The notes beneath the pieces were generated by a model that saw only the letters and a list, made by a program, of their open reading frames with translations, was not told the DNA's origin and searched no databases. A DNA stretch of 64,000 nt from positions 62,001-126,000 of the forward strand of contig CALURL010000001.1 in NCBI GenBank assembly GCA_944323155.1. Reading direction: 5' to 3'. The stretch is from Candidatus Gastranaerophilales bacterium. GTDB taxonomy: Bacteria > Cyanobacteriota > Vampirovibrionia > Gastranaerophilales > Gastranaerophilaceae. Made by a program: the position numbers and the translations under genes. Positions within the stretch are counted from its first letter, which is position 1. Every line of letters begins with the position of its first letter. Positions 1-64,000 of this stretch are shown here, in pieces.

Positions 1-673
1 CAGACATGTCATTGAATGCTTGAAATAATTCTTGAACTTCGCTGCTTACATCTTTGCCGGTAATCTTATAGCCGAACTGCCCTGAAGATATTTTTTGTAC
101 GCCGTCATGAAGAATTCTAAGCTCCCTTGTAATTAAATATGTATTAATTAGTATGACAAACGCAAAAACAATCCAGGCAACGGTGAATACAAATAACAGC
201 GATGCTCTTGTTGTTGTTGATATTTGATTAATTATGTTTCCTGAAAGGCCGACAGTCACAGAACCAATTGTTTTTTCTTGACCGTTTGTATTTATTATCA
301 TCGGAGAATTTACACTTATTGTAGGTTTGTTATTAGTTTCATGTGATTGATTGCAGCCTGAATAAATAAGTTTACCATTGCTGTTTCTAAATTCAATTAG
401 AACAATATCATTATGACTTTTTAAAATTGAGTCCGAGTGATTTTTTAGAATTGAATTTATCTGATTTTGCGGAGCATTCTTAATTATTTCAACACTTTCA
501 ATTGCAAGTGCTTTTGAAATAACGCGTCCAAAATTTTGGTAGCCTTCATTCAATTTTTTCTGAATATTAAATATTGCAAAGATTGCGATTGCAATAATTA
601 AAAAAGTGCTTAAAATAAGACCAAAGATTATAAGTCTGTTCTGTGTTGTTAAGCTTAATTGTTTATTCTCCAT
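1..673 (-). CDS. Membrane sensor protein with HAMP domain, partial (N-terminal 224 residues)
   Basis: The reading frame opens at an ATG (complement of 671-673) and runs off the left edge of the window, so only the N-terminus is present. Visible are a short cytoplasmic start (MENKQLSLTTQNRL), a first membrane segment at about residues 14-34, an extracytoplasmic domain of about 110 residues containing an IEFRNSNGKLIYSG stretch typical of dCACHE/PAS-like folds, a second membrane segment at about 155-180, and then a HAMP-like linker (LITRELRILHDGVQKISSG, followed by VQELFQAFNDM). This layout is that of a transmembrane sensor such as a histidine kinase, methyl-accepting protein or cyclase. The output domain lies outside the window, so its type cannot be decided. 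A terminator at 736-763 separates it from the upstream gene. Confidence 0.8.
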   Translation of the reverse strand, partial: MENKQLSLTTQNRLIIFGLILSTFLIIAIAIFAIFNIQKKLNEGYQNFGRVISKALAIESVEIIKNAPQNQINSILKNHSDSILKSHNDIVLIEFRNSNGKLIYSGCNQSHETNNKPTISVNSPMIINTNGQEKTIGSVTVGLSGNIINQISTTTRASLLFVFTVAWIVFAFVILINTYLITRELRILHDGVQKISSGQFGYKITGKDVSSEVQELFQAFNDMS

Positions 674-735
674 ACATTAAATTATATCACTTGAAAATCT
701 TACAAGCAAGTTAAAAATACTTTTAAATATTAATA

Positions 736-763
736 AAAAAAGAGCCATTTTAGGCTCTTTTTT
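736..763 (-). terminator. Rho-independent terminator after the FAD dehydrogenase gene
   Basis: Inverted repeat AAAAAAGAGCC / GGCTCTTTTTT with a six-base loop, flanked by A and T runs on both sides. It can work in either direction. The gene that needs it is the minus-strand FAD dehydrogenase, whose stop codon is at 765-767. Confidence 0.8.
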
Positions 764-764
764 T

Positions 765-2141
765 TTAACCTCTTTGACAAATTGTTCTTGCAACATGTAC
801 GCCCGATGCTGAAGCTTGGATTAAACCTCTTGTAACTCCTGCACCATCGCCTATCGCAAATAAGTTTTTTACTCCCTCTGTTTCAAGTTCATTCGTCAAT
901 TTCACTCTTGCTGAGTAGAATTTAACTTCAATACCATAAAGAAGTGTGTATCTTGAAGCAGTACCCGGACAAATTTTATCTAGAGCTTTTAACATTTCAA
1001 TAATACTTGTCATTTGTCTGTATGGAATAACAAGGCTTAAATCTCCAGGTGTTGCACAGGTTAATGTTGGTTTAAGAATGCTTGCTTTGATACGATCCGG
1101 AGTAGAGCGGCGGCCGTCAAGTAAATCACCAAAACGCTGAACAAGAATTCCTCCGCCTAACATATTCGCAAGCCTTGCGATATGCTGACCGTATTGAATC
1201 GGTTCTTTAAACGGTTCTGTGAATTTTTCGCTTACTAGAAGAGCAAAGTTTGTATTATTTGTCGTTTTTTCAGCATAACTGTGACCGTTAACAGTAGAAA
1301 TACCGTTGTAATTTTCTTGAACAACTTCGCCGTTCGGGTTCATACAGAATGTTCTAACTTCATCACCGAATGTTGGAGAATGATATATTAATTTTGATTC
1401 ATATAATTTATCTGTTAATGGTTCAAAAACCGGTGCCGGAAGTTCTACTCTTACACCAACATCAACTGCGTTATTAACCATTCCGATTTTATGTTCTGCA
1501 AATTCATGCGTAAGCCAGTCAGCACCTTCTCTTCCCGGGGCTATTATTGTGTATTGCGCACAAATTGTTTCCCCATTATCAAGTACAATCCCTTTAACCT
1601 GCTCGCATTCCACAATTAAAGATTTTGCGGAAACGTTATTGAGTATAGTTATTCTTTCATCCAAATAATCTTGCATGTTTTTCAAAACATCAAGGCTTCT
1701 TTCTGTTCCAAGGTGTCTTACTGGAGAATGAACGAGTTTTAATTCTGCAAGTGATGCCTGTCTTTCGAGTTCTCTGAAGGTTTTCATATCTGTGCCGAAA
1801 ACCTCATCAGTTGCTCCAAAATCAAGATACAGACTGTCAGCGTAAGCAATTAAATCTTCTACTTTTTTTCTGTCCATGTAATCTACAAGGTGTCCGCCAA
1901 CATCAGGCGTTAGCGTAAGTTTTCCGTCTGAAAATGCACCTGCACCGCCCCAGCCGCAAAGAAGTCCGCACTTTTTACAAGTTGGACATTTTTCATAACC
2001 TTCACGCAAAAGACATTTTCTATTTTCGATTTTTTGCCCTTTTTCTATTAATACGACTTTCCAATCGGGTTTTAGTTTTGTAATTTCAAGTGCTGCAAAA
2101 ATCCCAGCAGGTCCAGCGCCAATGATTGCTACATTGTACAT
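765..2141 (-). CDS. NAD(P)/FAD-dependent dehydrogenase (COG2509-like)
   Basis: A 458-residue flavoprotein. The N-terminal dinucleotide-binding motif IIGAGPAGIFAALE is followed by an acidic strand end (VVLIEKG), which fits FAD binding through a Rossmann fold. A Cys-rich stretch at residues 43-61 (KCLLREGYEKCPTCKKCG) and the next GWGGAGAFSDGKL motif are characteristic of the COG2509 family of uncharacterised FAD-dependent dehydrogenases. The C-terminus has the second FAD motif LFAIGDGAGVTRGL. The substrate is unknown. The protein should be cytosolic because no signal peptide is seen. The start is supported by a TTGGAGAT ribosome binding site just upstream. It appears to be a single-gene unit with its own terminator at 736-763. 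Confidence 0.85.
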   Translation of the reverse strand: MYNVAIIGAGPAGIFAALEITKLKPDWKVVLIEKGQKIENRKCLLREGYEKCPTCKKCGLLCGWGGAGAFSDGKLTLTPDVGGHLVDYMDRKKVEDLIAYADSLYLDFGATDEVFGTDMKTFRELERQASLAELKLVHSPVRHLGTERSLDVLKNMQDYLDERITILNNVSAKSLIVECEQVKGIVLDNGETICAQYTIIAPGREGADWLTHEFAEHKIGMVNNAVDVGVRVELPAPVFEPLTDKLYESKLIYHSPTFGDEVRTFCMNPNGEVVQENYNGISTVNGHSYAEKTTNNTNFALLVSEKFTEPFKEPIQYGQHIARLANMLGGGILVQRFGDLLDGRRSTPDRIKASILKPTLTCATPGDLSLVIPYRQMTSIIEMLKALDKICPGTASRYTLLYGIEVKFYSARVKLTNELETEGVKNLFAIGDGAGVTRGLIQASASGVHVARTICQRG

Positions 2142-2250
2142 TTTTTATCTCCAATTTTTTTAATTTCTCAACCAGAAAAATATAACCCAAACAAGCTTTA
2201 ATTTAAAGTCTTTGTGAAGTTTTTTTTAATGCTGATTAGGAACTGATTTA

Positions 2251-3594
2251 TTAAGCTTCATTTAAAAGATTATGCTTAAAAGGTTTTGTTTTTGATTTGA
2301 TCGCATGATTAATATTTATAAGTAATTCTTTAATTTCCGGACAGTCATGAATATCTTTAGCTTGATTTGCGTATTTTTGTGCCTCATCAAGATTATTAAT
2401 ATTCATATTTATGGCTGCAAGGTTATAAAGTGCTATGAATTTCTCATCATTTGATTTAGATAACTCTAAAGCTTTATTAAGTGCTTTAATTGCCTTATTT
2501 GTATGGTTTAATTCCGCATACGCAACTGCAAGATCTACGTAGCCGCCGGAAACTTCTGGGGCTTTTTTTATATAATTTTGCGCTTCTTTAAGTTTTCTAT
2601 TACTTATTTGCTCGTTTGTTCCTAAAATTATAGGAGAATATATTAGGCCTTTTGTGTTTATTTGTTCCTGAGGAGTATTTGTTATTTCTGGAAGCATTTT
2701 GTAAAGAAGCTTTAATGTATTAATATCTTTTGTTGATATGTACTGGAATGAACTTCTATATGGTGCATAATAGCTTCCATTATCTGTTGCCATGTACATT
2801 AAGTCTTCACAACTATAGCTATGCCCCATTATACCCAGTGCATGACCTATTTCATGCAAAATCGTGTTGTAAAGCTCTTTATCAGAGAAAAAATTCCCTT
2901 TAGGGTCTGTTGCATAAAGAGTTATAATCATTTTCTTTAAGATATTGCCTTTTATTATTGGGTTTGTGTAACCAACTACATATTTGCAAACATCTTCGGA
3001 ACATACATCTGCTGGAAGTGGAACAATTCTTATTTCAATATTTGCCTCATCACTATTATCGACAACTGCAAACTTCAAAAATTCAACAGAAGCCTGCCAT
3101 TGTGAAAATGCCTTCATAATCTCTGAATTATAATATTGAGGAAGAGATTTGCTGCTATTATTTGCAATGCTTATTCGAAGCGGAAATTTATTTTTATCCC
3201 ATCTGATTATACCCTTGTCATAAGGGGCTTGTTCAATGTAATTCTCGCCAATATTATATGTTACGTTATCACGCCAAAAGTCAATTTGATTTTGTGCAAC
3301 AAGCTGTGCACTGTCTTCAAGCATGCCATTGGCTATAGCAAAAACTTCCTTTTGTACATCTATTGTTGGCTTTAGCTTTGTTAATGATTGTACATAGTAA
3401 TATCTTATATCTTTATTATTCTGGTCGAAAAAATAGGCATTTTTCAGACAATTACGCGCTTTTGTATAATTCTCTTTTTTTATAAATGATCTGCCTTGAT
3501 GATAATAATAAATAGGAGCAAGTTTAAATATTATGCCGAATAGTATTATTCCGAATATAAATATTTTTAGAGAGTTATTTTTCTGCTGGCTCAT
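2251..3594 (-). CDS. Membrane-anchored matrixin-like zinc metalloprotease with TPR repeats
   Basis: A 447-residue protein with an N-terminal membrane anchor (about residues 9-28), a TPR-like helix pair (35-72), a metzincin-type protease domain (about 115-310), and two or three TPR repeats near the C-terminus (about 335-420). The active site HEIGHALGIMGH (residues 247-258) fits the HExxHxxGxxH zinc motif of matrixin/M10 proteases. It is followed by a plausible Met-turn (DLMYMA, about 265-270). The catalytic domain probably faces outward, and the substrate is unknown. Its start codon lies inside the 3' end of scpB (20-base overlap), so it is the last gene of the smc-scpA-scpB operon, an unexpected partner for a chromosome-segregation cluster. 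Confidence 0.8.
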   Translation of the reverse strand: MSQQKNNSLKIFIFGIILFGIIFKLAPIYYYHQGRSFIKKENYTKARNCLKNAYFFDQNNKDIRYYYVQSLTKLKPTIDVQKEVFAIANGMLEDSAQLVAQNQIDFWRDNVTYNIGENYIEQAPYDKGIIRWDKNKFPLRISIANNSSKSLPQYYNSEIMKAFSQWQASVEFLKFAVVDNSDEANIEIRIVPLPADVCSEDVCKYVVGYTNPIIKGNILKKMIITLYATDPKGNFFSDKELYNTILHEIGHALGIMGHSYSCEDLMYMATDNGSYYAPYRSSFQYISTKDINTLKLLYKMLPEITNTPQEQINTKGLIYSPIILGTNEQISNRKLKEAQNYIKKAPEVSGGYVDLAVAYAELNHTNKAIKALNKALELSKSNDEKFIALYNLAAINMNINNLDEAQKYANQAKDIHDCPEIKELLININHAIKSKTKPFKHNLLNEA

Positions 3595-4108
3595 TGTCTT
3601 TAATCCCCTTATCTATTTCAAGAATTTTGGCAAGAGAACGGGTGTCGCCTTTAAGTTTAAAATATTCTTTAAATTTAGGGGTTGTTTTAAGATTAAAACT
3701 TCTTCCGTTTTTGTCTCTTGTTTTAGAAATAAGTCCTTTGTCTACAAGTTCCTGTACATGGTCATAAGCATTAGAACCGCGTAACTCTTTTAAATCAGTT
3801 TGTCTGATAGGTTCTTTAAGCGCTATAACTGATAAAGTTCTAAGCACTGCAGGTTTCAAATCAACAGGACACAACAATTCCACCAAATCCATGTGCTCCT
3901 CTTTCACCTGAAGAATATATCCGTTTTCATCATCAATTTCTAAAGCGCCATCACGAGAAGAGTAATCCATGATTAGTTCTAAAATAGCTTCTTCAATTGT
4001 TTCTGTTTCTTCTCCTAGAATTGTAGCAATTTCATCAAGTGAAACCGCTCTTGCCGTGATAAATAAAACGGCTTCAATTCTGGACTTTAGCTGTGCTATG
4101 TTCTTCAT
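3575..4108 (-). CDS. scpB: Segregation and condensation protein B
   Basis: A 177-residue protein with the ScpB pattern: N-terminal LKSRIEAVLFITARAVSLDEIA winged-helix start, then the second winged helix with VLRTLSVIALKEPIRQTDLKELRG and the usual LVDKGLISKTRDKNGR. ScpB dimers bind the ScpA kleisin and stimulate the Smc complex in chromosome compaction and segregation. The length is typical for the core family and lacks the long acidic tail of some homologues. It overlaps scpA by 35 bases upstream and the protease gene by 20 bases downstream, which suggests translational coupling. Confidence 0.93.
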   Translation of the reverse strand: MKNIAQLKSRIEAVLFITARAVSLDEIATILGEETETIEEAILELIMDYSSRDGALEIDDENGYILQVKEEHMDLVELLCPVDLKPAVLRTLSVIALKEPIRQTDLKELRGSNAYDHVQELVDKGLISKTRDKNGRSFNLKTTPKFKEYFKLKGDTRSLAKILEIDKGIKDNEPAEK

Positions 4109-4916
4109 TTGTACCGCCTTTTACCACATACAAGTCTGAATAAAATTCATCTTGCTTCAGGTCATAATCAGTTTCTGCTGTTAGAAATAACAATGCTATA
4201 TAAGCACTGATTTTATCCATGCCGAGCAAGGTTAATTCATTAAGTTCTATTTTATCATTTTTTGTAAAAATTTGTGCTAAATTTTCTTTTAACTTTAAAA
4301 CACAGGTCTCAATATATTCTTCGTGTGCCAGGTTAACAATATCGTCAGCTGTTAGTCTTGAATAAGATTGAACACGTCTTTTGGCACGTTCATGCGCTTC
4401 TTTTAAAGACTGTTTTTTTTCAAGTTTTTCGTAAAACTCTAACTGTCTGATTAAGTCTTTCAAAGTTACAACACGGTTATGGTTTAAACGAACACTTGTT
4501 CTTCTCTGCAAAACTTCATCAATAGAGATTACGTTGTTTGTAGGAACATAATTGTCTTCACCATAATCCACAATAAAACCGTCATCGTCATATTGAATAT
4601 CATCAGCAGGGTCATATGGCTCAAACTGCATTACATCAATGCCCTCAAGAACATTTGATTTTAATTTTAAAAGAACTGCTGCAAAAAGAAATGTTCTGCC
4701 TGTTAATCTGAGGTTTTGTGACTTCATTTCGCAGATATGCGCCAGATATTTGTCTGTAACATCAACAATATCAATATTCCAGGGATCAATCTTGCCTGCT
4801 TTAGCCATATCTACAAGAATTCCAATGCCTTCGCTTTTGCTTTTTGCACCGTCAGGTAAACCCAAATCAGGTAAATCTGTATTTATATTATAGTTTAATG
4901 CTGCATCACTTGTCAT
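4074..4916 (-). CDS. scpA: Segregation and condensation protein A (kleisin)
   Basis: A 280-residue kleisin. The N-terminal part carries the family signature (GIGILVDMAKAGKIDPWNID, then VDVTDKYLAHI), which binds the Smc neck. The middle (FLFAAVLLKLKSNVLEG) is also typical, and the C-terminal winged helix (about 200-265, LTLLGMDKISAYIALLFL) binds the Smc head. An acidic linker lies between them. The ATG overlaps the smc stop by four bases (ATGA), and the 3' end overlaps scpB. The three gene products should form the Smc-ScpAB condensin complex in the nucleoid. Confidence 0.93.
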   Translation of the reverse strand: MTSDAALNYNINTDLPDLGLPDGAKSKSEGIGILVDMAKAGKIDPWNIDIVDVTDKYLAHICEMKSQNLRLTGRTFLFAAVLLKLKSNVLEGIDVMQFEPYDPADDIQYDDDGFIVDYGEDNYVPTNNVISIDEVLQRRTSVRLNHNRVVTLKDLIRQLEFYEKLEKKQSLKEAHERAKRRVQSYSRLTADDIVNLAHEEYIETCVLKLKENLAQIFTKNDKIELNELTLLGMDKISAYIALLFLTAETDYDLKQDEFYSDLYVVKGGTNEEHSTAKVQN

Positions 4917-7900
4917 ACTTCAACTTCTTCCCTTAATTTGATACCTGTTACCCTTGTTATACCTTTTTCTTTTTGAGTTACACCGATTGTTCTATTAGCT
5001 GATTCTATCATAGGTTTTCTGTGACTAACTACTATAAATTGCGTATCTTTTGATTGAGTCTGCACCATTTGGGCGATACGTTCAACGTTCATAGTGTCTA
5101 AGCTTGCGTCGACTTCATCGAAAGCATAGAAAGGAGAAGGCATATATCTTTGAATCGCAAATACAAATGCGAGCGCTGTTAAAGATTTTTCGCCACCTGA
5201 CATACTTTCAAGTCTCTGAAGTTTTTTATCTCTAGGCTGGGCTTCAATTGTCATACCGCCTGATAGCGGATCTTCCGGACATTCAAGTTTCAATTCTCCT
5301 TCACCTTCTGAAAGCCTGTGGAAAACTTCTTTAAAGTTTTCATTTATGTGATTATATGTTTTCATAAATGTATCTTTTTTTAGCTGTTCATAACCCTGCA
5401 TTCTATCCAGAATTTCTTTTCTTTCTTTGGAAAGAGTTTCTATTTGTTCTTTAAGCTCATTCTGGCGTGCAAGAACTTCTTCATAAGCTGCCAGTGCTCT
5501 CATATTTACATCGCCAAGTTCTGCCATTTTCTTTTCTAGACGCTGAATTTTTGATGTGATTTCTTCTATTGAAATTTGAACTGGCTCAAGCTTTGAAACT
5601 TCAACTCCTGCATCTTCAAGCTCTTTTCTTGCACTTTCAAGCTGCGGTTCAAGCTCACGTCTTCTTGCTTTGAAAGATTCTATTTGTTCTGCAATTCTTT
5701 CAATGTCTGCAACTCTTATATGTTTTTGTTTTTCAAGTTCTATCAAATCTGCGTTAATTTCGTCACGCTCTTTTAAGAGTTTTCCGAGTTTTTCTTCTAT
5801 TTCTTCTATTTGCTCATGCAGAGTTTCCATTTTCTTATTAAGCTCTGTGATATCATTCTGGTAACGTTTTTTATCTTCTTCAAGTTTAACGTTGTTGTGT
5901 TCTATATTAACAATTTCTTCCTGCTTCGTTTCTATCAAATTATCGTGGAATGCAATTTGTCTGTCTAATTCATTTTTATCATTGTTAGCGTTCATAAGGT
6001 TTGTTTGAAGGCGTTTAATTTCATATTCAACTCCTTCTGTTTTTTCCTTAAGGTCTTTCAAATCCTGATCGTTTATAAGTTTTTCAACCTCTTCAATTTC
6101 TTCTTGAACAACTGTCATTTCGTCGTAAATTTTTACATTTTCTTCTTCGAGTTTATCAAGCTTTTTATTTAGTTCAGAAATTTTTGGTTCAGCGGCAGTA
6201 ACAAATTCAGACTTTTCTTTTAGAATGTTCTCACTGTTTTCATAGTTTTTGTTCATATTGTCTAATTCTATTTTTGATTTGGAAAATTCGCTCATAGAAT
6301 CGGAATATTTATTTCTAACATCGTCGAGCTTGGCTTCTAGTGATGTTTTTTTGTTTTCAAGAGAACCTAATTTTGCTTCCATCTCTTTGAGTCTGTCTTT
6401 GAATTTGTTAAGTTCTTCGTCATCATTTTGGCTAAAGCTTAAACCTGTACGTAATTTGCCGCCGCCTGTTATAGAGCCTGACTTTTCAAACAAATCACCT
6501 TGCAAAGTTACCATTCTGTATTTTCCGATAAGTTTGTTTGCGCATTCTCTGTCTTCTACAACAATAGTGTCGCCTACCGCATAGAAAAATGCGTCTGTAT
6601 ATTCATCGTCAAAATCAACAAGGTTTATTGCAAAGTCAATAACCCCCTTATCTTTTGGGAGCTGTAGACGTGTAGGAGCTTTTTTGATTTTGTTTAGCGG
6701 GATAAATGTTGCTCTTCCTGCATTATTTGAACGTAAAAGTTCAATTGCAACTCCTGCAACATGTTCATCATCAACTACTATATGAGCCATTCTTCCGCCA
6801 AAAGCAACTTCCATGGCAGTAGAATACTCTTTGTCGACTGTTCCTAACTGAACTAGCGGTGCATGAACCCCGCGGAGTTTTGCGTTCATGATTGTATCAA
6901 TTGCACGGCCAAAATTTGCATCTTCTGCAGCCTGTTTTTTAGCCTCCATTGTTGATATTTTGCGGTATGCCATTTGAATATTGTAGTTTAAGTCGTTTAT
7001 TTCATTTTTTGTTGTGTCAAGATCGTGTAAGGCGTTTTGTTGAATAATTTTAAAGTCATTTAATTCTTTTTGTAATTGTTCTACTAATGTCTTTTTTAAA
7101 TCAAAATCTGAAGCAAAATTGTTTTTTAAATTAGTCAATTCCTCAACTTTATCCTTTGCTGATTGAAGTTCAGTTTGAAGATTTTTTAATTCATTTTCAA
7201 GCGGAAGTTTATCCTGAATAAGCTTTGTTTCTTTGTCGCGCAAGTCTTCAAGCTGTTTTCTTAAATTATTACGCTTTGCAATATGCTGGTCAGCAGTTGC
7301 GTTAAGCCCTGTCATATCCTCAAGAATTTTCTTTAATTCTGCTTCTCGTTCTTTTATATTTTCTTTAATTTTTTCTACTTCAACATCTTTGGATTGGATT
7401 TTTAGCTTAAATTCTTCTATTTTTTTCTTGAAGCCTTCAATACCGTTTTTTGCATTTTCAATTGAGCGTAAGCCGTCATGAATTTGTTTGTCTGCATAAT
7501 TTGAAGCATTATTTTTTCGATCTATTTCTCCTTTAATAGCTTCTTCCTGCTTTTTCAATTCAATTTGTTGTGCTTCGCCTTTTTCCTTAACAAGTTCTGA
7601 AATCTCTTGATATTTACCTTTGATAAGTGTCAATCTTTCGTCTAAATCTTTATTTTTAACCTCTTCTTCTTTTTTCTTTTTGGTAAATTCAAGAATATTT
7701 TCATGTGCCTGCTCAAGATTACGTTTAAGGTCAAAAAATCTTACTTTATTAACCTGACTTTCAAGCTCTTGTTTTTCTTCACGTAATTTTTGATATTTAA
7801 GTGCAACTTCGCGTTCTTCCTTAAGTTGTTCAAGTCTGTTATCAACTTCATTTAAGATTACTGAAGAGCGTTCTACACGCTGCTCTACTGTTTCAAGTTC

Positions 7901-8419
7901 ATTTGTTGCCTGTTCTATTCTTCTGTCAAAATCTGCAATCCCGGCTATTTCATCAATAATTTTACGCCTGTTTTTAGGAGAACAATTTGTAATCCCCATA
8001 ACATCACCTTGCATCATTACGTTGTAGCTGTTCGGGGTTACATTATATTTCTCTAAAAGTGCATGTACATTGGTTAATGTGGTAGGACTGTCATTTATAT
8101 AATAAGTGCTTGCATAACCTTGTGATGTTTTTCGGATTTTTCTTGCAATGCTTAAATCTTCACCATTTTCAGTATCACCAAAAGTAACTTTTACATAAGC
8201 ATCATTTCTTTTTGTGTAGGTAGAAATAAAATGTGACAAATTTTCTGCACGAAGTTCGCTTGCGTTGGCAAGTCCAAGTGCAAAAAGTACACTGTCAATT
8301 ATGTTACTTTTACCGGAACCGTTGGGGCCTGAGATGGTGGTAAAGCCTTTTAACAGAGGTATTTCTGATTTATTCGCAAATGATTTGAAATTATCAATTT
8401 CAAGTTGTTTAATATACAT
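4913..8419 (-). CDS. smc: Chromosome segregation ATPase Smc
   Basis: An SMC ATPase of 1168 residues. Walker A GPNGSGKSN is at about residues 31-39. There are two long coiled-coil arms (about 170-500 and 660-1000) around a hinge (about 515-640, with GVHAPLVQLG and GRATFIPLN). The ABC signature is LSGGM/SGGEKSLTALAF and Walker B is FYAFDEVDASLD. An in-frame ATG at 8476 would add 19 residues, but that codon is the -35 box of a strong promoter (8448-8476), and transcription should start near 8441. The start at 8419 (MYIKQLEIDNFKSF) matches the family N-terminus. The gene is first in the smc-scpA-scpB-protease operon. Confidence 0.95.
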   Translation of the reverse strand: MYIKQLEIDNFKSFANKSEIPLLKGFTTISGPNGSGKSNIIDSVLFALGLANASELRAENLSHFISTYTKRNDAYVKVTFGDTENGEDLSIARKIRKTSQGYASTYYINDSPTTLTNVHALLEKYNVTPNSYNVMMQGDVMGITNCSPKNRRKIIDEIAGIADFDRRIEQATNELETVEQRVERSSVILNEVDNRLEQLKEEREVALKYQKLREEKQELESQVNKVRFFDLKRNLEQAHENILEFTKKKKEEEVKNKDLDERLTLIKGKYQEISELVKEKGEAQQIELKKQEEAIKGEIDRKNNASNYADKQIHDGLRSIENAKNGIEGFKKKIEEFKLKIQSKDVEVEKIKENIKEREAELKKILEDMTGLNATADQHIAKRNNLRKQLEDLRDKETKLIQDKLPLENELKNLQTELQSAKDKVEELTNLKNNFASDFDLKKTLVEQLQKELNDFKIIQQNALHDLDTTKNEINDLNYNIQMAYRKISTMEAKKQAAEDANFGRAIDTIMNAKLRGVHAPLVQLGTVDKEYSTAMEVAFGGRMAHIVVDDEHVAGVAIELLRSNNAGRATFIPLNKIKKAPTRLQLPKDKGVIDFAINLVDFDDEYTDAFFYAVGDTIVVEDRECANKLIGKYRMVTLQGDLFEKSGSITGGGKLRTGLSFSQNDDEELNKFKDRLKEMEAKLGSLENKKTSLEAKLDDVRNKYSDSMSEFSKSKIELDNMNKNYENSENILKEKSEFVTAAEPKISELNKKLDKLEEENVKIYDEMTVVQEEIEEVEKLINDQDLKDLKEKTEGVEYEIKRLQTNLMNANNDKNELDRQIAFHDNLIETKQEEIVNIEHNNVKLEEDKKRYQNDITELNKKMETLHEQIEEIEEKLGKLLKERDEINADLIELEKQKHIRVADIERIAEQIESFKARRRELEPQLESARKELEDAGVEVSKLEPVQISIEEITSKIQRLEKKMAELGDVNMRALAAYEEVLARQNELKEQIETLSKERKEILDRMQGYEQLKKDTFMKTYNHINENFKEVFHRLSEGEGELKLECPEDPLSGGMTIEAQPRDKKLQRLESMSGGEKSLTALAFVFAIQRYMPSPFYAFDEVDASLDTMNVERIAQMVQTQSKDTQFIVVSHRKPMIESANRTIGVTQKEKGITRVTGIKLREEVEV

Positions 8420-8447
8420 ATTCCTACCCAATAATAGTCTTATATTC

Positions 8448-8476
8448 ATTAGACAACAATTTCTCTGACATGTCAA
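8448..8476 (-). promoter_or_regulatory. Housekeeping-type promoter of the smc operon
   Basis: On the minus strand TTGACA (8471-8476), a 17-base spacer and TCTAAT (8448-8453) give a near-consensus sigma-70/SigA promoter. The predicted transcription start is about 8441, leaving a leader of about 21 bases before the ATG at 8419. This excludes the longer smc start. Confidence 0.8.
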
Positions 8477-8502
8477 AATGTTTACATCTTCTTAAAAATA
8501 TG

Positions 8503-8528
8503 CAAAAAAAAACGACTTATTTAGTCGT
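8503..8528 (-). terminator. Rho-independent terminator after the 344-residue family-1 gene
   Basis: Hairpin ACGACT / AGTCGT with loop TATTT. On the minus strand it is followed directly by nine T residues. It sits between the stop of the gene ending at 8621 and the smc promoter. Confidence 0.75.
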
Positions 8529-8620
8529 CAAGGGAAAAAAGGGAAAGGAAAAAAAATTATATCTAATTTTGCAATACCGCAAAAAAAATTAATAATATAT
8601 TTTGTTTATAGATTAATTAC

Positions 8621-9655
8621 TTATCCGAACGTTTTGAAAGTAGATTCCGTGTTCTTTTCAATAACTTTTTGAACAGCATCCATTTCAGTTTGAATAGCAT
8701 CTTGTTCCGTATCTAATTGTTTCAATCTTAATTCTAAGTTTTTATCTTCAGCCTGAACAATTTCAATTTTAGCGTTAATTTCTTGAATAGATTGATCATA
8801 TTGATACTTATCATATTCATACTGGTTCATAGCGTCTTGATAAGCACTCTGATCAGTAGTTGTTTCAGTAGAAAGGGCATAAGTAGTTTCCTGGTTTGTA
8901 ACAGGATCGATTAATGTAATGTTAATCAATCTACCAGAAGAATCTTGCTCAATTCTCGCAGTAACCCCTTTGTGTTCTTTGGTTTTTTGAGTGCTTCCAA
9001 CAGTGTATGCCGGAATGTAGCTTTGAGAGCTTCCGTTATCAGAATAGTCTGCTCCGTCTAAATCTTCTTTTTTGTAGAAATATGGGTTCCAGGTTTTAGT
9101 AGTCGTGTTAAGTACATATCTAACCTGCCAATCACCTTGTCCATATTGTTCATCTAACATTTTTTTGTATTCTTCTTCTTCTTTAATCAAATTAGCAATT
9201 TGATCGTCAGAAAGAGTTTTTAAATATTCATCATTTTGTCTTTGTTCATCGGTAATTACTCCTAAAGTTCTGAGTTGTTTAGACCCGATGTAGTAATTAT
9301 AATCAGCAGTAGCTCCAATTTGTTCTCTAGTAACAATAGAAGAACCCGCAGACACAACAGAAAAATCATCAGTCCAGGAAGAAGTGTAGCTAACCAGGTA
9401 AGTACCATCAGCCTGAGCAATAAGAGCAGTTACGGTGTTGTTTAACGCTCCATCATTGAAAGAGTACACAGTTTTAGTGTAGTCATCAACAGAAGGAGGT
9501 GTTGGAACCGTCATCCCTAACAACTGATTGTAGTAGTTAGCAGATTGGTTAGACAACGTTGTTCTTTGTTGGTTGACCTGTTGTCCTTCATATTCAACAT
9601 TTGTCTTTCTAGCTGTCAAGCCCAGGAATCGAGCTTGAGATGCTGCCATACCCAT
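8621..9655 (-). CDS. Family-1 protein with conserved ends and variable middle (344 residues), function unknown
   Basis: The protein begins MGMAASQARFLGLTARK and ends in a long charged helix with the closing motif EKNTESTFKTFG. The 688-residue protein encoded at 46841 has the same two ends (MGMAAGQARLLSITSR and DKNVERTFKLYS) but an unrelated, larger middle, so the two are paralogues. There is no Sec signal peptide and no membrane segment. Predicted helices at residues 1-50 and 270-344 bracket a Ser/Thr/Tyr-rich, probably beta-rich centre. The layout resembles self-assembling axial or filament proteins such as flagellin-type proteins, but that is only an analogy. Ribosome binding site GGAAG lies upstream; terminator at 8503-8528. 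Single-gene unit. Confidence 0.7.
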   Translation of the reverse strand: MGMAASQARFLGLTARKTNVEYEGQQVNQQRTTLSNQSANYYNQLLGMTVPTPPSVDDYTKTVYSFNDGALNNTVTALIAQADGTYLVSYTSSWTDDFSVVSAGSSIVTREQIGATADYNYYIGSKQLRTLGVITDEQRQNDEYLKTLSDDQIANLIKEEEEYKKMLDEQYGQGDWQVRYVLNTTTKTWNPYFYKKEDLDGADYSDNGSSQSYIPAYTVGSTQKTKEHKGVTARIEQDSSGRLINITLIDPVTNQETTYALSTETTTDQSAYQDAMNQYEYDKYQYDQSIQEINAKIEIVQAEDKNLELRLKQLDTEQDAIQTEMDAVQKVIEKNTESTFKTFG

Positions 9656-9782
9656 GACAATCTTCCTTTCTTCTTGTCCCTTATGTTTTTATTTACGGAT
9701 TAGTTTTTATTTTTCTTTAATTTTTTTATTTATTTTCGTTACATTTCGTAATAAAAATTCCTTAAAAACAGATATAGCAACA

Positions 9783-9817
9783 AAAAAGCGGATTACTTAT
9801 TTTAGTAACCCGCTTTA
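9783..9817 (-). terminator. Rho-independent terminator after the glucan phosphorylase-like gene
   Basis: Stem AAAGCGGATTACT / AGTAACCCGCTTT with a short AT loop. The one mismatch becomes a G-U pair in the minus-strand RNA, which then ends in TTTTTTG. It lies 19 bases beyond the stop codon at 9836. Confidence 0.75.
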
Positions 9818-9835
9818 ATTTATTTAAAATTCTAA

Positions 9836-11530
9836 CTATTTAATGTTTGAGAAAGTCCAAGCATCAAATGTCGGAGTTTCAGAAATATTCATTTCTTTTT
9901 TCTTTTCCCCAGAACAAGAACCGTCATGAGCAATTGGTTTATACAATCTGTTGTAGTATTCGATTACCATTCTGTCAGAGTTGAAGTAAGCTTCTGAAGT
10001 TCTGATAGCTTGTCTCATCAAACGAGCCCATTCTTTCTTGTTTTCGTAGTATGTAGGAATGATTTCGTTTTCAATGATATTCATAATACATTCATGATCT
10101 TTCCAATGACGTTCTTCCCAAGGCATTTCGTCATCCAAACCAGGATATTCAACCGTATAACCATTGATTCCGTTAAATGTACCTTCAACAGTCCAGCCGT
10201 CATAAATTGACAGGTGTAAAGCACCGTTAGCATTAGCTGACATACCTGAAGTACCTGATGCTTCAAATGGTCTGAGCGGAGTATTTAACCATATATCAGA
10301 ACCACGTTTTAATTTGCCTGAAAGTTCAAGTTCATAACCTGGTAATACAACAACGTTTTTCATGCTGTGTGAACGGTTAAGCAATTTGTTGAACATTTCT
10401 TTACCCATAACATCATCCGGGTGGAATTTACCGGCAAAGATAATTTGAATTTTGTTAGCATCTAAAAGTTTGTTAATTCTGTCTTTGTCCATCAAAATTA
10501 ACCATGCACGTTTGTAATCAGCAAATCTTCTTGCCCAGGTAATTGTTAATACGTCTGGATCAAATCTTTTTCCTGCAACGTTAGCGACGTATTCAAACAA
10601 TTCTTTTTTCATTTCGCGTTTAACTGCAAGCAATTTTTCAGGATCATTTGCAGCTTCTTTAACTCTGTCATCCTGCCAGTAGTGTAAGTTAACAGCGTTA
10701 GTAATAGCACGGATAGGGCATCTGCCGTCAACCCATTCCCACATCTTGTTAGCAACAAGGCCGTGTAATTGTGATACAGCGTTTGCAATTCTAGACATTC
10801 TCAAAGCAGCAACTGTAAGTGAGAAGTTTTCTCCACCTAATTGAACTGCAGTTTCTCTTGAGCAGCCTGCAAAGAAACCGCCTTCAAGCAATGTATCAAC
10901 CCAGTGAACTTCGTTACCGGCAGCAACAGGAGTGTGAGTTGTAAATACTGTTTGTTTTTTTACAGCTTCCAAATCACCGTTGTGCTGTCTTAATAATTCG
11001 AATGCAGCTGGAAGTGCGTGGCCTTCGTTCATGTGAATTACATCAAACTTGTAGCCTACTTGTTGAAGAATTCTTACACCTGCAACACCTAAAACAGTTT
11101 CTTGAGCAATTCTTATTTTTTCATTACCGTCATATAGTTTGTGAGAAATGCTCTTAGCCCAGTCACTGTTGCCTTCGATATCAGTTGTTAATAAATAAAC
11201 AGGGCAAGCTCCGAATAATTCCGGATCTACATAATAAGCTTTTACTTTAACTTTTTCACCAAATATATCAACTTCAGTTGTTACATTTAAATCTTTTAAA
11301 AAGTCATAATATTTTCTGATATAAGCAACTTCTACCTGACCATCTTGAGCAATACGCTGGTCGTAATATCCATAAGACCACAACATTGTAACGCCAACCA
11401 TTGGCATTTGCAAATAGCCTGCAGATAACATGTGAGAACCTGCTAAAAATCCTAAACCGCCTGAATAAGTTTTTAATGACTGATCCATTGCGATTTCCAT
11501 TGAGAAATATGCTACATTTGGTAATGACAT
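9836..11530 (-). CDS. Alpha-glucan phosphorylase family protein (GT35, short form) lacking the PLP lysine
   Basis: A 564-residue homologue of the short alpha-glucan phosphorylases (TIGR02094 type), which normally cleave glycogen or maltodextrin with phosphate to release glucose-1-phosphate. Recognisable parts are the N-terminal VAYFSMEIAM and YSGGLGFLAG, the HMNEGHALPAAFELLR and TTHTPVAAGNE region, the FDPDVLTITWARRFADYKR block, and the C-terminal PFEASGTSGM loop. In known family members that loop continues GMK, with the lysine binding pyridoxal phosphate. Here it reads GMSANANG, so Ser431 replaces the lysine. The enzyme may be inactive as a phosphorylase or may use another mechanism. Ribosome binding site GAGGAAGG; own terminator at 9783-9817. 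No glycogen genes are adjacent. Confidence 0.8.
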   Translation of the reverse strand: MSLPNVAYFSMEIAMDQSLKTYSGGLGFLAGSHMLSAGYLQMPMVGVTMLWSYGYYDQRIAQDGQVEVAYIRKYYDFLKDLNVTTEVDIFGEKVKVKAYYVDPELFGACPVYLLTTDIEGNSDWAKSISHKLYDGNEKIRIAQETVLGVAGVRILQQVGYKFDVIHMNEGHALPAAFELLRQHNGDLEAVKKQTVFTTHTPVAAGNEVHWVDTLLEGGFFAGCSRETAVQLGGENFSLTVAALRMSRIANAVSQLHGLVANKMWEWVDGRCPIRAITNAVNLHYWQDDRVKEAANDPEKLLAVKREMKKELFEYVANVAGKRFDPDVLTITWARRFADYKRAWLILMDKDRINKLLDANKIQIIFAGKFHPDDVMGKEMFNKLLNRSHSMKNVVVLPGYELELSGKLKRGSDIWLNTPLRPFEASGTSGMSANANGALHLSIYDGWTVEGTFNGINGYTVEYPGLDDEMPWEERHWKDHECIMNIIENEIIPTYYENKKEWARLMRQAIRTSEAYFNSDRMVIEYYNRLYKPIAHDGSCSGEKKKEMNISETPTFDAWTFSNIK

Positions 11531-11644
11531 ATTTAACCTTCCTCTTCTTACACTATGTACACTAAATTGTTCCCATTTTTGGGGTACTACAATAGCATAT
11601 CACAAAAATCATATAGTCAATTGTTATTAGAAATTCTTTTTCAT

Positions 11645-11662
11645 CTAATTCTTAAGAATTAG
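11645..11662. promoter_or_regulatory. Perfect 18-base palindrome upstream of the phosphorylase-like gene
   Basis: CTAATTCTTAAGAATTAG is a perfect inverted repeat about 120 bases upstream of the gene starting at 11530 and just beyond the stop of the gene at 11695. No T run follows it on either strand, so it does not look like a terminator. It could be an operator, or it may simply arise from AT-rich sequence. Confidence 0.3.
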
Positions 11663-11694
11663 TCATAAGTAGCTATTGAGTGCTTTATAAAAGT

Positions 11695-12969
11695 TTACAA
11701 AAGTGATTTGCAAGTAATTTTTTGCGTATTAAAATTCTGTTCTTCAAGCTTGTCCAAGAATTTTTCCAGTGCAATTTTTACGTGAGCATAGTTTAATCCG
11801 CCCTGCATGTAGGCTACATAAGGCGCACGCATAGGCCCGTCTGCTGAAAGTTCGATTGTTGAGCCTTCTATAAATGTGCCGCCTGCCATAATTACTTTGT
11901 CCTCATAGCCCGGAATGTATTCGGGAATAGGGGTTACATATCCGTTAACAGGAGATAATGATTGAATTGTTCTGCAAAATTCTTCCAGATGCTCTGGATT
12001 ACCAAAAATTATATTTTGTATTATATCTGTTCTTTTTTCGTTGTGATTTGGAGCGGTATTATATCCAAGTTCCTCAAATATCTTGGCCGCAAGAATTGCG
12101 CCTTTTACTGCATCAGATACAACGGATGGAGCCATAAAAAGCCCCTGGAATATTAATCTGTGCTGATTAAACATAGCACCGCCTTCACAGCCAATGCCGG
12201 GGGCTGTTAATCTATTTGCAGATTTGTCAACATATCTTGCCTTACCTGCAATGTAGCCGCCTGCCTCAACAATTCCGCCTCCTGGATTTTTTATGAGAGA
12301 GCCTGCAATTAAGTCTGCGCCAACTTCTAATGGCTCCCTATCTTCTACAAACTCTCCATAACAATTATCTACAAAGCAAATACAATTTGGATTTTTAAAT
12401 TTTACTATTTTACAAATTTTTTCTATTTTTTCTATTGATAATGATTTTCTTGTAGAATATCCTTTTGAGCGCTGAATTAAGACCATTGTCGTTGTTTCAT
12501 CAATGCTTTTTTCAAGTTTTTCAAAATCAACTTCATCATTTTTAAGAGGAATTTCCTCATATAAAACTCCGTGTGCAATTAGTGAATCTTCTTTAGTATC
12601 GTCATCTCCGGCGGTTCCTATTACCTCTTGCATAGTATCATAAGGAGTGCCGGCAACGGATATGAGTTTATTCCCTGGGCGAAGATTACCAAACAAGCAG
12701 CAGGCAAGCGTGTGTGTGCCTGATGCAAAATGTATTCTGACAAGAGCCTTTTCCGCTTTAAAGACCTGCGCAAATACTTTATCAAGAACTTCTCTGCCTA
12801 AATCATCGTGCCCGTAACCTGATACTGTATAAAAATGCTCCGGAGCAACTTTATTATCTACAAAAGCTTCAAGTACTTTTTTTTGATTAAAATCTCTTAT
12901 ATCATCAACATATTCAAATTCTTTTTCCAAACTTTTTTCAGCCAGCTTAATTTTTTCTCTGTTATTCAT
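11695..12969 (-). CDS. Methionine gamma-lyase family / Alum_res PLP enzyme
   Basis: A 424-residue PLP-dependent enzyme of the Cys/Met-metabolism fold, of the group annotated as aluminium resistance protein or methionine gamma-lyase family (COG4100). Visible parts are ALVRIHFASGTHTLACCLFG, the aspartate region CICFVDNCYGEFVEDREP and the PLP-lysine segment AGSLIKNPGGGIVEAGGYIAG. It is likely cytosolic and probably acts on a sulfur-containing amino acid, but the substrate is unproven. A longer frame starts at 13005, but GGAGAAGG stands just before the ATG at 12969, and the promoter at 12994-13022 places transcription start near 12987. It is divergent from the VWA gene. Confidence 0.82.
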   Translation of the reverse strand: MNNREKIKLAEKSLEKEFEYVDDIRDFNQKKVLEAFVDNKVAPEHFYTVSGYGHDDLGREVLDKVFAQVFKAEKALVRIHFASGTHTLACCLFGNLRPGNKLISVAGTPYDTMQEVIGTAGDDDTKEDSLIAHGVLYEEIPLKNDEVDFEKLEKSIDETTTMVLIQRSKGYSTRKSLSIEKIEKICKIVKFKNPNCICFVDNCYGEFVEDREPLEVGADLIAGSLIKNPGGGIVEAGGYIAGKARYVDKSANRLTAPGIGCEGGAMFNQHRLIFQGLFMAPSVVSDAVKGAILAAKIFEELGYNTAPNHNEKRTDIIQNIIFGNPEHLEEFCRTIQSLSPVNGYVTPIPEYIPGYEDKVIMAGGTFIEGSTIELSADGPMRAPYVAYMQGGLNYAHVKIALEKFLDKLEEQNFNTQKITCKSLL

Positions 12970-12993
12970 ACCTTCTCCATTATCATTACTTTT

Positions 12994-13022
12994 ATAATAT
13001 TGCAACCAAAATTAATCGTCAA
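12994..13022 (-). promoter_or_regulatory. Promoter of the methionine gamma-lyase family gene
   Basis: On the minus strand TTGACG (13017-13022), a 17-base spacer and TATTAT (12994-12999). The predicted transcript starts near 12987, about 18 bases before the ATG at 12969, and excludes the longer start at 13005. Confidence 0.7.
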
Positions 13023-13064
13023 TGTGCAGGTATAATCGGGGCTTATTTTCTGGTTATTTATATT

Positions 13065-13070
13065 TATAAT
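13065..13070 (+). promoter_or_regulatory. -10 box directly before the VWA gene (leaderless candidate)
   Basis: TATAAT ends seven bases before the ATG at 13078, and no purine-rich ribosome binding site lies between them. No clear -35 box is seen. See the leaderless-mRNA finding. Confidence 0.45.
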
Positions 13071-13077
13071 TTCAAGT

Positions 13078-13797
13078 ATGAAAAAGTTTTTATTGCTGCT
13101 TTTAATACTTTTTATTATGCCTGCTTACGGTGGAGATTATTCTATTTACAGCCAAAAAGATTTCCCTGCTGATATTACAGACTCTTCATCAGAAAAAATT
13201 CTTTTTATTTTAGACTTTTCCAACAGTATGGCTGAGTATCTGGATGGAGAAAGAAAAGTTGATTTAATGATATCTACATTAAAATCTATTTTGCCCAATA
13301 TAAATCCAAATACTTCAATTGGCTTAAGGGTTTATGGGCACAAAATGGGATTTACTCCTTTTGATGCCTGCCGTGCATCAACTATGATTTCCCCTATTTC
13401 GCAAGGAAGCGCAAATAATATACTTGGAAACATCGTTGATATAAAGCCTACAGGTATGACTCCGATTACGTATTCGCTAAAGCAGGCTATAAAATATGAT
13501 TTTATGGGCTTTAGCGGCAAAAAACATATTATTCTTTTGACCGACGGGGGAGAAAACTGTGATGAAAGCCCGTGTAAATTTGTTATGGAGCTGATTAAAT
13601 ATAGAAAAGATGTAAAAATCGATGTTATAGCTTTCAACATAAGCGATGAAGATGATTTAGAGCAGCTTGAATGCACGTCACTTGTAACAAGCGGGAAATT
13701 TTATTCTGCGAACACTGCTGCAGAACTCGCCAGAAGCCTAAATAACAGTTTGAATATGAAGAAAGAAGTACAGGCAAGGATTGTTCCTAATAAGTGA
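13078..13797 (+). CDS. Secreted von Willebrand factor A domain protein
   Basis: A 239-residue protein with a Sec signal peptide (MKKFLLLLLILFIMPAYGG, cleavage near residue 19) and one VWA domain. The metal-ion-dependent adhesion site is visible as LDFSNSM (DxSxS), with MTPITY supplying the threonine and LLTDGGENC supplying the DG motif. VWA domains bind protein ligands through a divalent cation, so this is probably a periplasmic or surface adhesion or assembly factor. Cysteines in CRAS, NCDESPC and LECT could form disulfides. There is no ribosome binding site. The 3' end faces the phospholipase D gene tail to tail, 21 bases apart. Confidence 0.85.
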   Translation: MKKFLLLLLILFIMPAYGGDYSIYSQKDFPADITDSSSEKILFILDFSNSMAEYLDGERKVDLMISTLKSILPNINPNTSIGLRVYGHKMGFTPFDACRASTMISPISQGSANNILGNIVDIKPTGMTPITYSLKQAIKYDFMGFSGKKHIILLTDGGENCDESPCKFVMELIKYRKDVKIDVIAFNISDEDDLEQLECTSLVTSGKFYSANTAAELARSLNNSLNMKKEVQARIVPNK

Positions 13798-13818
13798 GCA
13801 TTAGTTGATGTCTCCTGG

Positions 13819-15612
13819 CTACTTACAGCCGGCATCTTCAAGATCGATTTTACCGTCAAAGTTGTTGTCAACACCGTCACTGCAAGAACCAATTGAATAT
13901 TTGCCTTCTGCTCGAACTCCTTGTTTTAAATATTTATCTGGAATCTTTTTCCAAATATAGTCAAAGTAACCTGCATAGAATTTTGCAAGTCTTTTATCTT
14001 CAATTATTAGACAATTTTCGTCATTTTTGTTTTCTCCTGCATAGGAAAAATTCATTGAACCTGTTATGACGTATTTGTTATCTATAATTATTGTTTTTGA
14101 ATGCATTTTGCCTGCGTAATTTTCAACTTTAAGCAGAATTCCTGAACTTCGCATTTTCTTTATCTTTGAGGAATTTCTGCCGCAGCTTGTTGCGTCAACA
14201 ATTATTTTTACATCAACTCCTCTTTGTTTAGCGCTGATTAAACTATCAATCATGCCGGAGTGGGTTACAAGGAACGCTGGAATATAAATAGAATTTTTTG
14301 CCCTTGAAATTAGCGGAATTATGTTATTGGTAACAGGTTTTTCTTTTGGCGAAAATAACGGAGTAATTTTAGAATTCCCGAGAATATAAGTGTTTGTTTG
14401 GAGTTTTATTTTATTCTTGTGGAACTTTCCTGAAAGCATTTGCTCAAATTCTTTGGTATAAAGTTCTGATATTTCTTTTGAATTGATGAGAAGAAATGAA
14501 TTTGCATTAAAGCCGGAAAGGCCTGTGTTTGAGAAGTTCATAGAACCGGTTATAAGTTTTTGCCTGTCAAAAATCATAAATTTATTATGCATAAGCATCG
14601 CACTTTCAGTTTTGCTTGATGATACATCACTTTTAGAAATATTTGCGATTTTTACAAGATTTTTAGTAGCTGGATAGTAATTTTCTGTACCTAAAGAATC
14701 GTCATAGACAAGCCTTATAGTAACTCCTCTTTCCTTTGCTTTTGTTAGTGCATTTTCAAGTGTAGGGTTGTAATCCCAGCCGTAAATTGCAATATCAATT
14801 GTTGATGTTGAATTATTTATTTGGTTTAAAACTTCTTTGCAGACGTTAGAATTACATTTGTTATCCGGTTTAAATTTTGTCGTAAAATCAGTTAAATAAA
14901 GCTTTATACTGCCATTTGTTATGTATGTTGGATAATTTGGAATATTTTTAACTGCATGGATATTTTTATCAAATTTTACGCGTTTCTTTTTAATATGACA
15001 GTATTTGCAGGGTTTTGCATCTTTGGGAAGCTGCTTTGCAAAAATTATAATTGCGTCGTGTGCAATTAGGCCATATTTACAGTCAAGTTTGTGATATTTG
15101 TTACTTGAGTGATTTAGAATAACAAATTTTGACTTTTTAGCTTTATTTAAAATTTTATTGAATTTCTCAGGATTAAGAGGTTTTCCATCTTTTATTGCAA
15201 AGCCTGCATTAGTAAGTAAATCAGCATAATTTTCATTGTTAATAAAAATATTTGCATAGCGGCAATTTTGGTCTTGTTTACCTGTGAATTTTAATTTAAC
15301 TCGTTTATTTTCAAGAGTTTTTTGAGCGAATTCGTCTGCAAAGTAGCCGACAGAGAGCGCTTCTTTTTTGGATAAATTCATTGATTTTGCAAGTTCATCT
15401 TTGTCAGACAACAAATTAGATGTAAATGAATTAATATCTGCAAGGCAAACTGTTTCGCCGGCATCGAAAATTTTATTATTGTTTAAATCAATATTGATAA
15501 TCGCAGGCTCTACAACTTTTAAGACAAGCTTATCTAAATTCCTATAGTATTCAAATACCGCGAATAAAATTAGTGATAACGCTATAAATGATATTGAGAT
15601 AATCTTTTTCAT
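13819..15612 (-). CDS. Secreted phospholipase D-family protein with nuclease-like N-terminus and calcium-binding tail
   Basis: A 597-residue fusion. After an N-terminal signal anchor (about residues 5-19) comes a region resembling a thermonuclease-like module (about 30-190), with a possible metal site SNKYHKLDCKYG...CKYCH. Then two phospholipase D repeats follow, each with an HxKxxxxD motif (MHNKFMIFD about residues 345-355 and MHSKTIIID about 505-515) and the usual GSMNFS. The last 25 residues (CSDGVDNNFDGKIDLEDAGC) are a Ca-binding Asp-rich motif common on surface proteins. The likely role is cleavage of phosphodiesters in nucleic acid or phospholipid outside the cytoplasm. The YdjC-like gene lies only six bases upstream, so the two are probably co-transcribed. 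Confidence 0.8.
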   Translation of the reverse strand: MKKIISISFIALSLILFAVFEYYRNLDKLVLKVVEPAIINIDLNNNKIFDAGETVCLADINSFTSNLLSDKDELAKSMNLSKKEALSVGYFADEFAQKTLENKRVKLKFTGKQDQNCRYANIFINNENYADLLTNAGFAIKDGKPLNPEKFNKILNKAKKSKFVILNHSSNKYHKLDCKYGLIAHDAIIIFAKQLPKDAKPCKYCHIKKKRVKFDKNIHAVKNIPNYPTYITNGSIKLYLTDFTTKFKPDNKCNSNVCKEVLNQINNSTSTIDIAIYGWDYNPTLENALTKAKERGVTIRLVYDDSLGTENYYPATKNLVKIANISKSDVSSSKTESAMLMHNKFMIFDRQKLITGSMNFSNTGLSGFNANSFLLINSKEISELYTKEFEQMLSGKFHKNKIKLQTNTYILGNSKITPLFSPKEKPVTNNIIPLISRAKNSIYIPAFLVTHSGMIDSLISAKQRGVDVKIIVDATSCGRNSSKIKKMRSSGILLKVENYAGKMHSKTIIIDNKYVITGSMNFSYAGENKNDENCLIIEDKRLAKFYAGYFDYIWKKIPDKYLKQGVRAEGKYSIGSCSDGVDNNFDGKIDLEDAGCK

Positions 15613-15618
15613 GAAACA

Positions 15619-16470
15619 TTACTGTTTTATAAACTCTTTTTTGCAATTTGTTAATTCAAATCCTAGTCGTTTAATCTTATCTTCCAACTCTTTATTCTGA
15701 GTTATTAAAAACTCGCTGTAATGGTGATTTTTTGTTGGTCTTGTGTAATTGCAAGGATGAATAAGCGCTTCAGCAAGGCAGTCATCTTCAAGCGCTTTAA
15801 GTCCGAATTCTATAGTTTGTGCATCCATCATGCCTGTATATCCAACTCCGATTAAGTAATCATTTGTTTTTAAGCCATATTCTTCAGCAATTTTTTTATT
15901 ATTAAGAGTAAAAAGATTAAGTAATAATATTTTTATAATATTCACAGGATATCTTAAATTAATATGTTTTTTTATGCTGGGCACAAAGTACATTTCTTCG
16001 AATTGTGTTCTTATATATGGTATATTGTACTCTTTTGCAAGCTTTGCTGTTATTTTAAAAATATTTGGTATAGCGTGGGTATGAACGTGAGAATCAATAT
16101 GGTCGATTTTTGTGTAATTCATCAAAGTTTCAATTTGAGTTCTGAATTCATATTCAATCTGGCTTAAAAATTCTGAATTATTAGAGTTTAAAAGAAGCTG
16201 AATAAAGCCTTTATTAAATTTGCCTTTTTTATTGGTAAGCAAAGGGGCTTTTGTAAGCGAGCGACCCTCTATGATATTAAGATGAATTCCTATTCCTAAA
16301 TCAGGACACTCCGGCAAAATCTCATTAACTGCCGCATTAAAGGCTTTTCCATTTGCACAGATGCTTGCACTTGTCAGAAAACCATTATTATAGCCGTTTA
16401 ATACTGCTCTATTAAATGCCTTTGACATGCCGAAATCATCAGCATTAAGTATAAATTTTTTTTGACCCAT
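15619..16470 (-). CDS. YdjC/ChbG-like carbohydrate deacetylase
   Basis: A 283-residue protein of the YdjC family, metal-dependent deacetylases acting on N-acetylated sugars such as chito-oligosaccharides or hopanoid-linked sugars. The N-terminal LNADDFGMSKAFN supplies the Asp pair, GIHLNIIEGR a histidine, and HIDSHVHTH further metal ligands. The C-terminus has ALIHPCN, typical of the family. It is cytosolic, with no signal peptide. AAGGA stands eight bases before the ATG. It is followed at six bases by the phospholipase D fusion. A GT2 glycosyltransferase is transcribed divergently, which fits a role in cell-envelope glycan modification (inference). Confidence 0.85.
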   Translation of the reverse strand: MGQKKFILNADDFGMSKAFNRAVLNGYNNGFLTSASICANGKAFNAAVNEILPECPDLGIGIHLNIIEGRSLTKAPLLTNKKGKFNKGFIQLLLNSNNSEFLSQIEYEFRTQIETLMNYTKIDHIDSHVHTHAIPNIFKITAKLAKEYNIPYIRTQFEEMYFVPSIKKHINLRYPVNIIKILLLNLFTLNNKKIAEEYGLKTNDYLIGVGYTGMMDAQTIEFGLKALEDDCLAEALIHPCNYTRPTKNHHYSEFLITQNKELEDKIKRLGFELTNCKKEFIKQ

Positions 16471-16556
16471 AAAAAAATCCTTGCCTAAATTCTATTAATA
16501 GTATAATATAAAGAGGCACTATTTGGCAAATTAAATATTTTGTTGGGTAAACTATT

Positions 16557-17510
16557 ATGAAAACACCTACATTAGCGATTGTTATTCCATGTTATAATGA
16601 AGAGTTATGTATAAAATCTACTGTTGAAAAATTATTTTTAGTACTTGATGATTTGATTGCTAAAAATAAGATTTTACCAGACAGTTATCTTTATCTTGTA
16701 GATGATGGTTCAAAAGATTCTACATGGGAAATTATTACGGATTTACATCGCGGAAATAAACGTATTAAAGCTGCGCGTTTTATAAGAAATTATGGAAATC
16801 AAAAAGCTTTATTAGCCGGTTTAGAAGGCGTTAATGCTATTGGATGTGATTGTGCTGTAACAATTGATGCTGACCTTCAGCAAGATGAGTGGACTATAGA
16901 AAAATTTATTGATGAATTTATGAATGGTTTTGATATTGTTTCTGGAATTAGAAACAATAGAAAAACTGATTCTTTTTTGAAAAAATATACAGCCTTGTGT
17001 TTTTACAAATTAATGAATATTCTTGGTGCAAAAATTCCTGCAAATCACTCAGACTACAGGCTGGTAAGCAAACATGCACTGGATATTTTGTCTCAGTACA
17101 AAGAAAATTATCTATTTTTACGCGGCTTCTTTTATGAAGCAGGGCTAAAAACTAGTTATGTTCACTTTGATGTAAAACCAAGAATGGCCGGTGAGTCTAA
17201 ATTTAATTATCTAAAATTAATGGGACTTGCATTAAATGGTATAACTTCATATAGTGTTGCACCATTAAGATTTGTAACTGTTTTAGGCTTTTGCCTGGCA
17301 TTTTTCGGCTTACTTGTTGGTTTAGAAACTGTTTTTGAAAAAATATTTTTTCATAATTCTCCAAATGGCTGGGCTACCGCAATTATTTTGCTGTGTATAT
17401 TCGGAGGAATTCAATTATTCTGTCTTGGCATAATTGGAGAATATGTTGGACAGGTATTTAGGGAAGTAAAAGCAAGACCAAGGTATATTAAAGAAAAAGA
17501 ACTTATATAA
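16557..17510 (+). CDS. GT2 family glycosyltransferase with two C-terminal membrane helices
   Basis: A 317-residue glycosyltransferase similar to GtrB/DPM1-type enzymes, which transfer a sugar from a nucleotide donor to undecaprenyl phosphate. It has the N-terminal GT-A fold start (LAIVIPCYNEE), VDDGSKDSTWEI, the metal-binding DADLQQ motif, and SDYRLVSKHALD in the acceptor region. Two hydrophobic helices lie at about residues 232-255 and 268-298. It ends four bases before the 3' end of the SRP RNA gene on the other strand. A TATAAT lies at 16502-16507, but the intervening leader has no strong ribosome binding site. Confidence 0.88.
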   Translation: MKTPTLAIVIPCYNEELCIKSTVEKLFLVLDDLIAKNKILPDSYLYLVDDGSKDSTWEIITDLHRGNKRIKAARFIRNYGNQKALLAGLEGVNAIGCDCAVTIDADLQQDEWTIEKFIDEFMNGFDIVSGIRNNRKTDSFLKKYTALCFYKLMNILGAKIPANHSDYRLVSKHALDILSQYKENYLFLRGFFYEAGLKTSYVHFDVKPRMAGESKFNYLKLMGLALNGITSYSVAPLRFVTVLGFCLAFFGLLVGLETVFEKIFFHNSPNGWATAIILLCIFGGIQLFCLGIIGEYVGQVFREVKARPRYIKEKELI

Positions 17511-17513
17511 AAA

Positions 17514-17768
17514 CCGTGCCACTGTCTATCGAATTCAACCTGCAAAAGCATTGGAGAATATTTTCTACTTTTATAAATACGACACCCGCAAAGGTCACCT
17601 TAGTGCTGCTATGTTTCCATCCTGACACGGTTCGGAGTTTTACGCCGCCATAATCATAAATATCAACAAAAATATTAACTTTTACCTTGCACGCCAAACC
17701 CTCACAACAGGCTCTGCACCCCGCATTTGCTTCGGGTCGAGGGATTGCAATTCCCCGTGGAGCACGGC
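17514..17768 (-). ncRNA. ffs: Signal recognition particle RNA, large type with Alu domain
   Basis: Read on the minus strand, the 255-base region begins GCCGTGCT and ends GGCACGG followed by a T run, so the ends pair. The S-domain core is clear: GTCAGG, a short stem closed by a GAAA tetraloop (ATGGAAACAT), then AGCAGC and ACTAAGG, as in the Ffh-binding helix of SRP RNA. The 5' part has the two small hairpins (GGGG..TCCC and CCCG..CGGG) of the Alu domain, as in the Bacillus scRNA. The RNA pairs with Ffh to target nascent membrane proteins. The start and end are judged from base pairing and may be off by a few bases. Confidence 0.88.
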
Positions 17769-17920
17769 TTAATTTTATACTATCACAAAAATTTTTTATT
17801 TGATATCATGCTATAAAAATTCAGCTTGTTTATAAATTAGTCTAATTTACTAGCTTTTTGGCGAATATAAATTTATTCACTTAATATTACTCTTTTCATG
17901 TACGAAAGGAGTACAAATAT

Positions 17921-18313
17921 ATGGATAAGTTAGATTTATATAGATGCGAGATTTGCGGTAATCTTGTTGAAGTAATTCTTCCTGGCGGCGGAACTTTAGT
18001 TTGCTGCGGAGAACCTATGCATTTTATTGATGGTAAAAATCGTGAAGAAATGGCTATGGAAAAACACATTCCTGTTTTTGTAAAAAATGATGAGGGAAAT
18101 GATATAGTCAGAGTTGGAGAAATTCTTCACCCTATGGATGATGACCATTACATAACGTTTATACAAACAATATCCGAAGATAAAAAATGTTCACATTTAC
18201 AATATTTTAATCCTGGTGACAAACCGGAAATGTTACTAGAACAAAAGCTCGGTAAGACAATTGCAAGAGAATTTTGCAACTTACACGGGCTTTGGGAGGG
18301 CGAAAGTGATTAA
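17921..18313 (+). CDS. Desulfoferrodoxin / superoxide reductase (2Fe type)
   Basis: A 130-residue superoxide reductase that reduces superoxide to hydrogen peroxide in anaerobes. The N-terminal desulforedoxin-like domain has the cysteine site CEIC..CC (residues 9-30). The catalytic domain carries the ligands of the square-pyramidal Fe(His)4Cys site: EKHIPVF, HPMDDDHYI, and FCNLHGLW near the C-terminus. The region from 17769 to the start is AT-rich, with a GAAAGGAG ribosome binding site. The ferritin gene follows with an eight-base overlap, so the pair likely forms one oxidative-stress operon. Confidence 0.93.
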   Translation: MDKLDLYRCEICGNLVEVILPGGGTLVCCGEPMHFIDGKNREEMAMEKHIPVFVKNDEGNDIVRVGEILHPMDDDHYITFIQTISEDKKCSHLQYFNPGDKPEMLLEQKLGKTIAREFCNLHGLWEGESD

Positions 18314-18818
18314 TGAGAAAGTAGAAAATGTTCTTAATGCACAAATTAACAAGGAATTTTATTCAGCATATTTGTATCTTGCAATGTCTGCTTATTTTGA
18401 CGAAATTGGTCTTTATGGCTTCGCCAATTGGACTAAAGTTCAGGCACGCGAAGAAGTAGATCATGGCATGATTTTATTTGATTACATTATTGACAGAAAT
18501 GGGACTGTTAACTTGCAACAGATTGATATGCCGGAAAAATCTTTTGAAAATCCACTACAAGTATTCAATAAAATTTATGAGCATGAAAGATCTGTTACAG
18601 AAAGCATTGAATGTGTTGCATCTATGTCAGAAGAAGAATGCGATATGGCAACCAGAAATTTTATCAACTGGTATATCGCAGAACAAGTTGAGGAAGAATC
18701 AAACGTAATGGATGTAATTTCAAAATTAAAAATGTTTGCAGATGACAAAACAGCTCTATATTTATATGATAAGGAGCTTAAAGAACGAGAGTACAAAGCG
18801 CATTCTTATAAACTTTAA
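18306..18818 (+). CDS. ftnA: Ferritin (non-haem, bacterial), GTG start
   Basis: A 170-residue ferritin that oxidises Fe(II) and stores iron in a 24-mer. Ferroxidase ligands are visible in INKEFYSAYLYLAM, AREEVDHG (ExxH) and EQVEEESN. The frame is open from an ATG at 18261, but that would add 15 residues unlike the family. A GTG at 18306 preceded by GGGAGGGCGAAA gives VINEKVENVLNAQI, the family N-terminus. The GTG lies inside the last codons of the superoxide reductase gene, so translation is probably coupled. Iron storage next to superoxide reductase fits limiting Fenton chemistry. Confidence 0.92.
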   Translation: MINEKVENVLNAQINKEFYSAYLYLAMSAYFDEIGLYGFANWTKVQAREEVDHGMILFDYIIDRNGTVNLQQIDMPEKSFENPLQVFNKIYEHERSVTESIECVASMSEEECDMATRNFINWYIAEQVEEESNVMDVISKLKMFADDKTALYLYDKELKEREYKAHSYKL

Positions 18819-18823
18819 GTTTT

Positions 18824-18856
18824 AAAACGAGAGAAATTTCTATTTTCTCTCGTTTT
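18824..18856 (+). terminator. Rho-independent terminator of the superoxide reductase-ferritin operon
   Basis: Thirteen-base inverted repeat AAAACGAGAGAAA / TTTCTCTCGTTTT with a seven-base AT loop, six bases after the ferritin stop. Confidence 0.85.
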
Positions 18857-18880
18857 AATTATTGCATTTTTGTAAAGAAT

Positions 18881-18909
18881 TTGTCCCAATTGCAAAAATA
18901 GCTTATGAT
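18881..18909 (+). promoter_or_regulatory. Promoter of the REC-PAS-kinase gene, start codon at predicted +1
   Basis: TTGTCC (18881-18886), a 17-base spacer and TATGAT (18904-18909). The ATG at 18916 lies exactly seven bases after the -10 box, and no ribosome binding site is present. Confidence 0.6.
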
Positions 18910-18915
18910 TAGAGT

Positions 18916-20508
18916 ATGAATAATAGTTGCATAGTAGTAGTAGATGATGATAAAATAGTTACTTCTGCTTTTAAAACTTTGTTTAAAGTAGAGGGTTATA
19001 GTGATATACACTTATTCAACAATCCTGTTGAGGCAGTTGAATTTCTTAAATCAGAGACACCAGATTTGATAATTTCTGACTTTTTAATGCCGCAAATGAA
19101 TGGATTAGAATTTCTGACAGAAGCAAAAAAACTTCATCCAGAAGTCAGTATGATTCTGCTTACAGGTTATGCTGATAAAGAAAACGCAATTAAAGCTATT
19201 AATGAAATTGGCTTGTATAAGTATATTGAAAAGCCATGGGATAATGATGATCTTCTGCTGAATATAAGAAATGGTATTGAAAGAAGTCATTTGTTAGAAA
19301 ATCTTCGTGAAAAAATTGAAGAATTGGAAGAGGCAAAAAAACAGCTTGAAGCTTATTCTCAAAATCTTGAAAAAATAGTTGAAGAAAGAACTTTAGATTT
19401 AGCACAGGCAAATAAAAAATTAAGCGGTATTATTAGCTACTGTGCAGATGGCATTATAATTATTGATTCAAAAGGCCAAATTCTTCAGGCTAATCCAGCC
19501 TGCGAAAATCTTATTGGCTTATCAGAAAAATCTCTATGCAAAAAGAAGTTTCAAGAAATTGCATATTCAAATATACTAGAATCAAACATTTCTAAAGATA
19601 ATAAAAATGGAAATATTTTCGGGCTGGGAAATGACCAATCAGAAGTTTTTTTAAGAGACTATTATGTGGTAAACCAGTTGAGCGGCAAGCATACTCCTGT
19701 AGAAATTAGTTTTGCTGTAATTTCTACTGACGATATTGATAAAGCTGAAAAATTCGTGGGTGTAATAAGAGATGTCAGCGTTCAAAAAGAAACAGAACGT
19801 CTTAGAGATGACTTTATTGCGACATTGACTCATGATATGCGAACTCCGCTTCTTGCTGCTATACAAACGCTTAAATTTTTCTTGGATGGTGCTATTGGCA
19901 AGCTGGAAGACAAACAAAAAATTCTTTTATCTACTATGCTTCAAAGTAATGAAGATTTATTAGGTTTGGTTAATGCGCTGCTTGAAGTTTACAGGTTCGA
20001 AAGCGGAAAACTTACACTCTGTAAAACTGTTTTTAATATTAAAGATTTGGTAATGCAGTGTTATGATGAGCTTAAGCCGCTTGCTGATAACAAAAATCTT
20101 GATTTCGAATTAAAATTTGAAATATCAGATGATTTAGAAATTGAAGCTGATAGGGCTGAACTTAAGCGTGTTATTATAAATCTTTGTGGAAATGCTGTAA
20201 ATTACACAAATAAAGGCGGGAAAATTTGTGTTTTTACCAAAGCTCAAAGCGGAGATTTAATATTTTCTGTATCAGATAATGGAAATGGAATTCCTAAAGA
20301 AGATATTCCAAATTTATTTACTCGATTTTCTCAAGGGACAAGCCGTAAAAGATCAACAGGTACAGGGCTTGGATTATATCTTTCAAGACAAATTATCGAA
20401 GCTCACGAAGGTAAAATTTGGGTTGAGAGTAAAATGAACAAAGGAAGTGAATTTTCTTTTCTTTTGACGAATGTGGTTAAAAATTGTAAAATGAAAGCAA
20501 AAGGATAA
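18916..20508 (+). CDS. Response regulator-PAS-histidine kinase hybrid
   Basis: A 530-residue cytosolic signalling protein. The N-terminal receiver domain (about 5-120) has the phosphoacceptor Asp55 in LIISDFLMPQMNG and VVVDDDK at the acidic pocket. A coiled coil (about 135-165) leads to a PAS domain (about 170-290, ISYCADGIIIIDSKGQIL). The kinase core has the H-box THDMRTPLLA (His about 310), then N (NLCGNAVNYT), G1 (VSDNGNGIP) and G2 (STGTGLGLYLS) boxes of the ATPase domain. Receiver-first kinases usually relay or tune another input. It sits eight bases upstream of a NarL-type regulator, its likely partner. Confidence 0.92.
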   Translation: MNNSCIVVVDDDKIVTSAFKTLFKVEGYSDIHLFNNPVEAVEFLKSETPDLIISDFLMPQMNGLEFLTEAKKLHPEVSMILLTGYADKENAIKAINEIGLYKYIEKPWDNDDLLLNIRNGIERSHLLENLREKIEELEEAKKQLEAYSQNLEKIVEERTLDLAQANKKLSGIISYCADGIIIIDSKGQILQANPACENLIGLSEKSLCKKKFQEIAYSNILESNISKDNKNGNIFGLGNDQSEVFLRDYYVVNQLSGKHTPVEISFAVISTDDIDKAEKFVGVIRDVSVQKETERLRDDFIATLTHDMRTPLLAAIQTLKFFLDGAIGKLEDKQKILLSTMLQSNEDLLGLVNALLEVYRFESGKLTLCKTVFNIKDLVMQCYDELKPLADNKNLDFELKFEISDDLEIEADRAELKRVIINLCGNAVNYTNKGGKICVFTKAQSGDLIFSVSDNGNGIPKEDIPNLFTRFSQGTSRKRSTGTGLGLYLSRQIIEAHEGKIWVESKMNKGSEFSFLLTNVVKNCKMKAKG

Positions 20509-20515
20509 AGTATAT

Positions 20516-21187
20516 ATGAATAAGGTCAGAGTTTTAATAGTAGAAGATCATGACATGGCGCGTATGGGTTTGTCTGTTATACTAAGCAGCAATGAACGCA
20601 TTGAGATTGTCGGAATGTGTGCTGATGGTCAGGATGGTATTGATAAGACCTTAGAATTACTCCCTGATGTTGTGATTATGGACATTGGTTTACCGACAAT
20701 TGATGGAATTGAAGCTACAAAAAAAATTAAGTCTGCTAATTCAAAAATTAAAGTTTTAATGTACACCTCACGTGAAGGTGATGATGATATTTTTGATTCA
20801 TTTCAGGCAGGTGCTGATGGATATATTACAAAAGGTGCAACATCAGAGCAAACAGTCTCTGCTGTTATTGCAGTCAGCGAAGGAGCAGGATGGCTTGATC
20901 CGGCAATTGCGAAAGTTGTGTTAACTAATATAAGACGCGGCTCTGAAGTTCCTGAAAAACGCGGTGAAATTAATTATAAATTGGGTAAAAATCTTTATGG
21001 ATTAACCGAACGTGAGATGGAGGTTTTAGCATTAATTGTCGATGGTCTTACTAATCCGCAAATTGCTGAAAAACTTGTTATTACAATTTCTACGACAAAA
21101 ACGCATGTTCACAGCATTCTTCAAAAACTCTATGTTGGAACACGCGCCAAAGCTATTGCAATGGCAATGAAAGAAGGACTTGTATAA
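20516..21187 (+). CDS. NarL/FixJ-type response regulator
   Basis: A 223-residue DNA-binding response regulator. The receiver domain has acidic residues in VLIVEDHDMAR, phosphoacceptor Asp56 (VVIMDIGLP), and conserved Thr (MYTSRE) and Lys (YITKGA). The C-terminal LuxR helix-turn-helix runs from about 160 (LTEREMEVLALIVDGLTNPQIAEKL), ending in RAKAIAMAMKEGL. Phosphorylation by the adjacent kinase is likely (inference from the eight-base gap). Ribosome binding site AAAGGATAAAG. The next gene begins three bases after its stop. Confidence 0.93.
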   Translation: MNKVRVLIVEDHDMARMGLSVILSSNERIEIVGMCADGQDGIDKTLELLPDVVIMDIGLPTIDGIEATKKIKSANSKIKVLMYTSREGDDDIFDSFQAGADGYITKGATSEQTVSAVIAVSEGAGWLDPAIAKVVLTNIRRGSEVPEKRGEINYKLGKNLYGLTEREMEVLALIVDGLTNPQIAEKLVITISTTKTHVHSILQKLYVGTRAKAIAMAMKEGLV

Positions 21188-21190
21188 TAT

Positions 21191-22579
21191 ATGCTTTATG
21201 TTATTGCAGGTATTTTTGTTGCTTTATTCGGGTATATTCAGGTAAGTGATGATATTCATATGCCGACGCTTAACGATCCTAAGGCTCAGGAGATTAAATA
21301 CGTTCATAATGTGAAAAAACAAGAAGAAAAAGAAAAATATGAGCGTGCAAAATTTAATAGAAATCCCTCAGGTTATATGACTTTAGAAGAGTATGAAGCC
21401 TTATCTGCACCAAAAGATAAAATGGCTGAAAAAGTAGAAATTCCAAAGGTAGAAAAGCCTTCTGATATGAAGTATGTTCCTCAACCTTCATACAGGATTG
21501 TAAGATATAACAACCCGCCAGGCAGTGCAGAAATTGCACTTGATAAAGAATTTTACAAAAATAGACAAAAGAATGCACAGGGTATTGTTGCTCCTGATTA
21601 TTCAAAAATGGTTTACTCATCAATATACTATTATCCGAATAATGGTTCAACAGCCTCAGATTTATTTGTAATTCCGCTTGATGATGCTGTTTCTAATATT
21701 AATAAGATTAAGACAGCGCATGTTATGCATAGAAATCCCGAGCCAATTTTGTCCACAGACAAAACAATTGATAATTATGCTACATTTAGAACACTTACTC
21801 CAGTAGATTTTTCTGCTGATTGTACTAAATTGCTTGCTAAAGAAAAAATAGGCAATTCTCATGACGGCATTTGGCAAACTAACGCCTGGGTGTATGATTT
21901 CACAAATAAAACTTCTTACAATTTAGTAGAAGTTCGTGATGCAATTATTTATTACTGGAAAGAGCATGAAAATTTGGACTTAGAGGACAAACGCTGGGAT
22001 ATTTATCCACTAGGGTTTGATTTAGATAACCCTGATAGAGTTGTCGTAAATGCTTATGCGTATACAGGTGAAAAACCTGTTAATCTTGGAACCTGGAGTA
22101 TTGATTACCGCGGTCAGCAGTCTCGTTTAATTACTTTTAATCAAAGTGATGTTAAAATAAGTATGAATGGTTTGAAAATTGTTCAAGATGGTGTTGTCCC
22201 AAAATCTGTTTCAGAAATTGAAGAAAAACAAATGAAACGTAATGAAAAAGCATTAGAAAAAGAGAAGAAGCTGCAGGAGAAAAAAGAACTTGATGCGCTT
22301 GAACAGTCATATAAAGCAAGAATTAAAGAAATGAATGCGGACTATAAACAAACTCAAAAAGATTATAAGTTAAGACAAAAAATTCAAGCAACGACAAGTG
22401 CAAATGAGTTTGAGGCTAAATATCAAGAAGAAAAGGCAAAAATTCAAGCAAAAGAGCAGCAAGCTCTTGAAAAGAAGAAGCAGAGAGAATTAAAAAAAGT
22501 AGAAAAGCAGCGTTTACGCGAAGAAAGAAAAAAGCAAAAAGAGTTAGAAAAAAATAATAATTCTAATTCTGCTTTATAA
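21191..22579 (+). CDS. Membrane-anchored or exported protein with charged coiled-coil tail, function unknown
   Basis: A 462-residue protein not matched to a known family. It has an N-terminal hydrophobic segment (MLYVIAGIFVALFGYIQ, about residues 1-17), a Lys/Glu-rich stretch, a central region (about 95-320) rich in aromatic and beta-type residues (YYPNNGSTASDLFVIPL, TSYNLVEVRDAIIYYW), and a C-terminal coiled coil of Lys/Glu/Gln heptads (about 340-460). The middle could be a beta-propeller-like or TolB-like sensor or envelope domain, but this is unproven. It directly follows the two-component pair and is probably co-transcribed. Its end overlaps the convergent GIY-YIG gene by 17 bases. Confidence 0.7.
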   Translation: MLYVIAGIFVALFGYIQVSDDIHMPTLNDPKAQEIKYVHNVKKQEEKEKYERAKFNRNPSGYMTLEEYEALSAPKDKMAEKVEIPKVEKPSDMKYVPQPSYRIVRYNNPPGSAEIALDKEFYKNRQKNAQGIVAPDYSKMVYSSIYYYPNNGSTASDLFVIPLDDAVSNINKIKTAHVMHRNPEPILSTDKTIDNYATFRTLTPVDFSADCTKLLAKEKIGNSHDGIWQTNAWVYDFTNKTSYNLVEVRDAIIYYWKEHENLDLEDKRWDIYPLGFDLDNPDRVVVNAYAYTGEKPVNLGTWSIDYRGQQSRLITFNQSDVKISMNGLKIVQDGVVPKSVSEIEEKQMKRNEKALEKEKKLQEKKELDALEQSYKARIKEMNADYKQTQKDYKLRQKIQATTSANEFEAKYQEEKAKIQAKEQQALEKKKQRELKKVEKQRLREERKKQKELEKNNNSNSAL

Positions 22580-22814
22580 GTGTCAGTTTCTCTTTATGAG
22601 ATAATTTTTTTATGCGTATTTCTTCCTTCATAGCTTCTGATTTTGTCTCAAATTCTTTTGAAAAAACAATCTTTAACGGCTTGTTAGCCCGTGTATACTT
22701 CGCGCCCTTTCCTTCCATGTGTGCTTTGAATCGTTTTTCTAAGTCATCAGTATAGCCGCAGTAAAAAGCTCCATTTTCAATTAAAAGCATATAAACATAA
22801 TATTTTTTATTCAT
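22563..22814 (-). CDS. GIY-YIG nuclease family protein (UPF0213-like)
   Basis: An 83-residue single-domain GIY-YIG protein. The motif occurs as YVYMLL...YCGYTDDLEKRFKAH, with the catalytic Arg in KRFKAH and a Glu near KSEAMKEEIRIKK. This small family (UPF0213/YhbQ) is thought to nick DNA, but its cellular role is unclear. The 3' end overlaps the convergent upstream gene by 17 bases. A TTAAAT close to the start may be its -10 box, and no ribosome binding site is evident. Confidence 0.88.
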   Translation of the reverse strand: MNKKYYVYMLLIENGAFYCGYTDDLEKRFKAHMEGKGAKYTRANKPLKIVFSKEFETKSEAMKEEIRIKKLSHKEKLTLIKQN

Positions 22815-22838
22815 ACACTAACATTTAAAACTAAAACA

Positions 22839-22857
22839 GCGGTTTATATAACCGCCG
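22839..22857 (-). terminator. Possible terminator after the Cys/Gly/Ser-rich protein gene
   Basis: On the minus strand GGCGGTTATATAAACCGC forms a hairpin, followed by TGTTTTAG. It lies about 30 bases beyond the stop of the gene at 22886. The T run is short, so confidence is limited. Confidence 0.4.
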
Positions 22858-22885
22858 TTCAATGTATATTAATTTGTTTTTAATA

Positions 22886-23242
22886 CTAACAAACAAAGCT
22901 GCTTGAACTACCTCCGCAGGAACCGCCAGATGAAGCACCGCAGCTTGCTGAACCTGTTGATGCACCTGTAAAATTAGCACCTCCTAAAACAGATACTGCA
23001 GATGAAAAATTACTTAAAAATCCGCCTGTAGAAGAGGATTCTGAAGTTGTATCAGCATATTGCGAATAGTCTACAGCAAAAGGATTACTTGATGAAAATA
23101 CATCATATACATTTGTTGAAAACAAACTCTTTCCGCTTGCCATTGCAAGTGAACCAGCAGTTTCAACTGATTCAACAGGTTTATTGTTCATAATTTGGTT
23201 TGCTGCTCTTTCTTGTGATGTTTTGGAACTTATGTTATTCAT
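22886..23242 (-). CDS. Small Ser/Gly/Cys-rich protein of unknown function (atypical-promoter group)
   Basis: A 118-residue protein that I do not recognise. The N-terminal half is polar (MNNISSKTSQERAANQIM) with a short helical stretch. The second half is dominated by Ser, Gly, Thr and Ala, and the last 26 residues carry three cysteines in a Gly/Ser setting (SCGASSGGSCGG, then FVC at the end). No Sec signal peptide is present. The tail recalls leader-core layouts of modified peptides or Gly-rich surface proteins. No maturation enzyme is adjacent, so both ideas are speculative. AGGAG is six bases before the ATG. The promoter at 23282-23310 matches that of four other genes in this window. Confidence 0.65.
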   Translation of the reverse strand: MNNISSKTSQERAANQIMNNKPVESVETAGSLAMASGKSLFSTNVYDVFSSSNPFAVDYSQYADTTSESSSTGGFLSNFSSAVSVLGGANFTGASTGSASCGASSGGSCGGSSSSFVC

Positions 23243-23281
23243 ATTATGCTCCTATCGATATCTGTCTCGTGCTTACACTTA

Positions 23282-23310
23282 TATAAACAATAAAAAAAAT
23301 ATCCAATTTC
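23282..23310 (-). promoter_or_regulatory. Atypical shared promoter, copy 1 (GAAATT-17-TTTATA)
   Basis: On the minus strand GAAATT (23305-23310), a 17-base spacer and TTTATA (23282-23287). Same spacing and boxes as the copies at 32659, 52416, 60400 and 60823, with one substitution in the upstream box. It lies 40 bases before the ATG at 23242. Confidence 0.55.
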
Positions 23311-23441
23311 AGCATGCTTAGTTTTTGTTACATTAGTTAACATTGAATTTTCATTCAAGTGGTTTATTAATATAAATCCAATGGTTGATGTCGTATTCAT
23401 AAATTGACGCTAAAGTGGTAATGTAAGAGGATTGGGGAATT

Positions 23442-24098
23442 ATGCTAAAGAAATTATTACTAATACTTACAATAATGACAACCATTACAATGAATTTTGC
23501 CTTTGCAAATTCGAATTTTTTGAATTCTGTTGTACTTGAAAAAGGTGATGATGGATACAATATAATTTTAAGATCTGATAACAAGGCAAAAGTAAAGAAA
23601 TCTTTTAAGTCTGATGATAAAATCACATTAACTCTTAATGGAATTACAACATCAAATGATTTTAATACCATGTACAAAAATACATCTGAAGTTAACAATA
23701 TTGTAGTTGAAAACACAGATGCAAATACTGTCAAAATATACATTCAAGCTCCAGATATTTCAAAGGCTAATATAGTATTTGATACGCCAAATTCAGCGCC
23801 AATTGTTGTAAGTGATAATTTCGCAGCTCAAAAAACTATTTGGACAATAATTTCACTTGGGCTTTTGCTTATAATAATGCGCTCTGCAAAAAATATTAAA
23901 ACAGGTAATATGCTTTATGACTTGCATCAGCAGGTTATTCGTGAGAGAGAAATGGAAATGTACGAAAACTTTAAACAAGAGCTTAAGCATAAACCTAAGA
24001 TATATGATAACTCAAATTTGCCTCTAAGAAACAGAGAGTTAAAAAAATATGAAACACTAAGGACTAAAAATAATACAAAACAGCTAACACGTATTTAA
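23442..24098 (+). CDS. Exported AMIN-like protein with C-terminal membrane helix, function unknown
   Basis: A 218-residue protein with a Sec signal peptide (MLKKLLLILTIMTTITMNFAFA, cleavage near residue 22), an extracytoplasmic beta-rich domain (about 25-115; ILRSDNKAKVKKSFKSDDKI and ITLTLNGI resemble AMIN domains of amidases and secretins), a membrane helix at about 130-147 (TIISLGLLLIIM), and a Lys-rich cytosolic tail. The AMIN assignment is tentative. GAGG stands upstream of the ATG. A strong terminator follows at 24102-24135. Confidence 0.7.
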   Translation: MLKKLLLILTIMTTITMNFAFANSNFLNSVVLEKGDDGYNIILRSDNKAKVKKSFKSDDKITLTLNGITTSNDFNTMYKNTSEVNNIVVENTDANTVKIYIQAPDISKANIVFDTPNSAPIVVSDNFAAQKTIWTIISLGLLLIIMRSAKNIKTGNMLYDLHQQVIREREMEMYENFKQELKHKPKIYDNSNLPLRNRELKKYETLRTKNNTKQLTRI

Positions 24099-24101
24099 TT
24101 T

Positions 24102-24135
24102 AATTCCTGACTATAAGTAGTCAGGAATTTTTTTT
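24102..24135. terminator. Bidirectional rho-independent terminator
   Basis: Perfect 12-base stem AATTCCTGACTA / TAGTCAGGAATT with loop TAAG, followed by a T run on the plus strand and preceded by A residues. It sits between the convergent AMIN-like gene (stop 24098) and wecB (stop 24134) and can serve both. Confidence 0.88.
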
Positions 24136-25258
24136 ACTTATTATAATATTCATAAATAATTTCTTCTATTTGTTTAGCCGAAGTTCCGTTTCCATAAGGA
24201 TTAGTGGCTTTTAATCTAGTTTCTTCTCTTGTTTTTGATAATATTGCTTCAGAATGTTCTACAATTTTATCATATTCAGCTCCAACAAGAATTGAAACTC
24301 CTGCATCTATTCCTTCCTGACGTTCTGTCTCATATCTCATAACAAGAGTTGGACATCCAAATGAAGGGGCTTCTTCCTGTATACCACCTGAATCAGTTAA
24401 TATTAATTTGGCATTTTTCATTAGATAGACCAAATATGGATAATCCAACGGTTTTAGCAGTTTTATATTTTTAAATCTGCGTAATCTTGCATGAATTTTA
24501 TCCTTAACATTTGGGTTAGGGTGCACAGGGATAACAAATGTATGATCATCATATTTATTCGCCAAGAATTCTATGGCATCAATAATTCTATCAATTCTTT
24601 CGCCATGATTTTCGCGTCTGTGAGCAGTTATCAAAACAAGTTTGTCATTAACTTTTACATTATTATTTCTAAAATAAAGCTGCGCAGAGTTCATGGTTTC
24701 CTCTGAAAGGCAGAATAAGGCGTCAATAACAGTATTTCCTACTACAAAAATTTTATCATCAGAAATATTTTCTTTTAATAAGGCCTGACGATTTTTTTCT
24801 GTCGGCGCAAAATTAAGTTCAGCCACTCTAGAAGTCATCTGGCGCATAACTTCTTCCGGAAATGGTTCATATATATCATATGAACGCAAGCCGGCTTCTA
24901 CATGAAATACTGGAATTTTTCTATAAAAACTTGCTAGAGCTCCGCATAAAACAGTCATTGTATCGCCCTGAACAACTGTTGCATCTATCTTATTTGCAGC
25001 ATATACACTGTCAAGTGCTGTAAGTATTCTTGTTTGAACCTCTAACAATGTTTGATTGGGTTTCATACAATCAAGATTAATGTCTGCCTGGAGTCCAAAA
25101 TAAGCAAGAGTCTGATTTGATAACTCTTTTTGCTGTTCTGTGTTACAAATAATAACCTTATATCTATCTTTATGTTTTTTTAGTTCCAAAATAACAGGCG
25201 CAAGTTTTATAACTTCCGGTCTTGTGCCAAATACAAATAATATATTTTTCTTATCCAT
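24134..25258 (-). CDS. wecB: UDP-N-acetylglucosamine 2-epimerase (non-hydrolysing)
   Basis: A 374-residue enzyme converting UDP-GlcNAc to UDP-ManNAc for surface polysaccharide synthesis. The family motifs are all visible: GTRPEVIKLAPVI at the N-terminus, VQGDTMTVL, HVEAGLRS, PFPEEVMRQ, TAHRRENHG, VIPVHPNP, TDSGGIQEEAP and RYETERQEGIDAG. The two-domain GT-B-like fold and length are typical. It is a lone gene here, with no other polysaccharide gene adjacent; csaB and GT2 genes lie elsewhere in the window. A TATATT lies 12 bases before the ATG, and no clear ribosome binding site is seen. Confidence 0.93.
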   Translation of the reverse strand: MDKKNILFVFGTRPEVIKLAPVILELKKHKDRYKVIICNTEQQKELSNQTLAYFGLQADINLDCMKPNQTLLEVQTRILTALDSVYAANKIDATVVQGDTMTVLCGALASFYRKIPVFHVEAGLRSYDIYEPFPEEVMRQMTSRVAELNFAPTEKNRQALLKENISDDKIFVVGNTVIDALFCLSEETMNSAQLYFRNNNVKVNDKLVLITAHRRENHGERIDRIIDAIEFLANKYDDHTFVIPVHPNPNVKDKIHARLRRFKNIKLLKPLDYPYLVYLMKNAKLILTDSGGIQEEAPSFGCPTLVMRYETERQEGIDAGVSILVGAEYDKIVEHSEAILSKTREETRLKATNPYGNGTSAKQIEEIIYEYYNK

Positions 25259-25381
25259 AACTTAAAGTTTAATATAAAAAATAATGTTATGCAATTAAAT
25301 AGTTATAGCAGATAACAAATAAGGGAATTTAATTATTTTCTCAATATATATAATTAATTTAGAAAGGCAGTGGTACAAAGT

Positions 25382-26992
25382 ATGTTTTATAATTATTCAC
25401 ACAACAGCGGATATGACTATAATGAGTGTATTGCACGCGGAGCTTGCTCAGTATCTCCTAATGTTTCGGCTATTCAAGAGGTCATGCTAATTATTTTCAA
25501 ACAAATGGCTGATTATGTTTTAAAACTTGATGAAATTGAAGAAGAGGGGCTTGAAGATATTAAAATTAGTATTATTGGACAGTTGATTATGCTTGATTCT
25601 GTCGCAGAATATTCAGAAGAGCAACTGCTCAGCATGTTTAATATTCAGTATAATAACTTAATTAAATTAAAAACTTCTTATCAAAGCCACTGCAAAGCCA
25701 AGGGGCTGAAATGCTCAGATATAAAAGATATTTTAAAATTTTCGCCGGACATGAAGTTGTCAAATATCATAAAAATAGGTGAAAAAGCATATCTTGAAAG
25801 GTTAAAGCAAATTACATCAGACAAAAAATACATCTCAGAAATACTTTTGAGTGTTATAAAAAGCGTAGCAAGCAACATTATAGTTTTCAGCGAGTTTGGT
25901 AAATCTGTTGAGTTTGCTTGTAATAAAGTATTAGATGCACTTAATTTATTTAATAAAAAGAACATTAAACAAGAAGAGATTAAAATTCAGATAAGCTCTC
26001 TGGCTGAGTTGAATATTGAACTTTTTAAACTAATATTTTCAGCTAAAATTGCTGCATATGGAGATATTACAGAAACAGAAGTGTCTTATTCGACTCGTCC
26101 TAATAAGGCAATTCTTGTGTCAGGCTCGAATTTTTCTGATCTTCATGCAGTATTAGCTGCTGCCCAAAATGACGATATTGATGTTTATTCAAATGGAAAT
26201 TTACTAATTTCACATGCATTTTCTTTATTTAAAGAATATAAAAATTTCGTCGGACACTTTGGAAATGGCGTTGATTCAACAATTCTTGATTTTGCGACTT
26301 TCCCTGGTTCTATATTGCTAACAAAAAACGAAACAAAAAATGTTGAATACCTGTATCGCGGAAGGCTTTTTACAACAGACAGAGTCTCTCCAAAAGGAAT
26401 TGTGCAAATTGTAAATAACGATTATACTCATTTAATTAATTCTGCTCTGGAGGCAAAAGGATTTGCAAAAGGTCAAGAGCGTAATTCTGTTGTTGTCGGC
26501 TACAATGAAGACTCGCTTAATAAAAAATTGGATTATATATCAGAAAATTTTAATAAAGGAGAGTATGAGTATCTTTTTATAATTGGTTTAGCAAATTATT
26601 CAAGCGCCCAGCATGATTATTTTAAGAAACTTTTCAAACTTCTTCCTAAAAAAAGTTATGTTATAAGCTTTTCTTACGGTGAAAATTCAGACAATTCTTT
26701 TGTTTTAAATCTCGGCAATGATTATTCTATAGTTTTAAATGTTCTAGCAAAGTTATTTGAAAAAATACAAATTAATTCAGAAAATCTTATATTCTTTTTG
26801 ACAAAATGTGATGTTAATACGCTGTCAAATATTATAAATTTAAAGGAAAAAGGAGCAAAAAATATTTTTCTAACAGAATGTCCTCCATTTATAGTCAACC
26901 CAATGGTTTTAAAAGAATTTATAAAAATATTTGATGTTCATAATACGACAACCCCTGGTAATGATATCGAAAGTATATTAAATAATAAATAA
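25382..26992 (+). CDS. Hybrid-cluster-protein-like (prismane) homologue without cluster ligands
   Basis: A 536-residue protein with the fold signature of hybrid cluster protein/hydroxylamine reductase: KAILVSGSNFSDLHAVLAAA, IDVYSNGNLLISHAF, FVGHFGNGV, FPGSILLTKNE, RLFTTDRV and the C-terminal KGAKNIFLTECPPF and TTPGNDIESIL. Comparison by memory with Desulfovibrio HCP suggests that the His, Glu and Cys residues holding the hybrid Fe-S-O cluster are replaced (for example THGEM by SNGNL, TTNC by TKNE, EQK by TKC). Only two N-terminal cysteines remain (IARGAC). It is therefore probably not a reductase. The frame is open from a GTG at 25370; the ATG at 25382 is preferred, although the AAAGG spacing is long. 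Confidence 0.7.
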   Translation: MFYNYSHNSGYDYNECIARGACSVSPNVSAIQEVMLIIFKQMADYVLKLDEIEEEGLEDIKISIIGQLIMLDSVAEYSEEQLLSMFNIQYNNLIKLKTSYQSHCKAKGLKCSDIKDILKFSPDMKLSNIIKIGEKAYLERLKQITSDKKYISEILLSVIKSVASNIIVFSEFGKSVEFACNKVLDALNLFNKKNIKQEEIKIQISSLAELNIELFKLIFSAKIAAYGDITETEVSYSTRPNKAILVSGSNFSDLHAVLAAAQNDDIDVYSNGNLLISHAFSLFKEYKNFVGHFGNGVDSTILDFATFPGSILLTKNETKNVEYLYRGRLFTTDRVSPKGIVQIVNNDYTHLINSALEAKGFAKGQERNSVVVGYNEDSLNKKLDYISENFNKGEYEYLFIIGLANYSSAQHDYFKKLFKLLPKKSYVISFSYGENSDNSFVLNLGNDYSIVLNVLAKLFEKIQINSENLIFFLTKCDVNTLSNIINLKEKGAKNIFLTECPPFIVNPMVLKEFIKIFDVHNTTTPGNDIESILNNK

Positions 26993-27007
26993 AATAATTA
27001 ATAAAAT

Positions 27008-27036
27008 AAAAAGGAACTTAAAATAAGTCCCTTTTT
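27008..27036 (-). terminator. Rho-independent terminator of the rpsL-rpsG operon
   Basis: Stem AAAAAGGAACTTA / TAAGTCCCTTTTT with a three-base loop. The single mismatch on the plus strand is a G-U pair in minus-strand RNA, so it fits the rpsG end (stop at 27062) best, but it may also stop the plus-strand gene ending at 26992. Confidence 0.75.
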
Positions 27037-27061
27037 ATTTTTATTTATATTTAATTCAGAA

Positions 27062-27532
27062 TTAATATCTGTAATGAGCAAAAGCTTTGTTAGCTTCAGC
27101 CATTTTGTGAGTGTCTTCACGTTTTTTTACAGCTGAACCTGAACCGTTTGAAGCATCGATTAATTCATTTGTCAATTTATCAATGAAAGATTTGCCGCCG
27201 CGTTTCTTAGCTGATTCAATAAGCCATGAAGAAGCAAGAGCAAAACCTCTATCAGCCTTAACTTCAATAGGTACTTGATATGTAGAACCGCCGATACGTC
27301 TTGCTTTAACTTCCAAAAGCGGAGTTGCATTTGTAAGAGCTTTTTGGAAGATTTCGATTGCATCTTCGTTAGTTCTTTCTTTTATTCTTTCCATAGTTGC
27401 ATAGAATATTTTTTCAGCCAAAGATTTTTTACCGCGTCTCATTATGCGGTTAATAAATTTTGAAATATCAACACTGTTATAAACAGGATCAGCTAAAGGT
27501 ATTCTTTTTGCTGGTTTAGAACGTCTAGACAT
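27062..27532 (-). CDS. rpsG: 30S ribosomal protein S7
   Basis: A 156-residue S7, the primary 16S rRNA binding protein that nucleates the 30S head. Typical motifs are SRRSKPAKR at the start, FINRIMRRGKKSLAEKI, VKARRIGGSTYQVPIEV, and KREDTHKMAEANKAFAHYRY at the end. Its start shares one base with the stop of rpsL. No fusA or tuf gene follows, so the str operon is cut down to rpsL-rpsG here, with a terminator at 27008-27036. Confidence 0.98.
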   Translation of the reverse strand: MSRRSKPAKRIPLADPVYNSVDISKFINRIMRRGKKSLAEKIFYATMERIKERTNEDAIEIFQKALTNATPLLEVKARRIGGSTYQVPIEVKADRGFALASSWLIESAKKRGGKSFIDKLTNELIDASNGSGSAVKKREDTHKMAEANKAFAHYRY

Positions 27533-27915
27533 TATTTCTTACCTCCTTTAGCTTTTTTAGCACCGTATTTAGATCTGCTTTGAGCACGGTTTGCAACACC
27601 AGCAGTATCTAAGGTACCTCTAACAATGTGGTATCTTACACCAGGAAGATCTTTAACCCTTCCGCCTCTTATTAGAACAACACTGTGTTCTTGAAGGTTA
27701 TGGCCGATACCTGGGATATATGAAGTTACTTCAAATCCGTTTGTTAATCTTACCCTTGCTACTTTTCTAAGTGCAGAGTTTGGTTTTTTAGGGGTTGTAG
27801 TGTAAACCCTTGTGCATACTCCACGTCTTTGAGGGCATTCCATCAAAGCAGGAGATTTTGTTTTGTCTGTTAGCTTTTTACGTTCTCTACGTACAAGCTG
27901 GTTAATTGTAGGCAT
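27532..27915 (-). CDS. rpsL: 30S ribosomal protein S12
   Basis: A 127-residue S12, which sits at the decoding centre. It begins [14 protein letters not shown] and has the conserved [21 protein letters not shown] and [14 protein letters not shown]. The lysines linked to streptomycin sensitivity (PKKP and RVKD) are wild type. AAGGAG precedes the ATG. The promoter at 28006-28034 leaves a leader of about 85 bases that can fold (CACGCTTAGCCGAAATTTTCGTG), which could hold a feedback site (inference). Confidence 0.98.
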
Positions 27916-28005
27916 TTGTTTCTCCTTTTGCTGTTTTTGTTAACTACACTTGATACCTTAACCGTAAAATCAGCACGAAAATTTCGGCTAAGCGTGTACT
28001 TTATT

Positions 28006-28034
28006 ATTTAACAACGTAAAAAACTTATTGTCAA
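28006..28034 (-). promoter_or_regulatory. Promoter of rpsL-rpsG
   Basis: On the minus strand TTGACA (28029-28034), a 17-base spacer and TTAAAT (28006-28011). It stands back to back with the promoter of the divergent gene at 28080. Confidence 0.65.
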
Positions 28035-28041
28035 CTTGTTC

Positions 28042-28070
28042 TTGCTTATTTTCTTAAAATTTTGTATAAT
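28042..28070 (+). promoter_or_regulatory. Promoter of the gene starting at 28080
   Basis: TTGCTT (28042-28047), a 17-base spacer and TATAAT (28065-28070). The predicted transcript starts near 28077, only about three bases before the ATG at 28080. An alternative TTG start at 28062 would fall in the promoter. Confidence 0.65.
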
Positions 28071-28079
28071 AAACATGTT

Positions 28080-28748
28080 ATGAAAAAGGTTATTATTGAA
28101 AAAGCAAAAGAAGTTATATGTTTTTTGGTTTGTGTCGGCGTGCTTGCAGGTATTGCTTATTATACAGGACTTCTCAATTTTGTATCTACAGATAGTATTA
28201 AGGCTTCTTTTTCAAAATTCACAAACACTGTTGCAAACCCTAAAGAAATAAAAAATTCCGGTTTTAATCCAAATGGCAGAAGTGTCACCAGATATAACAA
28301 TGTAAGGACTTATGCAATTCCGCAATCTGTAATTAAAGCAGTAAATAATTCAAACCAGTGGAATGATATATTTTTTGGAAGCAGGCTTAATGTATTTTAT
28401 GTAACAGGAAAGGGATATTTCTCACCGCATTTTGATAGTGTTGTGAAACATTATGTTTCATCATCCAAAGAAAATAGAGGTTATTTTACAGTAAAAGCAT
28501 ACGATACTTCCAGATATAATGCAATGAAAAATAATGTTGATATTGGCCCTGCAAAAATTTGTGATTCGATTGAGGAATGCGCAGGGCAAGCAAATAAGGC
28601 AAATGCTCATTCAACAGTATCTGCTTTTGTTGATAGATGTGCAAAAGCACTGTGTATCATTAACACAAGAAGAAGTGAATATGTTATGCTCCGTTCCAGC
28701 AATCCTCAAAAAGCAGTCGATACTCTTGAAAGTCTAAAAGGGTGGTAA
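28080..28748 (+). CDS. Membrane-anchored protein of unknown function
   Basis: A 222-residue protein with a Lys-rich N-terminus (MKKVIIEKAKEV) and one membrane helix (about residues 11-31, CFLVCVGVLAGIAYYTGL). It then has an extracytoplasmic domain with SVTRYNNVRTYAIPQS and four cysteines (ICDSIEECAG, RCAKALC) that may pair in disulfides. No known family is recognised. The start is set by the promoter at 28042-28070. Its stop faces the leuD-like gene tail to tail, two bases apart. Confidence 0.7.
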   Translation: MKKVIIEKAKEVICFLVCVGVLAGIAYYTGLLNFVSTDSIKASFSKFTNTVANPKEIKNSGFNPNGRSVTRYNNVRTYAIPQSVIKAVNNSNQWNDIFFGSRLNVFYVTGKGYFSPHFDSVVKHYVSSSKENRGYFTVKAYDTSRYNAMKNNVDIGPAKICDSIEECAGQANKANAHSTVSAFVDRCAKALCIINTRRSEYVMLRSSNPQKAVDTLESLKGW

Positions 28749-28750
28749 TT

Positions 28751-29248
28751 CTAATCTGATAAATTAAAACCGCCATTTTTCTTTATATGTTCGACTAATC
28801 CGCCGTCCTTCAAAAGTTTTATCATAACAGGAGGTAATGGTTCAATTTGGGTAATTGTGCCATTTGTCAAATTTTTCAATATGCCGTTTTCAATGTCTAA
28901 ATCTAATTCATCTCCGGCATCTATTGAATCAGTGTCGCACTCAATTGCTAAAAGCCCTATGTTAATAGCATTTCTATAAAATATTCTTGCGAAAGACTTA
29001 GCAATGACAGCACCTACACCGGCGATTTTAATAATTTGCGGAGCATGCTCTCTTGAAGAGCCAAGTCCAAAATTTGAGCCCGCAACAACAAAATCACCTT
29101 TTTTCATTTTACTTGCAAATTCAGGATCAGCATCCTCAAGCACGTGTTTTGCAAATTCAGGCAAATTAGAACGCAAATGGAAAAGTCTGCCCGGGGCAAT
29201 GTGGTCTGTAGAAATGTTGTCACCAAATTTAAAAGCTGTACCTCTCAT
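28751..29248 (-). CDS. leuD: 3-isopropylmalate dehydratase small subunit-like (LeuD/DmdB)
   Basis: A 165-residue swivel domain of the aconitase superfamily. GDNISTDHIAPGR near the N-terminus, GSNFGLGSSREHAP, and VIAKSFARIFYRNAINIGL are the family motifs. LeuD pairs with the Fe-S subunit LeuC to isomerise isopropylmalate in leucine synthesis. Homologues act on homoaconitate or dimethylmalate. LeuC is not in this window, so the subunit is encoded apart from its partner and the substrate cannot be fixed. AAAGGAG precedes the ATG. Confidence 0.85.
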   Translation of the reverse strand: MRGTAFKFGDNISTDHIAPGRLFHLRSNLPEFAKHVLEDADPEFASKMKKGDFVVAGSNFGLGSSREHAPQIIKIAGVGAVIAKSFARIFYRNAINIGLLAIECDTDSIDAGDELDLDIENGILKNLTNGTITQIEPLPPVMIKLLKDGGLVEHIKKNGGFNLSD

Positions 29249-29342
29249 ATAAATCTCCTTTATTAAAACTATTTTTTTATATGATACTATAAAAAACTAA
29301 GATAATATGGTATAATTAAGAAAGATAAAGAGGATAAATTAT

Positions 29343-29966
29343 ATGTATTTTGATAGAAAATGTAAAATAACTTTCATAAGCCATGGTGCAACAATATATT
29401 CTGATGAATTCAGGCTTTCAGATAATGAAACATATCCGCCGCTAAATGAGGCTGGGCAAGAAGAAATTAATAAAATATGCGACTTTTTAAAATTACGAGG
29501 CGTAAAGAATGATGTTATTTACACTTCTGCCTCTGCAAGAACCGTGCAGAGTGCTAAAATTATAGCAAAAATGTATAAACAGGAATTTGAGATTTTGGAA
29601 GACTTAAAACCGCGGCAATGTGGTGATTGGAATGGAATGACTTTTTCACAGATAGAAGAAGAACAGCCTGAAATGCTTGAAAAATTAATTAAAAATCCGC
29701 AAGAACGTTTATTTGAAAATTGTGAATGCGTTTCTGAGTTTGTAAACCGTGTTGGAAAATCTATTGACAAAATTGTAGAAAAAAATATCGGCAACAGGAT
29801 TATAATTGTAACCTATCCAGAAGTTATTCAGGCTGAAATCGTTTATGCACTTGAATTACCTCCAGAGAGAATGTTCAGATTTTTTATTAATACAGGAAGT
29901 GCTACTCAGATAAGCTACTATGAAAATTGGGCTAGCTTGAAGTATTCAGGCTATGTTCCACTATAA
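29343..29966 (+). CDS. Histidine phosphatase superfamily protein with altered active site
   Basis: A 207-residue member of the phosphoglycerate mutase-like superfamily. The fold is clear: ITFISHGAT at the start, TSASARTVQSA, GDWNGMTFSQIE and IIIVTYPEVI. The catalytic RHG reads SHG (Ser13-His14), so the first arginine is missing. The second catalytic histidine, normally in a THGG-type motif, is replaced (TYPEV, Tyr158). Arg66 remains. The protein may be a non-catalytic sugar-phosphate binder or have unusual chemistry. An extended -10 box TGGTATAAT ends at 29316, and GAGGAT is the ribosome binding site. Its end overlaps the convergent radical SAM gene by six bases. Confidence 0.75.
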   Translation: MYFDRKCKITFISHGATIYSDEFRLSDNETYPPLNEAGQEEINKICDFLKLRGVKNDVIYTSASARTVQSAKIIAKMYKQEFEILEDLKPRQCGDWNGMTFSQIEEEQPEMLEKLIKNPQERLFENCECVSEFVNRVGKSIDKIVEKNIGNRIIIVTYPEVIQAEIVYALELPPERMFRFFINTGSATQISYYENWASLKYSGYVPL

Positions 29967-31499
29967 AGCTAATAATCTTTGATTTTCTTTTATTAAAAAT
30001 TCTTTCCCTGGCTTCATCTCAATAAAATCCCAGGGAAGTTTTTTGTCAAAAGAGTAGTGCTGATAAGCATATTCATCTGTATTAATATTATTTTCTTTTG
30101 CAGCAGATTTAAAAGCCCCTAGCTTGCCGCCTTTTTTATAAACGTCAAGGACAAAATTATTTAAATTCTCGTCGCCGCGTGACAAAACAGCCTGCCAGTA
30201 ATCCCATTTTACGCTGGAAACATTTGTCGTAATTCCAAGTTTATGCAATTCTTTTTTCAAAAAAGCTGCTTTTTCTTCTAATGACTTTGTGTTTTCGCGT
30301 CCACACCACTGGAAAGGTGTGTGTGGTTTAGGAACAAAACTTGAAAATCCAAATGATATGTCAAAGCCTTTATGCAAATCTTTTAGTTTTTTGCCAAGCA
30401 CGATTAAAGCCTGTATATCATCCTCAGTTTCGGTTGGCAAACCTATCATGCCGTAAAATTTTAAGCCTTTTAACCCATTTTCTCTTGCAATATTTACTGC
30501 CCTAAAAATTTGTTCTTCATCTAAGTTTTTATTGATAACTTTTCTAAGTCTGTCACTTCCTGCTTCAATTGCAAGTGTCGAATTTTTTTGCCCTGCAGCA
30601 ACAAGAGTTTTAACAACATCAGGAGTGATCGCATCAACCCTTAATGATGACACGCTCATCTCAATCTTTTCACCGGCTTGAATTTTGTTATAAATATAGT
30701 TACAAATATCACTAAAATGCGGATGTGCACTTATTTGCGCCCCTAAAAGCGCAATTTTATTTGTCTTTGACAAACCTAAATCAATTACTTTCAATGTCTC
30801 TTCATAAGGCATAAATCTTAGAGGCAAATTAAGATATGAGGCAAGGCAAAAACCGCATCGATTAGAGCAGCCGCGGGCTAATTCCAGAATAAAAGTATTT
30901 TTGAAAAAAGCTTTTTCGCTCAAAATTGGAGTGTAAATACATTCACTAAGGCGTTTTGTAAGCTTTTTAACAGGTGTAGAACAAAATTTAGGAACATATA
31001 CACCTTCAACATTATTTAAGAGTCTCAAAATTTCATCTTTACTCTTTTCTTTATTATCTTTGCAAATTTTTGCAACCTGAATGTTAACATCTTCGCCGTC
31101 CCCGATAATAAAGAAATCGAAAAAAGAATTGTAAGGCATCGGGTTTGCTGTAACAACCGGGCCGCCTGCAAAAATCAATGGATATTCATCCCCTCTATCT
31201 TCTGCCTTCAGAGGAATTTCATATTTTTCAAGCATTGAAAATATTGTCAAAAAATCCAGATCAAAAGAAAAAGAAAAACCAAAAAGTTTTACATTTTCCT
31301 TTCTATTCCTTGTCTTTACTGTGTCTGAACATATTCTTTCTATACTAATTCCTTCAATTTCATCAAGAGTCTTAAACATCCAAAGATATCCAAGTGAAGA
31401 AAGTGAAAATGAGTAAATTCCTGGAAATGCCATCCAGATTACATAATCATCCTCATGAGTATTTTTAGTGCTGTAAAGAAATTGTTCTAAATTATTCAT
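29961..31499 (-). CDS. B12-binding-type radical SAM protein
   Basis: A 512-residue radical SAM enzyme. The N-terminal third resembles cobalamin-binding-type domains (GYLWMFKTLDEIEG, FAGGPVVTANPMP). The SAM-binding [4Fe-4S] site is ELARGCSNRCGFC (CxxxCxxC), followed by MSVSSLRVDAITPD and TLAIEAGSDRLRKVINK. The C-terminal part ends with FVPKPHTPFQWCG, as in YgiQ-like and TIGR03960-like proteins. The substrate is unknown. It overlaps the AI-2E family transporter gene upstream by eight bases, so the two form an operon. Confidence 0.85.
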   Translation of the reverse strand: MNNLEQFLYSTKNTHEDDYVIWMAFPGIYSFSLSSLGYLWMFKTLDEIEGISIERICSDTVKTRNRKENVKLFGFSFSFDLDFLTIFSMLEKYEIPLKAEDRGDEYPLIFAGGPVVTANPMPYNSFFDFFIIGDGEDVNIQVAKICKDNKEKSKDEILRLLNNVEGVYVPKFCSTPVKKLTKRLSECIYTPILSEKAFFKNTFILELARGCSNRCGFCLASYLNLPLRFMPYEETLKVIDLGLSKTNKIALLGAQISAHPHFSDICNYIYNKIQAGEKIEMSVSSLRVDAITPDVVKTLVAAGQKNSTLAIEAGSDRLRKVINKNLDEEQIFRAVNIARENGLKGLKFYGMIGLPTETEDDIQALIVLGKKLKDLHKGFDISFGFSSFVPKPHTPFQWCGRENTKSLEEKAAFLKKELHKLGITTNVSSVKWDYWQAVLSRGDENLNNFVLDVYKKGGKLGAFKSAAKENNINTDEYAYQHYSFDKKLPWDFIEMKPGKEFLIKENQRLLAL

Positions 31500-32541
31500 T
31501 ATTTTCCTTTAATTCAATTTCGGCAACCTGATTTATAGGTCTTATGTAGAGTTCATCAATAAGTACGCATATTGTAGCAGCTATTGCAGGCGACAAAATT
31601 ACACCCCAGAAGCCTAAAAACTGTTCAGACACAAACAGTGCAAAAAATATCATTAACGGATGTAAAGCCATAAATTTCCCGAATAAAACTGGTCTCACAA
31701 TATAATTTGATAACTGCTGAACAACCAAAAAAGCAATTATTATCAATACAATTTTAAGCAAGCCTAGAGGGTAAGCAACAAGTAAGATTACAGCCAGAGC
31801 AATTGTTGGGCCTAACATTGGGATAATATCTAAAATCCCTGTAATTAATCCAAGCAGAATCGGATATTCAACTCTCAAAAATACCAATCCAATTGTCATC
31901 ATTATGCCTACTGCTACCATAGAAAGAATTTGAGCGCGGACGTAGCCGCCGACTTTAGAACTTATAGCACTTAATATTTCTTCTGCTTTTGACTTAAGAT
32001 TTTGCGGGAAAAATTCTATAAATTTGCCTTTTAGATATGATTTATCAACTAATATGTAATATACAATCATGGTCAAAGCCACAGACACCATAATTAACTG
32101 AAATATGCCAACAGTAAGGCTCCAGGAGTGATCAACCAAGCCTTTAGCAACATCAGAGGATGAATTCATAATAGAATTCAAATCAAGCATGTCTGATAAT
32201 CTGTGCCCATAAAAAGTAGCGTTCAATAAATAATTTGTTACATTTGTTAACTTTTGAGGGAAAAACAATAAAAATGTTTTAATTTCTTTGTAAGCAACAA
32301 AAAATATTGGAATGAATAATGCAAGAATTGAGGCAATTGCCCCGAGTATAACAAGTGATGATGCCGCATTTCTGTCCATTTTTGCAGAAAGTTTTACAAC
32401 ATAAGGGTTCATTGCGCAGGCTATTACGTAAGCTGCAAAGAACAGCATTAGTATTCCTGAAATTTTTGGAAGCAGAAAAAGTAAAGCAATAACAAGTATT
32501 GAAAAAATTATATTTTTAGTTGTCCAAAGGCGTTTAAACAT
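31492..32541 (-). CDS. AI-2E family transporter (PerM-like)
   Basis: A 349-residue polytopic membrane protein with about eight helices. The first two lie at about residues 10-65, then a long periplasmic loop, then the conserved block GGYVRAQILSMVAVGIM and GILDIIPMLGPTIALAV near the C-terminus, which marks the AI-2E transporter/PerM superfamily. Members have been linked to autoinducer export or Na+/H+ antiport, so the substrate is unknown here. GGAGGG stands just before the ATG. It is first in a two-gene operon with the radical SAM protein. Confidence 0.88.
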   Translation of the reverse strand: MFKRLWTTKNIIFSILVIALLFLLPKISGILMLFFAAYVIACAMNPYVVKLSAKMDRNAASSLVILGAIASILALFIPIFFVAYKEIKTFLLFFPQKLTNVTNYLLNATFYGHRLSDMLDLNSIMNSSSDVAKGLVDHSWSLTVGIFQLIMVSVALTMIVYYILVDKSYLKGKFIEFFPQNLKSKAEEILSAISSKVGGYVRAQILSMVAVGIMMTIGLVFLRVEYPILLGLITGILDIIPMLGPTIALAVILLVAYPLGLLKIVLIIIAFLVVQQLSNYIVRPVLFGKFMALHPLMIFFALFVSEQFLGFWGVILSPAIAATICVLIDELYIRPINQVAEIELKENNE

Positions 32542-32658
32542 AAGAACCCTCCATATTATTCTATTTGATTTTATCGAAAAAAGAAAAATATTTCAATTGA
32601 AAAAAATATTAATTTAAGCAGGTATTGTTAAGAAATGTTAATAAAAAATTTAAAATGC

Positions 32659-32687
32659 GCAATTTTAACTTATATATATACTTTATA
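32659..32687 (+). promoter_or_regulatory. Atypical shared promoter, copy 2 (GCAATT-17-TTTATA)
   Basis: GCAATT (32659-32664), a 17-base spacer ending TATAC, and TTTATA (32682-32687). It lies 33 bases before the ATG at 32720. Further upstream, AATGTTAATAAAAA at 32634 recurs before copy 4. Confidence 0.6.
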
Positions 32688-32719
32688 TATTTACGAGGAT
32701 AATAATATAAGGACACGAC

Positions 32720-33238
32720 ATGGGTTTTCTATCAGGCGCATACGGTAAATTAATGGCTGGGAAAATGGTCCGCTCAATACAATACGAGATGACCAGAGTC
32801 CAAAGTCAATTGCGCCGCGTTACCAGAGAATTAGGCAACGCGGAAAAGATGTTTAATGCCCAAGAACGCAATATTAAAACCCAAATGCAAGCTAAAATGC
32901 AGCAAAGTGTTTTCCAATATGGTGCTGGTTTAGGTATGAATATAGGTGATCCAACATCACTTGTTGGTATGGATTCAGCTATTATGCAAAAATATTCTGC
33001 ATTCCAGCAATATCAACAATATCAGTATACAATGGCACAGAATAGCTGGCAAAATGCATTCGAAATGCAGCGTGACATGGTAATGGAACAATTGCAAGCT
33101 GAGCAAGAAGATTTAGAAACACAAAAAGATAACTTAGATAGTAGATTACAAATTGCACAACAAGACTATGATCAGAAGAAGAAAGAAGAACAGGCTGGGG
33201 CCAAGAACATAGCTCCGGACTACACAGGTCAAGGTTAA
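32720..33238 (+). CDS. Small Gln-rich coiled-coil protein of unknown function (atypical-promoter group)
   Basis: A 172-residue protein starting MGFLSGAYGKLMAGKMVRS. A helical N-terminus (about 15-65) with regular Leu/Arg/Gln spacing and a C-terminal coiled coil (about 120-160, DLETQKDNLDSRLQIAQQDY) enclose a Gln/Tyr/Met-rich middle (QQYQQYQYTMAQNSWQ). There is no signal peptide. The ends-with-coil layout echoes the larger family-1 proteins at 8621 and 46841, but sequence similarity is weak. It may be a self-assembling structural or secreted protein (inference). AAGGA is six bases before the ATG. Own terminator at 33252-33278. Confidence 0.65.
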   Translation: MGFLSGAYGKLMAGKMVRSIQYEMTRVQSQLRRVTRELGNAEKMFNAQERNIKTQMQAKMQQSVFQYGAGLGMNIGDPTSLVGMDSAIMQKYSAFQQYQQYQYTMAQNSWQNAFEMQRDMVMEQLQAEQEDLETQKDNLDSRLQIAQQDYDQKKKEEQAGAKNIAPDYTGQG

Positions 33239-33251
33239 ATATAGATAAATT

Positions 33252-33278
33252 AAAGCTCTTCAATTTGAAGGGCTTTTT
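33252..33278 (+). terminator. Rho-independent terminator after the Gln-rich coiled-coil gene
   Basis: AAAGCTCTTCA / TGAAGGGCTTT with one wobble pair, then a T run, 14 bases beyond the stop codon. Confidence 0.8.
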
Positions 33279-33284
33279 TATTGA

Positions 33285-33467
33285 TTAAATTTCTACTTTA
33301 ATAGCACCTACAGGACATGTTAAAACAGCATCAATGCAAATATCTTCATTTGCCTCTATTTTATACTCATTTACTACCACAGAAGTTTCATAAATATCAA
33401 AAACTTCAGCTGCAATTTCAGTGCAGGCACCGCACCTTATACAATTAGATAAAATTTTTATATTCAT
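33285..33467 (-). CDS. Single [4Fe-4S] ferredoxin
   Basis: A 60-residue ferredoxin. Cys9, Cys12 and Cys15 (CIRCGAC) with Cys51 (TCPVGAI) make one [4Fe-4S] site, and Cys44 is an extra cysteine that could pair with it. This pattern fits the monocluster ferredoxins of Bacillus type. It carries electrons between oxidoreductases in the cytosol, and its partners cannot be named from the neighbours. The gene is a single unit convergent with the coiled-coil gene. Confidence 0.9.
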   Translation of the reverse strand: MNIKILSNCIRCGACTEIAAEVFDIYETSVVVNEYKIEANEDICIDAVLTCPVGAIKVEI

Positions 33468-33548
33468 AAAATACCTAAAATATCTGAGTATCTTAAGTAT
33501 TTTATATATTAGACAAATTTTAATGCTGAGAAAATCTTATATTGAAGG

Positions 33549-34496
33549 CTAATTGTCTTGCTTGATAATTTGCGCACCTTGTTTTTCAACAGGCAAAGTA
33601 AGAACCTCGGCCTTTACATTTAGATATGCCCAGGTTTCTTTTACAATTGAATGAATTTTGTCTAAAGCATTTTTCTTTGAAATAATAAGTATTGAAGGTC
33701 CTGCGCCACTCAAAACACAGCCAAGAACACTTTCTTCATGCTTTAAATTTTCCATTATTTTGTCAAAACCAGGTACTAATTTCATACGATAAGGCTGATG
33801 TAATTTATCATGCAGTGCTAAGCGCATAAGTTCTTCATCTTTAGTATTTACAGCCTGAACAAACATTCCCATACGCTGTGCATTGAAAATTGCGTCAGCC
33901 ATAGGAACCTCTTTAGGCAATACAGACCTCGCAATATCAGTCGCAAGCTCATAATCTGGAATACAAAGTGTAATCTGCCATTCATCAGGCCAATCAAGTT
34001 TTCTATATATTACAGTTCCGTCATCTTCTAAAGAAGATAAAACAAGCCCGCCGACAATTGCAGGAGTGACATTATCAGGGTGCCCCTCTACTTCAGTAGC
34101 TATAGAAAGCAAAGCAACTTCATCCGCAGGGCGGCCTAAAAGTTCATTTGCAGCAAGCAGCCCGCCGACAATAACTGCAGCACTGCTTCCAAAACCTCGT
34201 GCAATTGGTATATGCGAATGAACAGTAATTTTTAACTCGCTTGGCGTTTGACCTATTGAGTTATATAAAAGTTCAACTGCTTTATAAATAATGCTGTTTT
34301 CATCCATAGGAATATGCTCTAATGAAAGAACATTATCACTATCTGAATCTTGCATAACATTAATTTCAATACCTGTTCCTGGCAGCACTGTTTCTTCTAT
34401 TGTAATTGTGTTATATAGCGGTAAAGCCATACCAAGACAATCAAAACCAGGTCCTATATTTGCCGTAGTTGCAGGCACTTTTACACTTATTTTCAT
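33549..34496 (-). CDS. thrB: Homoserine kinase
   Basis: A 315-residue GHMP kinase that phosphorylates L-homoserine in threonine synthesis. The start VKVPATTANIGPGFDCLGMAL is diagnostic. The ATP loop is PIARGFGSSAAVIVGG, followed by EGHPDNVTPAIVGG, and GCVLSGAGPSILI is the C-terminal motif. Length and order are typical. No thrC or hom gene is adjacent. GAGGAA precedes the ATG. Confidence 0.95.
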   Translation of the reverse strand: MKISVKVPATTANIGPGFDCLGMALPLYNTITIEETVLPGTGIEINVMQDSDSDNVLSLEHIPMDENSIIYKAVELLYNSIGQTPSELKITVHSHIPIARGFGSSAAVIVGGLLAANELLGRPADEVALLSIATEVEGHPDNVTPAIVGGLVLSSLEDDGTVIYRKLDWPDEWQITLCIPDYELATDIARSVLPKEVPMADAIFNAQRMGMFVQAVNTKDEELMRLALHDKLHQPYRMKLVPGFDKIMENLKHEESVLGCVLSGAGPSILIISKKNALDKIHSIVKETWAYLNVKAEVLTLPVEKQGAQIIKQDN

Positions 34497-34580
34497 AAAT
34501 TCCTCTTTATTATCTTCTTGTATTATAACAAAAATAAAAAAAAATGCTAATTTTCTTAATAATGAAGATATATAAAGAAT

Positions 34581-34608
34581 TTGAACTATTTTCCTGCTTC
34601 AATATAAT
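34581..34608 (+). promoter_or_regulatory. Promoter with start codon at predicted +1 (MnmC-like gene)
   Basis: TTGAAC (34581-34586), a 16-base spacer and TATAAT (34603-34608). The ATG at 34615 is exactly seven bases after the -10 box, and there is no ribosome binding site. Confidence 0.65.
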
Positions 34609-34614
34609 AAAAAT

Positions 34615-35916
34615 ATGTATGAACTATACCCTTATTTCACAAATGACGGCTCTGTAGGGCTATTTAGCCCGCAAGCTGACGACATTTACCACTCCACATA
34701 CGGCGCTTTAACAGAAGCCTACGAAAAATTTGTTCTACCTTCAAATCCTGACAAATATCTTGATAACAAAAAAGAAATTAAAATTCTTGATATTTGTTTT
34801 GGAATTGGATACAACACAAAAAGTTTTTTGAATTATTATTTTGAAAAATTTGTAAAAAAAACAAAAAAAGAAAATTCAAAAAATGCATATAACGTCGCGA
34901 TAGATACTGATAATAATTTTAATAATTCAACAACAAATAAATCATGCAATAGTATTTGTAACGAAAAGATATATACCGATAAATTTTGTCCGAGTATTTT
35001 TATACATGCACTAGACAATGATAAAAATTTATTTTTTTTATCACCATTTTTTAAAAATTTAGATAACAATAAAAAAAATAATAAAATTTCTTTTAATCAA
35101 GAAAAAATAGCAAAAATGTTGTCTGATAAAATTGAAGTAAAATATAAATTAAATAATAATGTCAATTTATCAATTTTAAAAAATATTATCAAGAATAACC
35201 CGGAAATTTTTGAAGATAATGAATTTCAAAATTTGCTAACAAATCCCAAATATTCTGATTTTTTTGATAAAAATATGTGCCTTTTATTTGATTATTTTAA
35301 ATATAATAGGTATAATAACACCCATCAGATTAATTTAAAAGCCTTCTTACATAATATATATTATCAGCATATAACTTGGCGTTATAAAAGGGCTCTGGAA
35401 GCCCCTATATTTGACAAAATTAAAATCAAAGGTGAAATTACGGATGCAAGGCTTGCACTAAAAAACAGCAAGTACATTTATGATATTGTCTTTTTAGATG
35501 TTTTTACTCCTGCAAAATGCCCTTGCCTGTGGACTATTGACTTTTTAAGATTACTGTATTCTCACCTTGATGCTGACGGTATAGTTTTAACTTATTCAAA
35601 CTCTGCTAATATTAGAAATGCATTTTTGCAGGCTGGATTTGAAGTAGGAAAAATTTTTAATACATCAGCTAATAAGTTTATGGGAACTGTGGCTGTAAAA
35701 AATAAAGAATTAATAATTAAAAATAACTTGTTATTTGAACTTTCAGATTATGATTTAGGACTTATAAATACAAAAGCTGGAATTGTTTATCGAGATAGCA
35801 ACCTAAATCTTGATAATGCTGATATAATTAAAAATCATGAAGCGGATGTTAAAGCTAGTTCGTTAATGTCAAGCTCAAGGTATATAAAGACTACAAGGGG
35901 GAAAAATGAAGTATGA
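34615..35916 (+). CDS. MnmC-like SAM-dependent methyltransferase with Asn/Lys-rich insertion
   Basis: A 433-residue protein related to the methyltransferase half of MnmC, which finishes 5-methylaminomethyl-2-thiouridine in tRNA wobble bases. Visible: PYFTNDGSVGLFSP and YHSTYGALTEAYEKF, then the SAM motif ILDICFGIGYNTKSF, the DALDND-like IHALDNDKN, and the catalytic-type VFLDVFTPAKCPCLWT near residue 300. Between about residues 85 and 230 lies an insertion very rich in Asn, Lys, Asp and Phe, matching a local rise in A+T. The next gene, an FAD oxidoreductase, overlaps by 11 bases. The promoter places the start codon at +1. Confidence 0.72.
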   Translation: MYELYPYFTNDGSVGLFSPQADDIYHSTYGALTEAYEKFVLPSNPDKYLDNKKEIKILDICFGIGYNTKSFLNYYFEKFVKKTKKENSKNAYNVAIDTDNNFNNSTTNKSCNSICNEKIYTDKFCPSIFIHALDNDKNLFFLSPFFKNLDNNKKNNKISFNQEKIAKMLSDKIEVKYKLNNNVNLSILKNIIKNNPEIFEDNEFQNLLTNPKYSDFFDKNMCLLFDYFKYNRYNNTHQINLKAFLHNIYYQHITWRYKRALEAPIFDKIKIKGEITDARLALKNSKYIYDIVFLDVFTPAKCPCLWTIDFLRLLYSHLDADGIVLTYSNSANIRNAFLQAGFEVGKIFNTSANKFMGTVAVKNKELIIKNNLLFELSDYDLGLINTKAGIVYRDSNLNLDNADIIKNHEADVKASSLMSSSRYIKTTRGKNEV

Positions 35917-37216
35917 TGTTGTAGTAGTAGGCGGAGGTACTGCTGGATGTGCAGCTGCTTATACTGCTGGTTTGCTTGGACTTAAAACACTAATTATCGA
36001 AAAAAATATTCATCTTGGAGGAACAATCACATCAGGACTTGTCATTCCAGTGATGAAGTCAGGCAACAACCAAATTAATACTGATTTTAAAAACGCTTTA
36101 ATAGAAGAATGCCACAAACTTGGTGGACAAACTACCTATATGGGCAATCCTGCGTGGTTTAATCCTGAAATTACTAAAATTGCGCTGGATAATTTAATGA
36201 AAAGGGCAAATGTTGAGATATTTTTTGATACAAACATTTTAGGAATAAAAATAGAGAACAACAAAATTAAAAGAATAAAAATAACCAAGGAAATATTATC
36301 GGCATATAACGACGAGATAGATATTCCTAAAAAAGAATTATCTGTATCTATCGGAGCGAGATACGTAATTGACGCTACAGGAAATTGCATTGTTGGAAAA
36401 ATTTGTAATTGTAATTTTTTAGAAAAATCTGATGAATTTCAGCCGGTTACTTTGCGCTTTATGATGGGCGGAGTTAATCTGGAAATATTTTCGAATTGGT
36501 TAAGGGATTTTGACAAAGATAGAAATGTTACGACTATTGAAAAGGTTGACGGACACATACATTTGTCTACAGCTTATACATGGGATAAAGACAAGCACTG
36601 GGCTTTAGAGCCTTTATTCAAGGACGCTGTAAAGAAGGGAATTCTAAATAAATATGATACAAACTACTTTCAGATATTTACAGTGCCTGGAATGCCTGAT
36701 ACTGTAGCTTTTAACTGCCCGCGTGTGATTGATTACAGAAACTCTCTTGAAGTAAAAAATCTATCAAAAGCCTTGTTAGTCGCGCGCCAAAACATATATA
36801 GATATCTTCAATTTTGTAGAATATATTTCCCCGGCTTTGAAAAAGCTTACATTTCTAACATTGCAGATATGCTTGGAGTCAGGGTTTCAAGACGAATTAA
36901 AGGGAAATATATTTATACAGTTGATGATATAACTTCAGGTAAAAAATTTGAGCATCCTGTAGTAATTTCAAATTACCCAATAGATGTTCACTCAAACAGA
37001 AAAAATAAGTCTACATTAAAGCAGGTTATGGATTATCAGCTTCCTATAGAAAGCCTGATGTCAGCAGATATTGATAATTTATTTGTCGCAGGAAGGTGCT
37101 TATCAGCGGATTTTATGGCGCAAGGCGCACTGCGTGTTCAGGCAAGCTGCTTTTCTATGGGGGAAGGTGCTGCTAAATATATTAATACCCTTATTAAACA
37201 GTCTTCTCTGTCTTAG
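35906..37216 (+). CDS. FAD-dependent oxidoreductase (FAD_oxidored type)
   Basis: A 436-residue flavoprotein. The FAD-binding motif VVVGGGTAGCAAAYTAGLLG is at residues 5-24, followed by KNIHLGGTITSGLVIPVM, which is typical of the PF12831 group. The C-terminal second FAD contact is NLFVAGRCLSADFMAQGALR. Substrate unknown. The start overlaps the MnmC-like gene by 11 bases, so the two are translated together. In E. coli MnmC, a methyltransferase and an FAD oxidoreductase are fused, although that oxidoreductase belongs to another family, so a shared tRNA-modification role is only an idea. It overlaps the convergent CoA-disulfide reductase gene by 23 bases. Confidence 0.82.
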   Translation: MKYDVVVVGGGTAGCAAAYTAGLLGLKTLIIEKNIHLGGTITSGLVIPVMKSGNNQINTDFKNALIEECHKLGGQTTYMGNPAWFNPEITKIALDNLMKRANVEIFFDTNILGIKIENNKIKRIKITKEILSAYNDEIDIPKKELSVSIGARYVIDATGNCIVGKICNCNFLEKSDEFQPVTLRFMMGGVNLEIFSNWLRDFDKDRNVTTIEKVDGHIHLSTAYTWDKDKHWALEPLFKDAVKKGILNKYDTNYFQIFTVPGMPDTVAFNCPRVIDYRNSLEVKNLSKALLVARQNIYRYLQFCRIYFPGFEKAYISNIADMLGVRVSRRIKGKYIYTVDDITSGKKFEHPVVISNYPIDVHSNRKNKSTLKQVMDYQLPIESLMSADIDNLFVAGRCLSADFMAQGALRVQASCFSMGEGAAKYINTLIKQSSLS

Positions 37217-38555
37217 GAATCAGCATTTGAGCAGCATTTAAAAGCGGATCTATTGTCGGAGAATAGGGTGGAGCATATGTTAAATCATTTTTGTAAAACT
37301 CATCTACTGTCATATGGGCAAGAATTGCAGATGTTAAAGTATTTATTCTCTTATCAGCGTCACCTGCTCCAACAGCTTGCCCGCCAAGTATTTTTCCTGT
37401 CTTTTTATCTGCAACAAGCTTTAAAGTAATATTATTAACGTCTGGCATATAACCGACTTTATCATACTTTGTAATCGTAGTAGACACAGTTTCATAACCA
37501 AGTGATTTAGCTCGTTTTTCTGTCAGGCCAGTCATAGAAATAGTAAGATTTAGACACCGCGTAACAGATGAGCCAAGAACGCCGTGAAATTCATCAGAAA
37601 ATCCGCAGGCATTGATTGCGGCTGTTCGACCTTCTTTATTTGCTGTTGACCCAAGCGGAACCCAGATTTTTGAATTATCAATTACTAAATTTTTTTCAGC
37701 GCAGTCGCCGCAAGCATAAATATCTTTTATGCTCGTTTCCATATGTTCATTAACCCTTATTGCTCCGGTTGTACCAAGTTTAATACCTGCATCTTTTGCT
37801 ATTTCGACATTTGGAGTAACTCCTGCACATAACACTACAAAGTCGGTATTAAATGTCTTTCCAGAACCTGTCCTTACTGTATTAACCCCATTAAGGTCTC
37901 CGCTTAGCTCTGTAACAAGTTCAGAAGTTAAGATTTCAAACCGCCCATCATTTATTGACTCAAGCTGTTCGCGAACAATATTTGAAATATCGCTATCCAT
38001 AACAGGCATTATTGTGTCTGAATACTCTAGGAGAGTTACTTTTAAATTTTGTTTTACAAAAGCTTCTAAAAGTTCCATGCCAATATAGCCCGCCCCAATA
38101 ATTGTTGCATGTTTTGATTTGAGAACTTTATCTTTAATTCTAATACCGTCTTCAATTTTTCTAAGCGTATATACATGCGGAAGATTGACATTTTTAATAG
38201 CAGGAATTATAGGGCGTGCGCCGATAGCTATTATAAGTTTGTCGTATGAAATTAAAAAGGATTCTTGCTTATTTAAATTTTCAATAAGAACCTGCTTAGA
38301 TTGCGGTAAAATTTTTGCAGCCCTGCTTTGAAGATGAATATGAACATTTTGCGCTTCAAATTCTTCAGGAGAGCGGACTAATAATTGTTCATAATCTTCA
38401 AAATTGCCTTCAATGTAATATGGCAAACCGCATGCAGAGTATGAAATGTGTGTATCATCTGTGTATAAATCTATTTCAGAGTCAGGCAGTAATCTTCTTG
38501 CCTTTGCTGCAGCTTTTGCTCCTGCAGCAACTCCGCCTAAAATAACTATCTTCAT
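37194..38555 (-). CDS. CoA-disulfide reductase / NADH oxidase-type flavoprotein
   Basis: A 453-residue pyridine nucleotide-disulfide oxidoreductase. It has the N-terminal GGVAAGAKAAAKARRL FAD motif, the single redox cysteine in SYSACGLPYYI (Cys about 42) typical of CoA-disulfide reductase and water- or peroxide-forming NADH oxidase, the NAD site IGAGYIGMELLEAF, the second FAD motif IYACGDCAE, and the dimerisation domain (TKYDKVGYMPD, YAPPYSPTIDPL). It likely handles oxygen or CoA redox balance. A 46-residue gene precedes it by 49 bases in the same direction. A TATAAA 11 bases before its start may give a second promoter. Confidence 0.9.
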   Translation of the reverse strand: MKIVILGGVAAGAKAAAKARRLLPDSEIDLYTDDTHISYSACGLPYYIEGNFEDYEQLLVRSPEEFEAQNVHIHLQSRAAKILPQSKQVLIENLNKQESFLISYDKLIIAIGARPIIPAIKNVNLPHVYTLRKIEDGIRIKDKVLKSKHATIIGAGYIGMELLEAFVKQNLKVTLLEYSDTIMPVMDSDISNIVREQLESINDGRFEILTSELVTELSGDLNGVNTVRTGSGKTFNTDFVVLCAGVTPNVEIAKDAGIKLGTTGAIRVNEHMETSIKDIYACGDCAEKNLVIDNSKIWVPLGSTANKEGRTAAINACGFSDEFHGVLGSSVTRCLNLTISMTGLTEKRAKSLGYETVSTTITKYDKVGYMPDVNNITLKLVADKKTGKILGGQAVGAGDADKRINTLTSAILAHMTVDEFYKNDLTYAPPYSPTIDPLLNAAQMLIPKTEKTV

Positions 38556-38604
38556 AACAGAATTAATTTATACAAGAATTAAATTTTTTACATTGGACAC
38601 TATG

Positions 38605-38745
38605 CTAATTCAAACCAGATGTATTTAGAATTACACCTTTCATAAATTCACAGTATGCATCGATATCATCCTTGAATTCTTCTGCTTTATCAACTAAATT
38701 TGTTATTTCTATAATAATTTTGTCATTTTCAAAATCTTCATACAT
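38605..38745 (-). CDS. Small acidic protein of 46 residues, function unknown
   Basis: An ATG at 38745 preceded by GGGAG opens a 46-codon frame that begins MYEDFENDKIIIEITNL and ends NTSGLN. It is acidic and predicted helical throughout, with no known motif. It lies in an otherwise empty gap, 49 bases upstream of and co-directional with the CoA-disulfide reductase gene, and downstream of a perfect palindrome at 38790-38805. The good ribosome binding site and amphipathic composition support it as a real gene, but homologues would be needed for proof. Confidence 0.55.
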   Translation of the reverse strand: MYEDFENDKIIIEITNLVDKAEEFKDDIDAYCEFMKGVILNTSGLN

Positions 38746-38789
38746 AAGAAATACACTCCCTAATTAACAGCTATTTACCTTGTACTTGT

Positions 38790-38805
38790 TAATACGGCCG
38801 TATTA
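38790..38805. promoter_or_regulatory. Perfect 16-base palindrome TAATACGGCCGTATTA, candidate operator
   Basis: The dyad is GC-rich in the centre, unlike its surroundings, and lies 45 bases upstream of the 46-residue gene. On the minus strand CATAAT overlaps its left edge. No T run follows it, so a terminator is unlikely. It is a plausible repressor site for the small gene and CoA-disulfide reductase. Confidence 0.45.
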
Positions 38806-38850
38806 TGTAAAAACTTTAATAAAAATTTTAATTTGTAACAAAAATTAAAG

Positions 38851-39735
38851 TTAATCTAATTCATTGTACACAAGTTTTTTACGCAAACTCCACTGAATTA
38901 GGGTCAAAATCAAAATAATTACAAATAAGACATAGGCAAGTGCACTAGCTTTTCCGACATTAAAATATTCAAATGCATTTTTATAAATTGCATATACAAT
39001 TACATTGGTACTATCTAACGGCCCTCCCTGAGTCATTAAATAGATTAAATCAAATATCTGAAAAGAACTTATTGCAGTTACAATTACGACAAAAAATATC
39101 GTGGGTGAAAGTAGTGGAACAGTTACATTCTTAAATATCTGGAAGGCATTTGCACCATCTATTTTAGCAGCTTCAAACAAACTTTGTGATATGCCGCTTA
39201 GTGAAGATAAGAAAATTACCATATTATACCCGATAAGTTTCCATACAGAAACTATAATTAATGCAGGCATTGCATAATGAGTATCATAAAGCCAGTTTAT
39301 ATGCAGGTGCAGAACATGATTTAAAAAGCCTATATTAGGGTCAAAAATCCATTCCCAAATAACACCAATAACTATCATAGGTGTTATAAACGGTAAAAAA
39401 TACGCTGTCTTGTAAAATTCGCTGCCTCTTATTTTAGAATTTAGAATACATGCGAGAATTAGCGGTATTATTACACCGAATAATGAAGTCGAAATTGCAA
39501 AAACAAATGTGTTAATAAGTATTTTGTAAAATAAAGTTTCTGCAAATATTTCCCTATAATTGTTAAATCCAACAAACTGGATTGGATTTAACAAATCCCA
39601 CTTTACAAAGCTAAGGCCAAAAGAGCATATAACAGGTATTATGATAAACAAGAGTGTCCCAACAAAAGCAGGGAAAATAAATATCCAGCCTGCGAATTTT
39701 TGATTATTTAATATATTTTCAAAAAACTTTTTCAT
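38851..39735 (-). CDS. ABC transporter permease, sugar type (MalF/UgpA-like)
   Basis: A 294-residue inner-membrane permease with six helices. The start IFIFPAFVGTLLFIIIPVICS and the EAA loop (SLFEAAKIDGANAFQIFKNVTVPLLSP, seen here in parts EAAKIDGA and FKNVTVPLL) mark the carbohydrate uptake family CUT1. The frame is open back to 39909, but those 58 residues overlap the divergent phosphohexomutase gene and lack family features, so the ATG at 39735 is used. The partner permease, binding protein and ATPase are not in this window, so this is an orphan subunit. Confidence 0.88.
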   Translation of the reverse strand: MKKFFENILNNQKFAGWIFIFPAFVGTLLFIIIPVICSFGLSFVKWDLLNPIQFVGFNNYREIFAETLFYKILINTFVFAISTSLFGVIIPLILACILNSKIRGSEFYKTAYFLPFITPMIVIGVIWEWIFDPNIGFLNHVLHLHINWLYDTHYAMPALIIVSVWKLIGYNMVIFLSSLSGISQSLFEAAKIDGANAFQIFKNVTVPLLSPTIFFVVIVTAISSFQIFDLIYLMTQGGPLDSTNVIVYAIYKNAFEYFNVGKASALAYVLFVIILILTLIQWSLRKKLVYNELD

Positions 39736-39785
39736 ATCTATGTTACAATTATACAATAATGTAATAAATAAGGGGAGAATTTTAC

Positions 39786-41249
39786 ATGAAAAAATATGAA
39801 CATGCGTTTGGCAAAAACGATATAAGAGGAATATACGGTGACGATATAACAGAAGAATTATTTTATAACACTGGCAGAGGTTTTGTTGATTGGCTGAAAA
39901 AGCAGTCAAATACTCCTGAATCAGATATGTGGATTACAATAACACGTGATGCAAGAACTCATTCACCATCTTTAGAAAAAGCGTTGTGCGAAGGAATTAC
40001 CTCAACCGGTGCAAATGTCGTAAAACTCGGGCTTGCACCAACCCCTATAGGTTATTATTCCGAGGTCGTCGGGCTTCCAAAAGACGTTACAGACGGAAAA
40101 AATGTTATTGCTGCGGCGATTATTACCGCAAGTCATAATCCTAAAGAATACAATGGACTAAAAATGACTTATGCTAAAAGAACTTTGACAGAAAAACAAA
40201 TCTCAGAAGTAAAAGAAGACACATTTAGAGAAATGGAAAATTCAAAGCAGCCTCTAGTTAAACCTGGTCAGGTGAAAGAATACAACATAATTCCAGACTA
40301 TATTAAAGAAATGAAAGAAAAATTCGGGAAAATAGGAGAAGGAATAAAAGTTGTTGTAGACAGTGCAAATGCAACTGGTGGAGTTGTTGGGCCTGAGCTG
40401 TATAGAGAACTTGGCTGTGATGTTATAGAACTATTTTCAACACCTGACGGAACTTTTCCAAATCACCACCCTAACCCGAGTGTTGAAAAAACTCTTGATA
40501 CTTTAAAGGAAACTGTAATTGAAAACAAAGCCGATATTGGAATTGCTTATGACGGCGACAGCGATAGAATCGGAATTGTTGATGAAAGCGGTAAATTCTT
40601 AACCGGTGATAAATTACTTTTAATATACGCTCAAGACTTAATTGAAGATTGCAAAAAAAATGGCACTTGCCCGACTGTAGTAAGTGAAGTTAAATGTTCG
40701 CAAGTTTTGTATGACCAGATTAACAAGCTTGGCGGAAATGCAGTTATGTGCAAGACCGGTCATGGATATATTAAAGATAAAATGAAAGAAACAAATGCTT
40801 TGCTTGCCGGAGAAATGAGCGGGCATACTTTCTTTAAAGACAGATACTACGGCTTTGATGATGCAATTTATGCAGGATGCAGAATTATTGAAATTATCTC
40901 TCATCACAAAAAAATTAATCCTAATTTCAAGATTTCTGATATGCTTAAAGCATTTGATTCTGTTTGCTCATCAGAAGAAGTTCGCTTCCCTTGTCCGAAT
41001 GAATTGAAAAAATCAACACTTGAAAAATTTAAGCAGTGTGTTGAAAGCAATAAAAATCTTTTTGGTTCTGAAATTAAGGAAATTATAACGCTTGATGGCA
41101 TGCGTATTGTATTTGACGGAGGTTTTGCACTTATTAGGCAAAGCAATACAGAACCTGTTTTTACTCTAAGATTTGAAGCTAAAAACGAAGAAGAATGCAA
41201 TAGATTTAAATCCTGCATGATAAAAACGTTAGAAAATATACTTAAATAA
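39786..41249 (+). CDS. manB: Phosphomannomutase / phosphoglucomutase
   Basis: A 487-residue alpha-D-phosphohexomutase converting hexose-6-phosphate and hexose-1-phosphate for nucleotide-sugar synthesis. The active-site phosphoserine is in IITASHNPKEYNG, the Mg site is AYDGDSDRIGIV, the sugar-binding loop is LLAGEMSGHTFF, and the phosphate loop RQSNTEPVFTLRFE is at the C-terminus. Whether mannose or glucose is preferred cannot be told. GGGGAG precedes the ATG. It is a single gene, divergent from the ABC permease. Confidence 0.92.
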   Translation: MKKYEHAFGKNDIRGIYGDDITEELFYNTGRGFVDWLKKQSNTPESDMWITITRDARTHSPSLEKALCEGITSTGANVVKLGLAPTPIGYYSEVVGLPKDVTDGKNVIAAAIITASHNPKEYNGLKMTYAKRTLTEKQISEVKEDTFREMENSKQPLVKPGQVKEYNIIPDYIKEMKEKFGKIGEGIKVVVDSANATGGVVGPELYRELGCDVIELFSTPDGTFPNHHPNPSVEKTLDTLKETVIENKADIGIAYDGDSDRIGIVDESGKFLTGDKLLLIYAQDLIEDCKKNGTCPTVVSEVKCSQVLYDQINKLGGNAVMCKTGHGYIKDKMKETNALLAGEMSGHTFFKDRYYGFDDAIYAGCRIIEIISHHKKINPNFKISDMLKAFDSVCSSEEVRFPCPNELKKSTLEKFKQCVESNKNLFGSEIKEIITLDGMRIVFDGGFALIRQSNTEPVFTLRFEAKNEEECNRFKSCMIKTLENILK

Positions 41250-41310
41250 CTAGCAAAAAAATATATTTTCCGATTTTCTTTTCTATAAATGCATAGAAAG
41301 GGAAATTATT

Positions 41311-41853
41311 ATGAAAATAAACAGCAATTATACACACACTTATCAACCGCAAAACTTTAAAGGTATTAGAGTTGTAAAAACAAATCCTGATCAGTTTTTT
41401 AATTTTGTAGAAAATTACACAGATTTCTGCAACAAAAATATCGTTTTTAGAGCAATATCACCTGAACAAAATAACTTTTTTGAGTATTTGCTAGTGCTCG
41501 CTGATAATATTAATTATTCACTTGATTGGACTATCAAAAACTGTACAAAGCATAATATTCTTGAAGAAAATGCAATTGAGAACCTTCCTATGATGGTTTT
41601 TACAGGGAAAGACAAAATAAAGTTACTATTTTACAATATTAAAGGTTTAATTCTGGATCACTTCAAAACTGGTAAAATATCTAAAAATATGCTGTTAGAT
41701 ACTGAATGTCCAGAACATTTGGCAGTTGCAAAATACCTAAAACTAATTGCTGATGATAGATTGCCAAAATTTCAGAAATTCTTAGAAAAAAACAACGCAA
41801 AGCATGTATCTTTTGAAGAATTTGTAAATGAAGTTGAAGCTGGAAAAATATAA
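41311..41853 (+). CDS. Protein of unknown function with N-terminal FKG motif
   Basis: A 180-residue protein beginning MKINSNYTHTYQPQNFKGIRV. The rest is helical and rich in Asn, Lys and Phe (FFNFVENYTDFCNKN, ILEENAIENLPMM). No catalytic motif, signal peptide or membrane segment is seen. From memory, short N-termini with an NFKG/NFxG motif occur on many uncharacterised proteins of gut melainabacteria, but this cannot be checked here. AAAGGGAAA is the ribosome binding site. It precedes the rpsE operon by 192 bases and is probably separate from it. Confidence 0.6.
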   Translation: MKINSNYTHTYQPQNFKGIRVVKTNPDQFFNFVENYTDFCNKNIVFRAISPEQNNFFEYLLVLADNINYSLDWTIKNCTKHNILEENAIENLPMMVFTGKDKIKLLFYNIKGLILDHFKTGKISKNMLLDTECPEHLAVAKYLKLIADDRLPKFQKFLEKNNAKHVSFEEFVNEVEAGKI

Positions 41854-42045
41854 ACACTTGCAAATTATTATCTTTTCTGCAATAATATATCTTGTCAGAA
41901 AAGTTACTCACGAATATTTTATCATAAGCTTTAAATAGCTTTATTTTTGATGTATTCGTAAAAGTGTATATTTTGAAAACAAATAATTTTGAAATTATGC
42001 ACAATAAATTAATTTAACTAGAATTTAAATGAAAGGTAAAAATCA

Positions 42046-42684
42046 ATGGATTTAGAAAACAAAGAAGAAATTACAGTTGAAGAAACAGCAGCAGAAGTTA
42101 CTGAACAGACAGAAGCCCCTGTTGAAACTGAAGAAAAACCTGTAAGAGGACAAAGAAGAGGTCGTGGTAAAAAACAAAAAATCGAAACTACAGAAGAAAA
42201 ACCTCAAAGTGAATGGGTTGAACGTGTTGTTCAAATCCGCCGCGTAACAAAAGTTGTTAAAGGCGGTAAAAAATTAAGCTTTAGAGCAATTGTTATTGTT
42301 GGTAACAAAAAAGGTCAGGTTGGCGTAGGATGTGCTAAAGCTTCTGAAGTTATCGTTGCTATTCAAAAAGCAATCGCTGACGGTAGAAAAAATCTTATTA
42401 CAGTTCCTATCTTCAAAACAACAATTCCACACCCGATTACAGGAAGATCAGGTGCTGGTGCTGTAATGTTAAAACCGGCTTCTCAAGGTACTGGTATTAT
42501 TGCCGGCGGTGCTGTACGTTTAGTTCTTGAACTTGCAGGTATTGAAAATATTCTTTCAAAATCTTTAGGTTCAAAATCTCCGCTTAACGCAGCTAATGCA
42601 ACATTAGAAGCATTGAAAAGCTTGACTCCGTTCAATGAAGTTGCTCAAAGACGCGGTTTAACAATGGCTGAATTATTAAACTAA
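42046..42684 (+). CDS. rpsE: 30S ribosomal protein S5
   Basis: A 212-residue S5 with an N-terminal extension of about 55 residues, first acidic ([19 protein letters not shown]), then basic ([12 protein letters not shown]), before the normal S5 double-stranded RNA-binding domain ([18 protein letters not shown]) and the C-terminal domain ([19 protein letters not shown]). S5 acts in decoding fidelity and 30S assembly. Extended S5 N-termini occur in several phyla. The upstream genes usual for the spc operon (rplF, rplR) are absent. AAAGG precedes the ATG. Confidence 0.97.
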
Positions 42685-42758
42685 ACTCACTGTATAGCCC
42701 TGTTGGGTTATTAATATGATTAATTTGATTTAGTAAAATTATAATAAGGAAAATAAAA

Positions 42759-42950
42759 ATGGCAAAAACAGAATTAAAACAAATAAAAATTAAACTTGTT
42801 AGAAGTTTAATCGGAGCTTCAGAAAAACAACGCAGAGTTGTTAGAGGCTTAGGTTTAACTAAACAAGATCAAGTTGTAGAACATTATAACAGTGCTACTA
42901 TTTTAGGTATGGTAAATAAAGTGCCTCATTTAGTACAAATCATTGACTAA
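42759..42950 (+). CDS. rpmD: 50S ribosomal protein L30
   Basis: A 63-residue L30 with the signature IKLVRSLIGASEKQRRVVRGLGL and MVNKVPHLVQII. AAGGA precedes the ATG. It lies between rpsE and rplO as in the standard spc operon. L30 is missing from many cyanobacteria, so its presence is worth noting when placing the organism. Confidence 0.95.
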   Translation: MAKTELKQIKIKLVRSLIGASEKQRRVVRGLGLTKQDQVVEHYNSATILGMVNKVPHLVQIID

Positions 42951-43055
42951 TTATGCTGCTTAATTGCGTATAACCTTATGGTGACAGTGAAAGCGAGCAA
43001 ACCGGATATAAATCTCTAATATCAGGTGCAGAATAATATGAAAGGAATAATAAAA

Positions 43056-43502
43056 ATGACAATTACTTTAGAAGATTTAAGACCAGCAGAAGGTTCAACA
43101 CATAAAATTAAAAGAGTAGGCAGAGGCCGTTCATCAGGTAGAGGTAAAACATCTTGCCGCGGTCATAACGGTGAAGGACAACGTTCTGGAAACTCTTCAA
43201 AAAGAGGTTTTGAAGGCGGTCAAATGCCTGGTTATAGACAAATGCCAAAATTAAAAGGATTTCAGATTATTAATAAATTAAATTATGCTGAAATTAATGT
43301 TGGCAGAATTGCTCAATTAGGTTTGAAGGAAGTTTCTCTTGAAACATTAAGAGAAGCTCGCAGAGTTCATCCTACTTGTGTAGGTTTAAGAGTTTTAGGT
43401 AACGGAGAAATTTCAGAAGCTGTTACTGTTAAAGCTTCTTATGTTACACCATCAGCAAAAGAAAAAATTGAAAAAGCAGGCGGAAAGGTTGAGTTAGTAT
43501 AA
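43056..43502 (+). CDS. rplO: 50S ribosomal protein L15
   Basis: A 148-residue L15. TITLEDLRPAEGSTHKIKR and GRGRSSGRGKTSCRG are the conserved Gly/Arg-rich N-terminus, and GGQMPGYRQMPKLKGF is diagnostic. The frame is open from 43026, but the ATG at 43056, with AAAGGA ten bases upstream, matches the family start. The stop codon shares a base with the secY start. The 105 bases between rpmD and rplO contain no gene, an unusually long gap for this operon. Confidence 0.96.
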   Translation: MTITLEDLRPAEGSTHKIKRVGRGRSSGRGKTSCRGHNGEGQRSGNSSKRGFEGGQMPGYRQMPKLKGFQIINKLNYAEINVGRIAQLGLKEVSLETLREARRVHPTCVGLRVLGNGEISEAVTVKASYVTPSAKEKIEKAGGKVELV

Positions 43503-44839
43503 TGGCACAAGGAATGAGAATGCCGACAACTGATGATTTAATGTCCATGTGGCATGCTTCTGGTTTAAAGGCCAAAATTATATTTACCTTTGTGATGATT
43601 GCTGCTTTCAGATTTGGTGTTCAAATGCCTTTATTTGGTATTAACAACAAAGTATTCAGCAATATTGCGCAGGGTAATAATATAATTGGATTTTTAGACT
43701 TGTTTTCAGGCGGTGCTTTGGGGCAGGTATCTATTTTTGCCTTAGGTATCGGACCTTACATTACATCATCAATTATCATCCAGCTTCTTTCAGTTGTTAT
43801 TCCTTCACTGGAAAAATTGCAGAAAGAAGAAGGTGAAGCCGGCAGAAGAAAATTGTCCCAATATACACGTATATTTACGGTTGTATTGGCGGCATTTCAG
43901 GCTTTAATATTTATGTTGTATTTGCACCACTTACCAGGAGCTGTGCTGCCTAATGTAAATCCTGCAATGTTTTTTGTAAGCTCAATCGTCGTGTTAACGG
44001 CTGGTTCTGTGCTTGTAATGTGGATTTCTGAACTTATTACCGAAAAAGGTATTGGTAATGGTGGTTCTTTAATCATTTTTGTAGGTATTTTATCAGGTAT
44101 CCCTGTTTATGCTTCTCGTACGGCGCAAATTGTAGCTCATAATGGTACAATGCAGCTAGGATTAGCTATGTTACTGCTTATATTCTTTGCAACAATGATT
44201 TTTATTGTTATTATGCAGGAAGCTGTAAGAAAAGTTATTATTGTTAATCCAAAACGCCAGGTTGGAAACAAAGTTTATGGCGGCATGAATTCGTTTATTC
44301 CGTTTAAACTTAATCCAGGCGGTGTAATGCCAATTATCTTTGCAATTGCAATTTTGCTTTTCCCGTCAACAATTTTGAGCCTTGTCGGACAGGCAAACTT
44401 TAAGTCAGTTGCAGTTAAAAATTTTGTTGTTAGTTTAACACAATTTATGAGTCCTGACGGTATTGCATATTATGTATTGTATTTCTTGCTTATTGTTGCG
44501 TTAACTTTCTTCTATGCATCAATTATGCCGAATATGCAGCCAAAAGATATTGCAGATAACTTGAAGAAATATGGTTCTTCAATTCCGGGGATCAAGCCTG
44601 GAAAGCCGACAGCAGAAGCTTTAGACAAAATATTGTCTAAAACTACATTCATTGGTGCTATGGGGCTTGGAATTATTGCACTTGTACCATCTTTTGCAAG
44701 TTATTTAACTAATATCAAAACAATTCAGGGTATTGGCGCAACATCGTTAATAATCATGGTTGGTGTTGCACTTGACTTGATTAATCAGGTTAGAACTCAT
44801 TTGCTTGCAAGAAATTATGAGTCATTCTTGAAAGAATAA
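43502..44839 (+). CDS. secY: Protein translocase subunit SecY
   Basis: A 445-residue SecY, the channel of the Sec translocon, with ten predicted helices. The plug/helix-2a region (FLDLFSGGALGQVSIFALGIGPYITSS, in part GPYITSS), EKLQKEEGEAGRRK, and the late motifs PKDIADNLKKYGSSIPGI and RNYESFL are typical. The ATG overlaps the rplO stop (TAATG). No adk or map gene follows. A terminator stands at 44867-44898. Its products should work with the SRP RNA encoded at 17514. Confidence 0.97.
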   Translation: MAQGMRMPTTDDLMSMWHASGLKAKIIFTFVMIAAFRFGVQMPLFGINNKVFSNIAQGNNIIGFLDLFSGGALGQVSIFALGIGPYITSSIIIQLLSVVIPSLEKLQKEEGEAGRRKLSQYTRIFTVVLAAFQALIFMLYLHHLPGAVLPNVNPAMFFVSSIVVLTAGSVLVMWISELITEKGIGNGGSLIIFVGILSGIPVYASRTAQIVAHNGTMQLGLAMLLLIFFATMIFIVIMQEAVRKVIIVNPKRQVGNKVYGGMNSFIPFKLNPGGVMPIIFAIAILLFPSTILSLVGQANFKSVAVKNFVVSLTQFMSPDGIAYYVLYFLLIVALTFFYASIMPNMQPKDIADNLKKYGSSIPGIKPGKPTAEALDKILSKTTFIGAMGLGIIALVPSFASYLTNIKTIQGIGATSLIIMVGVALDLINQVRTHLLARNYESFLKE

Positions 44840-44866
44840 GGCTAAATATAAAATAGAATATAAAAG

Positions 44867-44898
44867 ATAACCTCTAATACTTAGGGGTTATTTTTTTA
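44867..44898 (+). terminator. Rho-independent terminator of the rpsE-secY operon
   Basis: ATAACCTCTAA / TTAGGGGTTAT with one wobble pair, then seven T residues, 27 bases after the secY stop. Confidence 0.85.
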
Positions 44899-44961
44899 TG
44901 AAAAATAATTGTTATTTCCTCTAATGTTTTTGGTTAGAAAAAGTTATAGTATATAAATGTA

Positions 44962-45022
44962 AATCCTCAACTCTTCTGATTGCTCAGTATTTGCCCCTCG
45001 GTTTTGGAGGGGCTTTTCTTTT
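44962..45022 (+). ncRNA. Candidate short RNA ending in an orphan terminator
   Basis: A second strong terminator (GCCCCTC 44993-44999, GAGGGGC 45007-45013, then TTTTCTTTT) follows the secY terminator by about 100 bases with no gene between. TTGGTT near 44930 and TATAAA near 44952, about 16 bases apart, could be a promoter, giving a transcript of about 60 bases. It may instead be a backup terminator for secY. No known RNA family is recognised. Confidence 0.35.
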
Positions 45023-45095
45023 AATATCTTAACATATCGACAAAATGAATAAAATGTTGTATTATTTGTATAAAATATTTTTAACGAGGATTAAT

Positions 45096-45686
45096 ATGAG
45101 AGAATTAATTGAAAAAGACAAGAGAATTACAATTGTACCACATGATTTTAAATTTGCAAATAAAGGAACAATAACCGAAGTTGGACAAGATGGTTTTAAA
45201 GTTGAACTTGATTACGATTCAGATGGAATAGTAAAACACAATTATTGTGAATTTTATACTCAAACCAGCCATGGAACTTTGTATTTTGATTCTTATCCAA
45301 AGGAAATTCAAGGAAAAACTCTTACTATCGCAAATCCTGCAAAACACAAATTTTTACAAAGACGTCAATATAGACGTATTAAATTCATATACGATTTAGA
45401 AATGCATGGTGATAACAAAACCCACAAAATAACTACTCTTGATATCTCTGCAGGCGGTATGAAGCTTAAAACTAATGAAAACGTAAACATTGAAGCAGAA
45501 TATACTGTAACTTTACCTCTATCAGCAGAGCAAAATATTGAATGCATTTTCAGCCCTATAAGAATTGAAAAGAATAGCGATGGCGGCTACACAATCTCAG
45601 GAAGATTTAGCTACCATGACAGCAAAGATAAAATGACGCTTACACAGTACTGTGCAAAAAGAAGTATAGAAATTAGAAATAAATAA
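45096..45686 (+). CDS. PilZ domain protein (c-di-GMP binding, YcgR-like)
   Basis: A 196-residue protein. The N-terminal YcgR-like half (TIVPHDFKFANKGTITEVG) precedes a PilZ domain with the c-di-GMP motif RRQYRRIKFIYD (RxxxR) and LDISAGGMKL (D/NxSxxG). It likely alters activity of a partner when c-di-GMP binds. The frame is open from 45045, but ACGAGG stands seven bases before the ATG at 45096, and the family begins there. Its stop overlaps the next start (TAATG), so the two are an operon. Confidence 0.88.
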   Translation: MRELIEKDKRITIVPHDFKFANKGTITEVGQDGFKVELDYDSDGIVKHNYCEFYTQTSHGTLYFDSYPKEIQGKTLTIANPAKHKFLQRRQYRRIKFIYDLEMHGDNKTHKITTLDISAGGMKLKTNENVNIEAEYTVTLPLSAEQNIECIFSPIRIEKNSDGGYTISGRFSYHDSKDKMTLTQYCAKRSIEIRNK

Positions 45687-46723
45687 TGGGATTAATAAGC
45701 TTACTCAAGAAAAAAAATAGAAAACTTTTGTTTACAACACCATCGCATGGACAAAAGTTTTTTATTTTTCATAAATTCAGACAATTTTATAAATATGACA
45801 TATCAGAAACTGATGCTCATAATCCACAGGAAGCGCTTTACGCAGCCGAGAAGAAGGCAGCCTTGGTATATCGTACAAATTATACCAAATTTCTTACAAA
45901 CGGCTCTACAAGCGGTATAATTGCCTCTGTTTTGGCTTGTACTAAAAATGGCGATAAAGTCTTACTGTGGAAGCATTCTCATCCCTGCCATAAAAATGCT
46001 GTAAAACTTGCAGGCTGTGAACCTGTTTTTTATGAGTTGGATGAGATTGAAGCCTGGGGAATTCCAGATAGAACACCTCCGGAGTTAATTGAGAATTATC
46101 TAAAATCAGGAAATATAAAGGCTGTAATTATAACATCGCCAAGCTATGAAGGAATAGTTTCTGATATATGTGCAATAAAAAACGTTTGTAAAAAGTATTA
46201 TGCATATTTAATTGTTGATGAAGCGCACGGTGCTTTGTATCCATTTTCTGATGAATTACCTCAAAGCGCTGTAAACATTGCTGATTTTACAGTTCAATCT
46301 TTGCATAAGACAGCAGGTGGTCTAAATCCTACAGCACTTTTACATTCAAATTGCGATATAGATCCATCAGAAGCGCTGGATATGATTAATACAACATCAC
46401 CATCTTATCCACTTCTGGCAACAATTGAAGCAAATATAAATTACCTAAACAGCAAAAAAGGAAGGCTTGCTATAAAACAGCTTGTTGAGGAAATTAATGA
46501 TATAAAAACAGGCTGTAAAAATCTGGAATTTTTCGGGGACGATCCTTTGAAAATTCTTATAAAAAAAGAAAATTTAAGCGGATATGAACTTTCAGAACTT
46601 CTATTTGAAAAGTACAATATAGAAGACGAAAAAACAAATGAAAAATCGACAATGTTATTGTGTGGTATTGGTACAGATAAAAAGAAACTTGAACGATTAA
46701 AAAAGGTTTTATTAAAAATTTAA
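45686..46723 (+). CDS. Orn/Lys/Arg decarboxylase-fold PLP enzyme, short form
   Basis: A 345-residue fold-type I PLP enzyme similar to the large domain of Orn/Lys/Arg decarboxylases. Motifs are FTTPSHGQ at the N-terminus, FLTNGSTSGIIASVLA (phosphate cup), LIVDEAHGALYPF (Asp-x-Ala-His) and VQSLHKTAGGLNPTALLH with the PLP lysine in HKT. Normal enzymes run to about 480 residues, so the C-terminal domain is much reduced. It may still decarboxylate a basic amino acid for polyamine synthesis, but activity is uncertain. It is coupled to the PilZ gene by one base. Confidence 0.82.
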   Translation: MGLISLLKKKNRKLLFTTPSHGQKFFIFHKFRQFYKYDISETDAHNPQEALYAAEKKAALVYRTNYTKFLTNGSTSGIIASVLACTKNGDKVLLWKHSHPCHKNAVKLAGCEPVFYELDEIEAWGIPDRTPPELIENYLKSGNIKAVIITSPSYEGIVSDICAIKNVCKKYYAYLIVDEAHGALYPFSDELPQSAVNIADFTVQSLHKTAGGLNPTALLHSNCDIDPSEALDMINTTSPSYPLLATIEANINYLNSKKGRLAIKQLVEEINDIKTGCKNLEFFGDDPLKILIKKENLSGYELSELLFEKYNIEDEKTNEKSTMLLCGIGTDKKKLERLKKVLLKI

Positions 46724-46840
46724 ATATTAAGAATTTGTAACAATAACTCGTTAAATATTAAAGATAATAAATAAAAAAGCCGATAGCCATAGTAAGGCAC
46801 AAAAGTTACTAAAGGATAAGAAAGGACATAAGTTAAAGCT

Positions 46841-48907
46841 ATGGGAATGGCAGCAGGACAAGCAAGATTATTATCAATAACATCTCGTATGTCTGATAAC
46901 GAGTTAAGAGCTCAGCTTATCAATAACTCAAAGCTGCGTTTAGCAACAGAAAGTTCTCAGGCTAGTGAAGCATACACAACTGCTTTAAACGAAGCACAAA
47001 TGATGTTTACAAACTATGGTCCTGATAATACTTCATCATACCAGCAGTTAACTTATAATTCATTAACAAAATATAATCCGTATAATAATCAGTATGCACT
47101 TGCAAATTCAAGCGGACAGGTTCTTGTTTCAGAAACTGATGCAGCAAATTATGTAAATGCACAAGGCAGTTTAGACAGATTTTTAGCTTCATACGGATTA
47201 ACTCAAGGTACAACATACTTTGACGAATTATCTAAATATACAGATGCGTCAGGAGTAGTTGATGGCATTGGCTACACACCACAGGAACTTGAATCATTAT
47301 ATATGGGAACAAATGGCAATCCTGGTTATACAGCTTTGTTAGAATCAAGTGCATATTACAACTATACTAAATACAGTGATGCACTTGCAGAAGAATATGA
47401 AACATTGGTTGATACAATCTGGCCTGATGTTGAAGGTGCATTGATTACCGGAAAAAATGAAGACGGAAGTGCTTATTCAGGAACTGTAAGCAAAGTTTTA
47501 ATAGACGGTCAATCTCTTGCTGATTTTAAAACAAACAAGTTAGATCCACTTGAAGGAAAAGAATACCTTAACACAGGTGACGTTGAATCATCATTTGATA
47601 AATTTTATCAATATATTCAAAGTTGCGGCAGCTTACTTAGAGGCGATACAAGCAACACTTTATATCAAAATGTTATGCAGATATTAGATAGTGGAAAAGC
47701 TTCTGCAGGACACACCATAGGAAATGGTTCTGATGTTCATGGCGGACCTACAACTGAATACGGATTCAGCCTTGAAATGGATGGTGAAAGCACATGCTAC
47801 GCTGCAGTAGATGATTTTTACTTAAAATTTACTAAGCAGACAGATGGTTCATGGAAAATTGACACAACCAATGTTTACTACTATAACGATGATACTGAAC
47901 CTAACGGCTACGTTGCTGGAAACCCAACAGATGGCGCACAGGTAACATCAAAAAATCTTAGTGATTCAACTGTGTCTATGACGATACAAGCAAATGGTAC
48001 AGATCAAGTTGTTTTGTCAGGCATAAAAACAAGTGTATTTACAAGTGCTATTACAGATATGATAAATGCAGGAAAAACAACATCAGAAGATTGTACCTGG
48101 ACAAGCGCTCAAGGAGGCACAATTACTCTTGGCGCAAGCGCGGGAGAAGAAGTTTTGCTATCTTCAATAACTCAGGCGTACACTATGTGGACTTCCGGAT
48201 TGGAATACCACATTGACCCAACTACGTTTCCAGGAACTGGTGATGTAACACAGTTTGTAAATACTGCTAGAGATTTTGCAAACTTCTTGTTTACAGATGC
48301 AAGTAGAATCAGTGATAGTGAACTTTTACAGCTTGTTACATATGAAGATTTATACGAATTAATGAAAAACAAAGGATTAAACATAACTGATGCTTTCGAT
48401 CAAGTACTAGATTTGTTTACCTTGGAAAACATGATGGATTTATATGGCGAACCTAAAATAGCATGGATTGATAGTACTGACCCTAACGGTACTGGCGATG
48501 CAGACAAAAAAGCTCAATGGTATACAAATTTATTTGAAAGAATGGGCAACGGCGAAAAGAACAACTTTAAAGTTCTTGGTAACGGACTTGCTGCAAGTGC
48601 AGAATGGATTAAATATGCACTAGAAAGCGGACTTGTTACAATGGAACAGGTTACAGAGTCAAATGAATGGTCTTCTGTTATGTACACCACTGTAAGTGAT
48701 ATTACAGAACAATCAAATGACCTTGCTGTTACCATTGCAGAAGCTGAATATCAAAAAGCAATGAATAAAATTGAAGCTAAAGACAAACAATACGACCTTG
48801 AATTAAAAAATATTGATACTGAACATAACTCATTGCAAACAGAATATGATTCAATAAAATCTGCAATTGACAAAAACGTTGAAAGAACATTTAAACTCTA
48901 TTCTTAA
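46841..48907 (+). CDS. Family-1 protein with conserved ends and variable middle (688 residues), function unknown
   Basis: Starts MGMAAGQARLLSITSRMSDNE and ends with a charged helix carrying IDTEHNSLQTEYDSIKSA and DKNVERTFKLYS, closely like the ends of the 344-residue protein at 8621. The 550-residue middle is acidic, rich in Thr, Ser, Asn, Asp and Tyr, poor in Cys and without a known domain, as expected for an exposed beta-rich region. No signal peptide or membrane helix is present. A role as a large secreted or self-assembling surface protein is possible. GAAAGGA lies 15 bases before the ATG, longer than usual. No terminator is clear downstream. Confidence 0.7.
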   Translation: MGMAAGQARLLSITSRMSDNELRAQLINNSKLRLATESSQASEAYTTALNEAQMMFTNYGPDNTSSYQQLTYNSLTKYNPYNNQYALANSSGQVLVSETDAANYVNAQGSLDRFLASYGLTQGTTYFDELSKYTDASGVVDGIGYTPQELESLYMGTNGNPGYTALLESSAYYNYTKYSDALAEEYETLVDTIWPDVEGALITGKNEDGSAYSGTVSKVLIDGQSLADFKTNKLDPLEGKEYLNTGDVESSFDKFYQYIQSCGSLLRGDTSNTLYQNVMQILDSGKASAGHTIGNGSDVHGGPTTEYGFSLEMDGESTCYAAVDDFYLKFTKQTDGSWKIDTTNVYYYNDDTEPNGYVAGNPTDGAQVTSKNLSDSTVSMTIQANGTDQVVLSGIKTSVFTSAITDMINAGKTTSEDCTWTSAQGGTITLGASAGEEVLLSSITQAYTMWTSGLEYHIDPTTFPGTGDVTQFVNTARDFANFLFTDASRISDSELLQLVTYEDLYELMKNKGLNITDAFDQVLDLFTLENMMDLYGEPKIAWIDSTDPNGTGDADKKAQWYTNLFERMGNGEKNNFKVLGNGLAASAEWIKYALESGLVTMEQVTESNEWSSVMYTTVSDITEQSNDLAVTIAEAEYQKAMNKIEAKDKQYDLELKNIDTEHNSLQTEYDSIKSAIDKNVERTFKLYS

Positions 48908-48962
48908 TATCATCTTTATACGATATAAAGATTATGTAAGGAAATCTAACTTCAATCATTTT

Positions 48963-48992
48963 TTGACTTATAATAAGAACATAGATGATAAT
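48963..48992 (+). promoter_or_regulatory. Promoter of the HEAT-like gene
   Basis: TTGACT (48963-48968), an 18-base spacer and GATAAT (48987-48992). The predicted start is near 48999, before the ribosome binding site GGAGAT. Confidence 0.55.
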
Positions 48993-49013
48993 TAAGTAAT
49001 GGAGATAAGATTT

Positions 49014-49298
49014 ATGGAAACAGTTAACGAAATTCTTTCAAAATTAGACAACGCAGACAACTCTGTTAAAAATGAAGTTGAAAACAAATTAGTTAAAATT
49101 GGAACTTCAGTATTACCTCAACTTGTTGACCAGCTTCAAGTTGTTAGAGGCATCAAAAGAGGAGTTGTTGCTATGACTTTGATTAGAATTGGTGACGCTT
49201 CCGTTAAATATTTGAAAAAAGCTGCCCAGAATAATAAAGATTTTGAATGGGTTGCTGAATATCTAATTCGTGAAATCGAATGTTCACAAGCTGCTTAA
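49014..49298 (+). CDS. Small HEAT-repeat-like protein
   Basis: A 94-residue all-helical protein with two HEAT-like helix pairs (VENKLVKIGTSVLPQLVDQL and GVVAMTLIRIGDASVKYLKKA). Such repeats are protein-binding scaffolds, and similar small proteins occur in cyanobacteria and relatives, so the function is open. An ATG at 48999 would put its first codons on the ribosome binding site GGAGAT, so the start at 49014 is used. A terminator follows. Confidence 0.75.
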   Translation: METVNEILSKLDNADNSVKNEVENKLVKIGTSVLPQLVDQLQVVRGIKRGVVAMTLIRIGDASVKYLKKAAQNNKDFEWVAEYLIREIECSQAA

Positions 49299-49321
49299 AT
49301 AAATTTTTCATAAAAATCTCG

Positions 49322-49357
49322 CAGACCTTTTGCAAATGTAAAGGGTCTGTTTTTTTA
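49322..49357 (+). terminator. Rho-independent terminator after the HEAT-like gene
   Basis: CAGACCTTTT / AAAGGGTCTG with one wobble pair, loop about ten bases, then a seven-T run. The -10 box of the next gene begins four bases beyond it. Confidence 0.82.
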
Positions 49358-49366
49358 TGCTAAAAT
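49358..49366 (+). promoter_or_regulatory. Extended -10 box directly before the polytopic membrane protein gene
   Basis: TGCTAAAAT fits an extended -10 (TGN plus TAAAAT). The ATG at 49373 is exactly seven bases after it, with no ribosome binding site. The -35 position is occupied by the preceding terminator, as extended -10 promoters can tolerate. Confidence 0.5.
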
Positions 49367-49372
49367 TGTTGT

Positions 49373-50890
49373 ATGGGGAAATATAAATCTTTTTTATTTT
49401 ATATAACATTATTTTTGTTAATATTGTCTTTTTCAATGAATGCATTGAATTTTGATTTCGACCTTTGGGCACGATTAATTGCAGGCATGGGAGTAATTGA
49501 CGGCGGGCATGTTTTAAAAACAGATTTTCTTTCATACCCACCAGTTCACACCTGGTGGGATCATGAGTGGGGCGCAGGGGTTATTTTTTATGCGTTTCTT
49601 AAATATTTTGGCCCTTACAGCCTGATTATACTCCAGGCTGTGCTAATCTTTTTAATAATATATGTACTTTCAAAAATTGTTAAATTACGCACTAATATTT
49701 GTCCTTATAATATCTTATTTTATTTTTTCGCACTTATGGGGGTAATGGGAAATCTTAATAACCCGATAAGATGCCATTTATTCAGCTTTTTATTTTTTAC
49801 AATATTTATATTTATTCTAGAAAAAGTCCGTCAAGGAAATAATAAATTATTGTACTTAATCCCTATTATAACAATATTCTGGAATAATATTCATGGCGGT
49901 GTAGTTGCTGGCATGGGGCTTTTAATTATGTATGCAGCAGGGGAATTTCTTAATAAAAAAGATTACAAAAAATACCTGCTTACTTTTTTCATCTCAGGGC
50001 TTGTAATGTTTATCAACCCGTGGGGATATGATTATATTAAATTCTTGTTGATGGCAAATACTATGAAAAGACCTGATGTTATGGAGTGGTGGGGAATTTT
50101 TTCAAAATTTCATTTATTTAAACACATGCCGTTTAAATTCTTTATGGCATTTGTCTGCTTATTTGAGGCAGTAAATGTTGTGAAATTCCTAAAATTGAAC
50201 TCTTTAAAAACTATTTATCAAAAGGCAGATAAAGTAAAAATAATTGTATTACTCGTAACGTTATATCTTGCAATAAGCCATCTGAAGCTCATACCATTCT
50301 TTTCGATTGCAGCTGTTGCATATACGTATGAAGATTTTTATAAACTCGTTGAAAATTTAACACTTCCACGCTGGAAAAACAAATTAGTTTACGGGTTATT
50401 GTTATTTTTATCTTTATTTACCTTTGTTACAAAAGATTTTTCGCTGCCTGTAATGGCTGAAACCTATCCTATTAAGGAAGTTGAATTTATAAAGAAAAAC
50501 AACATTAAAGGAAATATTCTTGTCAATTTCGGGCTTGGAAGCTATGTTTCCTACAAGCTTTATCCTAATAATTTAATCTTTATGGATGGCAGGTACGAGG
50601 AAGTTTACTATGATTACATGGTGCCACTTCTGAAAAAATTCTATCTTTTAAACCCTGGCTGGGATGAAATATTAAACAGGTTTCCACCCGATTGTATGAT
50701 TCTTGAAAACTATTATCCTGTTTATAATAAACTCAAGAATTCTAATGATTGGAAACTTGTTTATGAAAGCAAAGTTTTCGGGGTATTTGTGCCGGCAAAA
50801 ACTGTAAAAGAAACTTATATTCAGCCTTCAAATGATATTAAGTATTACAAAAATACACTATTTGATACAGGAATAAAATTTAGTAAATAA
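49373..50890 (+). CDS. Polytopic membrane protein of unknown function (GT-C-like)
   Basis: A 505-residue protein with about ten membrane helices (for example 7-24, 82-99, 125-150, 185-205, 262-280) and a soluble C-terminal domain (about 365-500). The first outside loop has DFDLWARLIAGMGVI and HTWWDHEWG, with acidic and aromatic residues placed as in GT-C-type glycosyltransferases and related lipid-linked sugar enzymes. The assignment is tentative. The patatin gene follows 13 bases later, but has its own -10 box. Confidence 0.7.
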   Translation: MGKYKSFLFYITLFLLILSFSMNALNFDFDLWARLIAGMGVIDGGHVLKTDFLSYPPVHTWWDHEWGAGVIFYAFLKYFGPYSLIILQAVLIFLIIYVLSKIVKLRTNICPYNILFYFFALMGVMGNLNNPIRCHLFSFLFFTIFIFILEKVRQGNNKLLYLIPIITIFWNNIHGGVVAGMGLLIMYAAGEFLNKKDYKKYLLTFFISGLVMFINPWGYDYIKFLLMANTMKRPDVMEWWGIFSKFHLFKHMPFKFFMAFVCLFEAVNVVKFLKLNSLKTIYQKADKVKIIVLLVTLYLAISHLKLIPFFSIAAVAYTYEDFYKLVENLTLPRWKNKLVYGLLLFLSLFTFVTKDFSLPVMAETYPIKEVEFIKKNNIKGNILVNFGLGSYVSYKLYPNNLIFMDGRYEEVYYDYMVPLLKKFYLLNPGWDEILNRFPPDCMILENYYPVYNKLKNSNDWKLVYESKVFGVFVPAKTVKETYIQPSNDIKYYKNTLFDTGIKFSK

Positions 50891-50891
50891 G

Positions 50892-50897
50892 TATAAT
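50892..50897 (+). promoter_or_regulatory. -10 box directly before the patatin gene (leaderless candidate)
   Basis: TATAAT ends six bases before the ATG at 50904. AAGGG lies in between but is too close to the ATG (one to three bases) for normal use. No good -35 box is found. Confidence 0.45.
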
Positions 50898-50903
50898 AAG
50901 GGC

Positions 50904-52109
50904 ATGACAAAAGAATATTTAAAATATACATGTTTGTTCGGCGGCGGCGCGATAAGAGGCATGTCATATGTAGGGGCAATAAATGCCATGGAGGAATTAG
51001 GGATTAATCCGACAACACTGGCTGGCTCCTCTGTAGGCTCGATTATAGCTGCTCTGCTTGCCGTAGGGTATAATGCCGCAGAATTAAAAGAGATTTTTAT
51101 TAAAGTAAATTTTGAATTATTTAAGGATATACAGCTTGGGATTGGGCCTAAATTTGCTTTGAGCAAAGGGGAAGTTTTTCTGGAATGGCTAAGAGAACTT
51201 ATTGAACAAAAATTTTACGGTGAAAAATACAAAAAAGGTTCAAACAGAGCGGTTACATTTAAGGATATTGAAAAAAATCTTGTAATAATTACAACAGATT
51301 TATCTAACTTTGAATGCAAAGAGTTTTCGCGGTTTGAAACACCTGATTTTGAAATTGCAAAAGCTGTTAGAATTTCTTGTTCTATGCCAGGTTTAATGCG
51401 TCCTATTGAATACAACAATACTATTCTCGTTGATGGAGATCTTCAAAAAAGCTGGCCTATGTGGAAGCTTTCAAAAAATTTGCTTGTTAAAGGCGAAAGA
51501 GTTCTTGAATTCAGACTGGAAGGATTGACTGATGACAATGATATGAACGCGCTTGATTATGCAAATGCTGTTTATAGCTGCATGACTGCAACTGCAACAT
51601 CGTTTGTTACAAGCATATATTCAAAGTGCGATAAATTTGATTACATTGTACTTAATACCGGTGATGTAATTCTGGTTGACTTCAACATTCCTTCCGATAA
51701 GAGAGAATCACTTATAAAATCAGGTTATGAACAAACTATAAATTATTTTACTAAGATTTTGCCTGAAAAAAAAGAAATTCTTAAACAAAACTATGAAATT
51801 ATTTTAAATCATATTGTAAAAATAAAAAAATTAATTGAAAGAAGAAAAATTCAGCAAGCCAAAGGTGCAATCGGAGATTTATTTATTGATTTGTGCGAGG
51901 TAAAAAATCAAATCGACTGTGATTTTTACAAAGATATAAAATCCTTTAAGGACATGTTCTTATCAAATATTATTTATCCGGCTCTATTTGGAAAAACAAG
52001 CTTAAAGAACGAAAAAGTGATAATTGCGGAACTTACGAAATTACTCAACAATATAGAGCATAAAATCTCAGATTTAGACGGATATTTAGCTGATTTTACC
52101 AATAATTAA
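50904..52109 (+). CDS. Patatin-like phospholipase
   Basis: A 401-residue protein with an N-terminal patatin domain. The oxyanion loop is GGGAIRGM, the nucleophile elbow is AGSSVGSI (GxSxG), and the Asp of the Ser-Asp dyad is in VDGDLQKSWP, where the usual DGG is DGD. The C-terminal 150 residues are helical and Lys-rich. The enzyme should hydrolyse acyl chains from lipids, in the cytosol or delivered outside by an unknown route. A terminator follows. Confidence 0.88.
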   Translation: MTKEYLKYTCLFGGGAIRGMSYVGAINAMEELGINPTTLAGSSVGSIIAALLAVGYNAAELKEIFIKVNFELFKDIQLGIGPKFALSKGEVFLEWLRELIEQKFYGEKYKKGSNRAVTFKDIEKNLVIITTDLSNFECKEFSRFETPDFEIAKAVRISCSMPGLMRPIEYNNTILVDGDLQKSWPMWKLSKNLLVKGERVLEFRLEGLTDDNDMNALDYANAVYSCMTATATSFVTSIYSKCDKFDYIVLNTGDVILVDFNIPSDKRESLIKSGYEQTINYFTKILPEKKEILKQNYEIILNHIVKIKKLIERRKIQQAKGAIGDLFIDLCEVKNQIDCDFYKDIKSFKDMFLSNIIYPALFGKTSLKNEKVIIAELTKLLNNIEHKISDLDGYLADFTNN

Positions 52110-52139
52110 AAAAAAGAGAACATTCGTTCTCTTTTTTTA
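52110..52139. terminator. Bidirectional terminator between patatin and tRNA-Leu genes
   Basis: AAAAAGAGAAC / GTTCTCTTTTT with loop ATTC and A/T runs on both sides. It can end the patatin mRNA on the plus strand and the tRNA transcript on the minus strand. Confidence 0.85.
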
Positions 52140-52140
52140 G

Positions 52141-52229
52141 TGGTGCCCTGGGCCAGACTTGAACTGGCACTGGATTTAACTCCAACCGGATTTTAAGTCC
52201 GACGCGTCTACCGATTCCGCCACCAGGGC
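52141..52229 (-). tRNA. tRNA-Leu (UAA)
   Basis: On the minus strand the acceptor GCCCTGG pairs with CCAGGGC, then discriminator A and an encoded CCA. The D arm GGCGGAATCGGTAGACGC, the anticodon loop CTTAAAA with anticodon TAA, a long variable arm (TTGGAGTTAAATCCAG) and the T loop GTTCAAGTC are all present. This is a class II tRNA, Leu type. Confidence 0.95.
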
Positions 52230-52415
52230 ATATTTTATTTTTACTGTAAACACCTCTCAACAAGTGTCTTTCAGCATATTGATAATAACCTAAAGATAAT
52301 CAATTGTCAATTAAAATCTTAAAATTTTTTTTATTAAGAATTGTAAATGTATTTTATAATAGGCTAAACAGCACAGTATAAAAGGGAATATAACTATTAT
52401 AAAAAGAATTTCTAG

Positions 52416-52444
52416 GCAATTATATATAATCAAAATACTTTATT
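52416..52444 (+). promoter_or_regulatory. Atypical shared promoter, copy 3 (GCAATT-17-TTTATT)
   Basis: GCAATT (52416-52421), a 17-base spacer ending AATAC, then TTTATT (52439-52444). It lies 42 bases before the ATG at 52486. Confidence 0.55.
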
Positions 52445-52485
52445 TATATATACAATATATATAAATATTGCATACGAGGATAAAC

Positions 52486-53391
52486 ATGACTTTCAATATC
52501 GGAGAATTCGGCAAAAGTTTACTTAATATTGGTACGGGAATTACAAATACAGCCCTTACCTATGGTATTATGAAAGACATGAATTCTTGTGGCGGAAGCA
52601 TCTGGGGTGGCTACTTTGGCGGAGGCTACTCTTTTGGTGGCGGATATCCTATGATGGGTTTAAATTATGGTGCTATTAACGTTGCAGGCCAGGCTGCATA
52701 TATGCAAGGCGTGCAGGATAGATTGGCAATTGAAGCTCAAAGAATGGCTGAAGGACTTCTAAAAACTAACAATACAAAGGCTGAAGCAGTTTCAGATAAT
52801 CAAGATACCTCTAAAGCAGAAGCTTTTGAAAATGCAACTAAATCTATGATGGATAAGGATGGTGAAGTTGTCAGTGGAGAAAAATTCAGTTTAGTATCTG
52901 ATGATTGGAAAAAATCATTAGAAAACGGAGGAGATGCAAAAGAATTAGCAAAACAATATAAAGCAAGTCTAAGTGATTTAGGGAAGTCATATCTGAGAAA
53001 TATTGATAAACTAGCCGGTAACAGCGATGGTTATGTTACAGAAAAAGAATTTGTTCAACACAGTCTAAATTCAGCTTTTGCAGCATTACCAAGTGATGCA
53101 ACAGAAGAAGAAAAGGCTGAATATGAAGCTGCAAAAGCAAAGGCTGAGCAAATGGCAAGAAATGCTTTTGCAAAACTAGATCAAAACGGCGATAAAGTTA
53201 TAGATTGGAAAGAAAGTGCTGCGATGTTTGCTGCGGCTGACGCCGAAAACTTAACAGGAAATATTAACGGCGAAATTGCATCTGAAGATTTTGCGAAACT
53301 TTCTGAAAGTATTACCCAATCAGGTACAAATGCAGCTGATAAAGCTCTAAGAAAAGGTTATACAAACTTATTCGGAAACCAAAAGAAATAA
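52486..53391 (+). CDS. EF-hand protein with Gly-rich N-terminus (atypical-promoter group)
   Basis: A 301-residue protein. The N-terminal 65 residues are Gly/Tyr/Trp-rich (GGYFGGGYSFGGGYP). Four EF-hand-like loops follow: DKDGEVVSGEKF, NSDGYVTEKEF, the canonical DQNGDKVIDWKE (all Ca ligands present), and a weak NINGEIASEDF. It lacks a signal peptide. Calcium-binding and Gly-rich parts suggest a surface or matrix protein, exported by an unknown route (inference). The frame is open from 52468, but ACGAGG stands seven bases before the ATG at 52486. Confidence 0.75.
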   Translation: MTFNIGEFGKSLLNIGTGITNTALTYGIMKDMNSCGGSIWGGYFGGGYSFGGGYPMMGLNYGAINVAGQAAYMQGVQDRLAIEAQRMAEGLLKTNNTKAEAVSDNQDTSKAEAFENATKSMMDKDGEVVSGEKFSLVSDDWKKSLENGGDAKELAKQYKASLSDLGKSYLRNIDKLAGNSDGYVTEKEFVQHSLNSAFAALPSDATEEEKAEYEAAKAKAEQMARNAFAKLDQNGDKVIDWKESAAMFAAADAENLTGNINGEIASEDFAKLSESITQSGTNAADKALRKGYTNLFGNQKK

Positions 53392-53395
53392 ATTA

Positions 53396-54409
53396 TTAAT
53401 TAATAACTTTTTCAAAATTTGTCCAGTCAAAATGCTTTGATTGGGCAAATTTTATTAAATCATCCTTATTTAATTTTTCAAGCTCTTCAAATATTTTAGA
53501 AAAATCTTCCTCTGCATTCATGGATATAATTGGTATTTTAGCATCATTAGCGATTTTTTCAACTTTAATATCGTAGTTAATGGCACAGGTTTTTACACCG
53601 GCCATAAGTCCGACAAGTATTGCATGGAATCGCATTGCAATCAAATATTCCAGATTTGAAAGTCTTTCAATAGTTTCTCTTAGCGGTTTGGCTGGCACAA
53701 CCTCAGTTTCAATATCAGGATTGAGAGTTTTTAAAATGCCCTCAAACTTTTTGCACAAATCTAAATCTATTCTATTTTGAAATGAAAAAATTTCTATTTT
53801 TCTATCACTGAATTCAATTACTATTTGTTCTGCAAGTTTTGTTAAAAGGGTGTAACTCAATGTTTTATAATCTCTAAGCTGCACACCAACAATATTTGAT
53901 TCGCCAGCTTTAGGCACAGAGACAGAATAAATAGGATCACAAACCAATTCTGCATTAACATTCCACTTTTTCAACAAATTTAAGCTGTTTTCATCACGCA
54001 CTGAAACATATGTACATCTTTTTAACAGCTTTTTCACAATAAATTGATTAAACTTAGAATTTACAGGCCCAATTCCTTGTGCAAAAATTATAACTTTTTT
54101 CCTAAATACTAAAGCACAAAATATTATAAAGCAATAGTATAATAAGCTCTTTGAGCTTGTGACATCCTGTAATAGGCTTCCGCCGCCGGAGACAAGAACG
54201 TCTGTAGTAATTAAAGTGAATATAACTTTAATAAAATCAAAAGATTTAACAGATTTTACACCATAATTTTTCTTTGTAAATTTTGGATTGCTTGAAAAAA
54301 CAGTTACATCAGCATTCAAAAATTTCAGCTTATTAACTATGACTGAAAGAATAGCCTCATCCCCAAAATTATTAAAGCCGTAATAACCAGACACTGCAAC
54401 TTTAGTCAT
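53396..54409 (-). CDS. csaB: Polysaccharide pyruvyl transferase (CsaB-like)
   Basis: A 337-residue protein with the CsaB/WcaK pattern: SGYYGFNNFGDEAIL at the N-terminus, LVSGGGSLLQDVTS, IFAQGIGPV, and near the C-terminus YLIAMRFHAILVGLMAG. The family adds a pyruvyl ketal to cell-wall polysaccharide, which in other bacteria anchors S-layer proteins with SLH domains. Its start shares one base with the kdgK stop, so it is in one operon with the sugar-acid genes, an unusual grouping. Confidence 0.88.
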   Translation of the reverse strand: MTKVAVSGYYGFNNFGDEAILSVIVNKLKFLNADVTVFSSNPKFTKKNYGVKSVKSFDFIKVIFTLITTDVLVSGGGSLLQDVTSSKSLLYYCFIIFCALVFRKKVIIFAQGIGPVNSKFNQFIVKKLLKRCTYVSVRDENSLNLLKKWNVNAELVCDPIYSVSVPKAGESNIVGVQLRDYKTLSYTLLTKLAEQIVIEFSDRKIEIFSFQNRIDLDLCKKFEGILKTLNPDIETEVVPAKPLRETIERLSNLEYLIAMRFHAILVGLMAGVKTCAINYDIKVEKIANDAKIPIISMNAEEDFSKIFEELEKLNKDDLIKFAQSKHFDWTNFEKVIN

Positions 54410-55350
54410 TAAGCTTCTCCTCTAAAAATTGAGTAAACTTTATCTTTATATGGAATAGGCTTAATAGCGCCAACAACTTGTGCTTGAAGTCCTGCAACAA
54501 TTGACGCAAACCTTGTAGCCTCAAAAGGTGAGCATCCATGAGTTAAAGCATGCAAAAAACCTCCATTAAAAACATCGCCGGAGCATGTTGTATCAACAAC
54601 GTCTCTAGTATAGAATTCCGTAAAAGAAATATTTCCGCTATAACCTGTGTAGTACCCGCCTTTTTCACTTGACTTAATCACAATTATTTGAACTCCCATA
54701 TCCCAGAGTTTTTTTATAATATTTTCTGCAGAATCCAATTCCAGAATATTAACAGTATCGTATTTTGCGCTCATAAACAGAATATCAGTATGCTCTATAA
54801 CGTGATAAAAATCTTCTCTAGCATCTTCTTGAGTAATTATTTTTGAATAATAGTTAGGATCATAGGCGGTAGTAATCCCATTTTCTTTTGCAATTTTAAA
54901 AGCAAAAGTTACAGCTTCGTCAGCAGAAAGCGAGAGAGATTGGGTTACGCCAGAAGCATAGACAACTTTTGAATTTTTAATATAATCTGGAGAAATGTCT
55001 TCTAAAGAAAGCTTAGAGGGAGCTATTTTGCGCCTGTAATAGAGGAGTTCTTTTTCTTTTAAAGATGGACGTGCAATAAAATATAATCCATTAGGCTCAT
55101 TTGTAAGTTTTACCTGCGAAATATCAAGTCCTTCATCTTGCCAGCTTTCTAAAAGGAAATTTTTAAAAGCGTCATCGCCTATTCTTGTAATAAATCCAAC
55201 TTTTGAACCTGATCTAAGTGCAGCAATAGCAGTTGCAAGAGCATCTCCGCCATAATATTTGTGAAGACATTCGGCAGAACTCATACTCTCATCCGTTGAC
55301 AACTCTATTAAGCTTTCACCAATTGTGATAATATCTAATTTTTGTTCCAT
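54409..55350 (-). CDS. kdgK: PfkB-family sugar kinase, 2-keto-3-deoxygluconate kinase-like
   Basis: A 313-residue ribokinase-fold kinase. The N-terminal ITIGESLIELSTDE and YYGGDALATAIAALRSG, then DVVDTTCSGDVFNGGF with the catalytic Asp, are the family motifs (TCSGD replaces the usual GAGD). The neighbour upstream is an Eda-like aldolase, which supports 2-keto-3-deoxygluconate as substrate, but other sugar acids are possible. Gene spacing to eda is one base, and it overlaps csaB by one base. Confidence 0.85.
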   Translation of the reverse strand: MEQKLDIITIGESLIELSTDESMSSAECLHKYYGGDALATAIAALRSGSKVGFITRIGDDAFKNFLLESWQDEGLDISQVKLTNEPNGLYFIARPSLKEKELLYYRRKIAPSKLSLEDISPDYIKNSKVVYASGVTQSLSLSADEAVTFAFKIAKENGITTAYDPNYYSKIITQEDAREDFYHVIEHTDILFMSAKYDTVNILELDSAENIIKKLWDMGVQIIVIKSSEKGGYYTGYSGNISFTEFYTRDVVDTTCSGDVFNGGFLHALTHGCSPFEATRFASIVAGLQAQVVGAIKPIPYKDKVYSIFRGEA

Positions 55351-55351
55351 A

Positions 55352-55960
55352 TTAACCTTTTAATTCTGAAATAATTTTTTGAGCGCGTTTTGTAATTTCA
55401 CTGTATGAATATCCGTCATAAAAATCTCGTCCAACGCCAACTGCAGCAGCGCCTGCATTAATATAATCTTTAACCTCATCAAGTTTTACATTCCCTATAG
55501 GCATAATCTGCAAAAAAGGCATAGGACGAAGCAAATCTTCAATATACATTGCACCTCCCATAGCTGTTATAGGAAAAATTTTAATCAAAGGAATTCTTGC
55601 TTTCCATGCCGAATAAGCCTCATTTGCAGTAGAAGTTCCGGCAATATAAGGTATTTGAGAATTTTTTGAAATTTTTGCTAAATTCATGTGGAATATTGGA
55701 GATGAAATTATCTTTGCACCGGCTTCGATAGCAGCTTGAGCCTGCATTGAAGTAATTATTCCTCCAGCACAGACACCTGCATAGTTAGAAATTTCTCTCA
55801 CTGCATTATATACAGAGGGGTGTTCTGCATTAATTTCTAATACCTTTATTCCTCCATCAATAAGCGCTTTTGCAGTATCCACTGCAACTTGAGGGTCTTT
55901 ACAGCGCAAAATTGGATATATTTTTTCCTCTTTTATTATTTCAATTAAATTTTTATTCAT
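55352..55960 (-). CDS. eda: KDPG aldolase family protein with altered substrate site
   Basis: A 202-residue class I aldolase of the Eda family. It has VLEINAEHP (the Glu of the general base), IISSPIF, and the Schiff-base lysine in PLIKIFP. Compared by memory with E. coli Eda, the Arg of TLRT is replaced (AEHP), GTVL reads IITS, and the phosphate site GGIS and GGSW read IGNV and VGRD. Substrate may be a non-phosphorylated or different keto acid. It is the first gene of a three-gene operon. AAAAAGGATAG gives the ribosome binding site. Confidence 0.82.
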   Translation of the reverse strand: MNKNLIEIIKEEKIYPILRCKDPQVAVDTAKALIDGGIKVLEINAEHPSVYNAVREISNYAGVCAGGIITSMQAQAAIEAGAKIISSPIFHMNLAKISKNSQIPYIAGTSTANEAYSAWKARIPLIKIFPITAMGGAMYIEDLLRPMPFLQIMPIGNVKLDEVKDYINAGAAAVGVGRDFYDGYSYSEITKRAQKIISELKG

Positions 55961-56016
55961 AAACTATCCTTTTTTTGGAATTTATTATATCATAAAATTA
56001 TAAAGAGGGATTTTTA

Positions 56017-57972
56017 ATGAAAAAGATTAAGCAAAAAATATTTTTTCTAAAGTCAGCTTTTTTATATTTATTTTTGATTTCAGTGATATCTGTATTTTCG
56101 CTTTTTTTGTGGGAAAACAGTTTTTATGATCTTATGATGCGCATTGTGCCCTCAACGCATACAGGAAGCAGTGATATAGCTTTAATAGTTATTGATGATA
56201 AGTCTGTTAAGGCGCATAGATGGCCATGGCAAAGAGCTTTGTATGCAGATATTCTGGAATATTTTAACAAGTACACAGATGCAAAGGTTATAACATTTGA
56301 CACTATTTTTAATACTCTTGACTCTGAAAATCCAGATTCAGATAAAAGATTTTTTGAAACAGTCAAAAATACACCCGAGTTCATCGGCGGATTTATTGCC
56401 ACAAGAGCGCAATATAATGCATCTGATAATGGCATAGAATATGATAAAAAATTCTTAAATAAATTCAAAATTAATGTTGAAGATAAGCGAACCTCAAAGA
56501 CAAATATTAACTACTTTAATAGTATTAGGCCATATCCTCAGCCATACTTTGATGCATTGAAATATGCAGGGGCTGTAAATGTTGCACAAGATTTTGATTC
56601 TGTAGTTAGAAAATCAATCGACCTGATTTCTTATAAAGGCGAATTTTATCCGTCACTAGCGCTGAGAACGTACCTTAGACTAAATAACACAGATAAAATT
56701 TCATTATATGACGATTACATATTAATAGATAAAACAGGTTTGGAAATTCCAGTGTCTTCTAGAAACGGGAACATTAGACACAATATCAAATTTTACAAAT
56801 ACATTAAAGGGAGCGAATATTCTCACAAGAAATACTCAGCAATAGACATAATTGATTCATACCATGCACTAAATGAGGGTAAGCAGCCGATTATTTCTCC
56901 AGATGAGTTTAAAGATAAAATAGTTATAATTGGCGGCAACGCAAAGGCAGAAGCAATGGGGCTTGCGGATATTCTAGAGACTCCAATTAATTTCAAACAG
57001 GCTGGAATGGATGTTCAAGCAACTGCTCTTGATAATCTGTTAAATAATGAATTTATTAATAACACTACAAATACACAAAATATTCTTGCAATAGCTTTGT
57101 TGTCAATTATTAGTTTCATTGTTATAGCAAAATTTTCATTTATTGTATCTTTTTTAATTCTTCTAGCGATTGCTGTTTTATATTTGTTATTCTGCTTTGT
57201 CTGCTTTAACTCCAATATAGCGCCTTTGATTTTTACACCAATAGCAGCCCAGCTTGGGACAATGATATTTGGCTACTCATACCGATTTATAGTTGAAGGC
57301 AGAAACAAAGAGAAAATTAAACAAGCAATGGGAAAATATCTTTCTCAGGACATTATGCAGAATGTTGTTCAAAATATTGATGATATAAAATTAGGCGGCA
57401 AAAAAGCAAATGTAACAGTATTATTTGCTGACATTCGCGGTTTCACAAGCATGAGCGAAAAAATGACTGCAGAAGATGTTTCTAAAATTTTGAATGAATA
57501 TTTTTCTGAAATTGAACCTATTATTACAAAATATAACGGAGTTATTAATAAATTCATCGGAGATGCTGTAATGGCCATATTTGGTGAACCCATACAGGAT
57601 ATAAACCACCCTTCTAATGCAGTAAAATGCGCTTATGAGATGCTTAAAAAAGTAGAATGGCTTCAGGGTAAATGGCTTAATGAAGGGAAACCAAAAATTG
57701 AAATAGGGATCGGCATAAATACTGGCGAGGCCTTTGTTGGAAATATCGGCTCTGAAAAACGTCTTGAATACACTGTAATTGGTGATATGGTTAACCTTGC
57801 AAGCAGAATTGAAAGCTACAACAAGGTTTACAAAACAAACTTTTTAATAAGCAGTTCTACATATTCATATGTTTGCGCAATAACGGATGTAATAAAAATC
57901 AGTGAAGTTACAATCCGCGGTAAATCTAAAAAAATGGACATTTACGAAGTTTTAAGAGTAAAGCAAAATTAG
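56017..57972 (+). CDS. CHASE2-domain adenylate/guanylate cyclase
   Basis: A 651-residue class III cyclase. It has an N-terminal membrane helix (about 12-32), a periplasmic CHASE2 sensor (about 45-340, IVIDDKSVKAHRWPW, VINFKQAGMDVQA-like end), three clustered membrane helices (about 345-425), and the cyclase domain (about 450-630). Metal-binding aspartates are in VLFADIRGFTSMS and FIGDAVMAIFG, and YTVIGDMVNLASRIES holds the transition-state residues. It makes cAMP or cGMP from NTP in response to an external cue. The recG gene follows after three bases. Confidence 0.93.
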   Translation: MKKIKQKIFFLKSAFLYLFLISVISVFSLFLWENSFYDLMMRIVPSTHTGSSDIALIVIDDKSVKAHRWPWQRALYADILEYFNKYTDAKVITFDTIFNTLDSENPDSDKRFFETVKNTPEFIGGFIATRAQYNASDNGIEYDKKFLNKFKINVEDKRTSKTNINYFNSIRPYPQPYFDALKYAGAVNVAQDFDSVVRKSIDLISYKGEFYPSLALRTYLRLNNTDKISLYDDYILIDKTGLEIPVSSRNGNIRHNIKFYKYIKGSEYSHKKYSAIDIIDSYHALNEGKQPIISPDEFKDKIVIIGGNAKAEAMGLADILETPINFKQAGMDVQATALDNLLNNEFINNTTNTQNILAIALLSIISFIVIAKFSFIVSFLILLAIAVLYLLFCFVCFNSNIAPLIFTPIAAQLGTMIFGYSYRFIVEGRNKEKIKQAMGKYLSQDIMQNVVQNIDDIKLGGKKANVTVLFADIRGFTSMSEKMTAEDVSKILNEYFSEIEPIITKYNGVINKFIGDAVMAIFGEPIQDINHPSNAVKCAYEMLKKVEWLQGKWLNEGKPKIEIGIGINTGEAFVGNIGSEKRLEYTVIGDMVNLASRIESYNKVYKTNFLISSSTYSYVCAITDVIKISEVTIRGKSKKMDIYEVLRVKQN

Positions 57973-57975
57973 GCC

Positions 57976-60363
57976 ATGATTGATAATCTTGAACAGTTAA
58001 AAAAAGCTATAGAAGTAGAGATTAAGTACAAATATATTGATATTCACGGAAAAACTCAGCCGTTTTCAAGCTTTATAAAGGCGGAAGCGAAAAAGCATTA
58101 TAAATTATCAAACAAAAATCCCAAATGGGCGGTTATTATTGAAGCATTTGAGCAATATCCGTTTGACAACATTAATAGCAGAAGGCGCTCAATAGACAAC
58201 CTTATACGGGTAATTAAATCAGAACTAAAGCCAAAAGATGAGAATAATGACACAGCAGAGCATACAAAAATTAACAAAAAGCCTTCTGAAGTTGATGTAA
58301 TGTATATCAAAGGCGTCGGGCCTAAAATTGCTTACAAGCTGAATAAACTTGGGATTTATACTGCTCAAGATTTACTTATGTATTTCCCTCGAAAACATAT
58401 TGACTACTCATCAAGAACGCTTATAAAAAATTTGAAAGAAGGCGAAAACACAACCATTTTTGGATACATAAAATCAGTTTCAGCTTTTAACACAAAAAAT
58501 AATCTGGCAGTAGTTAAAGTTGTAATTGCAGATGAAAGCGGCAGACTTGATTTAAGCTTTTTCCAGGCAAAATCGAACCGATTTATGCTTGAGCGAATTA
58601 AGGCGCAATTTCCAAGAAATTCGGCCATAATGGTTTCAGGGACAGTCAAAATGAATAACTATGATAAGAGATTAACTATTGATAAACCAAGTTACTCAAT
58701 TATGACCGGAGAATTTCTCGACGGGAAAAATTCAAACCTTAATCTTGCAAGAATTGTTCCGATATACACAGTTTGTGAAGATTTAAGCATAAAAGTCTTA
58801 AGACGTGCAATATACAACGCAATTCAACTATACAAAAACGACATTGAAAATGTTATTCCTGACTTTATTAGAGAAAAATATGGAATCTTAAATAAGCGTG
58901 AGGCTGTTGAACAAATTCATTTTCCGGAAACTGAAGAAATGCTGTCAAAAGCACGATTTTCATTAATTTTTGAAGAACTATTTTTAATCCAGCTTAAACT
59001 TGTACGCTTGAGAGAAGAAAACACAGAAAAACATTCTTCTCTAGCCCTAAAAATTAAAGAAAAAGGCCTTGTACACAAATTCATAAATAGTTTGCCATTT
59101 GAACTTACAGGCGGACAAAAAAGAGCTGTGAATGAAATTCTTAATGACCTTAATTCAGATAAACCAATGGCAAGACTTCTGCAAGGGGACGTAGGCAGCG
59201 GAAAAACAGTAGTTGCAGCAATTATGCTTCTTGCAGGTGTAGAAAATGGTTATCAAGGCGCTTTGATGTCTCCAACAGAAATCCTTGCACAGCAGCATTA
59301 CAATAATCTCATAAATTGGCTTACTCCGCTCGGGTTGAGCGTAGGATTGTTTTTAGGCAGTCAAACTAAAAAAACTAGAGAAAAGTTTCAAACAGATCTG
59401 CTTAACGGACAAACAAACATTGCCGTCGGTACGCATGCACTTATTCAAGACAACATAGAATTCAATAATTTAGGTGCAATTGTAGTTGATGAACAGCATA
59501 GATTTGGAGTAAGACAAAGAAATATTTTAAAGAAGAAGTCTCAAAATCCTCAAATGCTTACTATGACAGCAACTCCTATTCCGCGAACACTTGCACTAAC
59601 TGTTCATGGCGATTTGGATTTAACTGTTATTGATGAACTTCCAAAGGGGAGGTTACCGATAAAAACCTCACTTGTAACCTCCCACAGAGGGGTTTATGAC
59701 CTGATTAAGCGTGAGATCGAAGCAGGAAGACAGGCTTATGTTGTTTATCCTTTAATAGAAGAAAGCGAAACGCTTTCAGCAAAAGCCGCGACAATTGAGG
59801 CTGAAAAACTACAGAATGAAATATTCCCACAATTCAAAATAGGTTTGCTTCACGGAAAACTCAAAAATGACGAAAAAGATAAAGTCATGAAAGATTTCAA
59901 AGAGAAAAAATATGATATTTTAGTGTCAACAACTGTTGTAGAAGTTGGAGTTGATGTTCCAAATGCAACTGTTATGCTTATAGAAAACGCCGAACGCTTC
60001 GGACTTTCGCAGCTTCACCAGCTTCGCGGGCGTGTTGGCAGAAACGACTTACAATCATATTGTATCCTGCATACATCCTCAAAATCTCAAGAAACACGCG
60101 AGCGCTTAAATATCATGGCAGAAACAAACGATGGTTTTGTAATAGCGGAAAAAGATTTGCAATTACGAGGTCCCGGAGAATTTTTAGGAACACGCCAAAG
60201 CGGACTTCCGGACTTGATTATTGCAGACATTGTTAAAGACGCAAAAACTCTTGAACTTGCCAGAAACGAAGCAATTTCTTTTATTAAAACACAAAATATT
60301 GATGATTATCCTAAACTCAAGGAAGTTACCTCACTTGAAATGTTTGGAGGTCTTGATATTTAA
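57976..60363 (+). CDS. recG: ATP-dependent DNA helicase RecG
   Basis: A 795-residue helicase that remodels stalled forks and branched DNA. Residues 1-100 are an extra N-terminal extension (KYIDIHGKTQPFSSFI), a feature also known from cyanobacterial RecG. The wedge/OB domain follows (GVGPKIAYKLNKLGI). Walker A GDVGSGKTVVAA, the DEQH box VVDEQHRFG, TMTATPIPRTLAL and QLRGRVGRNDLQSYC then mark the two RecA folds. The ATG has only weak ribosome binding (AGG near 57970), so translation may be coupled to the cyclase gene. Confidence 0.95.
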   Translation: MIDNLEQLKKAIEVEIKYKYIDIHGKTQPFSSFIKAEAKKHYKLSNKNPKWAVIIEAFEQYPFDNINSRRRSIDNLIRVIKSELKPKDENNDTAEHTKINKKPSEVDVMYIKGVGPKIAYKLNKLGIYTAQDLLMYFPRKHIDYSSRTLIKNLKEGENTTIFGYIKSVSAFNTKNNLAVVKVVIADESGRLDLSFFQAKSNRFMLERIKAQFPRNSAIMVSGTVKMNNYDKRLTIDKPSYSIMTGEFLDGKNSNLNLARIVPIYTVCEDLSIKVLRRAIYNAIQLYKNDIENVIPDFIREKYGILNKREAVEQIHFPETEEMLSKARFSLIFEELFLIQLKLVRLREENTEKHSSLALKIKEKGLVHKFINSLPFELTGGQKRAVNEILNDLNSDKPMARLLQGDVGSGKTVVAAIMLLAGVENGYQGALMSPTEILAQQHYNNLINWLTPLGLSVGLFLGSQTKKTREKFQTDLLNGQTNIAVGTHALIQDNIEFNNLGAIVVDEQHRFGVRQRNILKKKSQNPQMLTMTATPIPRTLALTVHGDLDLTVIDELPKGRLPIKTSLVTSHRGVYDLIKREIEAGRQAYVVYPLIEESETLSAKAATIEAEKLQNEIFPQFKIGLLHGKLKNDEKDKVMKDFKEKKYDILVSTTVVEVGVDVPNATVMLIENAERFGLSQLHQLRGRVGRNDLQSYCILHTSSKSQETRERLNIMAETNDGFVIAEKDLQLRGPGEFLGTRQSGLPDLIIADIVKDAKTLELARNEAISFIKTQNIDDYPKLKEVTSLEMFGGLDI

Positions 60364-60399
60364 TTATTAAGCAATGTTAATAAAAACTTAGTATTTTAG

Positions 60400-60428
60400 G
60401 CAATTATTGCACATTTATATACTTTATA
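60400..60428 (+). promoter_or_regulatory. Atypical shared promoter, copy 4 (GCAATT-17-TTTATA)
   Basis: GCAATT (60400-60405), a 17-base spacer ending TATAC and TTTATA (60423-60428). It lies 36 bases before the ATG at 60464. AATGTTAATAAAAA recurs 27 bases upstream, as at copy 2. Confidence 0.6.
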
Positions 60429-60463
60429 TAAATACAAGGGAATTATTAAGGGGATAAAATACT

Positions 60464-60691
60464 ATGGTCTGTTTTAACACATTACCGCCAAGACATTGCT
60501 TTAGAGGTTCAAGGACAACTATTATAAATAATAACTTTTTTGGAGGCCCTGCTTTAAGACCAATGCCTGTTTGGAGGCCGCCAGTATTTTGTTATGGCGG
60601 ATATTGGGGAAACAATTTCTGCAATATAGCCACAACATTTGCAGCAACAAGTTTGTTTGTAAATGGTATTACAAATTTATTGAAATCATAA
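60464..60691 (+). CDS. Small Asn/Gly/Pro-rich protein of unknown function (atypical-promoter group)
   Basis: A 75-residue protein. SRTTIINNNFFGG at about residues 16-28 is nearly repeated in the next gene (SRTTIVNNNF). Its centre is Pro/Trp/Tyr/Gly-rich (MPVWRPPVFCYGGYWG), and it ends in a hydrophobic helix (ATTFAATSLFVNGITNLL). No known family. It may be a membrane-associated or assembly partner of the downstream protein (inference). AAGGGG is the ribosome binding site. Terminator at 60731. Confidence 0.6.
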   Translation: MVCFNTLPPRHCFRGSRTTIINNNFFGGPALRPMPVWRPPVFCYGGYWGNNFCNIATTFAATSLFVNGITNLLKS

Positions 60692-60730
60692 TACTCACTT
60701 TTCAGATATTGTTAAATAATATAAATAAAT

Positions 60731-60759
60731 AAAAGCTCTCTTGTTCAGAGGGCTTTTAT
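60731..60759 (+). terminator. Rho-independent terminator after the 75-residue protein gene
   Basis: AAAAGCTCTC / AGAGGGCTTTT with loop TTGTTC and one wobble pair, about 40 bases after the stop. It separates two genes that each have their own copy of the atypical promoter. Confidence 0.7.
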
Positions 60760-60822
60760 ATTGGGTATATATATATTAGATATCAATTGTAAACAATTGT
60801 AAAGCAAAATGTATCAAAAAAA

Positions 60823-60851
60823 GCAATTATATAATCGTTATATACTTTATA
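60823..60851 (+). promoter_or_regulatory. Atypical shared promoter, copy 5 (GCAATT-17-TTTATA)
   Basis: GCAATT (60823-60828), a 17-base spacer ending TATAC and TTTATA (60846-60851). It lies 32 bases before the ATG at 60883. Confidence 0.6.
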
Positions 60852-60882
60852 TATATAAGAAGTATAAATACGGAGATTGAGT

Positions 60883-62025
60883 ATGAATTACATGGGAGTA
60901 ACACCAACAAGAACAAGACCAATAAGTTATAACCCGCTACGCGCAGGCCAGTTTAGAGGCTATCGCGGCTGTAACGTTATTCCAAGCAGAACAACAATTG
61001 TTAATAACAATTTTGTTAATTATCAAATGCCTTCTGTAAATTGCAACTATGCATATCAAGATCCTGGTATGAGCAGTGGCATGAAATGGATGCTTGGTTT
61101 AGGCTTAGGTACATCAATTCTTGGCAGTATACTTTCATTCTTCGGAGTAGGCAACAACTCAACACCTGTTGATGGACAAGGGGGTGAAGCACCGGCAGCT
61201 CCACCTGCAAATGACCAGAGTCAACAAATTGCCCAACTGCAAGAAAGAGTTGAAACTTTAGAAGATCAATTAGCAAACTCTCAAACAACTCAACCTGCAA
61301 CCACTCAGACTGAACCAGCAGTTGCACAACAAACTACTGAACAAGACAACAAACCAAAAACCGACTATTCAAACTTCAAAAATGGTGCAGCAATGGTTTG
61401 TAGAGATGCAAGCGGAAAAACCGCAAATATTTCAGGCACTTTATCTGATGTACAGCTTGATGCAAACGGAGTACCGCAAAGCTTTACATTAACTGATTCA
61501 GGTTCTAAAAACAGATATAAATATACAGTAAGCGCAAATGCTGATGGAAGTTTGAACTTCACCTGTGTAAGCAAAAATGATCAAGCAACAATTGGTTCAC
61601 CAAATTATACATATACAAATGGAGAATTAGTTCAAGAAAACAATTCATTTAACGGTTACGGCATTGGTATAAGAACTGCTACAAAACCAGCAGCACCACA
61701 AAATGATCCGCCGAAACCAGCTAGTAATGAACCACCTGAAGGTACAATGAAAGATGTTACTTCAAACTTCTTCACAGCAGAGACACCATTTTATAATGTA
61801 AAAGATGGTAAATATCATTCAACACCGGATCAAGAACACTCCTGGATGAATCCGAGATTTAATCAAGCAGGGGGAGCAAGCAAACCTGAAACAGCGCCTG
61901 CAAGTAATGAACAAGTTAAGTTGGAATATAAATACTATAATCACAGAGGACATTTTTACGCAAACGGCAAAGAAATTACTCAACAGGAATATAGAGAACT
62001 TAAAAAAGCACAAGAAAATGCTTAA
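60883..62025 (+). CDS. Asn-motif protein with hydrophobic segment and Pro/Gln-rich linker (atypical-promoter group)
   Basis: A 380-residue protein. SRTTIVNNNF at about residues 33-42 repeats the motif of the preceding 75-residue gene. A hydrophobic Gly-rich helix follows (WMLGLGLGTSILGSILSFF, about 64-82), then a Pro/Ala/Gln-rich linker with a short coiled coil (IAQLQERVETLEDQL), a beta-rich region (about 165-270), and a C-terminal segment ending KYYNHRGHFYANGKEITQQE. No known family. It may be a membrane-attached surface protein. CGGAG stands seven bases before the ATG, and a TTG at 60877 is rejected. Strong terminator at 62031. Confidence 0.65.
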   Translation: MNYMGVTPTRTRPISYNPLRAGQFRGYRGCNVIPSRTTIVNNNFVNYQMPSVNCNYAYQDPGMSSGMKWMLGLGLGTSILGSILSFFGVGNNSTPVDGQGGEAPAAPPANDQSQQIAQLQERVETLEDQLANSQTTQPATTQTEPAVAQQTTEQDNKPKTDYSNFKNGAAMVCRDASGKTANISGTLSDVQLDANGVPQSFTLTDSGSKNRYKYTVSANADGSLNFTCVSKNDQATIGSPNYTYTNGELVQENNSFNGYGIGIRTATKPAAPQNDPPKPASNEPPEGTMKDVTSNFFTAETPFYNVKDGKYHSTPDQEHSWMNPRFNQAGGASKPETAPASNEQVKLEYKYYNHRGHFYANGKEITQQEYRELKKAQENA

Positions 62026-62030
62026 TAATA

Positions 62031-62056
62031 AAAAAACTCCCTTCGGGGAGTTTTTT
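62031..62056 (+). terminator. Rho-independent terminator after the 380-residue protein gene
   Basis: AAAAAACTCCC, tetraloop TTCG, GGGAGTTTTTT: a textbook hairpin with a UUCG loop. Confidence 0.9.
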
Positions 62057-62090
62057 AGTATATAATATTTTTAAAAAGGAGTAAAGGTTA

Positions 62091-62525
62091 ATGCAAAATA
62101 CAAAAGTTGTAATAGGTTCTGATCATGGCGGTTTTGAGTACAAAGAAGAGATAAAAAAATTTTTATTGGAAAAAGGATATAAAATTATAGATGTTGGAAC
62201 GAATTCAAAAGAGTCATGCGATTATCCGGTCTTTGCAAAAGAAGCAGTGCAAAAAATTATAAATGGTGAAGCTGACAGAGGAATTTTGATTTGCGGAACA
62301 GGAATTGGCATGTCAATTACGGCAAACAAATTTAAAGGAATAAGAGCCGCTTTATGTGGAGATACATTTTCTGCACGTGCTACAAGGGCTCATAACAATT
62401 CAAACATTTTGTGCCTCGGGGAGCGTGTTATAGGACTTGGACTTGCCATAGATATAGTAAACATATGGCTTAATACTGAATATGAAGGCGGAAGACATCA
62501 AAAACGCATTGATATGATTGAATAA
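62091..62525 (+). CDS. rpiB: Ribose 5-phosphate isomerase B
   Basis: A 144-residue RpiB converting ribulose-5-phosphate and ribose-5-phosphate. GSDHGGFEYKEEIK is the N-terminal motif, the active-site cysteine lies in ILICGTGIGMSI, and NNSNILCLGERVIG and GGRHQKRIDMIE are typical. AAAAAGGAGTAAAGG gives a strong ribosome binding site. The rsfS gene follows by 46 bases. Confidence 0.95.
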   Translation: MQNTKVVIGSDHGGFEYKEEIKKFLLEKGYKIIDVGTNSKESCDYPVFAKEAVQKIINGEADRGILICGTGIGMSITANKFKGIRAALCGDTFSARATRAHNNSNILCLGERVIGLGLAIDIVNIWLNTEYEGGRHQKRIDMIE

Positions 62526-62571
62526 TCTTGTGTTATAATAACTTTAGTATTAGAAAATATAAAGGGAAATT

Positions 62572-62970
62572 ATGACAGAAGAATTAGATTCAAAAAAACT
62601 GGCATGCGTCATTGCAGGAACTCTTGATGACAAACTCGGTAAAGATATTACTATTTTAAATATAAGCAATGTGTCTTCACTTGCGGATTATTTTGTAATC
62701 GTTACAGGTGATTCTACACCGCAGGTAAAAGCTTTGATGGAAAACACAAAAGACAGAATAAAAAAATTATTCGGACGTTCTCCGCTTCGTATGGAAAATG
62801 ATACAAAAAATCGCTGGAACTTGCTTGATTATGGCGATGTAGTTGTTCATATCTTACACAGAGACGAAAGAGAAACTTATGCGATAGAAAAGTTCTGGAG
62901 CAATGCTTTCAGCGTATCAGAAGACGAATGGAGAGAAATTTCTAAAGAATATTCAGAATTCAACAGTTAA
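62572..62970 (+). CDS. rsfS: Ribosomal silencing factor RsfS
   Basis: A 132-residue protein of the RsfS/Iojap family, which binds L14 and blocks subunit joining when nutrients are short. Motifs are DDKLGKDITILNISNVSSLADYFVI (in part SSLADYFVIVTG), NRWNLLDYGDVVVHILH and RETYAIEKFWS. AAGGG precedes the ATG. Confidence 0.95.
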   Translation: MTEELDSKKLACVIAGTLDDKLGKDITILNISNVSSLADYFVIVTGDSTPQVKALMENTKDRIKKLFGRSPLRMENDTKNRWNLLDYGDVVVHILHRDERETYAIEKFWSNAFSVSEDEWREISKEYSEFNS

Positions 62971-62985
62971 TATTTCTAAATACAG

Positions 62986-63013
62986 TTGCAATATTTGTGA
63001 AAATATGTAAAAT
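62986..63013 (+). promoter_or_regulatory. Promoter with start codon near predicted +1 (TPR gene)
   Basis: TTGCAA (62986-62991), a 16-base spacer and TAAAAT (63008-63013). The ATG at 63021 is eight bases after the -10 box, with no ribosome binding site. Confidence 0.45.
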
Positions 63014-63020
63014 AAAAGTT

Positions 63021-64000
63021 ATGGAAAATATGAGCAGAGAAGAATTAGATAAACAAATTAATGAAGCCATCATGGCAATGGCTAAAGAACCGCAAAATGC
63101 AGAGCATTATCATAAATTAGCAGAGCTTTATTTAAACAAGCAGAACTATGACAAGGTAATGTCTGTTTTAGAAAGCTTGCTTGCAATTCATCCTAATGAT
63201 GTTCAAGCACTTGTTGGTATGGGTACTATGTGGTTTTATGAAAAGGATTTCAGAAAATCACTTTCTTATTACAATAGAGCGCTTGAAATTAATCCAAAAA
63301 ATTTCCTTATATACTACAATATGGGAAATGTTTTTGCGGAATGGAAAAATTTTCCGAAAGCTTTATTTTACTACAACAGAGCTATTGATTTGAACTCTAC
63401 TAATCCAGAAATTTATAACGCAATTGCTTTGCTGTATCAAGATTTTGAAGATTATGTTGAAGCAAGAGCTTATTATGAAAAAGCACTTTCGCTTGATCCT
63501 GAAAATATTACTGCACTCGTAGACATGGGTAATGTTTGTTTTAAAATCTTTGATTACGAAACTGCTTTGGAATTGTACAAAAAAGTTTTTGTTCTTAATC
63601 CTGACAACAAAATTGTAGCTGTTTGTATAGGTAATACGCTTACTCTTATGAAGCAAAGAGAACAAGCTTACAGTTATTTTGAGAAAGCACTTACTATGGA
63701 AGGCGACAATTACAAAGCGTATATATGCTATGCAATTTCCCTTTCAGAATTTGGTGAATACGATATGGCTGTTGAAATGTATAAAAAAGCCATTGATATT
63801 TGCCCAAAAGAAATTAATGCACAAATTCTACTTGCCAACTTGTATACAAACTTTAACCGTATAGATCTGGCAATGGATTTGTATAAATCTACATTAAAAT
63901 TGAAGCCAAACAATGCAGAAACTTACATGCTTCTTGGAAATGCGCATTATCTAGATAATGATATTGAACAAGCTATAGCTTCTTATAGAGCTTCAATTAA
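63021..64000 (+). CDS. TPR-repeat protein, partial (N-terminal 326 residues)
   Basis: An open frame from the ATG at 63021 to the right edge, so the C-terminus is missing. It begins MENMSREELDKQINEAIMAM and consists of about eight successive TPR units (for example SLSYYNRALEINPKNF, EARAYYEKALSLDPENI, AVEMYKKAIDICPKE, AIASYRASI). TPRs are protein-interaction scaffolds, and the role is unknown. No signal peptide or ribosome binding site is visible. Confidence 0.85.
   Translation, partial: MENMSREELDKQINEAIMAMAKEPQNAEHYHKLAELYLNKQNYDKVMSVLESLLAIHPNDVQALVGMGTMWFYEKDFRKSLSYYNRALEINPKNFLIYYNMGNVFAEWKNFPKALFYYNRAIDLNSTNPEIYNAIALLYQDFEDYVEARAYYEKALSLDPENITALVDMGNVCFKIFDYETALELYKKVFVLNPDNKIVAVCIGNTLTLMKQREQAYSYFEKALTMEGDNYKAYICYAISLSEFGEYDMAVEMYKKAIDICPKEINAQILLANLYTNFNRIDLAMDLYKSTLKLKPNNAETYMLLGNAHYLDNDIEQAIASYRASI

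Follow-up and report, generated by a model that had tools for sequence, protein, structure and literature searches.

What becomes of a hybrid cluster protein (HCP) once the ligands of its metal cluster are gone is the question raised by one gene in the window, the 64,000-nucleotide stretch of Candidatus Gastranaerophilales DNA that was analysed here. On the forward strand, which carries every feature of the gene given below, an open reading frame of 536 codons (25382-26992) extends from an ATG at 25382 to a stop codon at 26990-26992, with a GTG at 25370 as an alternative start. Its product (P0001 in the alignments and counts) matched the Pfam Prismane profile (PF03063) at 88.7 bits (E = 4.6e-25), exceeding the curated cut-off of 27. 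The NCBIfam hydroxylamine reductase models NF003658 (180 bits, E = 7e-53) and TIGR01703 (178.4 bits, E = 2e-52) were matched nearly end to end, at about half of their equivalog cut-offs of 367 and 360.8 bits, which were therefore missed. The top HCP chain in the PDB was recovered with an E value of 1e-25, and the closest solved relatives were the HCPs of E. coli, M. thermolithotrophicus and D. vulgaris.

An AF2 model of the protein, built from 60 aligned sequences, had a mean pLDDT of 87.7, with residues 1-23 alone falling below 50. In Foldseek, this model matched class I/II HCPs with an E value of 1e-25 and TM scores of 0.77-0.80, and comparison with class I/II HCP structures gave Z scores of 30.2-30.9 over 499-511 aligned residues at 16-20% identity. 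Ni,Fe-CODH and CooS-V, which belong to the same superfamily and are distant in fold, gave Z scores of 15-17; fold searches with the model returned nothing else outstanding. Homology to HCP, which a preliminary description of this DNA had claimed from fold motifs and a C-terminal block, is borne out by the agreement of the Prismane, NCBIfam, PDB and fold matches, and lies far beyond chance. By reading frame, homology and modelled fold, the gene was annotated as encoding a 536-residue, cluster-less HCP-fold protein. Its fold makes it a relative of HCP; the features that define HCP, namely the hybrid ligands, the cubane and the equivalog score, place it outside that group.

Ligand positions were located in a MAFFT alignment of the window protein with E. 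coli Hcp and 27 canonical HCPs from related genomes, leaving out the repeat loci L001, L002, L016 and L018, the fragment L071 and the split canonical HCP of L053. Sites of the hybrid cluster are given by D. vulgaris ligand numbers; of these, Glu494 is named in PMC6344411. Glu492 of E. coli HCP, the position used for the Glu ligand in the alignment, is the equivalent of Glu434 of M. marburgensis (PMC10502027). In all 28 canonical rows, the cubane motif had its four cysteines, the hybrid cluster its seven ligands and the E-x-K motif its lysine. The window protein kept none of the seven ligands, and the lysine was also replaced. In this alignment, the His ligand H244 is replaced by S249 (26126-26128), the Glu ligand E268 by N273 (26198-26200), the Cys ligand C312 by E317 (26330-26332), the persulfide Cys ligand C406 by A404 (26591-26593) and the Cys ligand C434 by Y432 (26675-26677). 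The Cys ligand C459 lies opposite G445 (26714-26716), in a gapped region where the register is uncertain. Substitution of E494 by D477 and of K496 by N479 turns the Glu-x-Lys into Asp-x-Asn; the first of these changes is conservative, and the Asp could still bind a metal. Thus, the earlier claim that the whole cluster site had been substituted stands for the seven ligands and the lysine, and was too sweeping in that one replacement is mild and two cubane cysteines remain.

The loss extends across the family. Among 162 unique members (170 sequences minus eight with identical last 400 residues), none of the seven ligands was kept in 122, one in 32, two in 7 and three in 1. Open frames shorter than 430 codons were excluded from this wider set, as were L001, L002, L016, L018, L053, L071, L072, L093 and L104 (repeats, a fragment, a broken gene, E. 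coli, and repeats of L004/L005).

The window protein contains seven cysteines, at residues 16, 22, 104, 111, 180, 476 and 500. C16 and C22 (25427-25447) are the kept half of the N-terminal [4Fe-4S] cubane motif and correspond to C15 and C21 of D. vulgaris HCP; the equivalents of C3 and C6 are gone. Conservation against the canonical rows marks C104 (25691-25693) as specific to the family. A further new cysteine, C476, opens the motif C476-D477-x-N479 (26807-26818) beside the former E-x-K (E494, K496), and is immediately N-terminal to D477, which occupies the site of the lost Glu ligand. Its covarying partner is C500 (26879-26881). Across the window protein and the named loci, which are the best 80 of 177 confirmed, C16, C22 and C476 were present in 81 of 81 rows, D477 and C500 in 80 (the remaining row being truncated at C500) and C104 in 79. 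Of the alignments used, A1 omitted L015, for which the start was ambiguous, and A3 comprised P0001 with 59 of the 80 named loci. In the ligand-sorted rows, C104 was found in 31, C476 in 34 and C500 in 34 of 37 rows without the ligands (hereafter stripped rows), as against 1, 0 and 0 of 28 canonical rows.

The two C-terminal cysteines were gained and lost together. Over the 162 unique sequences, both were Cys in 153, both were replaced in 7 and position 500 was a gap in 2, with no single replacement. Of the 375 pairings of well-conserved columns compared, none showed co-loss as complete as this one (Jaccard 1.0, runner-up 0.73). In a quick tree with SH-aLRT support only, strongly supported branches required the pair-lost label to change four times or more, so the losses were not one event. 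In the secondary structure of the AF2 model, C476 lies three residues past the strand at 469-473, and C500 three residues past the strand at 494-497. The two are thus predicted to sit at neighbouring tips of a strand-helix-strand unit, where a disulfide or a shared ligand is plausible. The other cysteines followed their own course: C16 and C22 were both Cys in 138 of the 162 sequences and C104 in 152, C104 was lost independently of C476/C500 (co-loss 0.21), and three loci (L027, L030 and L031) lacked C16/C22 and kept the other conserved cysteines. Elsewhere, H278 was kept in 149 of 170 sequences, and position 477 was Asp in 105 of 170 and Asn in 37.

Matches to the protein were found in 53 of 59 searched genomes, including the source genome. 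When sorted by ligands, the rows comprised 28 canonical (E. coli included), 37 stripped (the window protein included) and five half-stripped, the last from families f7 and f6. In f1, the family of Candidatus Gastranaerophilales to which the window belongs, 34 of 36 sampled genomes carried a stripped copy and 11 of 36 an intact canonical HCP, plus one canonical HCP split by an in-frame stop; the window's own genome contained no canonical HCP. When the order was sampled more widely, 277 of 287 genomes had a match of one kind or the other. The named relatives were almost all Candidatus Gastranaerophilales or Melainabacteria MAGs, some with record titles that mention gut or rumen; named loci may overlap with the sampled genomes as the same genome, exact repeats alone having been removed. 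In three records labelled Brachyspira, Heliobacteriaceae and Muribaculaceae (L139, L112 and L144), the gene was of the Gastranaerophilales form and its nearest neighbours were the same; these are probably mislabelled bins. Outside the order, within the same class (117 genomes drawn), none of 15 fetched loci was of the stripped form, and all 15 kept the seven hybrid ligands; one of the 15, L214, showed a gap at the first cubane Cys in the alignment. A sixteenth genome of the class from outside the order (G058) also held a canonical HCP (L044). A plasmid search recovered distant HCPs alone, at below 60% identity.

In a tree, all 37 stripped rows fell on one side of a single branch with a support of 100/100, apart from the 28 canonical HCPs. 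The stripped copies are thus one clade. Across the 10 closest pairs of stripped genes, dN/dS was 0.039-0.135, and a frame of about 480-560 codons was open in all 162 unique sequences. The stripped gene is under strong purifying selection.

Some copies within the order depart from the single, intact gene. Stripped genes occurred in tandem in three genomes, with three copies in G013 (L032, G013:C145) and two each in G017 (L033, G017:C41) and G280 (L184, G280:C220), and cysteine patterns diverged among these tandem copies. The canonical HCP of G010 (L053:1642-3210) was found as two open frames with one in-frame stop, which marks either a broken gene or an assembly error.

The five half-stripped rows fell between the canonical and the stripped rows in an unrooted tree. 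L039 (f7) retained the four cubane cysteines and three hybrid ligands, L046 and L050 (f7) retained two cubane cysteines and two hybrid ligands, and L059 and L064 (f6) retained two hybrid cysteines. If the root lies on the canonical side, these rows form a ladder of progressive ligand loss. The f7 and f6 paralogues are possible intermediates of that loss and look like survivors of its intermediate steps, and their existence makes the order of ligand loss testable.

The stripped gene has a frequent neighbour. In close relatives, the gene order was UDP-GlcNAc 2-epimerase (reverse strand), glutaredoxin, stripped HCP, then rpsG and rpsL (reverse strand), the ribosomal names being assigned by eye. 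In 76 of the 80 named loci (the best 80 of 177), the gene immediately upstream, in the same orientation, encoded a glutaredoxin of about 76 residues with a CPYC motif; this figure holds for the close clade and not for the whole family, as these loci were found with patterns built on close relatives. Over the unique stripped loci, glutaredoxin was adjacent in 96 of 162, of which 78 were type A and 18 type C; 64 had none and 2 were cut. No glutaredoxin adjoined any of 33 canonical HCP loci. The type C proteins are GrxC-like, and types A and C occupy different genomic places. Three type A proteins scored 38.7-42.5 bits against Pfam Glutaredoxin and 50.1-60.9 bits against GST_N_3, and two type C proteins scored 57.9 and 66.7 bits against Pfam Glutaredoxin. 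The preliminary description was silent on this upstream gene, on the kept cubane cysteines and on the C476/C500 pair.

At the window locus, a gap of 123 bp (25259-25381) is found where most close relatives hold the glutaredoxin gene. No upstream glutaredoxin was present there or in either of the two congeners, though C476/C500 were kept, and no type A glutaredoxin was matched anywhere in the window's own genome, which encodes one unrelated glutaredoxin elsewhere. The window's own genus has lost the upstream gene. Conversely, L034 and L167 had an adjacent glutaredoxin and had lost the cysteine pair, G031 encoded a type A glutaredoxin without any HCP-like gene, and in several genera the type A gene lay elsewhere in the genome. 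A strict rule under which glutaredoxin occurs if and only if the cysteine pair does is contradicted by L034, L167 and the window's genus. Given these cases and G031, the partnership is a tendency and not a rule.

The most likely reading of the sequence evidence is that the window protein is a functional HCP paralogue that has lost the ability to bind the hybrid Fe-S-O cluster. Beyond this, we tentatively favour, at somewhat short of even chances, a re-use of the HCP frame as a thiol-redox protein served by glutaredoxin. The metal site would have been emptied and the frame kept, with the chemistry shifted from metal to thiol. Two successive strands of a C-terminal Rossmann-like domain would carry C476 and C500 at their tips, next to the former Glu ligand site. 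Within the vacated cavity of the active site, the pair would act as a redox-active dithiol (or form a mixed disulfide, a persulfide or an S-nitrosothiol), with glutaredoxin as the usual reductant that re-reduces it. From the observed fold, ligand loss, purifying selection, conservation and co-loss of C476/C500 and linkage to glutaredoxin genes, we infer the spatial closeness of the two cysteines, their redox activity and the role of glutaredoxin as reductant, together with any substrate. C16, C22 and C104 are also conserved and fall outside this explanation. A broader version, in which an entire active site was exchanged within one fold and an HCP metalloenzyme frame became a metal-free, glutaredoxin-reduced thiol-redox enzyme throughout the gut Gastranaerophilales family, is possible and more doubtful.

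The main rival to the thiol reading is metal binding at a new site. Here, C476, C500 and D477, perhaps with H278, would bind Zn or Fe, C16, C22 and C104 would hold a remodelled Fe-S cluster, or both, with glutaredoxin supplying or repairing the metal site. Joint gain and loss of C476/C500 suits two ligands as well as it suits a disulfide; D477 and C16, C22 and C104 are near-invariant in the close clade represented by P0001 and the best 80 of 177, and H278 is widely kept. Dithiol glutaredoxins can carry Fe-S clusters, which would suit such a partner. However, Asp at position 477 gives way to Asn in many sequences of the overall set, and the N-terminal cysteines and C104 are lost independently of the C-terminal pair. 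Given the low pLDDT of residues 1-23, the model also predicts no ordered site in that segment in the absence of a ligand. We consider a new metal site unlikely.

A scaffold or regulatory pseudoenzyme, in which the fold would offer a surface for binding NO-stress or redox partners, for instance, and would have no chemistry of its own, is a weaker candidate again. Retention of the fold after loss of all catalytic ligands fits this explanation, as does the occurrence of the cluster-less copy both with and without a canonical HCP in f1 genomes. However, it accounts for the losses and not for the gains, namely two cysteines that covary perfectly at the former active site and a recurrent linkage to glutaredoxin, and the absence of canonical HCP from the window's genome means that canonical HCP is not an obligate partner there. 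Near-invariant residues of the family's own, the covarying cysteine pair and the linked glutaredoxin in most close relatives argue for chemistry over mere scaffolding. Of the earlier proposal of a new structural or regulatory role, a new role is thus upheld by conservation, purifying selection and the single clade; a structural or regulatory one is not the best fit.

A true HCP with ligands conserved at shifted positions, for which overall homology alone speaks, is effectively excluded by alignment at the ligand positions: inspection of the whole window protein found no cysteine at residues 181 to 475, so none could have moved to the C312, C406, C434 or C459 sites, and all seven ligands were aligned by the same method in 33 of 33 canonical rows, as in the 15 HCPs from outside the order. 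The chance of a decaying pseudogene or assembly artefact is practically nil in view of the low dN/dS, the 162 open frames and the conserved gene order.

Compared with known systems, the window protein is closest to HCP classes I/II (Prismane; D. vulgaris 1E2U/1E1D, M. thermolithotrophicus 8CNR, E. coli 7DE4), with which it shares the fold over its full length, its length, its domain order and several structural Gly, Tyr and Thr positions. It differs from them in lacking the seven ligands and half of the cubane cysteines and in having the new C104, C476 and C500, and its relatives are linked to glutaredoxin, with a CPYC-motif gene upstream that is absent at the window locus, whereas classes I/II are linked to Hcr. 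The core fold is also shared with class III HCP (M. marburgensis 7E0L; C67Y variant 7WSX) at Z scores of 29-30. Class III is reported to retain the ligands and to be about 100 residues shorter in its middle region, whereas the window protein has the length of classes I/II and lacks the ligands. In the C67Y variant, which has lost a single cubane cysteine, the N-terminus is disordered and the Glu ligand swings out (PMC10502027), in keeping with the low pLDDT of residues 1-23 here. Altered cluster motifs in CODH relatives, and a clade that lacks CO activity, have been described (PMC6344411 and PMC13056359); the relatives described there keep a metal cluster or most ligands, whereas the window protein keeps none.

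Searches of the open-access literature for HCP with Gastranaerophilales or Melainabacteria, and for hydroxylamine reductase with Melainabacteria, found no report, and as far as this literature shows, a cluster-less HCP family is apparently unreported. Nearly all work on HCP has centred on its unusual Fe-S-O cluster. A frame that is under strong selection without that cluster separates the role of the fold from the role of the metal, and relatives carrying both forms offer a comparison of canonical and stripped HCP within one genome. The gene also carries a warning for annotation: since it passes the Prismane profile, it could be called a hydroxylamine reductase or an NO detoxification gene, which it very probably is not.

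Other reading frames surround the locus. A 118-residue open reading frame with a Ser/Gly/Cys-rich tail lies on the reverse strand at 22886-23242 of the window, and 63 of 81 stretches contained a member of its family close to the locus. Two forward-strand neighbours, at 23442-24098 and 28062-28748, had no Pfam match over the cut-off; the former was conserved in 69 of 81 stretches. Seven kilobases upstream of the stripped HCP gene, at 17921-18818 on the forward strand, what by eye looks like a desulfoferrodoxin-like open reading frame is followed by a ferritin-like one, a putative oxygen/iron stress pair.

Follow-up and report, generated by a model that had tools for sequence, protein, structure and literature searches.

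A probable alternative promoter class with a fixed 17-base spacer precedes mostly uncharacterised genes in Gastranaerophilales

The genome of a Candidatus Gastranaerophilales bacterium carries a bipartite motif, GCAATT-N17-TTTATW, that is a real alternative promoter class and very likely a docking site for RNA polymerase in a specialised form. We infer that it starts transcription and that a sigma factor, not an activator, reads it, and the two boxes are probably the -35 and -10 elements of a single alternative-sigma promoter class that drives a regulon of the order. In the mechanism we propose, RGCAATTTTT would serve as the -35 element and WTACTTTATA or TGTTTTTATA as the -10 element, both being read by RNA polymerase with an alternative sigma factor. 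The regulon would take in about 30-60 proteins, most of them uncharacterised, together with small RHH regulators and several candidate small RNAs that end in terminators.

The motif came to attention in a 64-kb stretch of one contig (the window), for which the first-pass annotation had listed five shared sites. A pattern search of both strands for GMAATT-N17-TTTATW recovered these five and no others, and 100 dinucleotide shuffles of the window gave a mean of 0.63 matches, none reaching five. The sites and the genes downstream of them are as follows.

22886..23242, minus strand: gene 3' of the weak variant, 118 aa, with a Cys/Gly/Ser-rich tail
23282..23310, minus strand: weak variant GAAATT-N17-TTTATA, a pattern match (PWM 8.6 bits)
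32659..32687, plus strand: promoter-like motif GCAATT-N17-TTTATA (PWM 30.8)
32720..33238, plus strand: target gene, 172 aa, Gln-rich and coiled-coil-like, without a Pfam match; ATG 32 nt past the motif
52416..52444, plus strand: promoter-like motif GCAATT-N17-TTTATT (PWM 30.8)
52486..53391, plus strand: target gene, 301 aa, EF-hand matches below threshold; ATG 41 nt past the motif
60400..60428, plus strand: promoter-like motif GCAATT-N17-TTTATA (PWM 33.6)
60464..60691, plus strand: target gene, 75 aa, with SRTTIINNNF inside; ATG 35 nt past the motif
60823..60851, plus strand: promoter-like motif GCAATT-N17-TTTATA (PWM 29.0)
60883..62025, plus strand: target gene, about 380 aa, with SRTTIVNNNF inside and no Pfam match; ATG 31 nt past the motif

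The four plus-strand sites (32659, 52416, 60400, and 60823) are strong, and all four have the AC that had been described ahead of the T run; the identical 29 bases of the last also occur in a congener (G001:C2:98085). The minus-strand copy at 23282 is the weakest of the five, scoring 8.6 bits against a matrix trained on GCAATT sites, and above 8 bits the matches to the reversed matrix are about half as numerous (48 versus 89). Its placement and leader make it a plausible member of the set, insecure when taken alone. The distance from motif to ATG, given earlier as 32-42 bases, measures 31-42.

Across the 1.79-Mb genome there are 35 exact matches to GCAATT-N17-TTTATW and 1 to the reversed pattern. 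Matrix matches above 14 bits number 28 versus 2 with the reversed matrix. Placement and spacing were examined in about 594 kb of stretches, roughly a third of the genome, of which open reading frames (ORFs) occupy about 91%. All nine copies of GCAATT-N17-TTTATA in this sample are intergenic, eight of them with a called gene starting no more than 150 bp further on, and only a spacing of 17 is enriched, with no comparable signal at other spacings. Aligned sites read RGCAATTTTT, then AWTAC-TTTATA-TA, and lie mostly 24-50 nt ahead of start codons in intergenic DNA; two sites (L019 and L023) look like chance matches. With respect to random placement and equal use before housekeeping genes, the outcome favours a dedicated promoter.

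Extending the search to related genomes, as the first-pass annotation had proposed, we found the motif enriched in all 38 relatives searched within the order, relative to reversed-pattern controls whose counts were far lower both there and in class-wide draws. The strict WWACTTTATA form was present in 98 of 98 genomes drawn from the order versus 0 of 96 from other families of the class. Among neighbouring families, the TGTTTTTATA form occurs in f9 (10/10 genomes), f15 (4/4), and f14 (2/4), while 32 genomes of families f8 and f10-f13 yielded three matches, every one inside an ORF. With a looser pattern, counts in most outgroup genomes were close to the control. The motif is confined to one branch of the class, and five other families are essentially without it. 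Several f9 and f14 spacers include a core sequence, CTTAA or CTTAAG (L238, L239, L240, L249, L250, and L251).

The targets are mostly uncharacterised proteins with few Pfam families. The first-pass annotation had proposed testing whether matches concentrate ahead of small unknown proteins; here 3 of 20 targets exceed the Pfam cutoff versus 7 of 10 control genes (Fisher P = 0.005), the three being an M16 peptidase, an HD protein, and an RHH protein. No Sec signals were apparent in the target proteins, as judged by eye. In 25 genomes examined, genes for RHH regulators mostly have the motif in front of them, and this covers all seven families of the order, although the case is weaker in f2 and f3, where the G024 site scores low and the listed G025 and G031 copies have none, so that for these two families the statement rests on the general enrichment among the 38 relatives. 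Three target types keep the motif both here and in a genome of a different family (G029). Taken together, the genome-wide excess, intergenic placement, and Pfam depletion uphold the initial proposal of a dedicated alternative promoter for a mostly uncharacterised gene set.

The motif has the attributes of an alternative-sigma class, namely, two boxes at one fixed spacing, a position just ahead of genes, and conservation before related genes, and its consensus (RGCAATTTTT / WTACTTTATA) departs from each of the familiar promoter types. It differs from the RpoD class (TTGACA at -35, TATAAT at -10) and has neither box of the sigma-28 class (TAAA and GCCGATAA). A sigma-28/FliA promoter (TAAA-N15-GCCGATAA) is likewise a bipartite alternative promoter, sharing the AA and TTT positions of the -35 box, but canonical FliA-type sites are separate from the motif in this genome. 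ECF promoters (GGAACTT-N16-CGTC) have a similar geometry and a T-rich stretch past the -35 core, but the motif lacks both the AAC core of their -35 box (GGAAC/GAAAC) and the CGTC of their -10, and the canonical ECF example here precedes the sigma gene L032, apart from the motif. The cyanobacterial SigF class pairs TAGGC with GGTAA about 15 bp apart, as at the Synechocystis pilA1 promoter of this group 3 sigma factor, with TAGGC at -32 and GGTAA at -12 (PMC2758279). Its AGGC overlaps the RGGC start of the -35 box in about 40% of our own sites, but the -10 box here is TTTATA, the aligned-site consensus is without GGTAA, and TAGGC-N14..16-GGTAA was not enriched in the 594-kb sample.

Eight sigma-70-type proteins are encoded in the genome, and none of their genes has the motif upstream, so autoregulation was not found. 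The first-pass annotation had pointed to an ECF or sigma-28-type factor as reader, and neither suggestion is favoured. The FliA-type sigma (L037) was rejected since it owns four canonical TAAAG-N15-GCCGAT sites at gene starts, one of them inside the window:

46759..46784, plus strand: sigma-28 (FliA-type) site TAAAG-N15-GCCGAT, 56 nt ahead of a 688-aa ORF (46841-48907)

The 688-aa protein begins MGMAAGQARLLSITSRMSD, and a similar start, MGMAASQARFLGLTARK, is found at 8621-9655 of the window. One ECF factor (L036) is missing from the motif-rich genomes G024 and G025, and the other (L038) occurs in families without the motif, as do relatives of L034, the SigF-type protein that fits the SigF model best. 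The canonical ECF promoter is found instead at L032 (G000:C1:226189-227202), where GAAAC-N16-CGTC is the sole intergenic upstream site of its type in the 594-kb sample and is recognisable ahead of most orthologues listed; its position would be consistent with a cascade from an ECF factor to the L032 sigma.

By elimination among the eight sigma factors, the leading candidate reader is the divergent group 2 type represented by L035 (G000:C6:59758), an assignment we make tentatively and at somewhat less than even confidence. Both L035 and L032 are RpoD-like, as are the group 2 sigma factors of cyanobacteria; these usually overlap RpoD in specificity, unlike the arrangement proposed here, with its own -35 and -10. 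L035 matches cyanobacterial-type and other SigA proteins, and its region 4.2 helix reads TKECIRQTE versus TRERIRQIE in RpoD. The retained E, R, and Q are residues that RpoD uses at TTGACA, which GCAATT does not resemble. Of 13 motif-bearing genomes examined, 12 yielded an L035-type protein, as against none of 6 motif-less ones, a contrast that is drawn from fetched sigma proteins with the sigma sets of outgroup genomes partly covered, and that overstates independence because the compared genomes are related. The L035 type was not found in G026, a motif-bearing genome of the order (f4, 99% complete).

It is unlikely, though worth weighing, that another group 2 sigma reads the motif, either L033, which the order shares with some neighbours, or L032, found in the order only. 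L033-type proteins are in every order genome examined as well as in G073 and G045, a distribution nearly that of L035, but the L033 -35 helix is identical to that of RpoD and G045 has an L033 relative without having the motif. L032 has a changed region 2.4, and its type was found in 10 of 10 other order genomes examined and was the best match in no outgroup; against it, no L032 was found in f9 and f15, both of which have the TGTTTTTATA form, and the sigma proteins retrieved for two motif-bearing neighbours did not include it. We give a marginally smaller chance to a transcription activator that would sit on GCAATTTTT across the -35 region and bring in the usual RpoD holoenzyme where the -10 box is poor. 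The resemblance of TTTATATA to a degenerate TATAAT and the lack of an autoregulated sigma gene would suit such an activator, but the sites are non-palindromic with spacing constant at 17, and the changed -35 helix of L035 together with its matching distribution offers a simpler route. It is highly improbable that we are dealing with a variant of the usual RpoD promoter or an artefact of base composition: the genome is AT-rich (33% GC), as are the spacers, but reversed-pattern controls are far lower (the 35-to-1 excess), f10-f13 are essentially without the motif, and its targets are depleted of Pfam families.

Some motif copies precede no protein-coding gene. Sites L011 and L015 in this genome sit ahead of ORF-less stretches of 105-150 nt, and similar stretches follow sites in G001, G196, G205, G209, G029, G034, and G037. 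An intrinsic terminator closes nearly all of them, the L015 sequence ending at the contig edge. The resulting candidate small RNAs, preceded by the motif, ORF-less, and terminator-ended, are L011, L015, L159, L298-L301, L304-L306, and L309; they occur as two copies per genome in four genomes, and the order has them in two families or more. Stretches of CUAACC or CUACCU are present in many of them and a GGAAUU-type hairpin in several, and none matched an Rfam family above threshold. GGTTA doublets were noted post hoc in 4 of 15 leaders of motif genes versus 2 of 571 others, the L032 leader being one of those two. AGGTTA repeats lie close to the start codon at L001, L009, C1:137400, C2:39525, and the sigma gene L032, with ACACGAG or ACGGGGAA in their place in some leaders. 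Base pairing between candidate small RNAs and leaders was overall no better than with dinucleotide-shuffled small RNAs, and the motif genes as a class did not have lower duplex energies with the candidates.

The order probably consists of gut bacteria belonging to the nonphotosynthetic Cyanobacteriota. A partial flagellar set has been reported for Gastranaerophilales (PMC4040986); this genome encodes two FlhA-type proteins and FlgB/C/F/G-like genes (L072, L073, and L071), and no flagellin match was found beside them. Our literature search found no paper tying Gastranaerophilales by name to sigma factors. We speculate, with modest expectation of being right, that an RpoD-like group 2 sigma gained a strict bipartite promoter, that the resulting regulon is among the largest alternative regulons of this gut-associated order, and that the multicopy small RNAs may have some of these same mRNAs as regulatory targets. 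The motif offers a concrete way into gene regulation in Gastranaerophilales, one that would unite dozens of uncharacterised genes as a single regulon with few candidate sigma factors to consider.
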